Assembly: GCA_020852855.1 (NCBI GenBank)
Contig: JADZAA010000056.1
Location: 1 to 35,784, forward strand
DNA length: 35,784 nucleotides
Direction: 5' to 3'
Origin: Bacteroidota bacterium
GTDB lineage: Bacteria; Bacteroidota; Ignavibacteria; Kapaibacteriales; UBA961
How positions within the stretch are numbered: the first letter of the stretch is position 1; each line of letters starts with the position of its first letter. Below the pieces are notes generated by a model that was given only the letters and a program-made list of their open reading frames with translations, was not told where the DNA came from and did no database searches. This document shows positions 1 through 35,784 of this stretch, in pieces. Made by a program: the position numbers and the translations under genes.

Positions 1-117
1 ATCATGTTAGAAAAGCTCGTAGCTTAAGCGGTTTGAGTATCTTATTCTGCTCCTTTGTTCTTTCAAATATTTCCCCTTTTTCTAAACATTAAAAGTAATA
101 CTTTACAAACATAGGAA

Positions 118-246
118 GCGGTTTGGCAAAATAGCGGGCAAAGTGCTTCGTATAAAACTTTTTCGTAAATTTGAGCATTCGTGCTTCGTATCAAAGGTAG
201 TGTTGAAAATCCGCCGCTACGCAAAGCCGAGAACCGTTGTGTGCAA
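118..246 (+). repeat. Cassette-boundary-like structured repeat, copy A
   Basis: Landmarks in order are GCGGTT (118-123), GTGCTTC (143-149), GTGCTTC again 38 bp later (181-187), then AACCGTTGTGTGCAA (232-246). The same landmarks occur in the same order and almost the same spacing at 2528-2640. CGGTT at the left (119-123) can pair with AACCG at the right (232-236), so a folded single strand would bring the ends together, as in integron attC sites. GTTGTGTGC (236-244) is the exact reverse complement of GCACACAAC at 2501-2509, beyond the nuclease gene. The boxes do not match the classical GTTRRRY/RYYYAAC consensus, so the attC reading is by layout only. A left outer box for this copy is not clearly visible. 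Confidence 0.5.
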
Positions 247-281
247 CCTTAAAAAAACGACAGTAAGCAGAAAAATAATTT

Positions 282-2483
282 ATGAAAACAGAGAGCCATT
301 CAATAAATGACGTTTTAGCGAAAAATGCTACATCATTTTTTATTCCACCATTCCAAAGAGCTTATGCTTGGGGAAAGCCTGAAATTGAGAGATACTTTAG
401 TGATGTGTCGCGAATAATTGAATCGCATTTGGACTCCAAGCAACACGACAAGCTGGAACACTTTTTCGGGACTATTGTAATCAAAGAAGAAAAGGCTGGA
501 TTTGCAAATAAATCGGTTGTTGTTGATGGGCAACAAAGACTTACCACAACATTAATTTTTTTAATTGCATTAAGAGATATAGAAACAGACCCGGTCAAAC
601 AAGACTTCATAAATCAAAATTATCTGACAAATAACTCATCATCATTTCAAGATAAAATTAAACTTAAACAAGTCACAAAGGATTGGGATGCCTACAAAGC
701 ACTTGTAAACAAAACCCAATCAAACCCGGGGGTCATAAGCAATGCTTATGACTTACTAAAAAGACTTATCAATGAAAAGAAAAGAATTAAACCTGAAGTT
801 GATTTTGAGCATTACATTATTGCAATACAGCGAATGAATATTGCTGTTATTTTTCTTGACGAAAGACCATTTAAAGGCGAAGACCCACAAATAATATTTG
901 AAACATTAAACTCATTAGGCAAGCCACTAACTCTTTCAGACCTTGTTAGAAATTTTATACTCTTGAATATGGAGAGTAAAAATCAATCTGATATTTATGA
1001 GAAGATATGGCATCCAAAAATTGAAGAAGTCCTTTTTGAGAACACTTCAAAATTTTTTAGAGACTATTTGCAATACAAGACAGCGAGTTCGCTTAAGGTT
1101 GTGAGCGATAATAACACAAAAGAACTTTATCAACAATTTAAGGACTTTGTTGAAACAGGATTTGAAAATCACAATGCTTTTATCAATGACATTGTACGAT
1201 ATGTGAAATGTTACAAATGGATTACTACCGAAATAAACAATGGTATAATTTCGAATAACAATTCCAACGACAAGGAAATAAAGGAGCTGCTTAGAAACAT
1301 CTTCCACGACATAAAAGCTGAGGCATTCAAACCTTTTGTTTTGGGACTATTGGAGTATCATCAATATACAGTTGAAGGTATAAAACTTAGTGACGAAATA
1401 TTGATATCAACTCTTTCGTCAATTAGAACATATTTGATAAGACGCAGAGTTTTAGGATTAGCACAAGGTGAGAATAAAAATATTGTGTTGCTTAGCAAAA
1501 AAATTGAGAACCTTGCCAAGGGCAACATTTCAATACTTGAACTTCTTACAAATATGTTTTATAGATTACGATTGCCAAATAATTCAGAAATGAGTTCCGC
1601 TTTTATATCTATGAATTTCTATGAAAGCCTAAAACAGTATTCAAAACTAATCTTAGGTAAGATAGAAGAACATAACTCAAAAGTTTCTGTGGACTTCCGA
1701 AATCCTAAAATTACAATTGAACATATAATGCCTCAGAAGTTAGATGACAGTTGGAAAGTGGAGTTAGGTGAACATTTTGAAGAAATTCACAAGAATTACC
1801 TACACAATATTGGCAATCTTATTCTAACAGAGTTTAATAGTGAAATAGGCAATAAATCTTTTGAAGAAAAGAAAAGAAAACTTAACACTTCATCGCTAAA
1901 TTACAGGCTTGGTGTGATTAAAAGACACATTTGGAATGAGCAAAGCATCAAAGAGCATCAATCTAATATGGTAAATTGGTTTCTAGAAACTTTTCCACTT
2001 CCTGAACAATATAAGTATAAAGCGAATTGGAACACACAAACAATTGAAAGTACATTATTCTCTCCGCTCGACACAGATGCAGGGGATATTGCAGAAGGCA
2101 ACAAACCAATAGAACTTCAGATTTTTGACGACATTATCAAAGTTAACTCTTGGCAGGACGTGTTTATAAAGTTCTTGAAATATTTAAAAGATAAACCCGA
2201 ATATGACTTTGAGTATATATTGGACAATCAACTTGAAATATTTAAACGTGATGAAACTATTTTAAAATGGGGTTCATTAAAGGAGTTAATAGATTCAAAC
2301 ATTGATTTGACTGGTAGATATAAAACTTTTGACGGTAAGGTTTGGGATAAGATAAAGGAGTTAGATGATGACTTACTGTTTATTCATATCAATATTTCAG
2401 CTTCAAACTGTATGTCAAGAATTGCAAGTGTTATGCAGAAATTATTTCTGCCTGACGACTCAATTCAAATTAAATTAAAGTGA
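282..2483 (+). CDS. GmrSD-like DUF262/DUF1524 nuclease, probable phage-defence protein
   Basis: A 733-residue single-chain protein of the DUF262-DUF1524 (GmrS-GmrD fusion) type. The N-terminal DUF262 part shows PPFQRAYAW (residues 22-30) and VVVDGQQRLTTT (79-90); in this family that motif binds and hydrolyses nucleotides. The DUF1524 part has an HNH-type centre, TIEHIMPQ (about 478-485), with a following Asn/His-rich stretch NYLHNIGN (about 505). Relatives are modification-dependent or otherwise anti-phage endonucleases. Some 130 residues after the HNH part form an acidic C-terminal extension that I do not recognise. The gene is AT-rich and stands alone. It is flanked by complementary 9-bp boxes and repeat copies A and B, which suggests arrival as a mobile cassette. 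The start follows no clear Shine-Dalgarno. Family assignment is secure; the defence role and its trigger are inferred. Confidence 0.88.
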   Translation: MKTESHSINDVLAKNATSFFIPPFQRAYAWGKPEIERYFSDVSRIIESHLDSKQHDKLEHFFGTIVIKEEKAGFANKSVVVDGQQRLTTTLIFLIALRDIETDPVKQDFINQNYLTNNSSSFQDKIKLKQVTKDWDAYKALVNKTQSNPGVISNAYDLLKRLINEKKRIKPEVDFEHYIIAIQRMNIAVIFLDERPFKGEDPQIIFETLNSLGKPLTLSDLVRNFILLNMESKNQSDIYEKIWHPKIEEVLFENTSKFFRDYLQYKTASSLKVVSDNNTKELYQQFKDFVETGFENHNAFINDIVRYVKCYKWITTEINNGIISNNNSNDKEIKELLRNIFHDIKAEAFKPFVLGLLEYHQYTVEGIKLSDEILISTLSSIRTYLIRRRVLGLAQGENKNIVLLSKKIENLAKGNISILELLTNMFYRLRLPNNSEMSSAFISMNFYESLKQYSKLILGKIEEHNSKVSVDFRNPKITIEHIMPQKLDDSWKVELGEHFEEIHKNYLHNIGNLILTEFNSEIGNKSFEEKKRKLNTSSLNYRLGVIKRHIWNEQSIKEHQSNMVNWFLETFPLPEQYKYKANWNTQTIESTLFSPLDTDAGDIAEGNKPIELQIFDDIIKVNSWQDVFIKFLKYLKDKPEYDFEYILDNQLEIFKRDETILKWGSLKELIDSNIDLTGRYKTFDGKVWDKIKELDDDLLFIHINISASNCMSRIASVMQKLFLPDDSIQIKLK

Positions 2484-2500
2484 CGGTGAACAGAAAGGCA

Positions 2501-2640
2501 GCACACAACAGCACCTACCCAAAAGTGGCGGTTCAGGGGTTAAATCAATCTTTGTGCTTCTATCAAAGTTTCTGCTTGGCTGACAGTTTAGTGCTTCGAA
2601 ATAGCCACCTTCGGCAATATCCTGTAACCGTTAGCGGCAA
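2501..2640 (+). repeat. Cassette-boundary-like structured repeat, copy B
   Basis: The element starts 17 bp after the nuclease stop codon with GCACACAAC (2501-2509), the exact complement of GTTGTGTGC at 236-244. It continues with GCGGTT (2528-2533), GTGCTTC (2554-2560), GTGCTTC (2591-2597) and AACCGTTAGCGGCAA (2626-2640). Internal pairings visible by eye are GTGGC (2525-2529) with GCCAC (2604-2608), CGGTT (2529-2533) with AACCG (2626-2630), and a small hairpin CTTTG/CAAAG (2550-2568). This two-tier pairing with unpaired interior resembles a folded attC recombination site. GTTAGCGGC (2630-2638) would be the 5' box of the following nhaA unit. An ORF crossing this region (2480-2746) looks spurious. 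Confidence 0.55.
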
Positions 2641-2745
2641 GCGTAAAACAACGCTGCGTCTAAATGAAAAAAACAACTTTTCAATTTCTGAAAAAATCCG
2701 CCTTCTTATATTTACAAATTTAAAATCAATACATAAAGAGAAATA

Positions 2746-4095
2746 ATGAACAAACCGAAAAGTGCTCCAATAGACAAAATAAATAAGCCTATTCAAAAAT
2801 TCATACAAAACGAAAAAGCCGGAGGAATTGTCCTTGGAATAAGTGTAATTATTGCTCTGATTTCAGCCAACTCACCTTTATCTCACTCGTATCATCACTT
2901 TTTTGAACAGAAATTAGGATTTCAATTTAATGGAATTACCTATTTGGAATACAGTTTTCATCATTGGATAAATGATGGATTGATGGCTATTTTCTTTTTT
3001 GTGGTAGGATTAGAACTTAAAAGAGAAATTATTGCAGGAGAATTGTCTAATCCTCGAAAAGCAATGCTCCCTATTTCTGCCGCAATCGGAGGTATGCTTG
3101 TTCCTGCATTAATTTATTCGGGGTTAAATCCAGCAGGAGATACGCATAGTGGTTGGGGTATTCCGATGGCTACGGATATTGCTTTTGCTTTGGGGGTTCT
3201 GTATTTGTTAGGTAATAGAATCCCGTTGAGGTTAAAAGTTTTCTTGACAGCTCTTGCCATCGTTGATGATTTGGGAGCGGTTCTAGTTATTGCATTTTTT
3301 TATACTTCAGATATTTCGATGATGAGTCTGCTTATAGGAACGGCTTTTCTTTTAGCAATGTACATTGGAAATAAAATGGGTATCAGAAGTGTCGTTTTTT
3401 ATGCAATATTAGGTGTTGGAGGCGTTTGGACTTCATTTTTGTTATCGGGTGTCCACGCTACCATTGCAGCAGTTTTGGCAGCATTCACCATTCCTGCTGA
3501 TGTAAAAATCAAAGAAAATATTCTGATTGCAAGAATAAAAAAACATCTTGCTCATTTTTCTGCGGCTGACCCCAATGTTAAAATCCCAACACTTACCAAT
3601 GAACAACTCCATATTTTAGAAAAAGTATCTTCGGACACGGAAAAAGCTATACCACCATTACAAAAGTTGGAACACGCAATGCATCCGTTTGTATCGTTTA
3701 TCATTATACCGATTTTTGCGTTGGCTAATGCAGGAGTTTCGGTTTTGGATATTGAATTAGAGCAGTTATTCAATACCAATGTGGCTATAGGAGTGGCTTT
3801 GGGATTATTAGTAGGAAAAGTTGTGGGAGTGGTCGGCTTCACTTGGCTCGCTGTAAAGTTTAAAGTTGCTCTGTTTCCGGAAGGAATGAACCTGAAAAAC
3901 CTTTTAGGATTGGGCTTGTTGGCTTCAATAGGATTCACGATGTCTTTGTTTGTAACCGAATTGGCATTCTCACATGAAGAGTATAAAGTACAAGCAAAAG
4001 TTGGAATTTTTGTAGCATCTATCGTTGGTGGAATATTGGGGTATATGGTTTTGAGCAGACAAAAACCGAAAGAACAAGCGTATGGAAATTTATGA
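2746..4095 (+). CDS. nhaA: NhaA-type Na+/H+ antiporter
   Basis: A 449-residue inner-membrane secondary transporter that exchanges cytoplasmic Na+ (or Li+) for external protons, used in pH and salt homeostasis. The family hallmark is the paired aspartates in AIVDDLGAV (about residues 174-175), equivalent to Asp163/Asp164 of the E. coli enzyme, preceded by MATDIAFALG. Many hydrophobic helices and the late helix GFTMSLFVTELAF also fit. The protein is somewhat longer than E. coli NhaA; the extra residues are mostly in a hydrophilic loop around 265-305. A Bacteroidota-like -7 sequence TATATTTA (2707-2714) and the purine tract AGAGAAATA precede the start. Composition is AT-rich like the nuclease gene, and the gene follows repeat B, so it is probably also acquired. 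No complement of its 5' box GTTAGCGGC is found downstream, so the unit may be truncated or the last of an array. Confidence 0.93.
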   Translation: MNKPKSAPIDKINKPIQKFIQNEKAGGIVLGISVIIALISANSPLSHSYHHFFEQKLGFQFNGITYLEYSFHHWINDGLMAIFFFVVGLELKREIIAGELSNPRKAMLPISAAIGGMLVPALIYSGLNPAGDTHSGWGIPMATDIAFALGVLYLLGNRIPLRLKVFLTALAIVDDLGAVLVIAFFYTSDISMMSLLIGTAFLLAMYIGNKMGIRSVVFYAILGVGGVWTSFLLSGVHATIAAVLAAFTIPADVKIKENILIARIKKHLAHFSAADPNVKIPTLTNEQLHILEKVSSDTEKAIPPLQKLEHAMHPFVSFIIIPIFALANAGVSVLDIELEQLFNTNVAIGVALGLLVGKVVGVVGFTWLAVKFKVALFPEGMNLKNLLGLGLLASIGFTMSLFVTELAFSHEEYKVQAKVGIFVASIVGGILGYMVLSRQKPKEQAYGNL

Positions 4096-4250
4096 GCAAG
4101 AAAATAATAAATACTATGTTTTACCGCAATAAGGAGGATCGCCGTAAAGTGGTACTCTCCTTTTTCGAGAATATATCGAACTATAAAGACGAGTCGGTTG
4201 CCCTGCCGACTCTGAATTTCCATATTCGAAAATTGCAAAATGATTCGTAA
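4092..4250 (+). CDS. Small hypothetical ORF (52 aa), possible remnant at the island junction
   Basis: A 52-codon ORF whose ATG overlaps the nhaA stop as ATGA, giving a possible translational coupling. The translation is mixed and hydrophilic, with segments such as DRRKVVLSFFENIS and LPTLNFHIRKLQNDS that look more like a piece of a real globular protein than random frame. Base composition changes here toward that of the native genes downstream. I favour the 3' end of a native gene cut off by arrival of the upstream AT-rich block, but a genuine small gene or chance ORF cannot be excluded. No family recognised. Confidence 0.3.
   Translation: MSKKIINTMFYRNKEDRRKVVLSFFENISNYKDESVALPTLNFHIRKLQNDS
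4131..4165 (+). terminator. Weak hairpin plus T-run after nhaA
   Basis: AAGGAG (4131-4136) can pair with CTCCTT (4157-4162), ending in five T. The stem is short and the 20-nt loop is large, and the hairpin lies inside the 52-aa ORF, so the two readings compete. It would terminate nhaA transcription before the convergent ABC transporter gene. Confidence 0.2.
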
Positions 4251-4338
4251 CGAGTAGAAAATAGTTGCCCGGTAGCTCTGTATCTTTTTCTTGCAGCTCT
4301 ACGCATTCTTTTTTTTGAAAAAGCAAATCATTAGTTTT

Positions 4339-6123
4339 TTATGAGAATTGAAGTCTGGATAAATTGGCGTAAATGCTGTCCGGATTTGCAGAAAGTTCGT
4401 CGTGGGTGCCGTGTTCCACGATTCTGCCGCCGCTGAACACGTAAATCCTGTCGCAACGTCTTACGGTAGAAAGGCGGTGTGCAATAATAACGGTGGCACG
4501 ATTGACGGCTAAACGCTCTATGGCTTCTTGAATAAGGTATTCTGACTGTGAATCGAGAGAGCTTGTTGCTTCATCGAGAATAAGTATAGGCGGGTTCTTC
4601 AGTATTGCGCGTGCTATCGCTATTCTTTGACGTTGCCCGCCGGAAAGTTGTACGCCGCGCTCGCCGACTATGGTTTGAAGTCCGTCGGGAAGCCTTTCGA
4701 TAAATTCGGCGGCATTCGCAAGCTCGGCCGCACGCCACACTTCTTCATCGCCGGCATCTAAATTGCCGTAGCGAATATTCTCGGCAATAGTTCCGCCGAA
4801 CAGAACTATGTCTTGCGGAACTGCGCCTATATTGCGGCGAGTGTCTGCAAGAGATAATTCGGCCGACGAGGTTTCGTCATAGAAAATACGTCCGGCCGAC
4901 GGCTCGTAAAGTCTTTGTATAAGTGCGGCCGTTGTAGTTTTTCCGGCACCGCTTTCGCCTACGAATGCTATACGTTCGCCGGCGCGAAGCTCGAATGAAA
5001 CATCGCGCAAAGCCGGTGCGTCGCGTCGAGTGGAATAAACGAAACTGACACGTTCGAAGCGCACGGAGCGAAGAGTAATCGAAGCATCGCTTTCTTTTGT
5101 TGGTTCGGTTTTCATATCAAGTATTTCTTGAACACGGCCGGTTGCGCCTAATGCCTTTTGAACTTGCCCGAACAGCTCGGCGAAACTTCCCATCGCGCCG
5201 CCTACGAACATTGCGTATATCAGAAATGTGGCAAAATCTCCCAAAGTAATATCGCCTGCGCGAACAAGTGAAACGCCGTACCATACAACGCCGGCAATTC
5301 CCCCGAAAAATGCAAAAATGACGAATGAAACGAAAGCCGAACGGAGTTTTGCCGTGGCCACTGCAAGTTCCACCGTAACATTAAGCGCACCGAGATAGCG
5401 TGTGGTTTCATAAGTTTCGTTAGAATAAGATTTTACGCTGACTATTGCCTGAAGAGCCTCTTCCGTTATCGTCGCCGAAGCCGCCAAAGCGTCTTGAGTG
5501 CGGCGGCTGTAAATACGTATTTTACGCCCGAACAGCACTGCAATTGCTATGAGAACGGGCATTGCTATCAGAATAGGTATTGTAAGCGGCAAACTCTGCG
5601 TCATTATGAAAATTATGCCGCCAAACAAAAAAATGGTTTGCCGCAGCATCTCGAGCATAGTGAAAGTCAGAGTTTCTTGTATTGCAGCCAAGTCGTTTTT
5701 TATGCGCGATATTAACTCGCCAACGCGATTCTCGGCAAAAAACGACATCGGGAGCCGTAAGATATGCCCGAAAGTGGCAGAGCGTATTTCGGCAATAATA
5801 TTTTCGGTAATGCGAACTAATTGTATTGAAAAATAATAGCGAATTACGGCCGGAACGATGAGTAGCCCCGCCAGCGACCAAGCAAGCGTAGCTACGGTCA
5901 TGGGTGCGCGTTCAGGATGTAAAACAGCATCGAAAATTAAACCGAGTAACTTCGGATAAAGCAGAGCAACACCTGTTGCCAGCAACATTATCGTAAGTGA
6001 AAGAATTGTTTTCAGCAGATGCGGACGATAATATTTCAATATAAAAGACGCTTGCTTGCGAGAGGACTTGACGGATATTTGCGGCTTTTTGAAAGCGGGA
6101 GACATTGGCTCGATTATACTCAT
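4339..6123 (-). CDS. MsbA-like ABC exporter (fused membrane and ATPase domains)
   Basis: A 594-residue half-transporter of the ABCB/MsbA type that would work as a homodimer in the inner membrane. An N-terminal membrane domain with about six hydrophobic helices (about 40-325) is followed by an ATPase domain. Walker A GESGAGKTT lies near 388-396, the Q-loop in GAVPQDIVLFG, the ABC signature LSGGQRQR near 491-498, Walker B ILILDEATSSLD near 512-523, and the switch histidine in IIAHRLST near 548. All catalytic residues are intact. Members export lipids (lipid A core), drugs or peptides; the substrate cannot be told from sequence, though kdsB across the divergent promoter region makes an LPS-related lipid reasonable. 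No accessory subunit gene is adjacent and no clear terminator was seen downstream. Confidence 0.92.
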   Translation of the reverse strand: MSIIEPMSPAFKKPQISVKSSRKQASFILKYYRPHLLKTILSLTIMLLATGVALLYPKLLGLIFDAVLHPERAPMTVATLAWSLAGLLIVPAVIRYYFSIQLVRITENIIAEIRSATFGHILRLPMSFFAENRVGELISRIKNDLAAIQETLTFTMLEMLRQTIFLFGGIIFIMTQSLPLTIPILIAMPVLIAIAVLFGRKIRIYSRRTQDALAASATITEEALQAIVSVKSYSNETYETTRYLGALNVTVELAVATAKLRSAFVSFVIFAFFGGIAGVVWYGVSLVRAGDITLGDFATFLIYAMFVGGAMGSFAELFGQVQKALGATGRVQEILDMKTEPTKESDASITLRSVRFERVSFVYSTRRDAPALRDVSFELRAGERIAFVGESGAGKTTTAALIQRLYEPSAGRIFYDETSSAELSLADTRRNIGAVPQDIVLFGGTIAENIRYGNLDAGDEEVWRAAELANAAEFIERLPDGLQTIVGERGVQLSGGQRQRIAIARAILKNPPILILDEATSSLDSQSEYLIQEAIERLAVNRATVIIAHRLSTVRRCDRIYVFSGGRIVEHGTHDELSANPDSIYANLSRLQFS

Positions 6124-6224
6124 TTAAGGCTGATTCTTGTTCTTAAGGCGTTTTTTGATGTATTATGACGTTCGGAAAACAACGCTATTTGAGAAATAAT
6201 GCTTTTACAACGCCCAATAAACGG

Positions 6225-6232
6225 TAAATTTG
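6225..6232 (+). promoter_or_regulatory. Candidate Bacteroidota-type -7 element for rsmI operon
   Basis: TAAATTTG fits TAnnTTTG and lies 61 bp before the rsmI start, in the 170-bp divergent gap to the ABC exporter gene. No convincing TTTG at -33 accompanies it, so this is only a candidate. Confidence 0.25.
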
Positions 6233-6293
6233 CGCTTTATTGCGCTGCTTCCTATTCGGATTTTATGCCTAAAATACAAGTGTACGGCAACTG

Positions 6294-7001
6294 ATGTCTG
6301 AAAAAATATTTACTCTGAAACCGGCTTTGTATATTGTTCCGACACCTATCGGCAATATAGACGATATTACTGTACGCGGACTTAAAACTCTGCGTGCAGC
6401 CGATATTGTTTTTTGTGAAGACACCCGCGTAACCGGAAAATTGTTAAAGATTTACGGAATAGTGCCGCAACGCTTGGCAAGTGCGCACGAGCATAACGAA
6501 GCGCGTCAGTCGGAGCTGGTTGCAGCAGAGATAAAAGCCGGTAAATCTGTGGTTTTGGCGAGTGATGCCGGTTCGCCGCTAATATCCGACCCGGGCGCAC
6601 GAATCGTGGCTGCCGCGATTTCCGCAGGAGTAGAAATTGTACCTCTGCCGGGCGCAACGGCTTTTGTTCCCGCGCTATCAGCAAGCGGATTTGATTGCTC
6701 GGAATTTACGTTTTTTGGATTTCCGCCGTATAAAAAAGGACGTGCTTCATTCCTAAAGCGAGTATCCGAAACGGCAACCGTAAGCATTTTGTACGAATCT
6801 CCGCATCGCTTAACGGTTTTGTTAAATGAACTTACATCGCTTTGCGAACCTTCCAGAAAATGTTGTGCAGCGCGTGAGCTGACGAAATTGCACGAAGAAA
6901 TACTGCGTGGCACTCTGGCTGAATTAGCCGCGCATTTTACTCGTACAGAGCCGCGAGGCGAATTTGTGGTGATATTGGACGGAGCGCAACGAGATGAATA
7001 A
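6294..7001 (+). CDS. rsmI: 16S rRNA (cytidine1402-2'-O)-methyltransferase RsmI
   Basis: A 235-residue SAM-dependent methyltransferase of the tetrapyrrole-methylase fold, which adds the 2'-O-methyl group at C1402 in the decoding centre of 16S rRNA. The family signature is at the N-terminus: YIVPTPIGNIDDITVRGL, then FCEDTRVTGKLL, the conserved SDAGSPLISDPGARIV loop, and FFGFPPYKKG further on. It is shorter than the ~285-residue E. coli enzyme because the C-terminal extension is missing; the catalytic domain itself is complete. Its stop codon lies within the kdsB start region (8-bp overlap), so the two are very probably co-transcribed. No strong Shine-Dalgarno precedes the chosen ATG. Confidence 0.93.
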   Translation: MSEKIFTLKPALYIVPTPIGNIDDITVRGLKTLRAADIVFCEDTRVTGKLLKIYGIVPQRLASAHEHNEARQSELVAAEIKAGKSVVLASDAGSPLISDPGARIVAAAISAGVEIVPLPGATAFVPALSASGFDCSEFTFFGFPPYKKGRASFLKRVSETATVSILYESPHRLTVLLNELTSLCEPSRKCCAARELTKLHEEILRGTLAELAAHFTRTEPRGEFVVILDGAQRDE

Positions 7002-7761
7002 TACGCGCATAATAGGGGCAATTCCGGCGCGATACGGTGCGTCGCGCTTTCCGGGCAAACCGCTTGCGGATATTGCCGGTAAAACCATGATTCACCGCGT
7101 TGTCGAGGCTGCAATGTACGCAAACTCTTTGAGCCAAATAATTGTGGCTACCGACGATGAGCGTATTGCTCAAGAAGCGGAAAAGGCCGGAGCCGTTGCA
7201 ATTATGCCCGAAGGTGATTTCCCTTCCGGCACGGACAGAATATTTGCCGCCTTACAAACAGCGAATATTTCTGCAGACATTATCGTGAATATTCAGGGCG
7301 ACGAACCGTTGCTAAAGTCATCGCTGATTGATGATTTGGCACGTGCCGCCGTGGAAAGCGGTGCTGATGTTACTACGCCGGTAGCACGTGTTCGCTCAAC
7401 GGAAGAACTCGAAAATCCGGCAGTTGTGAAAGTCGCAATCGCAAAAAACGGTCGGGCTTTGTATTTCTCAAGGTCTGTAATTCCGCATATTCGCGGCGCA
7501 ATGCCAAAAGATTGTATTGACAGTGGTCTGTATTTTAAGCACATAGGACTTTACGCCTATCGTCGCAAGGCATTGGAACGCTTCGCATCGTTGCCGCCTT
7601 CGCCGTTGGAACTTGCCGAAAGCCTTGAACAATTACGTTTGCTTGAATACGGCGCGTCTTATTATTGCGTAGAATGTGAGACGACTTTGTACGCGGTTGA
7701 TACACCGGCAGATGCGGAAATTGTACGCAAAATTCTCTCTGAACAACAGAAAACAAAATAA
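6994..7761 (+). CDS. kdsB: 3-deoxy-manno-octulosonate cytidylyltransferase (CMP-Kdo synthetase)
   Basis: A 255-residue enzyme that activates Kdo with CTP to CMP-Kdo for the inner core of lipopolysaccharide. Family motifs are IPARYGASRFPGKPL at the nucleotide-binding N-terminus, VATDDERI, the substrate loop PEGDFPSGTDRI, and IVNIQGDEPLL; the C-terminal part contains HIGLYAYRR and ELAESLEQLRLLEYG. Length matches the family (about 250). It overlaps the end of rsmI by 8 bp and pheT follows after 23 bp, so it sits inside a mixed housekeeping operon. Its presence says the organism makes a Kdo-containing outer membrane. The other Kdo genes are not in the window. Confidence 0.96.
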   Translation: MNNTRIIGAIPARYGASRFPGKPLADIAGKTMIHRVVEAAMYANSLSQIIVATDDERIAQEAEKAGAVAIMPEGDFPSGTDRIFAALQTANISADIIVNIQGDEPLLKSSLIDDLARAAVESGADVTTPVARVRSTEELENPAVVKVAIAKNGRALYFSRSVIPHIRGAMPKDCIDSGLYFKHIGLYAYRRKALERFASLPPSPLELAESLEQLRLLEYGASYYCVECETTLYAVDTPADAEIVRKILSEQQKTK

Positions 7762-7784
7762 TCCCGAAAAATAATTACTCCTGC

Positions 7785-10217
7785 ATGAAAATTTCCTATA
7801 ATGCCTTGCTTGAATTTGCCGCAATACCGTATACGCCTGCGCAAACAGCCGATATACTTACTATGCTTGGAATTGAAGTAGACGCGGTAGAATATCAACG
7901 TACCCGCTACGAAAATTTTTTCATCGGCGAAATACTTGCGAAAGAAAAACATCGCGATGCCAAGAAACTTTCTGTTTGCGAGGCAACCGTAGGCGGTGCG
8001 TCGCGGCGGATAATCTGTGGTGCGCCTAATGTGGCTGCCGGACAGCGCGTAATAGTCGCATTGCCCGGAGCCGTAGTTCCGTCGAACGGCTTGGAAATAG
8101 GCGAGCGTATTATTCGAGGCGAACATTCGTCCGGTATGATTTGCAGCAAAGCCGAGCTTGGAATTGCCGACGAAAGCGACGGGATATGGGTGTTGCCCGA
8201 CGACGCACCCGTCGGACTGCCGTTAGCCGACTATCTTGGCGAAAACGATGTTGTTTTTGATGTAAGCCTGACGGCGAATCGTGCAGACTGTTTAAGTCAT
8301 ATCGGTATAGCGCGAGATTTGGCGGCTTTCGCCGGAATAGATTTTAAAGTGGCTAAAGCAACAGTACCGGAAAATAATGCACGACAAATTGAAAACAGTC
8401 TTTCGGCGGAAATATCGGATGCAGAAAAATGTCCGCGCTATGCTGTGCGCATTATACGCGGTGTTAGCATCGGCGAATCGCCGGAATGGTTGCGGCGGCT
8501 GCTTATTTCGCTCGGATTCCGTCCGCGCAATATAGCGGTTGATGTTACAAACTATGTGATGGCGCGCTGCGGGCAGCCTTTGCACGCATTTGATTACGGT
8601 AAAATTGCACAAGGAAAAATCATTGTAAAAACAGCTGGAAACGGCGAAAAATTTATTACGCTCGACGGAAAAGAGCGAATTTTAGATGAAGCAATGACGG
8701 TTATTTGCGATGCAGAAAAGCCAATTGCCATTGCCGGAGTAATGGGCGGTAAAAACAGCGAAATAACCGGCGAAACAACCGTAATAGCACTTGAATCGGC
8801 TTATTTTCAGCCTTCTTCCATACGTAGAACAGCAAAAAAATTAGGATTGAGTACAGACGCTTCGCATCGCTTCGAACGCGGAGTGGATTACGACGCAAAC
8901 ATTATTTACGCTCTGGATCTGGCCGCAACCATGATAGCCGAACTCGGCGGCGGAAGCGTTGATGCCGGGCGTATAGATTTGTATCCAGCACCTATTGCGC
9001 CGCCGGAGATTACGTTGCGCTATCGTCGTGCAACAGAATTGTTGGGTGTTGATATCGAGCCGCCGAAAATGCGTGATTTTATCGTTGGACTTGGTTTCGA
9101 AATCATTTCGGAAACCGAAAGTGAACTGACCGTAATTGCTCCTTCGTGGCGCGTGGATATGGATCGGGAAATTGACCTTGTCGAGGAAATTGCACGATTG
9201 TATTTTTACGACAAAATAGAACCGTCAACAGTGTATACCGCGCCTAATACAATCGAAATCACGGCAGATTTTGCATCGCCTGAAATGCGTGAAATTATTC
9301 GTAAGTTCTTGGCACATCGCGGCTTTAATCAGATTTACTGCTACAACTTTACCGATGCGGAAACCGCCGCGCTTAACGGTGAAAAAGCAGTTGCAACAGC
9401 AAATCCTTTGGGCGAAGAGTTCGCAGTATTGCGTACTTCGGCACTGCCTTCGATGTTGAGCGTAATTTCCGGAAATATACGTGCCGGAGCAGAGACCGTA
9501 GCTTTATTTGAAATAGGCCGAATATTCCGCACCGCACAGCCCGAATATCGTGCTTTTACACCAGGAATAGAGGAGCGTGAAACCGTTGTTTTCGGACTTT
9601 CGGGGAATATAAACGAACTGCATTGGTCGGCAAAACCGCGTAGTGTCGATTTTTACGACGCAAAAGGAACTGCCGAGGATATACTTGAATACTTGGGAAT
9701 TGCGGCAACTTTTCGTCCTACGGAAACAGCACGAAACGGATTCACCGTAAACTCCGTTACAGTCGAGATTTCCGCAGAATCGGGCGAAACTGTCCGGCTG
9801 GGAATTGTAGGAGAAATATCCGCAGATTACCGCGAGCGATACGACTTGCCGCAATCTGTATTTTGTGCCGTATTCGACGCAGATGCACTTTATCGCGTAA
9901 AAATTGAAAATCCACGTTACAACAAAATATCGCCTTTTCCTGTGGCAGAGCGCGACGTGGCTTTCACGCTCGACGACAGCGTCGGCGCGGCTGCATTACT
10001 TGGCATTATACAGCGCAACGGCGGAGAGTTCTTCCGTTCGGCCTCTGTTTTCGATTTATTTTCCGGCGGTTCGCTTGGTGCGGGTAAAAAATCGATAGGG
10101 GTACGACTAAAATTTGCATCAAGCGAAAAAACACTGACCGAAGCAGAAATTTCGGCTGCAATGCGGACCGTTACCGAGTCTGTTGCGCAGGAACTCGGCG
10201 GCTTTTTGCGTTCGTAG
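7785..10217 (+). CDS. pheT: Phenylalanine-tRNA ligase beta subunit
   Basis: An 810-residue cytoplasmic subunit of the alpha2-beta2 phenylalanyl-tRNA synthetase. Order of parts is an N-terminal region, an EMAP-type tRNA-binding OB fold (about 40-150, with GVTVG-like core KLSVCEATVGG and ICGAPNVAAGQRVIVA), the editing B3/B4 region (about 210-385, with VTNYVMARCGQPLHAFD and DASHRFERGVDYD), B5 (about 405-475), the catalytic-like core (GFNQIYCYNFTD), and a C-terminal FDX-ACB anticodon domain (about 715-808, PFPVAERDVAFTLDD). Length is typical. The catalytic alpha subunit gene pheS is not adjacent, unlike the common pheST order, and must lie elsewhere. It follows kdsB by 23 bp in the same direction. 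Confidence 0.96.
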   Translation: MKISYNALLEFAAIPYTPAQTADILTMLGIEVDAVEYQRTRYENFFIGEILAKEKHRDAKKLSVCEATVGGASRRIICGAPNVAAGQRVIVALPGAVVPSNGLEIGERIIRGEHSSGMICSKAELGIADESDGIWVLPDDAPVGLPLADYLGENDVVFDVSLTANRADCLSHIGIARDLAAFAGIDFKVAKATVPENNARQIENSLSAEISDAEKCPRYAVRIIRGVSIGESPEWLRRLLISLGFRPRNIAVDVTNYVMARCGQPLHAFDYGKIAQGKIIVKTAGNGEKFITLDGKERILDEAMTVICDAEKPIAIAGVMGGKNSEITGETTVIALESAYFQPSSIRRTAKKLGLSTDASHRFERGVDYDANIIYALDLAATMIAELGGGSVDAGRIDLYPAPIAPPEITLRYRRATELLGVDIEPPKMRDFIVGLGFEIISETESELTVIAPSWRVDMDREIDLVEEIARLYFYDKIEPSTVYTAPNTIEITADFASPEMREIIRKFLAHRGFNQIYCYNFTDAETAALNGEKAVATANPLGEEFAVLRTSALPSMLSVISGNIRAGAETVALFEIGRIFRTAQPEYRAFTPGIEERETVVFGLSGNINELHWSAKPRSVDFYDAKGTAEDILEYLGIAATFRPTETARNGFTVNSVTVEISAESGETVRLGIVGEISADYRERYDLPQSVFCAVFDADALYRVKIENPRYNKISPFPVAERDVAFTLDDSVGAAALLGIIQRNGGEFFRSASVFDLFSGGSLGAGKKSIGVRLKFASSEKTLTEAEISAAMRTVTESVAQELGGFLRS

Positions 10218-10266
10218 CGACGCATTGCGTATTTTTGCAAGTTATCTATATTTTTCGGCGGCGATT

Positions 10267-12264
10267 ATGTTCGAACAATACATCGAAGACCAAAAAAAAC
10301 GGTTGCAAGGTTGCATTGAATTGACAGCAGCCTCGCACAACGGATTTACGTCGGCTTCACTTCTGAGTGAAAGTCCGCTCATTCCCGATGCTTATCGCCG
10401 TTATTTTGCTGCCGAAATAAAACGAAGAACACGGGAAATGTGCTCGGAACTGTTGAAAAATCCACATTTTTTAATAACGGAAACAAGTAGTGTTTTTATC
10501 GAACAATTTGAAAAGACTCTGCAAAATACGGCAATATTTTCCGATGCGGAACTTGCTCAAATAACAGATGATGCAGTTAAGACGCGGCTTAATTATTTAT
10601 GCAGGCCAAGAATTGCGCTTAAATGGTTCGTTTTCGGCGAAAACAAAGAATTAAATGCAGAAGAAATATGCATGCGGCTCAATTATTTGTATGATTACGA
10701 ATATTTAATTGAAGGGGTGCGGAAAATAATCGGCGACTGCACACGGCCGGCAGATAAAATGTTGCTTGAAGATGTGCTCGTGCAAGCCGTTGAGAGTATA
10801 GACAACGATTATATTTTTGACCTGACTCCGCGCCAATTCGTTGATATACTTGCACCTCTTTTCGATTTCTTTTCGCCCGACAGCTCGCTCGGCACCGAAA
10901 AATCCATGCCAACCGAAGCATTGGTCGTTTTTCTTGACGATAAGCACGTAGAGCCTATTGCGCAAGAAATGGAGCGTCTTTATCACGATGAAAACTGTAC
11001 TGAAATAACGGAATCTATTTTTCTGAAAATAGTAACCGATATTCTTGATACCATTGATGAATTCGAGGCGGAAAATAAAACTGTAAATACAGTCGGTACT
11101 TTATCCGAAATAAATACGGAAATTGTAAAAAATACAGATATACAAAGCGATGGTATATCCGGCGGATTTATTGCCGCACCCGGCGAATTTGCGGCTGTAT
11201 TGGCTGCGAAAGAATTTATTGCTCCGGAATTTATAGAAAAAGAAAAACCGAAAATATTTACTGTGAAATTTGCGCCGGAACCTGCCCGATCGTTTGTTGA
11301 AGCACTCGACGAACCCGACGCTGCCGTAATATCGCCCGACGAACTGAAAGAATCGCTGATAGAAATAGAACATATCGCAAAAGAAGCCGCCGAAACATTC
11401 GATAAAGTTACGGAAATAATCGAGGCAATAGACGAACATTTAACGCAAGAATATTCGGACGATTGCAAAAACAATGCTGCTTGCAATGCAAATTCCGATG
11501 CAGAAAATTGCACAGACGAAGCCCGCCTTTCGGAGGAACAGCCGCGTTGCGACGAAGTAACAACAGACGAAAAATATACGGTTTGCGATGTAGAGGATAC
11601 TGAAATTTACATAGAAAATAATGCTGACATTATTGATGCAGATTTTATCGATAATATTGAAGATATACAGCCTGAAAATATAGAGAACAATTATCTGTCG
11701 GAAGAATTGCCGCATTTCGACAAAGCGGAGGCGGAACACGATATTTCCGTTCCCGAAGCAGATGCACTTATTGACGACAACATAGAAAATTACGAAAATA
11801 TTGCCTCGGAAATCATTGATGCCGATGAAGTTGTTGCCTTAATGCTTGAAAGCGAAAAATTATCGGAAAACGGTAAAAACATCGAATATTCGATGTTTAA
11901 CATAATTACACACGATGAAATTATTAATGAAAACGACAATTCTACAAGTGCAGACACGTCGAATTTAGATAAGAAAATAAATACTGAACAATTCGAGCCG
12001 TTTAACGAATCCGCCGTGGCGCAAGCAACGCATTATCCGAAATTTTCTGCCATACTCGGCGATAAGCGTGAGCGTTACATCAAAAAACTGTTTGAAAAAG
12101 ACGAATCTGTGTTTCAGCAATTAGTCGATGAAATTGATGCAAGCCCGTCTTGGAAAGCGGCTGCGCAGATTTACGACAATTTTCTCATTGACCGCGCCAT
12201 ACCGCTTGATAATTCGCTCGCAATCGAATTCCGCAATATGATAAAATCTCGTTACGCGGCATAG
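10267..12264 (+). CDS. Large acidic protein of unknown function (665 aa)
   Basis: I do not recognise this protein. The reading frame is open further upstream into pheT, but the first ATG clear of pheT is at 10267 and gives a sensible start. Three parts are visible: an N-terminal ~260 residues of mixed helical character (rich in aromatic and hydrophobic residues, e.g. LNYLCRPRIALKWFVFGENK and a related LNYLYDYEYLIEGVRK), a middle of some 300 residues dominated by Asp, Glu, Asn, Ile and Ala that is probably disordered or coiled, and a C-terminal ~75 residues that look folded again (HYPKFSAILGDKRERYIKK, WKAAAQIYDNFLIDRAIP). There is no signal peptide or membrane segment, so it should be cytoplasmic. 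It lies 49 bp after pheT and 30 bp before obg on the same strand. It might bind a basic or nucleic-acid partner through its acidic middle, but this is a guess. Confidence 0.8.
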   Translation: MFEQYIEDQKKRLQGCIELTAASHNGFTSASLLSESPLIPDAYRRYFAAEIKRRTREMCSELLKNPHFLITETSSVFIEQFEKTLQNTAIFSDAELAQITDDAVKTRLNYLCRPRIALKWFVFGENKELNAEEICMRLNYLYDYEYLIEGVRKIIGDCTRPADKMLLEDVLVQAVESIDNDYIFDLTPRQFVDILAPLFDFFSPDSSLGTEKSMPTEALVVFLDDKHVEPIAQEMERLYHDENCTEITESIFLKIVTDILDTIDEFEAENKTVNTVGTLSEINTEIVKNTDIQSDGISGGFIAAPGEFAAVLAAKEFIAPEFIEKEKPKIFTVKFAPEPARSFVEALDEPDAAVISPDELKESLIEIEHIAKEAAETFDKVTEIIEAIDEHLTQEYSDDCKNNAACNANSDAENCTDEARLSEEQPRCDEVTTDEKYTVCDVEDTEIYIENNADIIDADFIDNIEDIQPENIENNYLSEELPHFDKAEAEHDISVPEADALIDDNIENYENIASEIIDADEVVALMLESEKLSENGKNIEYSMFNIITHDEIINENDNSTSADTSNLDKKINTEQFEPFNESAVAQATHYPKFSAILGDKRERYIKKLFEKDESVFQQLVDEIDASPSWKAAAQIYDNFLIDRAIPLDNSLAIEFRNMIKSRYAA

Positions 12265-12294
12265 AGCAGTATAGTAGCGCCTCACAAAATTTTC

Positions 12295-13383
12295 ATGAAA
12301 TTTATTGATAAAGTAATAATCGAAGTTCGTGCCGGCTCCGGCGGTGCAGGGCATTGCAGTTTTCGTCGTGAAAAATACGTTCCTAAAGGCGGCCCGGACG
12401 GCGGCAACGGCGGCAACGGCGGCAATGTAACGTTAGTTGCGGATTCGCATCTGACAACCTTGCTGGATTTTCATTACAGACGGCATTTTCACGCGCAAAA
12501 TGGTGCGGCCGGCGAAAAATCCCGAAAAACAGGGCGTAGCGGAAACGACCTTACGGTTAGAGTCCCCGTGGGAACAGTAGTGCGTGATTCAGGCACAAAA
12601 CGCCTGCTTGGTGACTTAACTACCGACGGGCAGACCTTGACGATTGCACGGGGCGGAATCGGCGGGCGCGGAAATGCCGAATTTAAGACATCGGTAAATC
12701 AAGCGCCACGCTATGCAGAACCGGGCAGACCGGGCGAGGAACTTATGGCGGAACTAGAACTGAAAATTATAGCCGATGTAGGCTTGGTAGGCTTCCCGAA
12801 TGCCGGAAAATCAACTCTTATTTCGGTTATTTCTGCCGCAAAGCCCAAAATCGCAGATTATCCGTTTACAACACTTACGCCAAATATAGGAATTGCGCGC
12901 GTGGGTGACGAACAGTCGTTTTCCGTTGCGGACATTCCCGGCTTAATCGAAGGGGCGCACCGAGGTAAAGGCTTGGGAATCAAATTCTTGCGCCATGTGG
13001 AACGTACACGCCTGCTTGTGTTTCTAATTGATGCTGCATCGGACGATATTGAGCGGGATTACGAAATACTTTGCAATGAGCTTGCAAAATATCGCGGGTC
13101 ACTCGACCGTAAACGCAAAATAATAGCTATTAGCAAAACCGATACGATTGATGCCCAAACTCGTCGCAAATTAGAAAATATAACATTTGGCGAAGATAAA
13201 CTAGTGCCAATGTTTCTGTCGTCAGTAGTGGGTGAAGGAGTCGAGGCTGTTAAATGGGCGATGTGGAACACTTTGCAAACTGTCGAGGAAACATTTGATG
13301 ATTTCAACGACGAAGATTTTGACGGTGGCGACGAAGATTTTGACGGTGGCGACGAAGATTTTGACGGTGAGGAAGAACAATAG
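12295..13383 (+). CDS. obg: GTPase Obg/CgtA
   Basis: A 362-residue ribosome-associated GTPase involved in 50S maturation, stress response and cell-cycle control. The glycine-rich Obg fold occupies about residues 1-158 (GSGGAGHCSFRREKYVPKGG, GGDGG-type turns). The G domain follows, with G1 GFPNAGKST (about 166-174), G2 in DYPFTTLTPNIG, G3 DIPGLIEGAHRGKGLG, a G4 of the form SKTD in place of the usual NKxD, and SSV as G5. The C-terminal OCT domain of some Obg proteins is absent; instead the protein ends in an acidic tail of three DEDFDGG-like repeats. Acidic tails are known in proteobacterial Obg. It is in the same orientation as pheT and uvrA with short gaps. Confidence 0.95.
   Translation: MKFIDKVIIEVRAGSGGAGHCSFRREKYVPKGGPDGGNGGNGGNVTLVADSHLTTLLDFHYRRHFHAQNGAAGEKSRKTGRSGNDLTVRVPVGTVVRDSGTKRLLGDLTTDGQTLTIARGGIGGRGNAEFKTSVNQAPRYAEPGRPGEELMAELELKIIADVGLVGFPNAGKSTLISVISAAKPKIADYPFTTLTPNIGIARVGDEQSFSVADIPGLIEGAHRGKGLGIKFLRHVERTRLLVFLIDAASDDIERDYEILCNELAKYRGSLDRKRKIIAISKTDTIDAQTRRKLENITFGEDKLVPMFLSSVVGEGVEAVKWAMWNTLQTVEETFDDFNDEDFDGGDEDFDGGDEDFDGEEEQ
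13309..13371 (+). repeat. Three 21-bp in-frame tandem repeats in the obg tail
   Basis: Three adjacent 21-bp units (13309-13329, 13330-13350, 13351-13371) encode DEDFDGG twice and DEDFDGE once. Units one and two are identical; unit three differs at its end. Such repeats can gain or lose units by slippage, which would change only the length of the acidic tail. Confidence 0.85.
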
Positions 13384-13446
13384 AAACGGTCATAAAGTCG
13401 TAACTTACAAATTATCAGGAATTTACACATAATTTAAGATGGTCTG

Positions 13447-16323
13447 ATGACCGTAAAACGTACACAGTCAAAAATCGCCAGAACCCGAAAAGTTATTTCC
13501 ATTTGCCACGCTCGCGTTCACAATTTAAAAGGGGTGAGCGTAGATATACCGCGCAACGCTTTAACTGTTATTACGGGAGTAAGCGGCTCCGGTAAATCTT
13601 CGCTTGCTTTCGACACGCTTTACGCCGAAGGCCAACGCCGTTTTGCAGAGTCGCTTTCGGCTTATGCCCGTCAATTTCTTGAGCGTATGAGCAAGCCCGA
13701 CGTTGAAAGTATAGTCGGTATTCCGCCGGCTATAGCTATAGAGCAACGCGGTTTTTCGCGCAATCCACGCTCTACCGTAGGTACAACTACCGAAGTATAT
13801 GATTATTTGCGATTGCTTTACGGGCGTATAGGCACTGTGATTTGCAAATGCGGCGAGATTGTTCGTAAGGATTCGCCGCAGTCGGCTGCAAGGCGTGTTG
13901 CAGAGTTTGCCGCCGGCGATAAACTTTACATTACTTTTCCGTTGACACCGAATCAGGCGGAAAAAGCAGACGTGCGTTGCGCCAAACTTTTACGACTCGG
14001 ATATTCGCGCATTGTGGACGTTAACACATTGGGAATATCGGATTTGCAAGAAGTCGGCAAATTAACGGAAAATAATGTCGACGCGGCTGTTCTTGCAGAC
14101 CGAATAATTGCCGAAAATACGTCCGAAACCATATCGCGCTTGACCGAAACGCTGGAATCTGCGCTGATGCACGGCGATGGATATGTTACGGTTATAAACA
14201 TTACCACCGGCGAGCGTTTATTTTTTAGTTCTCTTTTCGAATGTGCAAAATGTCGCATACCTTATATAGAGCCCGAACCGCGTCTTTTTTCTTTTAACAG
14301 TCCTTTCGGTGCCTGCCCGACTTGCCAAGGATTCGGACGAAGCGTAGATTTTGCCGAAGACTTGGTTATACCGGACAAGGCTCGTTCGATTCGCAACGGA
14401 ACAGTAGCGCCGTTTCGTTCTGCACTCGGCACGGAATATCAACAACTATTGCTGAATGCAGCCAAAGAAGCCGGTATTCCCACGGCAACTCCATATTTAC
14501 AATTAACCAAAGAACAGCAAGAATTTATATGGGGCGGCGATGAAAGAAGCGGATACAACGGTGTGTTAGGATTTTTTGCCGAATTAGAAAAAAAAGCATC
14601 ATTCAAAATGCACTATCGCTCGATGCTGGCAAGTTATCGCCAATACACTCGCTGTCCGGGTTGCGGAGGATCGCGATTGCGAACAGCGGCGCGTTCGGTG
14701 TATGTAAACGGGAAAACCTTGCCTGAAATATCGGCTATGACAATAGAACAAGCATCGGAATTTTATCGCGAATACGTGCCTGCCGCGGCGCAAGAGGCAA
14801 TAGCCGGGCAAATACTCAAAGAATTACGCCGCAGATTGCAACTGCTTGATGATATAGGCTTGGGATATATCACGCCGGACAGATTGTCGCATACTCTTTC
14901 CGGCGGTGAGGCTCAACGTATCAATCTTGCAACGGCACTCGGTTCGTCGCTTGTCGGAACTCTTTATGTGCTTGACGAGCCGAGTATCGGACTACATTCT
15001 CGCGATACGGAACGATTGGTTAATCTGCTTAAAAGTCTTCGGAATATGGGGAATACAGTAGTCGTAGTGGAGCATGACCCGGAAATTATTGCACAAGCCG
15101 ATTACATAATTGATATTGGCCCAAAAGCCGGAGAACAAGGCGGGAATATAGTGTTTGCAGGAAATATGGACGAGTTTGATAAGTCGCCAAATTCACTGAC
15201 TGCGCAATATATGCGCGGCGAGAAAAAAATAGAATCGTCATTGGAACGCAATCGGGGCAACGGCTTAAAAATAACGTTCAACCGGCCGTCTGCAAGAAAT
15301 CTTGACATAAAAACGGTGGAAATTCCGCTTGGTTGCATAGTGGTTGTTACAGGGGTGTCCGGTTCGGGGAAAAGCACTCTCGTACACGACGTTATTTATG
15401 CTAATCTACGTAAAATAACGGGTGTTTTTGCCGGTAGTTCGGTTGGTAATACAGAGCGTATAGACGGTGCGTCGCATATCAATTTTACGGAAATGGTCGA
15501 CCAACAGCCTATTGGTGCGTCGTCGCGCTCAACACCTGTAACCTATACTAAAAGTTTCGATGCAATACGCGAGCTTTTTGCGGAAACACCGGAGGCAAAG
15601 CAACTTGGTTGGAAAGCCGGACATTTTTCGTTTAATGTTCCGGGCGGCCGTTGCGAAACTTGCGAAGGTAACGGTCACATAACGGTTGGAATGCAGTTCT
15701 TGCCCGATATTTCTTTGGAATGTGAGGCCTGCAAAGGAACGCGCTATCGCAGAGAGGCACGAAAAATTATCTATAAAGGAAAATCTATTGTTGATGTACT
15801 TAAAATGACCGTTGACGAGGCAATAGAATTTTTCACGGGGAACAATCGCATTACGCATAGGCTACAAACACTTGCCGATGTAGGACTTGGGTATTTGCAA
15901 CTTGGGCAGTCGGCTTCCATGCTTTCCGGAGGCGAGGCACAGCGTATAAAACTGGCTTCGTTCCTAGATACGGATACGAGCGGTTCCGGATTATTTATTT
16001 TCGATGAGCCAACAACCGGTTTGCATCTTGACGATATAGCCAAATTATTGCGTTGCTTCCGCAAACTTGTCGATAAAAAACACTCGGTTCTGATTGTAGA
16101 GCATAATTTGCACGTTATTGCCGCGGCCGATTATGTCATTGACCTTGGCCCCGAGGCTGGCAGTCGCGGCGGGAAAATTGTGGCGAGCGGAACACCCGAA
16201 AATATAGCCGATTGCGAAGCATCGCATACCGGAAATGCACTTCGCGACATTCTTTCGCAGAAATACATAGGAAAAAAAAATAAAAACGGCACTGGAAAGA
16301 ACAGCCGAAATTCGAGTAAATAA
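13447..16323 (+). CDS. uvrA: Excinuclease ABC subunit A
   Basis: A 958-residue DNA-damage recognition ATPase of nucleotide excision repair that acts with UvrB. It contains two ABC ATPase modules: Walker A GVSGSGKSS at about 44-52 and GVSGSGKST at about 636-644, with ABC signatures LSGGEAQRI near 483 and 826, and Walker B strands VLDEPSIGLH and IFDEPTTGLH. Zinc-binding CxxC pairs are present: CAKC...CPTC in the first module insertion, CPGC further on, and CETC...CEAC in the second. The UvrB/DNA-interaction stretch SNPRSTVGTTTEVYDYLRLL-type sequence follows IEQRGFSRNPRSTVGTTTE. Length is normal. The C-terminus ends in a short Lys/Asn/Ser-rich tail. The start is the ATG 63 bp after obg; the next gene follows after 6 bp. 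Confidence 0.97.
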   Translation: MTVKRTQSKIARTRKVISICHARVHNLKGVSVDIPRNALTVITGVSGSGKSSLAFDTLYAEGQRRFAESLSAYARQFLERMSKPDVESIVGIPPAIAIEQRGFSRNPRSTVGTTTEVYDYLRLLYGRIGTVICKCGEIVRKDSPQSAARRVAEFAAGDKLYITFPLTPNQAEKADVRCAKLLRLGYSRIVDVNTLGISDLQEVGKLTENNVDAAVLADRIIAENTSETISRLTETLESALMHGDGYVTVINITTGERLFFSSLFECAKCRIPYIEPEPRLFSFNSPFGACPTCQGFGRSVDFAEDLVIPDKARSIRNGTVAPFRSALGTEYQQLLLNAAKEAGIPTATPYLQLTKEQQEFIWGGDERSGYNGVLGFFAELEKKASFKMHYRSMLASYRQYTRCPGCGGSRLRTAARSVYVNGKTLPEISAMTIEQASEFYREYVPAAAQEAIAGQILKELRRRLQLLDDIGLGYITPDRLSHTLSGGEAQRINLATALGSSLVGTLYVLDEPSIGLHSRDTERLVNLLKSLRNMGNTVVVVEHDPEIIAQADYIIDIGPKAGEQGGNIVFAGNMDEFDKSPNSLTAQYMRGEKKIESSLERNRGNGLKITFNRPSARNLDIKTVEIPLGCIVVVTGVSGSGKSTLVHDVIYANLRKITGVFAGSSVGNTERIDGASHINFTEMVDQQPIGASSRSTPVTYTKSFDAIRELFAETPEAKQLGWKAGHFSFNVPGGRCETCEGNGHITVGMQFLPDISLECEACKGTRYRREARKIIYKGKSIVDVLKMTVDEAIEFFTGNNRITHRLQTLADVGLGYLQLGQSASMLSGGEAQRIKLASFLDTDTSGSGLFIFDEPTTGLHLDDIAKLLRCFRKLVDKKHSVLIVEHNLHVIAAADYVIDLGPEAGSRGGKIVASGTPENIADCEASHTGNALRDILSQKYIGKKNKNGTGKNSRNSSK

Positions 16324-16329
16324 ATTACA

Positions 16330-17379
16330 ATGGGAATGCATTCCTTTACCGCTTTTTTCAAAAAAAACGGACTGCGTGTAGCAGTAAGTGTCGTGCTGGT
16401 GGTTGTTTCCACTTGGTACGCCGTTAAAGATGTGCATTTCACCGAATTGCTTGACGCATTGCACGATGTGAAGTATATATGGGTTTTGGCATCTGCTCCC
16501 GTGATATTGTTCAGCCATTGGTTGCGGGCTTTGCGCTGGAAAACCATGCTGGAGCCAGTGCTGAAAACAAAATCGTTGCATAATTTATTCTCTGCGGTAA
16601 TGATAGGATATTTCGCAAATAACATATTGCCCAAAGGCGGCGAAATACTGCGACCTCTGGTGTTTTCTAAACGCGAAGGCGCACCGTTTTCGTCTGTAAT
16701 GGCAACTATTTTTATAGAGCGGCTTATTTTCGATATGATTCCGGTTGTTCTTTTTATTTCCGGCGCATTTTTATTCCAAAGCAAAGAGATTTCGATAGCT
16801 TATCCGGAATTAGGACTTGGCTTCCTCGGTTCGCTTACAGCACTTATTACCTGTGCCGCTACCGTTATGATAGTATTGAGCGCGTTCCCGCAATGGAGCG
16901 AAAAAATACTTGACAAAACCGTTAAAAAATTCTCGGAAAAATTATACGGTAAATTACACGGCATAGCGACAAGTTTTTCGAAAGGCTTCGCTATACTTAC
17001 AACTCCGTCGCAATATCTGCGCGTAAGTATAGAGTCGTTACTGATTTGGTTCGTGTATATTATTCCGATGTGGATGCTGTTCTATGCTTTTCCGTTCGGC
17101 GCGGCAAAATCGCCCGGATTTGAAGATGCAGCGCTGATATTCGTAATCGGACTTATATCGCAATTTGCACCGGTACCGGGAGGTATCGGAGTGTACCATA
17201 CCTTGGTTGCTACTTCCATGGTAAGGCTTTACGGACTTCGGCAAGAAGAGGCACTTGCCTATGCTACGGTTTCGCACGGAATCAATTATTTAATTACGTT
17301 CGTTATCGGCTCGGCTTACTTCTTAATTGAAAATCGCGGAAACACAAAACTCAAAAATGAAGTGATGTCTGAAAGTTGA
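16330..17379 (+). CDS. UPF0104/YbhN-like integral membrane protein (LPG-synthase TM-region family)
   Basis: A 349-residue polytopic inner-membrane protein of the family that includes YbhN and the flippase part of MprF. Typical motifs are HWLRALRWKTML after the second hydrophobic segment, GYFANNILPKGGEILRP (about 93-109), IFIERLIFDM, and QFAPVPGGIGVYHTL (about 278-292). About eight hydrophobic segments are seen. Relatives move or modify membrane lipids; the substrate here is unknown, and the catalytic synthase domain of MprF is absent. It begins 6 bp after the uvrA stop, so it is almost certainly co-transcribed with it, although the functions are unrelated. Confidence 0.85.
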   Translation: MGMHSFTAFFKKNGLRVAVSVVLVVVSTWYAVKDVHFTELLDALHDVKYIWVLASAPVILFSHWLRALRWKTMLEPVLKTKSLHNLFSAVMIGYFANNILPKGGEILRPLVFSKREGAPFSSVMATIFIERLIFDMIPVVLFISGAFLFQSKEISIAYPELGLGFLGSLTALITCAATVMIVLSAFPQWSEKILDKTVKKFSEKLYGKLHGIATSFSKGFAILTTPSQYLRVSIESLLIWFVYIIPMWMLFYAFPFGAAKSPGFEDAALIFVIGLISQFAPVPGGIGVYHTLVATSMVRLYGLRQEEALAYATVSHGINYLITFVIGSAYFLIENRGNTKLKNEVMSES

Positions 17380-17413
17380 TATATCGGAATTCAGAACTTA
17401 TCGAGGTGAAAAA

Positions 17414-18178
17414 ATGTACGACATAATATGTGACATACATGGCCATGCCGATAAATTAGAAAATTTACTGCTGAAATCAGGGTATGAAAAATTAGGCGGT
17501 ATATATATTCACGCAGAGAAAGAAAAGCATTGTTTATAGGTGATTATATTGACAGACGTCCGCAAATACCAGAAACCCTTACTATTATTAAGTCTATGGT
17601 AAAAAAGGGCAATGCAATTGCACTTACGGGGAATCACGAGTATAATGCGCTTTGTTTTCATATAAAAAGATACCGACGGCGGGCATATAAGAAAGCATTT
17701 AATTAAAAATATAATTCAGCATTACGAAACTCTCAAACAATTCCAAAATAAGCAAAAAGAATATGAAGATTATTTGGAGTAGTTTAAATCTTTGCTGCTG
17801 TTTTATGAGAATGGATTCTTCAGGGCAGCTCATGCTTGTTGGGATTCGAATAATATAGAGTTTCTCGAAAAAGAACTGAACGACTATAAACTTACCGATG
17901 AATTCTTAAGGCGTTCTTCGAAAAAGGGAACGGCACTATACAATGCAGTAGATGAAACACTGAAAGGAAAAGAAATTAGATTGCCCGATAATATACATTT
18001 TAATGATAAAGACGGGAACATAAGAAAGAAAATCAGGTTTGAAACGTTGGACTATTACAAAGAATCGGATAAAAAAGTTTTTTTCGGACATTATTGGTTG
18101 AGCGGAAAGCCGTCTGCAATAAGAGATAATATTGGTTGTCTTGATTACAGTGTGGCTTATTTTACAGTAAAAAACTGA
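17414..18178 (+). pseudogene. Broken calcineurin-like metallophosphoesterase
   Basis: Three collinear pieces in different frames rebuild one phosphoesterase. Piece 1 starts at ATG 17414 after a good GAGGTG ribosome site, carries MYDIICDIHGHADKLE (metal motif DxH) and stops at 17537-17539. The frame shifts in an A-rich run near 17516-17527; piece 2 then reads FIGDYIDRRPQ and LTGNHEYNA (GDxxDR and GNHE motifs) and stops at 17704. One extra A in 17664-17668 shifts the frame again; piece 3 reads DTDGGHIRKH, is cut by TAG at 17780-17782 (where YLEWFKSL would be expected), and continues from 17783 with FRAAHACWD and VFFGHYWLSG to 18178. All metal-binding motifs survive, so decay is recent. The intact relative would be about 255 residues or slightly longer. 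Three lesions within 270 bp among intact neighbours argue against sequencing error. Confidence 0.85.
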
Positions 18179-18266
18179 TGCTATCGGAGGATTCGAGTTT
18201 TATATATCACAATATATTAAAAAATAAACCTCTGTTGAATTGCTTTACAATCAATTTTTCGAAAAT

Positions 18267-19232
18267 ATGAACAGTCAAGAAATAATACGACAAATACGGC
18301 AAATAAAAGAAGAAAAAAATGCCGTAGTTCTGGCGCATTATTATATGTCGCCCGAATTACAGATAACCGCAGACAAAGGAGGCGTTGCAGATTTTATCGG
18401 CGATTCGCTTGGACTAAGCGTGGAGGCCGCAAGGGTTCAAGCAGAAAATATTGTTTTTTGTGGTGTAAGATTTATGGCCGAAACAGCCAAAATACTGAAC
18501 CCGAAAAAGCGTGTTTTTTTGCCCGATATGGACGCGGGTTGCTCGCTTGCATCTTCTATTACTGCGGAAGATATATGCGAATTAAGAAGAAAATATCCGG
18601 GTGTTCCGATTATCGCTTATGTTAATACATACGCGGAAACCAAAGCCGAGTGTGATATTTGTTGCACTTCGCGCAATGCGTTGGCAATAGCCCAATCATT
18701 CGATGCCGACACTCTAATTTTTGTTCCAGATATTTATATGGGGCAAAATCTGCAACAGAATATAGAAACGCAAACGGGTAAAAAACTTATTCTTTGGGAC
18801 GGTAAGTGCGAGGTTCACGAGCAATTTACAGGCGATTCGATGGAAATGATGCAAATATTGAATCCCGAAGCCGAAATGCTGATGCATTGGGAAGTGCCGA
18901 AAGAAACCGTAAATTCTTCGTTTGGACGTTCCAAAGGCGTTTTGGGCAGTACAAACGATATTTTGCATTATGTGGGCGAAAGTAAAGCACAAAAATTCAT
19001 CCTTGCATCTGAATGTGATTTAGGTGCGACATTAAAAGGAATGTACCCGGAGAGAGAGTTCATAACTCCTTGTTTCAAATGCCCTTATATGAAGAAAATC
19101 AATTTGGAAAACACTCTTGCCGCATTGCGATCCATTGGTACTGATAATGCCGACCGCTTCGAAATAATATTACCCGAAGATATTATGCAGCGTGCTTTAA
19201 CGCCTATTAAAAGGATGCTGGAATTTGCATGA
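18267..19232 (+). CDS. nadA: Quinolinate synthase A
   Basis: A 321-residue [4Fe-4S] enzyme that condenses iminoaspartate with dihydroxyacetone phosphate to quinolinate in de novo NAD synthesis. The three cluster cysteines are recognisable in DMDAGCSLAS, WDGKCEVHEQF and TPCFKCPYMK. Other family motifs are VLAHYYMSPELQ, GDSLGLS, FCGVRFMAETAKIL and PDIYMGQNL. The frame extends to a TTG at 18240, but ATG 18267 gives the usual family N-terminus and is preferred. Its stop overlaps the nadB start (ATGA), so the two are translationally coupled. nadC is not adjacent. Confidence 0.96.
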   Translation: MNSQEIIRQIRQIKEEKNAVVLAHYYMSPELQITADKGGVADFIGDSLGLSVEAARVQAENIVFCGVRFMAETAKILNPKKRVFLPDMDAGCSLASSITAEDICELRRKYPGVPIIAYVNTYAETKAECDICCTSRNALAIAQSFDADTLIFVPDIYMGQNLQQNIETQTGKKLILWDGKCEVHEQFTGDSMEMMQILNPEAEMLMHWEVPKETVNSSFGRSKGVLGSTNDILHYVGESKAQKFILASECDLGATLKGMYPEREFITPCFKCPYMKKINLENTLAALRSIGTDNADRFEIILPEDIMQRALTPIKRMLEFA

Positions 19233-20803
19233 AAACCGAAGCATACGAGATTGTAGTCGTTGGAAGCGGCATTGCCGGATTGTCTTATGCGCTTCGTTGC
19301 GCCGAATTTGCCGACGTAGTAGTCGTTACAAAAGGCCATATCGGCGAATCGAATACAATGTATGCACAAGGAGGCATAGCGGCGGTGTTCGACAACGAAG
19401 ATTCGATTGAAAATCATGTAAACGACACGATGGCAACCGGTGACGGGCTATGCGACAGGCCGGCGGTAGAAATTCTTGCTCAAAACGCCAAAGATGCCAT
19501 ATTACATCTTGAACGTCAGGAGGTGAATTTCAATAAAACAAAAGACGGTTCATTGGAATTGCACCTTGAAGGCGGACATTCGCGTGCGCGAATCGTGCAT
19601 AATGCCGATGCAACCGGCAAAGAAGTCGAAAATTCTTTGGTTGGTGCTGTTCGTAATTGTAATAACGTTGCCATTCGAGAAAATCATTTTGCAGTTGACT
19701 TGATTGTAAATAACGGTAAATGCGAGGGAGTAATCGTTTTTGACGAGGAAAATAAAGAATTTATACGGTTGCAAGCAAAAATCGTGATGTTGGCGGCTGG
19801 CGGTGCAGGACAAGTATATAAGCGAACGACTAATCCGGCGGTGGCAACTGGCGACGGATTTGCTATTGCTTATAGAGCCGGAGCGGAAATGACCGATATG
19901 GAATTTATGCAGTTCCATCCGACTACGTTGTACGGCAAAAACAAAGAAACATTCCTGATAACCGAGGCTATACGCGGCTTCGGTGCAGAACTGAAAAACA
20001 AAAGCGGTAAGGCATTTATGGAGGGTAAGCATCCGCTGAAATCTCTTGCCCCGCGCGATATAGTATCTCGCGCTATCGTAAATGAAATGAGTGAAAGCGG
20101 CGAGGAATGTGCTTATCTTGACTTAACACATTTAAATCAAAAAGAATTGGCCGGTCAATTTCCTAATATTTACCGTAGATGTACTGATGAAGGGATAGAC
20201 TTGTCGAAAGATATGGTGCCGGTTGTTCCGGCGGCTCATTATATTTGCGGCGGCATTAAAGCCGATGTGAAAGCACGCGCTTCAATCGAGAATCTTTATA
20301 CTTGCGGTGAATGTACCGGTGCCGGAGTGCATGGTGCAAATCGTCTGGCAAGCAATTCTTTACTCGAAGGCTTGGTATTTGCAAAGCAAGCGGCCGACGA
20401 AGCTAGAATAAAATTACGGCAAATTGAAAGTTCGGTCATTTCCGACGGCTATAATTTACCGCTACCGCGCGTCAGTAACGGAGTAAATGCAAATATCGCG
20501 AGTTCAAAGAAAAAATTGCAAGAAATAATGTGGCAGTATTGCGGCATTATTCGCAAGAAAAATGAACTTGCGAATTGCTTGAATGAACTGAAAACAATTA
20601 AAGATAATGCGGTTGCCATAATCGAAAGCGATGGTTTTTCCGTTCCCGCGATGGAACTTGTCAATATGGCCGAATGTTCAATTATGATTTGCGGCTCGGC
20701 ATTGCACAGAGAAGAAAGTCGTGGCTGTCATTATCGTGCCGATTATCCGATGAAAAACGAAAAACCCGAACACTCCGTAATATCCCGTTTAACGGTATTC
20801 TGA
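19229..20803 (+). CDS. nadB: L-aspartate oxidase
   Basis: A 524-residue FAD enzyme that oxidises L-aspartate to iminoaspartate, the substrate of NadA. The N-terminal FAD-binding motif is VVVGSGIAGLSYA, followed by MYAQGGIAAVF. The succinate-dehydrogenase/fumarate-reductase-like core shows HSRARIVHNADATGKE, LAAGGAGQVYKRTTNPAVAT, GDGFAIAYRAGAEM, FMQFHPTTLY, HYICGGIKAD and GANRLASNSLLEGLVF. The C-terminal helical domain has HREESRGCHYRADYP. All parts are present and the length is normal. The ATG overlaps the nadA stop by 4 bp. A strong terminator follows 20 bp after the stop. Confidence 0.96.
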   Translation: MKTEAYEIVVVGSGIAGLSYALRCAEFADVVVVTKGHIGESNTMYAQGGIAAVFDNEDSIENHVNDTMATGDGLCDRPAVEILAQNAKDAILHLERQEVNFNKTKDGSLELHLEGGHSRARIVHNADATGKEVENSLVGAVRNCNNVAIRENHFAVDLIVNNGKCEGVIVFDEENKEFIRLQAKIVMLAAGGAGQVYKRTTNPAVATGDGFAIAYRAGAEMTDMEFMQFHPTTLYGKNKETFLITEAIRGFGAELKNKSGKAFMEGKHPLKSLAPRDIVSRAIVNEMSESGEECAYLDLTHLNQKELAGQFPNIYRRCTDEGIDLSKDMVPVVPAAHYICGGIKADVKARASIENLYTCGECTGAGVHGANRLASNSLLEGLVFAKQAADEARIKLRQIESSVISDGYNLPLPRVSNGVNANIASSKKKLQEIMWQYCGIIRKKNELANCLNELKTIKDNAVAIIESDGFSVPAMELVNMAECSIMICGSALHREESRGCHYRADYPMKNEKPEHSVISRLTVF

Positions 20804-20823
20804 ATTTTGATCGTCCGGAAAAT

Positions 20824-20866
20824 AAAAAGAGGCTGAACTCTTGTTTTGAGACAGCCTCTTTTTTAT
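20824..20866. terminator. Bidirectional Rho-independent terminator between nadB and the OmpA-like gene
   Basis: Perfect 12-bp arms, AAAAAGAGGCTG (20824-20835) and CAGCCTCTTTTT (20852-20863), enclose a 16-nt loop, with a T-run on the plus strand and an A-run on the other side. It can therefore end nadB (plus) and the OmpA-like gene (minus). It is nearly identical, in reverse orientation, to the hairpin at 35620-35660. Confidence 0.88.
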
Positions 20867-20886
20867 TTTTAATCTCGACAAACGAA

Positions 20887-22836
20887 TCAATTTGCCGGAA
20901 TAACTTCAATCACTACGCAACGGTTGTAATGGCGGCCTTCGGGTGTTTGATTCGATAATATCGAGTGTTCGCTGTCGTCCGCACCGTAGCCGAAGCTTTG
21001 AATAGTGGCACGTTTTCCGGCCTTTTTCAAATTGCGGTCAATAATGTCGCGAATTTCTCTGGCACGCTGTACAGACAAACGCTGATTAACGTCGGCTTTG
21101 CCTATATTATCTGTATGCCCGACAACGTAAATACGTGCGCCGTCGGATATTTGCGGGATAATTTCATTGACTATGGTGGTTTCGTAATTTTTAACCGCAT
21201 CTGCATCGCCGTAGCGGAAAATTGCGCGGAACGCTTGCGAACGCGCCGTTTCTGTTTTACGTGAAAGCTCAAATTCTTTTTCTTGCGTATAGACCTGTCC
21301 GTCGTTGCGCGAGGCAGTTACAACTGCGGTATAACGTCCTTTGTCAAGGTTGCCGAGAATGGATTGGGAATTTATTTCGGCATCTGTTCCACTGAACGGG
21401 CCGTAGGATTTATCCACGCCTTGCCCTTTTATTTGCACAGACCAAGACCGGATATTCGAGCTTTCGTCAATATTTAGTGCCATCTCGTTTTCTACCGGCG
21501 TGCTATCTACGGAAACGATTTTAATCATGCTGTCAAGCGTAGAAGGCGAAATTTCTATATGGACGCGACGATTTTCTGCATCAATAAGAGGTTTGAACTC
21601 GACAGGTGTGCGTGCCGTGCCGGAAGGATATTTGGGCATATCCTGATTTTTTACTTCAATGCGAGAAGCGTCTGCGCCGAAAGTATTAACCATGTAATTC
21701 TTTACGTTTTCTGCTAATGTTTGGTCGTCGCCTTCATTAGGATCGGATCCGGTAAGGGTCAGTTTGGCAGTCGGATTGTCGCGTAAACGTGCCGCATAGA
21801 TGTTCATCACATTGTAATATGTCGCAGCAAGCATATCGTTGCGTTCTTTAACCGTGCCATTTGCGATTTTCGCTTGTTCTGCATCATACATGGTGCTCTC
21901 GGAGAAATTCGCTGCTTCACCCGACGAAACTTTGGAATAGCGCGACGGAATATCTGAACTTCCTTTATCGAAAAATACATAAGGCAATAGCGGAAAACGC
22001 TCGTCGTATGTGCGTTTGTTGTAAACGCCGCTCGGGGCGAACAGCGAAAACAGTAGATTTGTGTTGTCGCTTACAATTACTTGGTCGTATTCGGGCATCA
22101 TACCGAGTGTAAGACGCGCACCGGCACGAATAGAAGACGTACTCCATGTATCGTCAAAATCGTCTTGGAAGTCAAATTGTTTTTCGCGTTGCTTTACGAT
22201 GTACGAAAATTCAACGAAAGGCGAAAGGAAAAACTGTTGGTCGCCTTTACGTTCCGTAATCGGAATATCGTAAGCAAATCCTACGGTGGCGCCATAGGTA
22301 AAACCGACTGCATTGGACAAATCCAAATCTCCGGTTTCTGTCGGTTGGGTTTGCTTCAAAGTTTTGGCAAGATTTATTGCCAATAACGGGCCTACGGCTG
22401 CGTGAAGCCCGGGGCGTTTTGTAATATTGATGCGAAACAGCGGTTCTATTGTAAGATAAGAGAGATTTGCATCAAATTTATTTACGACATTAGGAATGGT
22501 TTGGTCGTCTGTAATTGAAGCGGAACGCGAATCGTAACTTAGGCGCAACTGCGCTCCCCAGAACGATTTGGAGTTGTACTCGCCGAATAAACCGAAGTAC
22601 GGCCCTATTCCTGTTCCGTCATTAAGAACGAATGGTATAAAATTCGGACGGGCCGGAACAGATAAACTTTGATAGCCCAATCCGGCCATATTGTATTGTA
22701 AGCCAAGATTTACACCGAAACGCCAATTCGCGTCTTCAATTTTCTCTTGTGCCGACACGTATCCGCCTATAGTTGCCAATGCCATTGCAGACATTGCCGC
22801 AACTTGTGCGAATTTACTTCTGATTTTTCTTAACAT
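20887..22836 (-). CDS. OmpA-family outer-membrane protein with two OmpA-like domains
   Basis: The frame is open to 22893, but the signal peptide (MLRKIRSKFAQVAAMSAMAL...VSAQ) begins at 22836, and a good promoter overlaps the longer version, so 22836 is chosen (649 residues). After the signal comes a beta-rich barrel-like part (to about 280; GVNLGLQYNMAGLGYQ, FFLSPFVEFSYIV). A first OmpA-like domain (about 340-430) has LTLTGSDPNEGDDQTLAENV and ends in ENRRVHIEIS but lacks the usual NxxLSxxRA peptidoglycan motif. A beta-sandwich-like linker follows (GKGRYTAVVTA-type strands), then a canonical OmpA C-terminal domain (about 545-649) with VVGHTDNIGKADVNQRLSVQRAREI. It probably anchors the outer membrane to peptidoglycan. 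It converges on nadB and is monocistronic. Confidence 0.9.
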   Translation of the reverse strand: MLRKIRSKFAQVAAMSAMALATIGGYVSAQEKIEDANWRFGVNLGLQYNMAGLGYQSLSVPARPNFIPFVLNDGTGIGPYFGLFGEYNSKSFWGAQLRLSYDSRSASITDDQTIPNVVNKFDANLSYLTIEPLFRINITKRPGLHAAVGPLLAINLAKTLKQTQPTETGDLDLSNAVGFTYGATVGFAYDIPITERKGDQQFFLSPFVEFSYIVKQREKQFDFQDDFDDTWSTSSIRAGARLTLGMMPEYDQVIVSDNTNLLFSLFAPSGVYNKRTYDERFPLLPYVFFDKGSSDIPSRYSKVSSGEAANFSESTMYDAEQAKIANGTVKERNDMLAATYYNVMNIYAARLRDNPTAKLTLTGSDPNEGDDQTLAENVKNYMVNTFGADASRIEVKNQDMPKYPSGTARTPVEFKPLIDAENRRVHIEISPSTLDSMIKIVSVDSTPVENEMALNIDESSNIRSWSVQIKGQGVDKSYGPFSGTDAEINSQSILGNLDKGRYTAVVTASRNDGQVYTQEKEFELSRKTETARSQAFRAIFRYGDADAVKNYETTIVNEIIPQISDGARIYVVGHTDNIGKADVNQRLSVQRAREIRDIIDRNLKKAGKRATIQSFGYGADDSEHSILSNQTPEGRHYNRCVVIEVIPAN

Positions 22837-22880
22837 TATCATTAACCCGGAAAATATGAGTTTTAACAAGTATTTCTTTG

Positions 22881-22912
22881 CAAAACTACTCATAGTCAGG
22901 CGTTTTTACAAA
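22881..22912 (-). promoter_or_regulatory. Bacteroidota-type promoter of the OmpA-like gene
   Basis: Read on the minus strand, TTTG (22909-22912) and TAGTTTTG (22881-22888) are separated by 20 nt, matching the -33/-7 consensus TTTG and TAnnTTTG. Transcription would start near 22873-22876, about 40 nt before the ATG at 22836. The -33 TTTG lies in the first of three 12-bp tandem repeats. Confidence 0.55.
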
Positions 22913-22939
22913 GAATTTTACAAAGAATTTTACAAAGAA
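22904..22939. repeat. Three perfect 12-bp tandem repeats at the OmpA-like promoter
   Basis: TTTTACAAAGAA is repeated three times without change (22904-22915, 22916-22927, 22928-22939), followed by a degenerate piece. On the minus strand each unit carries a TTTG; the one nearest the gene supplies the -33 element and the others lie 12 and 24 bp further upstream, roughly one and two helical turns. Confidence 0.9.
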
Positions 22940-23031
22940 CTTACAAGAATATTGATTTGTGCGTGATTTATTAGCTTTATACATTATTGAACATAGAGCA
23001 TATTTCTGCTTGTATAATTGCGGCTGACACT

Positions 23032-23061
23032 AAAAAGCCTCGCTTTAAACGAGGCTTTTTT
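23032..23061. terminator. Rho-independent terminator downstream of pepA
   Basis: Perfect 11-bp arms AAAAAGCCTCG (23032-23042) and CGAGGCTTTTT (23050-23060) with a 7-nt loop. It lies 26 bp beyond the pepA stop on the minus strand and has T-runs in both directions. Confidence 0.85.
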
Positions 23062-23086
23062 CTTTCTATTTATTAAGAGCGGCTCG

Positions 23087-24574
23087 CTACCAATTTTTTA
23101 ACATATCGGATAGTAGTCTGACTCCTACGCCTGAACCGCCTTTCGGATTGAGTTCGGTTGGTGCATCCAACATTCCCGTTCCTGCAATGTCAAGGTGAGC
23201 CCAAGGATAATCGCCTATGAATTTTCTAAGGAACAAAGCGGCAGTAATGGTACCTGCTGCCCGCCCGCCCGAATTTTTAACATCGGCGTAATCGCTTTTG
23301 ATTTGGTCCTCGTACTCCTCGTAAAGCGGTAATTCGCATACGTATTCGCCGGTATTTTCCGCCGATTTCTTCAAGCGCGATTTCAGACTGTCGTCATTGC
23401 CCATAAGCCCCGTTGTTATGGACCCGAGAGCTACAACGCAAGCACCGGTCAGAGTTGCCGCGTCGACCACTGCTTGAGGTTTGTATCGGTCTGCATAGCT
23501 TAAAGCATCGGCCAAAATCAGCCGCCCTTCCGCATCCGTATTGTCAATTTCGGCTGTTTTACCATTCATAAAAGTAACGATATCCCCCGGCACATAAGCC
23601 GAACCGTCGGGCATATTATCGGTTGCGGGAACAAGTCCCACAACATTTATCGGAAGTTTGTTCTTCGCTACGGAATACATGGTTCCTATAACTGTGGCCG
23701 AGCCGTGCATATCGAATTTCATCGCGCTCATTCCTGCGCCCGGTTTAATCGAAATGCCGCCTGTGTCGAACGTAACGCCTTTACCTACCAAAACAACAGG
23801 CTTCTCGTCGGATTTTCCGCCTTTGTATTCCATTATGATAAATACGGGAGGACGTTTGCTGCCGGCATTGACGGCAAGCAGGCCGCCCATTTTCAAAGAT
23901 TGAATTTTCTTTTTATCGAGTATTTTAACGTCAAAACCGGCTTCTTTACCGGCTTCTGCGGCACGTTCAGCCAAAGATTCCGGATAAATTTCATTGTTGG
24001 GGGCATTGGCTAAATCACGCGCCAAAATCACTCCGTCGCATAGATTTTTTGCATAATCCGCTGCCTTTTGCGCAGATTTTACGTCGGATTTATCTTCGCA
24101 AACAAGAAAAATTTTCTTTAACGGTTTTTTCTTTGCATCTTTTTTTTCGGTTATGTATTTGTCGTATTTATAGCCCGAGAGCAATGCACCTTCAAGTGCG
24201 GCTTGTGCCGTGTCGGCCGTCGAAATTCCGTCGGGTGAAGGCAGAAATATCGCAAGCGTTTCGGGGTTTGATTGCTTTGCCGCGGCAGATGCCGCCGCCG
24301 TTGCACTGCGAATAGTGCCAAGCGTTTCGCCGGATTTTTTTCCTAAACCGGCAAGTATGATGCGTGGCAATGATTTCGAGCCGGTGTAAATTGAGGATTT
24401 ACTTTTCTTTTTTCCGCTGAAATCTTCGGTAAGAAACAATCCGTCGGCAGCCGGAAATGCCGCCGTCAACATCTTTTTCTGTTCGTTAAATAATTCGCCG
24501 TCCTCGTAGAAAAAAATAATAGCCGCATCGGCGGCAAGGGCGGCAAGTTCCTCGCGAATTGCCTGTACTTTCAT
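23087..24574 (-). CDS. pepA: Leucyl aminopeptidase (M17 family)
   Basis: A 495-residue cytoplasmic metallo-exopeptidase that removes N-terminal residues, usually as a hexamer with two metal ions per subunit. The catalytic C-terminal domain is intact: VGKGVTFDTGGISIKPG (catalytic Lys and metal-binding Asp, about 262-275), MKFDMHGSATVIG, and the family signature NTDAEGRLILAD (about 340-351). VDAATLTGACVVALG and DIAGTGMLDAP follow. The N-terminal third is the usual variable domain, here with several Lys-rich stretches. Length is normal. It is transcribed away from comB and has its own terminator, so it is probably a single-gene unit. Confidence 0.95.
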   Translation of the reverse strand: MKVQAIREELAALAADAAIIFFYEDGELFNEQKKMLTAAFPAADGLFLTEDFSGKKKSKSSIYTGSKSLPRIILAGLGKKSGETLGTIRSATAAASAAAKQSNPETLAIFLPSPDGISTADTAQAALEGALLSGYKYDKYITEKKDAKKKPLKKIFLVCEDKSDVKSAQKAADYAKNLCDGVILARDLANAPNNEIYPESLAERAAEAGKEAGFDVKILDKKKIQSLKMGGLLAVNAGSKRPPVFIIMEYKGGKSDEKPVVLVGKGVTFDTGGISIKPGAGMSAMKFDMHGSATVIGTMYSVAKNKLPINVVGLVPATDNMPDGSAYVPGDIVTFMNGKTAEIDNTDAEGRLILADALSYADRYKPQAVVDAATLTGACVVALGSITTGLMGNDDSLKSRLKKSAENTGEYVCELPLYEEYEDQIKSDYADVKNSGGRAAGTITAALFLRKFIGDYPWAHLDIAGTGMLDAPTELNPKGGSGVGVRLLSDMLKNW

Positions 24575-24626
24575 TTAATTAGCCTATATTGTTGATAAAT
24601 CGTGCAGTTTGCCGATATGCAAAATG

Positions 24627-24658
24627 CAAAAATACCGTAATTCTGCGATTTGCGCATA
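24627..24658 (-). promoter_or_regulatory. Candidate promoter of pepA
   Basis: On the minus strand TATTTTTG (24627-24634) fits TAnnTTTG, and TATG (24655-24658) stands 20 nt upstream where TTTG is expected (one mismatch). The -7 element is about 52 bp before the pepA start. Confidence 0.35.
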
Positions 24659-24721
24659 AATTTAGAATCTCACTGTTATCCTTATTATTGTACGCAGCTC
24701 TGTTTACGTTGCAAAATTCAT

Positions 24722-24729
24722 TACTTTTG
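24722..24729 (+). promoter_or_regulatory. Candidate -7 element for comB
   Basis: TACTTTTG fits TAnnTTTG, 80 bp before the comB start, in the divergent gap with pepA. A TCTG 19 nt upstream is a poor -33 match. Confidence 0.3.
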
Positions 24730-24809
24730 CCGAAGTTTATTCACAAGTCCGACCGCACGTTCAGATATTCGATTTAATATCACCGAAACAGACGTTTATT
24801 CTTTATCTC

Positions 24810-25529
24810 ATGCTCGACGTTGCATTGATACCTCGCCAAATCTTGTCCCGAAAACAAGAGCATATAGTTGTCGTACTGGATATTTTCAGAGCAAGTTCAA
24901 CCGTTTGTGCTGCTCTTGTTTCCGGCGCGTCGAGGATAATTCCGCAGAAAACGGTAGAAGATGCCAATATGAAAAAAAACGATTTTCCGGCCGCTTTACT
25001 ATGCGGAGAACGCAACGGAATTGCACCGGAAGGCTTTGATTTCGGAAACTCGCCTTATGAATACACACCGGAAACCGTAGGCGGCCGAACGCTGATTTTT
25101 ACCACGACAAACGGTGCTTCAGCTTTGCTTTCCGCTCCTGATAATGCAGTCAGATTGATGGGCGGATTTGTAAATGCCGAATCTATTACCGAATTTATCG
25201 CGCAAAGACGGCCGGCTGCCGCCACATTCCTATGTGCCGGAAATAACGGATTTTTCAGTTTGGAGGACGCATTGTGCGCCGGAATGTTCGTCGAGCGTAT
25301 TTCTTCTTTGTTTCCGGAGCAAACCGACGAAGCACTAGCGGCCAAAGCGATTTTTACTGTCTATAAAAATAATTTGCACGATACGCTTAAAAATACATGT
25401 CATGCGCAGAATCTCAATAGTAAAGGTTTGGGAAAAGACCTCGATTTTTGTACAAACTTAAATGCTGCTCCGGTAACGCCGATTTTTAACGGATGTGAAA
25501 TAGTTTGCCTTTCAGAGGATAATCTATGA
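24810..25529 (+). CDS. comB: ComB-like 2-phosphosulfolactate phosphatase
   Basis: A 239-residue member of the ComB family, which removes phosphate from 2-phosphosulfolactate to give sulfolactate, a step on the way to coenzyme M in methanogens and to sulfolactate in some bacteria. The conserved blocks are present in order: VVLDIFRASSTV near the N-terminus, CGERNGIAPEGFDFGNSP, FTTTNGASALL, and FLCAGNNGFFSLEDALCAGM. Length is typical. No phosphosulfolactate synthase (comA) or other sulfonate gene is in the window, so the true substrate here is open. The stop overlaps the start of the T9SS cargo gene (ATGA), an unexpected partner. Confidence 0.88.
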   Translation: MLDVALIPRQILSRKQEHIVVVLDIFRASSTVCAALVSGASRIIPQKTVEDANMKKNDFPAALLCGERNGIAPEGFDFGNSPYEYTPETVGGRTLIFTTTNGASALLSAPDNAVRLMGGFVNAESITEFIAQRRPAAATFLCAGNNGFFSLEDALCAGMFVERISSLFPEQTDEALAAKAIFTVYKNNLHDTLKNTCHAQNLNSKGLGKDLDFCTNLNAAPVTPIFNGCEIVCLSEDNL

Positions 25530-28500
25530 AAAAAACGTTGTCGCTTGCTTTTGCCGTTATTTCCTTACTTGCGATGCCGTTCCAAAATAGCAATGCGCAA
25601 ACTGTCTGGAGCATGCAGCCGCACAATATTAATTCGGTGTTTTTTCTGCAATCGAATACCGCTCTCGGCTGGGCTTGCGGAGATTTCGGAACTTTGCTTG
25701 CCACAACTAACGGAGGCGATTCGTGGTTGGTACAAAAATCCAAAACTACGGCCGATTTTTTCGGCATAGCCTTCGCCGACGATAAAACCGGCTGTGCCGT
25801 TGGTCGCGGCGGAATTATTTTTCGTACCGTCGACGGCGGAAAGTCGTGGGAACAACTTTCCTCGCCAACCGGAAACAACCTCAATTCCGTGCGATTCGCC
25901 GTCGGACAATCGCCGCACGGTTATGCTGTCGGGCAGGCGGGAACTGTATTGACAAGCAGTAACGGCGGCGCGTCTTGGATACCGTTATATTTGGCAGTGC
26001 CGACAGATTTATCTGATGTATCCGTTGTTTCCGCTTCTTCGGCTTATATTGTCGGCAAAGGCGGCACCGTACTGCGAACTTCCGATGCGGGAGTTACTTG
26101 GCAAATAGTTAATTCGGAAACAACGTTTGATTTAGGCGGAATTTGCTTTGTAAATGTGCAAACGGCTTGGATAGCGGGCGATAGCGGATTTGTGTCCAAA
26201 ACTACAAACGGCGGAGCATCTTGGACGCGACAAACAAGCAATACCGAAGTAAAATTGTCGGGTATTCAATTTTCAGGCGTTAGTGTCGGCTGGGCTGTAG
26301 GCAAGAGCGGAATTATTCTGAAAACAACAAACGGCGGCACGGATTGGGCTACAGTAAACGATACGAGTCGTGCGTTGGGGCTTGATAACGATGATTTGAC
26401 ATGCGTTTGCGCAGGGGGTTCTCAAAGTGCGCACAAAGCGTGGGTGTCGGGCAAATCCGGTCTGTTGCTTGCAACTCGCAATGGCGGATTTAATTGGTTG
26501 CGCCAAGCGGAAAAGCCTCGTGAAAGGTTATTGGGAGTTTATTTCGAGCCTAACTGCGTAAGCGGTTGGGCAGTAGGAACATTTGGCAATATTTATACAA
26601 CTTCGAGCGGCGGACGTATTTGGCAAAAACAACAATCGGGAACTGCGGTTAATTTGAATGCCGTACAATTCGGAGTAGAAAAACGTGGATGTGTTGTCGG
26701 CGATGCCGGCGTAGCCCTTACAACTTCAAACGGCGGCAATCGCTGGGATAATGGCAATACAGGTTTGACCGACCATATTCGGGTATTATCATTTTCGCAA
26801 ACTGACGGCATGGTTGGCTGGGCTGCCGGAGTAAACGGCACTGTTTTGATTACAAGCGACGGCGGTGCGAATTGGCAAAAAGCAAATAACCCTCATTATA
26901 CGGCACTTAACGGCATTCATTTTGCCGAATCTCAACTTGGTTGTGCAGTCGGTGCCTTGGGTGAAATCATTACTTCGTATAATGGCGGAACGTCATGGCA
27001 ACCGCAAACAAGCGGAACAACTCAGGAACTCCGCGATGTGTATTTGACAAGTTGGACTACGGGCTGGGCTGTAGGTGAAAACTCTACTATGCTGCGAACT
27101 CAAAACAGCGGTTCTGCCTGGGCAAATGTTTCGTTTTTACAGCCCGGACGTTCGCTTAACACAGTAAGATTTACCGATATTCTGAACGGTTGGATAGCAG
27201 GCGAGAACGGAACAATACTTTCTACGTCAGATGCCGGCGCAACGTGGAAGCAACACAAGAATATTACTTCCGAAAATCTTACTTCAATAAGTTTTCCAAA
27301 TGCACGCAAAGGTTGGTTTGTCGGTTCAAACGGAACTATATTGCACGTTGAAGATAATACGGATTATTTGCTATGGCCGAACGACGGACAAAGTGATGTT
27401 GACGTAAAACCAACTTTTCGTTGGTTAAAACATAGCGGAAGTAACGGTTACAAAGTAATGTATTCCGCTAATCCCGATGCTTTTGTAAATGGATCTGCCA
27501 TAGATGCAACCGTCATAATGACCTCGAACGAAAGCGACACAACAGCCATTCCAGAAATTATGCTTAAAGCCGAAACAACGTATTTTTGGACAGTAGAGGA
27601 GCGGGCTACCGGATTCAGGCTCGGGGTTCGCTCTTTCCGCTCGTCGGTTGCTCCTGTCAAAATCGTTGCTTCACCCGATAAAATAAAAGTTTGTGCCGGA
27701 AAAGACACGTTGTTGCGAGTTGTTGCAAGCGCAGGCAAACCGCCTATAACATATAAGTGGAGATTGTCTGACGGCAAACCTATTCCGCCCGGCGAAATAA
27801 TAATACCTCAAACTGACGGTACTTTAAGGCTTAGGCCGCAAGAGCCGCGAGAAATTACCTGCATTGCAACCGATGCGCACAATCATTCCGACAGCGCGAC
27901 AATTAGTGTTTCAATTATCCATGTTTTGCCCGTTGTTCTAAAATCGCCGGAATTTCTTTGCGAAGGTTCTGCCTGCCGACTTTCAACTGCCGAGAAATAT
28001 GCACATTATACGTGGATGAAAAATCTGGAACCAATCGGAAACGATTCCGTGTTTTCGGTTACGGAAGCCGGAAAATACACTGTTTTGGCATTTGACAGTT
28101 CCGGTTGCGAAGGCATTTCTGAAGAAATAGAATTGATTCCGCAGGCTGTTCCGCTTCCGATAATTGAAGGAACGGACGCAGTATGCGTAAATCAAAAAAA
28201 CGTTCCGTTCAGGGTGGCCTCGTTCAGCACAGGAAGAAGCTTCCGATGGTCAATCGCTGCAGGCAATGCAACAATAACAAGCGGTGAAAATTTATCTACC
28301 GTAACGATTACTTTTGCCTCGAAAGGAATTGTGATATTGCGCTTGCGCGAAATTTTCAACGCTACGCAATGCTATGCGGATACGACGTTTCGCATAACAG
28401 TCGACGACAACGGTTCCCGCCCGGTCGTAATTAGTCGAAGCGGTGTTTTTGCATTGTGCGGCGGCGCGGCCGATACTCTCGACGCGCCATCTGGATTTTT

Positions 28501-30052
28501 CAAATATCAATGGCGACGCAATGATAAGGATATTGCCGGACAGACTTCGCAAAGCCTTGTCGTTTCGGAAGAAGGCGCGTATTCGGTATATGTGGAGGAC
28601 ATTGGAGGTTGCAAGGGTGCGTCCGAGCCGACAGTCTATAAAAGCGGTGAAAATCCTAAGCCTGCCGTCAGTGGCGATGCCGTTGCTTGCATTGGTGCGA
28701 AAAACGTGATTTATCAAATTAAATCTCCTCAACAGGGGAGTTTGTTTTTGTGGAGTACTGACGGCGCGGCCTCTATGTCCGGTTCTGCGCAAGGCACGTC
28801 AATCTCCGTGAATTTTACAAATAAAGGAACGGCCGCCATAACTGTACGCGAAACTACTGCGGCAGGCTGTATCGGCTATGCTTCGTTTTCTGTTTATGTG
28901 GCCGATACGCTCAGCCCTGTAATTTCCGGCACAGCTCGTTTCTGCGCAGGGAAAAACACCGCTCTCGACGCGGGCGAAGGCGAGTCGTATCGTTGGTTCT
29001 TTAACGGTATCGAAATGTCGGGTGAAAAAAAACGAACTCTAATTGCTTCAAAAGCAGGGAAATATTATGCAATAGTATACGCAGGTAATTGCGGCGGAAC
29101 GTCGAAAGAAATAGTATTGGAAGAATTGCCGCGTCCCGACAGTGTGTATTTTGAAGACGTTCGCACGGGGTTGCTGACCGCGCCAGCCGCTTCAACTTGG
29201 CAATGGTACAAGGGTGTGCCGCCGGATACGCTTAAGCTTACAGGTAAAACTTCCAGAACATTGCAACCTGAGTCCGACGGATATTACAGCGTGGCGGCTT
29301 TTGCCGAAAGCGGTTGTTCTACGTTTGTAGTGATAAATACAGGCGGAACCTTACAAGTCGGAACATTTGCAATAAAAGGTATTGCCTCATCCGACAGCAT
29401 AGTTTCAATTAAAGATGAAGAAACTGCCCGTTTGGAAATACGTCCGTTCGGCTTAGACTCCGCCTTGGCGGCCGCTGTCGGTATTACGAAATTCAGATTG
29501 CACGTTTCGTGGAATATGCGTTTACTTGATGGTGTATTTCCGGCGACACAACCGGAAGTAGACGTGGATAAAAGAAGTTGGGAGTTCGTTGTTCCACTTT
29601 CGCGTGCAAATATATTCTCGCAACGTTTGAGCTATAACAGAGCCGGAAAAACAGATTCGCAAGCGACTGTTACCCTTTTTGTTCAAGCGGAAGACGAGTT
29701 TGGTATCAGTCCTCGCGGCAAGGTTTCCGCAATGCCTGCAACCGTGAAATTTTCAAGCGGCACTGCACAGCCGCCAATCGGCGGGGATTCGCTTAATATA
29801 AGCGATGTTATTCCTAATCCCACAAACGGAAAAACAAATATAATTATTCACGGTAAAGCAGGTGAAATGCTCGAAGTCTATTTGACGGATAATCAAGGAA
29901 AGCGCGTGTTGTCGCTTGGAGAAACGAAAATATCGGTCGACGGTTACGCTAAATTGCAAATTGAAGCACAACATCTTGCAAGCGGACAATACTATGTAGT
30001 TGCCCGCGGCGGCGATAAAATTACCTCGAAACTGTTGCAAGTCGTAAAATAA
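25526..30052 (+). CDS. Giant secreted T9SS cargo protein with YCF48-type propeller repeats
   Basis: A 1508-residue secreted protein. A signal peptide (MKKTLSLAFAVISLLAMPFQ, cleavage after NAQ at 25) is followed by 14 repeats of about 42 residues with the core GWxVGxxGxIxxTxxGGxxW (first GWACGDFGTLLATTNGGDSW at 48, last GWFVGSNGTILHV at about 596, lacking the final W). This is the YCF48/PSII-BNR beta-propeller type, and 14 blades would make two seven-bladed propellers. A fibronectin-like segment follows (WPNDGQSDVDVKPTFRW), then about seven Ig/PKD-like modules from roughly 720 to 1270, many with a Cys near the start (VCAGKDTLL, LCEGSACRL, RFCAGKNTAL). The last ~84 residues form a T9SS type A sorting domain (VIPNPTNGKTNI ... 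LASGQYYVVARGG ... SKLLQVVK). It should cross the outer membrane by T9SS and be attached to or released from the surface. The start overlaps comB by 4 bp. Confidence 0.92.
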   Translation: MKKTLSLAFAVISLLAMPFQNSNAQTVWSMQPHNINSVFFLQSNTALGWACGDFGTLLATTNGGDSWLVQKSKTTADFFGIAFADDKTGCAVGRGGIIFRTVDGGKSWEQLSSPTGNNLNSVRFAVGQSPHGYAVGQAGTVLTSSNGGASWIPLYLAVPTDLSDVSVVSASSAYIVGKGGTVLRTSDAGVTWQIVNSETTFDLGGICFVNVQTAWIAGDSGFVSKTTNGGASWTRQTSNTEVKLSGIQFSGVSVGWAVGKSGIILKTTNGGTDWATVNDTSRALGLDNDDLTCVCAGGSQSAHKAWVSGKSGLLLATRNGGFNWLRQAEKPRERLLGVYFEPNCVSGWAVGTFGNIYTTSSGGRIWQKQQSGTAVNLNAVQFGVEKRGCVVGDAGVALTTSNGGNRWDNGNTGLTDHIRVLSFSQTDGMVGWAAGVNGTVLITSDGGANWQKANNPHYTALNGIHFAESQLGCAVGALGEIITSYNGGTSWQPQTSGTTQELRDVYLTSWTTGWAVGENSTMLRTQNSGSAWANVSFLQPGRSLNTVRFTDILNGWIAGENGTILSTSDAGATWKQHKNITSENLTSISFPNARKGWFVGSNGTILHVEDNTDYLLWPNDGQSDVDVKPTFRWLKHSGSNGYKVMYSANPDAFVNGSAIDATVIMTSNESDTTAIPEIMLKAETTYFWTVEERATGFRLGVRSFRSSVAPVKIVASPDKIKVCAGKDTLLRVVASAGKPPITYKWRLSDGKPIPPGEIIIPQTDGTLRLRPQEPREITCIATDAHNHSDSATISVSIIHVLPVVLKSPEFLCEGSACRLSTAEKYAHYTWMKNLEPIGNDSVFSVTEAGKYTVLAFDSSGCEGISEEIELIPQAVPLPIIEGTDAVCVNQKNVPFRVASFSTGRSFRWSIAAGNATITSGENLSTVTITFASKGIVILRLREIFNATQCYADTTFRITVDDNGSRPVVISRSGVFALCGGAADTLDAPSGFFKYQWRRNDKDIAGQTSQSLVVSEEGAYSVYVEDIGGCKGASEPTVYKSGENPKPAVSGDAVACIGAKNVIYQIKSPQQGSLFLWSTDGAASMSGSAQGTSISVNFTNKGTAAITVRETTAAGCIGYASFSVYVADTLSPVISGTARFCAGKNTALDAGEGESYRWFFNGIEMSGEKKRTLIASKAGKYYAIVYAGNCGGTSKEIVLEELPRPDSVYFEDVRTGLLTAPAASTWQWYKGVPPDTLKLTGKTSRTLQPESDGYYSVAAFAESGCSTFVVINTGGTLQVGTFAIKGIASSDSIVSIKDEETARLEIRPFGLDSALAAAVGITKFRLHVSWNMRLLDGVFPATQPEVDVDKRSWEFVVPLSRANIFSQRLSYNRAGKTDSQATVTLFVQAEDEFGISPRGKVSAMPATVKFSSGTAQPPIGGDSLNISDVIPNPTNGKTNIIIHGKAGEMLEVYLTDNQGKRVLSLGETKISVDGYAKLQIEAQHLASGQYYVVARGGDKITSKLLQVVK

Positions 30053-30094
30053 GAAAATTTTGCTTGAAATAAGAAAAAACAAATATAAAAATAA

Positions 30095-30637
30095 ATGAAT
30101 CGGTTTTTATTACTCGTCATTACAGCGATTAATTTTGCAGCTACCGCAATATTGACCGCACAGAGCGTATACATTCCCGATACCGCCTTTAGAAAATATT
30201 TAATAAATAATCATGTAATTAATACAAACGGCGACGATACAATACAAGTAGTTGAGGCACAAGATTACAAAGGAAATATTGACTGTGCCGGAAACAATAT
30301 TTTCTCTCTTGTCGGAATAGAGGCATTTAATTCGCTGACTGCGTTGGATTGCAGTAATAATAATTTGACGAGTTTAGATGTATCGAAAAACGTGGAATTA
30401 GTGCGGTTGTATTGCGAGAAAAATCAATTGTTAAGTTTAAATCTTACAAATGGTTTCAACAAGAATTTCAAAGAAATAATAGCGCACGGCAATCCCAATC
30501 TAGCTTGTATTCAGGTGGATAATCCGGCGTATAGTTACAGAACTTGGTTGAAAAAATATAATTTTGCATTCGGTTACGGTATCAGTTTCAGCAAAAGCTG
30601 CGTAAATGCAAATAATGAAAGAAACCGGTCTAATTAA
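30095..30637 (+). CDS. Small secreted leucine-rich-repeat protein
   Basis: A 180-residue protein with a signal peptide (MNRFLLLVITAINFAATAIL, cleavage about TAQ-S) and the mature start VYIPDTAFRKYLI, common in Bacteroidota LRR surface proteins (VxIPDxxFxxYL...INTNGDxxIQ). Short leucine-rich repeats of about 21 residues follow: LTALDCSNNNLTSLDVSKN and LVRLYCEKNQLLSLNLTN, then the usual cap NPNLACIQVDNPAYS. In relatives this cap is normally followed by more modules and a T9SS sorting domain; here the chain stops 46 residues or so later without one. It may be a shortened version, or it may be exported only to the periplasm. It begins 43 bp after the giant cargo gene. Confidence 0.8.
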   Translation: MNRFLLLVITAINFAATAILTAQSVYIPDTAFRKYLINNHVINTNGDDTIQVVEAQDYKGNIDCAGNNIFSLVGIEAFNSLTALDCSNNNLTSLDVSKNVELVRLYCEKNQLLSLNLTNGFNKNFKEIIAHGNPNLACIQVDNPAYSYRTWLKKYNFAFGYGISFSKSCVNANNERNRSN

Positions 30638-30669
30638 AAAAACAACTTGAAAACGGGAGATGTTATCAA

Positions 30670-31113
30670 ATGCGTATTACTTTCTTAATTGCCGTTGTTG
30701 CTCTTACTGCCGGGCTTGGTTCTTGCAAAACATATATGGGATATGACGAATTGCGCCACCTGCGCAAGGGCATGAGTTCGGGCGAAGCCGAAAAGCAATT
30801 CGAGCTTGAACCTGCTTCAAAGTATAATATTACTCATAAAAGTGCAAGCTATGAGGCACGCAGATACAGTATGCAAATAGGAACAACGCAAACTACTGCG
30901 TCTACCGGCGGATATGTAGGCGCAAACGGCGTTTATGTTCCCGGAACAACTTATACAAGTAATCAAGCCAATACTTTAGGATATATTTTGCTTTTTCGCG
31001 ACAATCGCCTTTTATATTGGGGATTTTTAACGGAATTTTCTAAATCCGAAGACCCGTTGATTGTTGCTTTGTCTGACGAGCTCAGAAGTCGGTATTATTC
31101 GGACAAAAAATAA
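30670..31113 (+). CDS. Lipoprotein, possible BamE/SmpA-like fold (paralogue 1)
   Basis: A 147-residue lipoprotein: hydrophobic leader with lipobox LGSC, acylated Cys at 19. The mature part reads ELRHLRKGMSSGEAEKQFEL, then a Thr/Gly-rich loop (TTASTGGYVGANGVYVPG), then ILLFRDNRLLYWGFLTEF. The GMs-x-x-E-x-x start and the late strand ending in a short aromatic turn resemble BamE/SmpA-type domains, but similarity is weak and function is unknown. The end matches the next gene (LLYWGFLTEF against LLYWGYPLEF), so the two are paralogues. GGGAG stands about 12 bp before the start; the gap to the LRR gene is 32 bp. Confidence 0.78.
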   Translation: MRITFLIAVVALTAGLGSCKTYMGYDELRHLRKGMSSGEAEKQFELEPASKYNITHKSASYEARRYSMQIGTTQTTASTGGYVGANGVYVPGTTYTSNQANTLGYILLFRDNRLLYWGFLTEFSKSEDPLIVALSDELRSRYYSDKK

Positions 31114-31164
31114 AAATAAAAACAATATTAAAATTATTTTTCAAACATTTTTGCGAGAGTGGAA

Positions 31165-31527
31165 ATGCGTTCGTTTTCAGTTGTTTGTATATGTTGTGCG
31201 GCATGTATTCTTGCATCTTGTGCTCAATTCACTCTTGCCGATGCAAATATGTTTTACAAAGGCATGACGATAAGCGAGGTTGAGAATGTAGTCAGCCGCA
31301 GTCCTCAAAATACATTTGAAGTAAACCTCCCTTCAAGCCCGAACAAAAGGTATTTCATCGAGCAATATATTATTGCTTTCGGAGATTACAAATCGGTTTA
31401 TTTTTGTGCGTATGAAGGAGGCGGATTGTTGTATTGGGGCTATCCTTTGGAGTTTAATCGTCATCCGGACGCAACTCTTAATGAATTGGGACGTGCGGCT
31501 ACGGCAGCATACGACAGAGCAAAGTAA
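31165..31527 (+). CDS. Lipoprotein, possible BamE/SmpA-like fold (paralogue 2)
   Basis: A 120-residue lipoprotein from ATG 31165 (a GTG two codons earlier is an alternative). The leader is unusually Cys-rich (VVCICCAACILASC) and ends in lipobox LASC with the acylated Cys at 19. The mature part has ANMFYKGMTISEVENVVSR and YEGGGLLYWGYPLEF, matching paralogue 1 in order and spacing but lacking its Thr/Gly-rich loop. It is 51 bp after paralogue 1 and 18 bp before murC, with which it may share a transcript. Function unknown; an envelope role is inferred from the lipidation. Confidence 0.75.
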   Translation: MRSFSVVCICCAACILASCAQFTLADANMFYKGMTISEVENVVSRSPQNTFEVNLPSSPNKRYFIEQYIIAFGDYKSVYFCAYEGGGLLYWGYPLEFNRHPDATLNELGRAATAAYDRAK

Positions 31528-31545
31528 AGGGGAGTATCAAGCAAA

Positions 31546-32922
31546 ATGTACTCAAGCGTTTCACATATACATTTCGTGGGAATCGGCGGTATCGGAATGA
31601 GCGGTATCGCCGAAATTTTGTTAAGTCAAGGATTTACAGTAAGTGGTTCAGATGCTGCAAGATCTGAAACTACGGATTATCTCGCGTCGCTTGGTGCGCG
31701 AGTGTTCATCGGCCATGCAGCCGAGCATATTGCGGGTGCAGATGCAGTTGTGTATTCAAGTGCGGTAAAAACCGACGAGAACATTGAAATATTAACGGCA
31801 CGAGAGAACGCAGTACCGATAATAAGGCGCGCCGAAATGCTGGCGGAAGTTTCACGGCTGAATTATTGTCTGGCTATTGCCGGAACGCATGGAAAAACTA
31901 CTACTACCTCGCTGTGCGGCTTGACTTTGATTAAAGCCGGGTATGATCCTACCGTACTTGTGGGGGGGCGTTTGCGCGGACTTGGCGGCACCAATGCACG
32001 GCTTGGCAAAGGAGATTGGACTGTTGTTGAGGCCGATGAATATGACCGTTCGTTTTTGCAGCTGTTACCAACTGTAGCAGTGATTAATAATATCGAAGCC
32101 GAGCATCTCGATATTTACGGCACGGAAGACGAAGTAAAAAAAGCATTTATTGAATTTGCAAATAAAACACCGTTCTACGGTTTTACCGCTCTTGGGCTTG
32201 ACGATGCGGGAGCGCGTTCGATATTGGGTGAAATCGGCAAGAAAATCGTTACGTTCGGGCTGTCGCCCCATGCAGATTATCGTGCCGTAAATATAATGCA
32301 ATCCGAAAAAAACTCGAGAATAGAAGTATTCGGCCGAGGCGAACCGTTGGGCGATATAACTTTGCAAGTTCCGGGTTTGCATAATGTTCGCAATTTAATG
32401 GCTGCTGTCGCAGTGGGGCGCGAGATAGGTATTTCTTTCGACGCAATAAAAGAAGCCGCACAGGAATTTACGGGCGTTTACCGTCGTTTCGAGATTTTGG
32501 GCGAAGCGGACGGCATTCTGGTTGTTGATGATTATGCGCATCATCCCACGGAAGTGCGTGCTGCTCTTTCAGCGGCGCGTGCCGGCTGGAAACGTAGAAT
32601 CGTAGCCGTATTCCAGCCGCATACTTACACCAGAACACGCGATTTCTACCGCGAATTTGCCCAAGCATTCGACGATGCCGATATATTGATTGTATCCGAG
32701 ATATATCCTGCCCGCGAAAAGCCGATTGAGGGAATAAGCGGTGCAATGATAGCCGAAACAGCGCGTAAATTCGGGCACCGCAATGCGCACTTTATAGCCG
32801 AAAAAGCCGAAATTGAACAAACTTTGCGCGATGTTCTGCGCGAAGGAGATATGCTGATTACACTCGGTGCAGGTGATATTTACAGTATTGCACGCGGATT
32901 TATGTCGGAAAAATACTTGTAG
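31546..32922 (+). CDS. murC: UDP-N-acetylmuramate--L-alanine ligase
   Basis: A 458-residue cytoplasmic ATP-dependent ligase that adds L-alanine to UDP-MurNAc, the first amino acid of the peptidoglycan stem. The N-terminal Rossmann-like domain starts HFVGIGGIGMSGIAEILL and holds the UDP-MurNAc; the ATP loop is AGTHGKTTTTSLCG-like (about 112-121, read here as GTHGKTTTTS with TTTS order), followed by VVEADEYDRSFLQL, NNIEAEHLDIYG, and the C-terminal domain DDYAHHPTEVRAAL with FQPHTYTRTRDF. Length is normal. In many bacteria murC sits in the dcw cell-division cluster; here it stands away from any other mur or fts gene, behind two lipoprotein genes. AAGGGG about 13 bp upstream is a fair ribosome site. 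Confidence 0.96.
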   Translation: MYSSVSHIHFVGIGGIGMSGIAEILLSQGFTVSGSDAARSETTDYLASLGARVFIGHAAEHIAGADAVVYSSAVKTDENIEILTARENAVPIIRRAEMLAEVSRLNYCLAIAGTHGKTTTTSLCGLTLIKAGYDPTVLVGGRLRGLGGTNARLGKGDWTVVEADEYDRSFLQLLPTVAVINNIEAEHLDIYGTEDEVKKAFIEFANKTPFYGFTALGLDDAGARSILGEIGKKIVTFGLSPHADYRAVNIMQSEKNSRIEVFGRGEPLGDITLQVPGLHNVRNLMAAVAVGREIGISFDAIKEAAQEFTGVYRRFEILGEADGILVVDDYAHHPTEVRAALSAARAGWKRRIVAVFQPHTYTRTRDFYREFAQAFDDADILIVSEIYPAREKPIEGISGAMIAETARKFGHRNAHFIAEKAEIEQTLRDVLREGDMLITLGAGDIYSIARGFMSEKYL

Positions 32923-32993
32923 CCGACGATACATTTGGAATTACTTGCTAAAAAAATAGCAAAAGCACCCGCCGTCATTCTGTTAAAAATCCT

Positions 32994-33001
32994 TAATTTT
33001 G
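32994..33001 (+). promoter_or_regulatory. Candidate -7 element for serS
   Basis: TAATTTTG fits TAnnTTTG and ends 30 bp before the ATG at 33032. It overlaps the TTG that would otherwise extend the serS frame, supporting the later start. No good TTTG at -33. Confidence 0.35.
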
Positions 33002-33031
33002 TGCAAAATCGTGTATAACGGAAATACATTA

Positions 33032-34291
33032 ATGCTCGACTTAAAATTTATTCGGGAAAATCCCGAAGCGGTTATTGCCAACACAAAGAACAAGAACGAA
33101 ACAGCCGACGTAGAACATTTGATTGGCCTCGACACGCACCGCCGCGCCATAATTCAAGAGGTTGAATCCCTTCGGAGTGCCCGCAATACGGTTTCCCAGC
33201 AAATTGCCGCCCTCAAAAAGAATAAACAAGACGCAACCGCACAAATAGAAGAAATGCGTGTAGTTTCCGACAGTATAAAGCGTTACGACGATGAATTGCG
33301 TGATATTGAAGCAGATTTGGAACAAATTCTTCTGCGAACGCCCAATATGCTCCACTCAAGCGTTCCCATTGGTAAAAGTGCGGCGGACAACATAGAAATT
33401 CGGCGGAGCGGAGAATGTATAGAGCCGGAATTTCGTAAAAATCACGTGGAAATTGCCAAGGAACTCGGTTTGCTTGATTTTGAGCGCGGCGCGAAGGTCA
33501 GCGGCAGCGGCTTCGGATTTTATACGGGCAAAGGAGCAACTCTTGAGCGCGCTCTGATTAATTTTATGCTCGATTATCATATAGAGCGGCACGGATATAC
33601 AGAAATAATGCCGCCGTTTTTGGTCAATTCAGCCTCTATGCGCGGCACCGGACAAATTCCCAAAATGGCCGAAGATATGTATCGTTGTGCCGAAGATGAC
33701 CTTTATGCAATTCCTACCGCAGAAGTTCCGATAACCAATTTCCATCGTGACGATATGCTTGCGGCAGGGGATTTAACAATAAAATATTGCGGATATTCGG
33801 CTTGTTTCCGGCGCGAAGCGGGAAGCTACGGAAAAGATACACGAGGTTTCTTGCGCGTTCATCAATTCAACAAAGTGGAATTGGTGAAATTCACACGGCC
33901 GGAGAAGTCTTACGACGAGCTGGAATTGCTTGTTGAAGATGTTGAAAATATCCTTCGCTCATTGAAAATTGCGCATCGCGTCATATTGTTATGTTCCGGC
34001 GATACAAGCTTCGGCAGCGCAAAAACTTACGATATTGAAGTATGGTCGCCATGCGAACGTAAATGGCTCGAGGCTTCGAGTTGTTCCAATTTTGAGGCAT
34101 TTCAAGCACGGCGGGCAAATATTCGTTTTCGCGAACACGGTGAAAAGCCGGAATTTGTTCATACGCTGAATGGAAGCGGATTAGCCACTTCGCGCCTGAT
34201 GGTGGCACTTCTGGAGCATTATCAAACCGACGACGGGCGCGTAGTTGTGCCGGAAGTTTTGCGGCCTTATTGCCGCTTTGAAGTTATTTGA
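33032..34291 (+). CDS. serS: Serine-tRNA ligase
   Basis: A 419-residue class II aminoacyl-tRNA synthetase. The N-terminal residues to about 100 form the long antiparallel coiled-coil arm that grips the tRNA variable loop. The catalytic domain follows: [20 protein letters not shown], the [12 protein letters not shown] serine/adenylate loop, motif 2 in [20 protein letters not shown] (about 258-276), the [13 protein letters not shown] stretch, and motif 3 in [18 protein letters not shown] (about 380-397). Everything needed for activity is present. The frame is open to a TTG at 32999, but ATG 33032 gives the normal N-terminus ([12 protein letters not shown]) and lies just after a promoter-like element. 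Citrate synthase follows after 34 bp. Confidence 0.96.
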
Positions 34292-34325
34292 CAAAACAAC
34301 TTGTTTCATACCTCGATTTATCAAA

Positions 34326-35600
34326 ATGCAGCTGTTCACCTCTAAACTACAGGCGATTTTGCCGGAATTGCGTTCCAAGCGTACATCGCTTCTGAAAGAG
34401 CATGGCGACACAAAAATCGCCTCGGTTGCCGTAGAGCAAACTCTCGGCGGAATGCGTGCAGTTCCCGCATTGCTTTGCGAAACGTCGTCTGTATCGCCCG
34501 ATGAAGGTTTGCGCATACGCAATATTCCGATACTTGAACTTACTAAATATCTGCCTGAAGATATTTTCTTTTTGCTTTGCACGGGCAGTTTGCCTAATTC
34601 GGCAGAACGCGAAGAGCTTCGCGCAGCATTTGCCGCCCATGCCAATGTGCCCTCTTATGTGTGGGACGTACTCTCGGCTATGCCGAAAGATTCGCATCCT
34701 ATGGTTATGTTGGGGGTTGGAATTATGGCACTTGAACGCGAGTCGGCTTTCCGGCATGCTTACGACCAAGGCGCACCCAAAGACAAATTATGGGAATATG
34801 CACTAAAAGATTCTGTTGCACTGCTTGGCTCGATTACAAGTGTGGCCGCCGGAATTTACCGCATGAGATTCGGCAAGGGCGAGCGTATTGCACCCGACGC
34901 TTCGCTTGATTGGGGCGCGAACTTCGCAAAAATGCTCGGCGTATCCGATGCAGCCGAATTTACCGAACTTATACGGCTTTATTTGGTGTTGCACAGCGAC
35001 CACGAAGGAGGCAATGTAAGCGCGATGACGGCCCACACAGTAAGTTCGGCTCTTTCCGATTCATATTATTCTGTTTGCGCCGGATTGAACGGCCTTGCCG
35101 GCCCGTTACACGGTTTGGCAAATCAAGAATGTCTGCGCTTCATAATTGACGTGCGCAATCATTTCGGCGGCGTTCCTGCCGACGAGCAATTACGCGAGTT
35201 TGCATGGAATCGTTTGAATAACGGGCAAGTTATTCCCGGTTATGGTCATGCTGTTTTGCGCGTTACGGATCCGCGCTTCACTGCATTCTACCGTTTTGCC
35301 GAAGAGCATAATATACAGGACGAAAACGTGCAAATCGTAAAGAAAATCTTCAATATTGTGCCCGATGTATTGCGCGAGCAAGGCAAAGCCAAAAACCCGT
35401 GGCCTAATGTTGATGCGGCATCGGGTTCTTTGCTGTACGCTTACGGCTTAACGGAATTTGAGTTTTATACCGTAATGTTCGGCGTATCGCGGGCAATGGG
35501 AATCTCCTCGCAAATTCTTTTCCATCGTATGGTCGGCTCGCCGATTGTTCGACCGAAGTCCATGACTTTTGCCGAATTGGAATCGGCGGCAAAAGCATAA
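34326..35600 (+). CDS. gltA: Citrate synthase, eukaryote-like (type I) form
   Basis: A 424-residue enzyme that condenses oxaloacetate with acetyl-CoA to citrate at the entry of the TCA cycle. The catalytic triad is in place: His262 in GPLHGLANQE, His308 in PGYGHAVLR and Asp363 in NVDAASG. HSDHEGGNVSAMTAHTVSSA and GLNGLAGPLHG are the form seen in mitochondrial enzymes and a subset of bacteria, rather than the hexameric NADH-regulated proteobacterial type. The frame is open back into serS, but ATG 34326 is the first start clear of it and gives the normal N-terminus. A terminator follows 20 bp after the stop. The gene symbol is by function; some would call this form cs or citZ. Confidence 0.95.
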   Translation: MQLFTSKLQAILPELRSKRTSLLKEHGDTKIASVAVEQTLGGMRAVPALLCETSSVSPDEGLRIRNIPILELTKYLPEDIFFLLCTGSLPNSAEREELRAAFAAHANVPSYVWDVLSAMPKDSHPMVMLGVGIMALERESAFRHAYDQGAPKDKLWEYALKDSVALLGSITSVAAGIYRMRFGKGERIAPDASLDWGANFAKMLGVSDAAEFTELIRLYLVLHSDHEGGNVSAMTAHTVSSALSDSYYSVCAGLNGLAGPLHGLANQECLRFIIDVRNHFGGVPADEQLREFAWNRLNNGQVIPGYGHAVLRVTDPRFTAFYRFAEEHNIQDENVQIVKKIFNIVPDVLREQGKAKNPWPNVDAASGSLLYAYGLTEFEFYTVMFGVSRAMGISSQILFHRMVGSPIVRPKSMTFAELESAAKA

Positions 35601-35619
35601 ATCATTGTAAAATACATCG

Positions 35620-35660
35620 AAAAAGGGGCTGCCTCCAAACAAGAGTTCAGCCTCTTTTTT
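35620..35660. terminator. Terminator after citrate synthase, inverted near-copy of the nadB terminator
   Basis: Arms AAAAAGGGGCTG (35620-35631) and CAGCCTCTTTTT (35648-35659) pair over 12 positions with one G-U, enclosing a 16-nt loop, and end in six T. Read on the minus strand it agrees with 20824-20863 at 37 of 40 positions. Confidence 0.85.
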
Positions 35661-35784
35661 GGTTATACTAAATTTTTAATGGAGTAAATTTACAGGGAGA
35701 AAGTTGGAAATGGAATTTATAGATTTTCTACGTGAGATGTTAGGCATTACCGAAGATTTTGCCATTACTTGAATAGATAAAGAT

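Follow-up and report, generated by a model that had tools for sequence, protein, structure and literature searches.

Near the start of the window (the whole 35.8 kb stretch of DNA analysed here; the boxes, sites and genes described at this locus are on the + strand) lies an ORF of 733 aa (282-2483) between two 9-mers. The 5' box, GTTGTGTGC, occupies positions 236-244 and its exact reverse complement, the 3' box GCACACAAC, positions 2501-2509; neither occurs again within the window, where 0.21 occurrences would be expected. The 5' box ends at 244, ahead of the start codon at 282, and the 3' box begins 17 nt past the stop codon. A sequence-only reading had reported these box positions and their exact complementarity, which held, and the box-to-gene spacings, which held within one base. 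The encoded protein matches both Pfam domains of the GmrSD type IV restriction endonuclease family, GmrSD_N (1.3e-31) and GmrSD_C (5.9e-25), in a single chain, and the Orf5/HEC-06 models of PADLOC (down to 1e-93). By its domains it is a GmrSD-type nuclease; cleavage of modified or glucosylated phage DNA has not been shown. The listed GmrSD relatives on plasmids (25-29% identity) yielded no cassette comparison.

Both ends of this segment are marked by attC-like sites, as identified with R1, a covariance model trained on 56 sequences. The upstream site E0 (116-238; 51.7 bits, E 1.7e-9) lies outside the training set, while site E1 of the nuclease cassette (2507-2632; 77.8 bits) is among the training sequences. 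The 5' box sits where a box is found at the attI junctions described below. Following the box rule, the predicted cassette unit (237-2630) begins with the TT of the 5' box and ends with the G of the following GTT. It is made up of a leader of 45 nt, one gene and a tail of 147 nt, lengths that are usual among 91 other forward single-ORF cassettes, in which leaders have a median of 44 nt and tails of 144 nt. The next unit would begin with the box GTTAGCGGC (2630-2638), placed relative to E1, for which an exact mate was sought downstream and not found. The following gene, encoding an nhaA Na+/H+ antiporter (2746-4095; PF06965), could perhaps be the next cassette after loss of its attC, although this is only inferred.

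Taken by itself, the pair of boxes is weak evidence and mildly surprising at most, since an exact complementary 9-mer pair was found in the near flanks of 2 of the 54 window ORFs reaching 100 aa or more and in 0.6% of shuffled flanks. Its weight comes from the recurrence of the box rule at defined positions in other cassettes. An unanchored search for box pairs returned chance pairs in great number, and boxes alone were discarded as evidence.

The attC sites of the window cassette look damaged, and the cassette may therefore no longer move. When contig starts were aligned, the left end of E0 was found to be swapped for a sequence resembling an insertion sequence end, which is common to contigs C7 and C17 of the source genome. 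In E1 the inner helix is intact and the outer arms are unpaired in the alignment, so that E1 is likely a hybrid site. Neither E0 nor E1, folded singly, was more stable than its shuffles. GC content is 32-39% up to about 4 kb compared with 44-50% in positions 4001-11000, and a multicopy repeat of about 180 nt follows nhaA at 4080-4260. Together, the replaced end of E0, the unpaired arms of E1, the repeat and the GC shift suggest that this copy has perhaps been left behind where an array was broken. The array may be cut, as the contig starts at window base 1; the assembly consists of 138 contigs.

Two side observations concern these sequences. The segment TAAAAGTAATACTTTACAAACATAGGAAGC borders three attC-like sites on their left, at the identical point of the site: in the window (88-118) and at the starts of loci L225 (C7) and L226 (C17). 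It resembles the terminus of an insertion sequence for which these hairpins would be the target. Copies of the 4080-4260 repeat (84-87%) occur on contigs C30, C24, C71, C15 and C40, and two of these copies share their contig with attC-like sites.

Complete loci, hairpins and the box rule

The DNA of the 2501-2640 element recurs in the source genome at 79% and 77% and is also found on plasmids of Emticicia, Chryseobacterium and Myroides. Contig C50 of the source genome carries a gene for a tyrosine recombinase of 344 aa (L013 8127-9161), followed by an attI-like site, the box GTTGGCTGC at 9229, an AIPR/AbiU-type gene, the box GCAGCCAAC at 11206 and an attC-like hairpin of 124 nt, with the two boxes complementary without mismatch. 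A second recombinase, 64% identical to the C50 copy, heads another array on C11, where two units with exact box pairs follow, GTTAGTGGC/GCCACTAAC and GTTGGCGGC/GCCGCCAAC, the latter containing an N6_N4 DNA methylase and a DUF6996/6997 partner. On a Chryseobacterium plasmid, a 64% relative of the recombinase lies immediately upstream of the array. As the cargo of the source genome consists of a GmrSD-type nuclease, an AIPR/AbiU-type gene and restriction-modification-like genes, defence storage is the most likely role of the system in this organism.

The sequence-only reading had proposed to look for the boxes with other cargo genes, for arrays and for a linked tyrosine recombinase. The boxes do recur with other cargo, and both arrays and a linked recombinase were found. 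Its description of the cassette as integrase-less held for the window contig only, since the source genome has two matching recombinases on C50 and C11.

Walking along chains of sites from attI sites and from four array starts without attI delimited 120 cassettes; the longest arrays count seven of them, and the attC-like sites have a median length of 124 nt. Where one ORF dominates the cassette, it is forward in array direction in 91 of 95 cases; leaders have a median of 44 nt (lower quartile 27.5) and tails of 144 nt. A first alignment of 11 elements gave only a weak consensus, and 56 aligned sites were needed. These 56 sites support a two-part helix, with compensatory changes at all 15 of its 15 pairs, pairing in 87.4% of cells vs 54.3% in shuffled alignments, and a covariation of 0.740 vs 0.188 (reached in 0 of 500 shuffles; 0.07-0.12 for slid versions). 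Across 114 sites the bottom strand was more stable in 67 and the top strand in 33 (p 5e-5), a small difference. An invariant A of the top strand lies opposite a nearly invariant C, which on the bottom strand would be a T.G pair.

The motif TATAWRNNR-GTTR is present 3' of the recombinase stop codon, about 100 nt away in most loci, and is followed by variable cassette starts in 70 of about 87 loci examined. The sequence after the motif differs between loci, as expected if cassettes enter there. Complementarity of the boxes was assessed in two ways. For 36 recombinase loci the downstream sequence extends over 1.5 kb or more; in 29 of them the first box has an exact 9-nt mate, required to end in AAC, within 3 kb, compared with a mean of 0.44 and a maximum of 4 in 200 permutations in which boxes were swapped among loci. 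In the second test sites were placed by R1 alone, which leaves out the box bases beyond AAC and GTT, and 72 consecutive pairs delimited cassettes. Here, 48 of 72 cassettes match at all six variable bases, whereas different cassettes match each other in 0.8% of comparisons and at most 6 of 72 matched in 2000 permutations. Among these loci, L053 had already figured in the first test, and some come from genomes represented in the R1 training set. Fifteen of the 72 pairs fall below a match of at least 5 of 6, several of them with a recurring sequence replacing the box. The two boxes flanking one attC were equal in 0 of 85 cases, as a crossover inside the box predicts.

In the place of the box where the rule fails, GTTCAGCAA and GATGGAAAA recur in L232 (G190 C2) and in L237-L239 of F. 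psychrophilum. It is possible that one element was repeatedly inserted behind attC, as this pattern would look.

The boxes are variable over about nine bases and only 7 of 100 fit GTTRRRY/RYYYAAC. The sequence-only reading had taken the misfit of the window boxes as a possible sign of a different class, which it is not by itself: in related genomes, the cassettes next to canonical IntI genes have variable boxes too and obey the same box logic, and as the canonical loci of the phylum depart from the consensus too, the misfit is a weak class criterion. The distinguishing features are rather the recombinase lineage and the type of attC-like site. The wider proposal, an integron-type cassette whose 5' box mirrors its own 3' site and which belongs to a different class in Bacteroidota-like genomes, is supported.

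The linked recombinase and its distribution

The recombinases behind which the attI-like motif is found are linked to the arrays but are not canonical integron integrases. In an alignment, an IntI-specific insertion of 33 residues is present in 15 of 15 canonical IntI proteins, and only 2 residues are found there in 23 of 23 members of the new clade. The additional domain near patch III is considered defining for IntI and necessary for its activity (PMC9668308, PMC8138268). In the phylogenetic tree (FastTree only, with long branches among the outgroups), 22 canonical IntI form one clade with a support of 100 and the attI-linked recombinases fall outside. TIGR02249 matches the C50 protein in two pieces with 207 bits, below the cut-off of 265. 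With the IntI domain missing and the recombinases outside the IntI clade, the system is not an IntI integron by the definition in the literature, though it appears to work like one. The best family for the C50 protein is NF040815 of NCBIfam (XerA_Arch, "site-specific tyrosine recombinase/integron integrase"), and an AlphaFold model of the L064 relative (pLDDT 84.5, pTM 0.57) is closest to the integron integrase 2a3v, followed by XerA.

The fold and domain plan of the clade are those of XerA and XerC/XerD. Unlike these, however, clade members sit at cassette arrays, many of them have an extra N-terminal domain, and the XerD- and XerC-like genes of the source genome are separate genes. In the protein P0001 the extra domain comprises residues 1-62 (KRIAVxFE...GARWS...WHLPD) before the Xer/IntI-like core; most close relatives have it and others are without it. 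The recombinase gene points in the same direction as the cassettes on C50 and in most loci examined, and is divergent in others. Recombinases that are more distantly related (45-51%) likewise stand at the head of arrays, co-directional with them in G006 and G155 and divergent in G190.

Within one class, R1 sites were found in 62 of 197 genomes, and they are associated with the recombinase (28 of 46 genomes with a recombinase match vs 34 of 151 without; p 2e-6), absence being defined as no match at E<=1e-60. The 34 site-bearing genomes without a match have to be explained by degraded platforms, by more distant recombinases or by an action in trans. Flavobacterium psychrophilum DSM 3660 (G423) has 68 attC-like sites in a genome of 2.6 Mb, some of which form tandem runs on contigs C23 and C44; in Flavobacterium sp. 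245 there are 34. No canonical IntI above the TIGR02249 cut-off was found in three genomes with 68, 34 and 15 sites, nor in the source genome, while 84 of 297 genomes of the phylum contain one. The recombinase loci belong mostly to Bacteroidota, together with one Ignavibacteria MAG and a few stray taxa. No description of the pairing of recombinase and cassettes was found in the open-licence literature searched, which included no preprints. IntegronFinder 2.0 reported one complete integron in Bacteroidetes proper (Salinibacter), besides Chlorobi and Ignavibacteriae (PMC9024848). Integrons have been reported as nearly absent from Bacteroidetes proper. Here, almost a third of the genomes of one class hold attC-like sites, and a gene-capturing system that is widespread in Bacteroidota has so far been largely overlooked.

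Among the cargo genes of the system are those for restriction-modification and abortive infection, as well as the plasmid-borne resistance genes blaOXA-347, blaMYO-1, aadS and estT. Exact boxes flank two of these, blaOXA-347 (plasmid of Myroides albus) and estT (Riemerella plasmid). The Myroides plasmid on which the 2501-2640 element recurs shows the layout of the window with other boxes and cargo, in the order GTTAGCGGG-[GNAT]-CCCGCTAAC-hairpin-[blaOXA]-hairpin-GTTAGCAGC-[blaMYO-1]-GCTGCCAAC-hairpin-GTTGTACGA-[aadS]-TCGTACAAT; here blaOXA breaks the box rule and blaMYO-1 and aadS have one mismatch each. Cassettes common to different loci were searched for and none were found.

On Myroides plasmids, pairs of an IS91 transposase and a tyrosine recombinase bracket the blaOXA/blaMYO-1/aadS cassettes (L011 1162-3140 and 7221-9199; L198), and attC-like sites abut such pairs. 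The IS91-linked tyrosine recombinase of L011 forms a long isolated branch in the tree. These enzymes were considered as the engine of the Myroides resistance cassettes, which remains a possibility.

Mechanism, alternatives and related systems

The window segment very likely belongs, as a gene cassette, to an integron-like system that occurs across Bacteroidota and is probably run by a XerA-type recombinase without the IntI-specific domain, whose activity is inferred. Such a recombinase would cut at G^TT and recombine two partners, an attC-like hairpin in its folded form and the double-stranded attI-like site that lies immediately behind the recombinase gene. Cassettes would enter there as circles, the linear form starting with (G)TT and six variable bases and ending with the cassette's own attC, the left box of which would be the reverse complement of the cassette start. 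Repeated entry would then produce arrays with mostly one gene per cassette and a single reading direction. Boxes, hairpins, arrays, the attI-like motif, the linkage to the recombinase and the missing IntI domain are shown, while catalysis, the strand used, the circular intermediate and present mobility are inferred and recombination itself has not been shown.

Like canonical IntI integrons, the system has a tyrosine recombinase gene with an adjacent attI-like site, arrays in one direction with mostly single-gene cassettes, and imperfect hairpins with complementary end boxes and an implied crossover at GTT. Unlike them, it has a separate recombinase clade without the insertion of about 33 residues, its own covariance profile of the attC-like site and few GTTRRRY boxes. 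The array end in the window can be compared to a CALIN, as it has two R1 sites at the contig start and none of the six PF00589 matches of the source genome on its contig, and so meets the criterion of attC sites without a nearby integrase. It differs, however, in that matching recombinases are encoded elsewhere in the source genome, on C50 and C11, and in that detection tools key on the IntI domain.

The alternative that survives best, though an unlikely one, is that these are ordinary integron cassettes (CALIN) moved by a canonical IntI, with the XerA-type recombinases as bystanders. In its favour are the 84 phylum genomes with an IntI, the cassettes of which obey the same box logic. Against it, there is no canonical IntI match over the cut-off in the source genome or in the three genomes with 15-68 sites, and the attI-like motif lies directly behind the XerA-type gene. 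In addition, R1 barely matches DNA near canonical IntI (one match at E<0.01 in 318 kb around 20 such genes) and matches the arrays beside XerA-type genes throughout. It is very unlikely that the dispersed hairpins are shuffled by homologous recombination or natural transformation with no dedicated recombinase involved. Some copies do resemble each other fairly well in the hairpin centre, E1 has the look of a hybrid, and transformation was the route in the Riemerella work (PMC13148043), but this process would not yield a cassette start complementary to its own far-end box or a fixed attI-like motif behind one gene family, and integration in that work was reported to occur without flanking homology. 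A chance origin of the 9-mer pair in the window, with the hairpin serving as a transcription terminator, is all but excluded, since despite the frequency of such pairs in shuffled flanks and the poor folding of E1, both E0 and E1 match R1 at positions that place the boxes exactly and the box rule holds in dozens of other cassettes.

With the XerA-type reading preferred, a bolder version of it appears likely, again with the activity inferred: a second integron lineage that captures genes by XerA-type attI x attC recombination throughout Bacteroidota, reaches the size of superintegrons, banks phage-defence genes and has carried resistance genes to plasmids in Myroides, Riemerella and Empedobacter. 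Should the linked recombinase be the active enzyme, the IntI-specific domain would be dispensable for integron function, survey tools would miss a whole branch, and there would be a candidate mechanism for resistance and defence genes of Bacteroidota that appear without flanking homology.

Such a case was described for Riemerella anatipestifer, where aph(3')-IVb was integrated upon natural transformation without flanking homology and by an unknown mechanism (PMC13148043, 2026); homology-independent integration in this species covers aph(3')-IVb, lnu(H) and blaRATA (PMC13148043). The aph(3')-IVb unit comprises exactly 27 bp before the gene and 140 bp after it, with a tail that folds like attC (PMC13148043). 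A short leader, an attC-like tail and movement as a unit, the last measured there for aph(3')-IVb, are shared with the cassettes described here, whereas that paper names no recombinase, attI or box rule (PMC13148043). The dimensions of 27 and 140 bp are near the lower quartile of the cassette leaders (27.5 nt) and the median of the tails (144 nt), although only dimensions and not sequences were compared. By analogy, the Riemerella unit would fit the anatomy of a cassette; a recombinase of the clade in strain ATCC 11845 has not been established.

Two further observations concern elements related to the arrays. Integrons are known to contain group IIC-attC introns, of which a group II intron reverse transcriptase within the Chryseobacterium array (L010 2767-4083) is reminiscent. 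In addition, element-like sequence (75% over 78 nt) occurs under an annotated DNA methyltransferase in the Flavobacterium phages hemulen, sniff and snork, with ten phage records in all.
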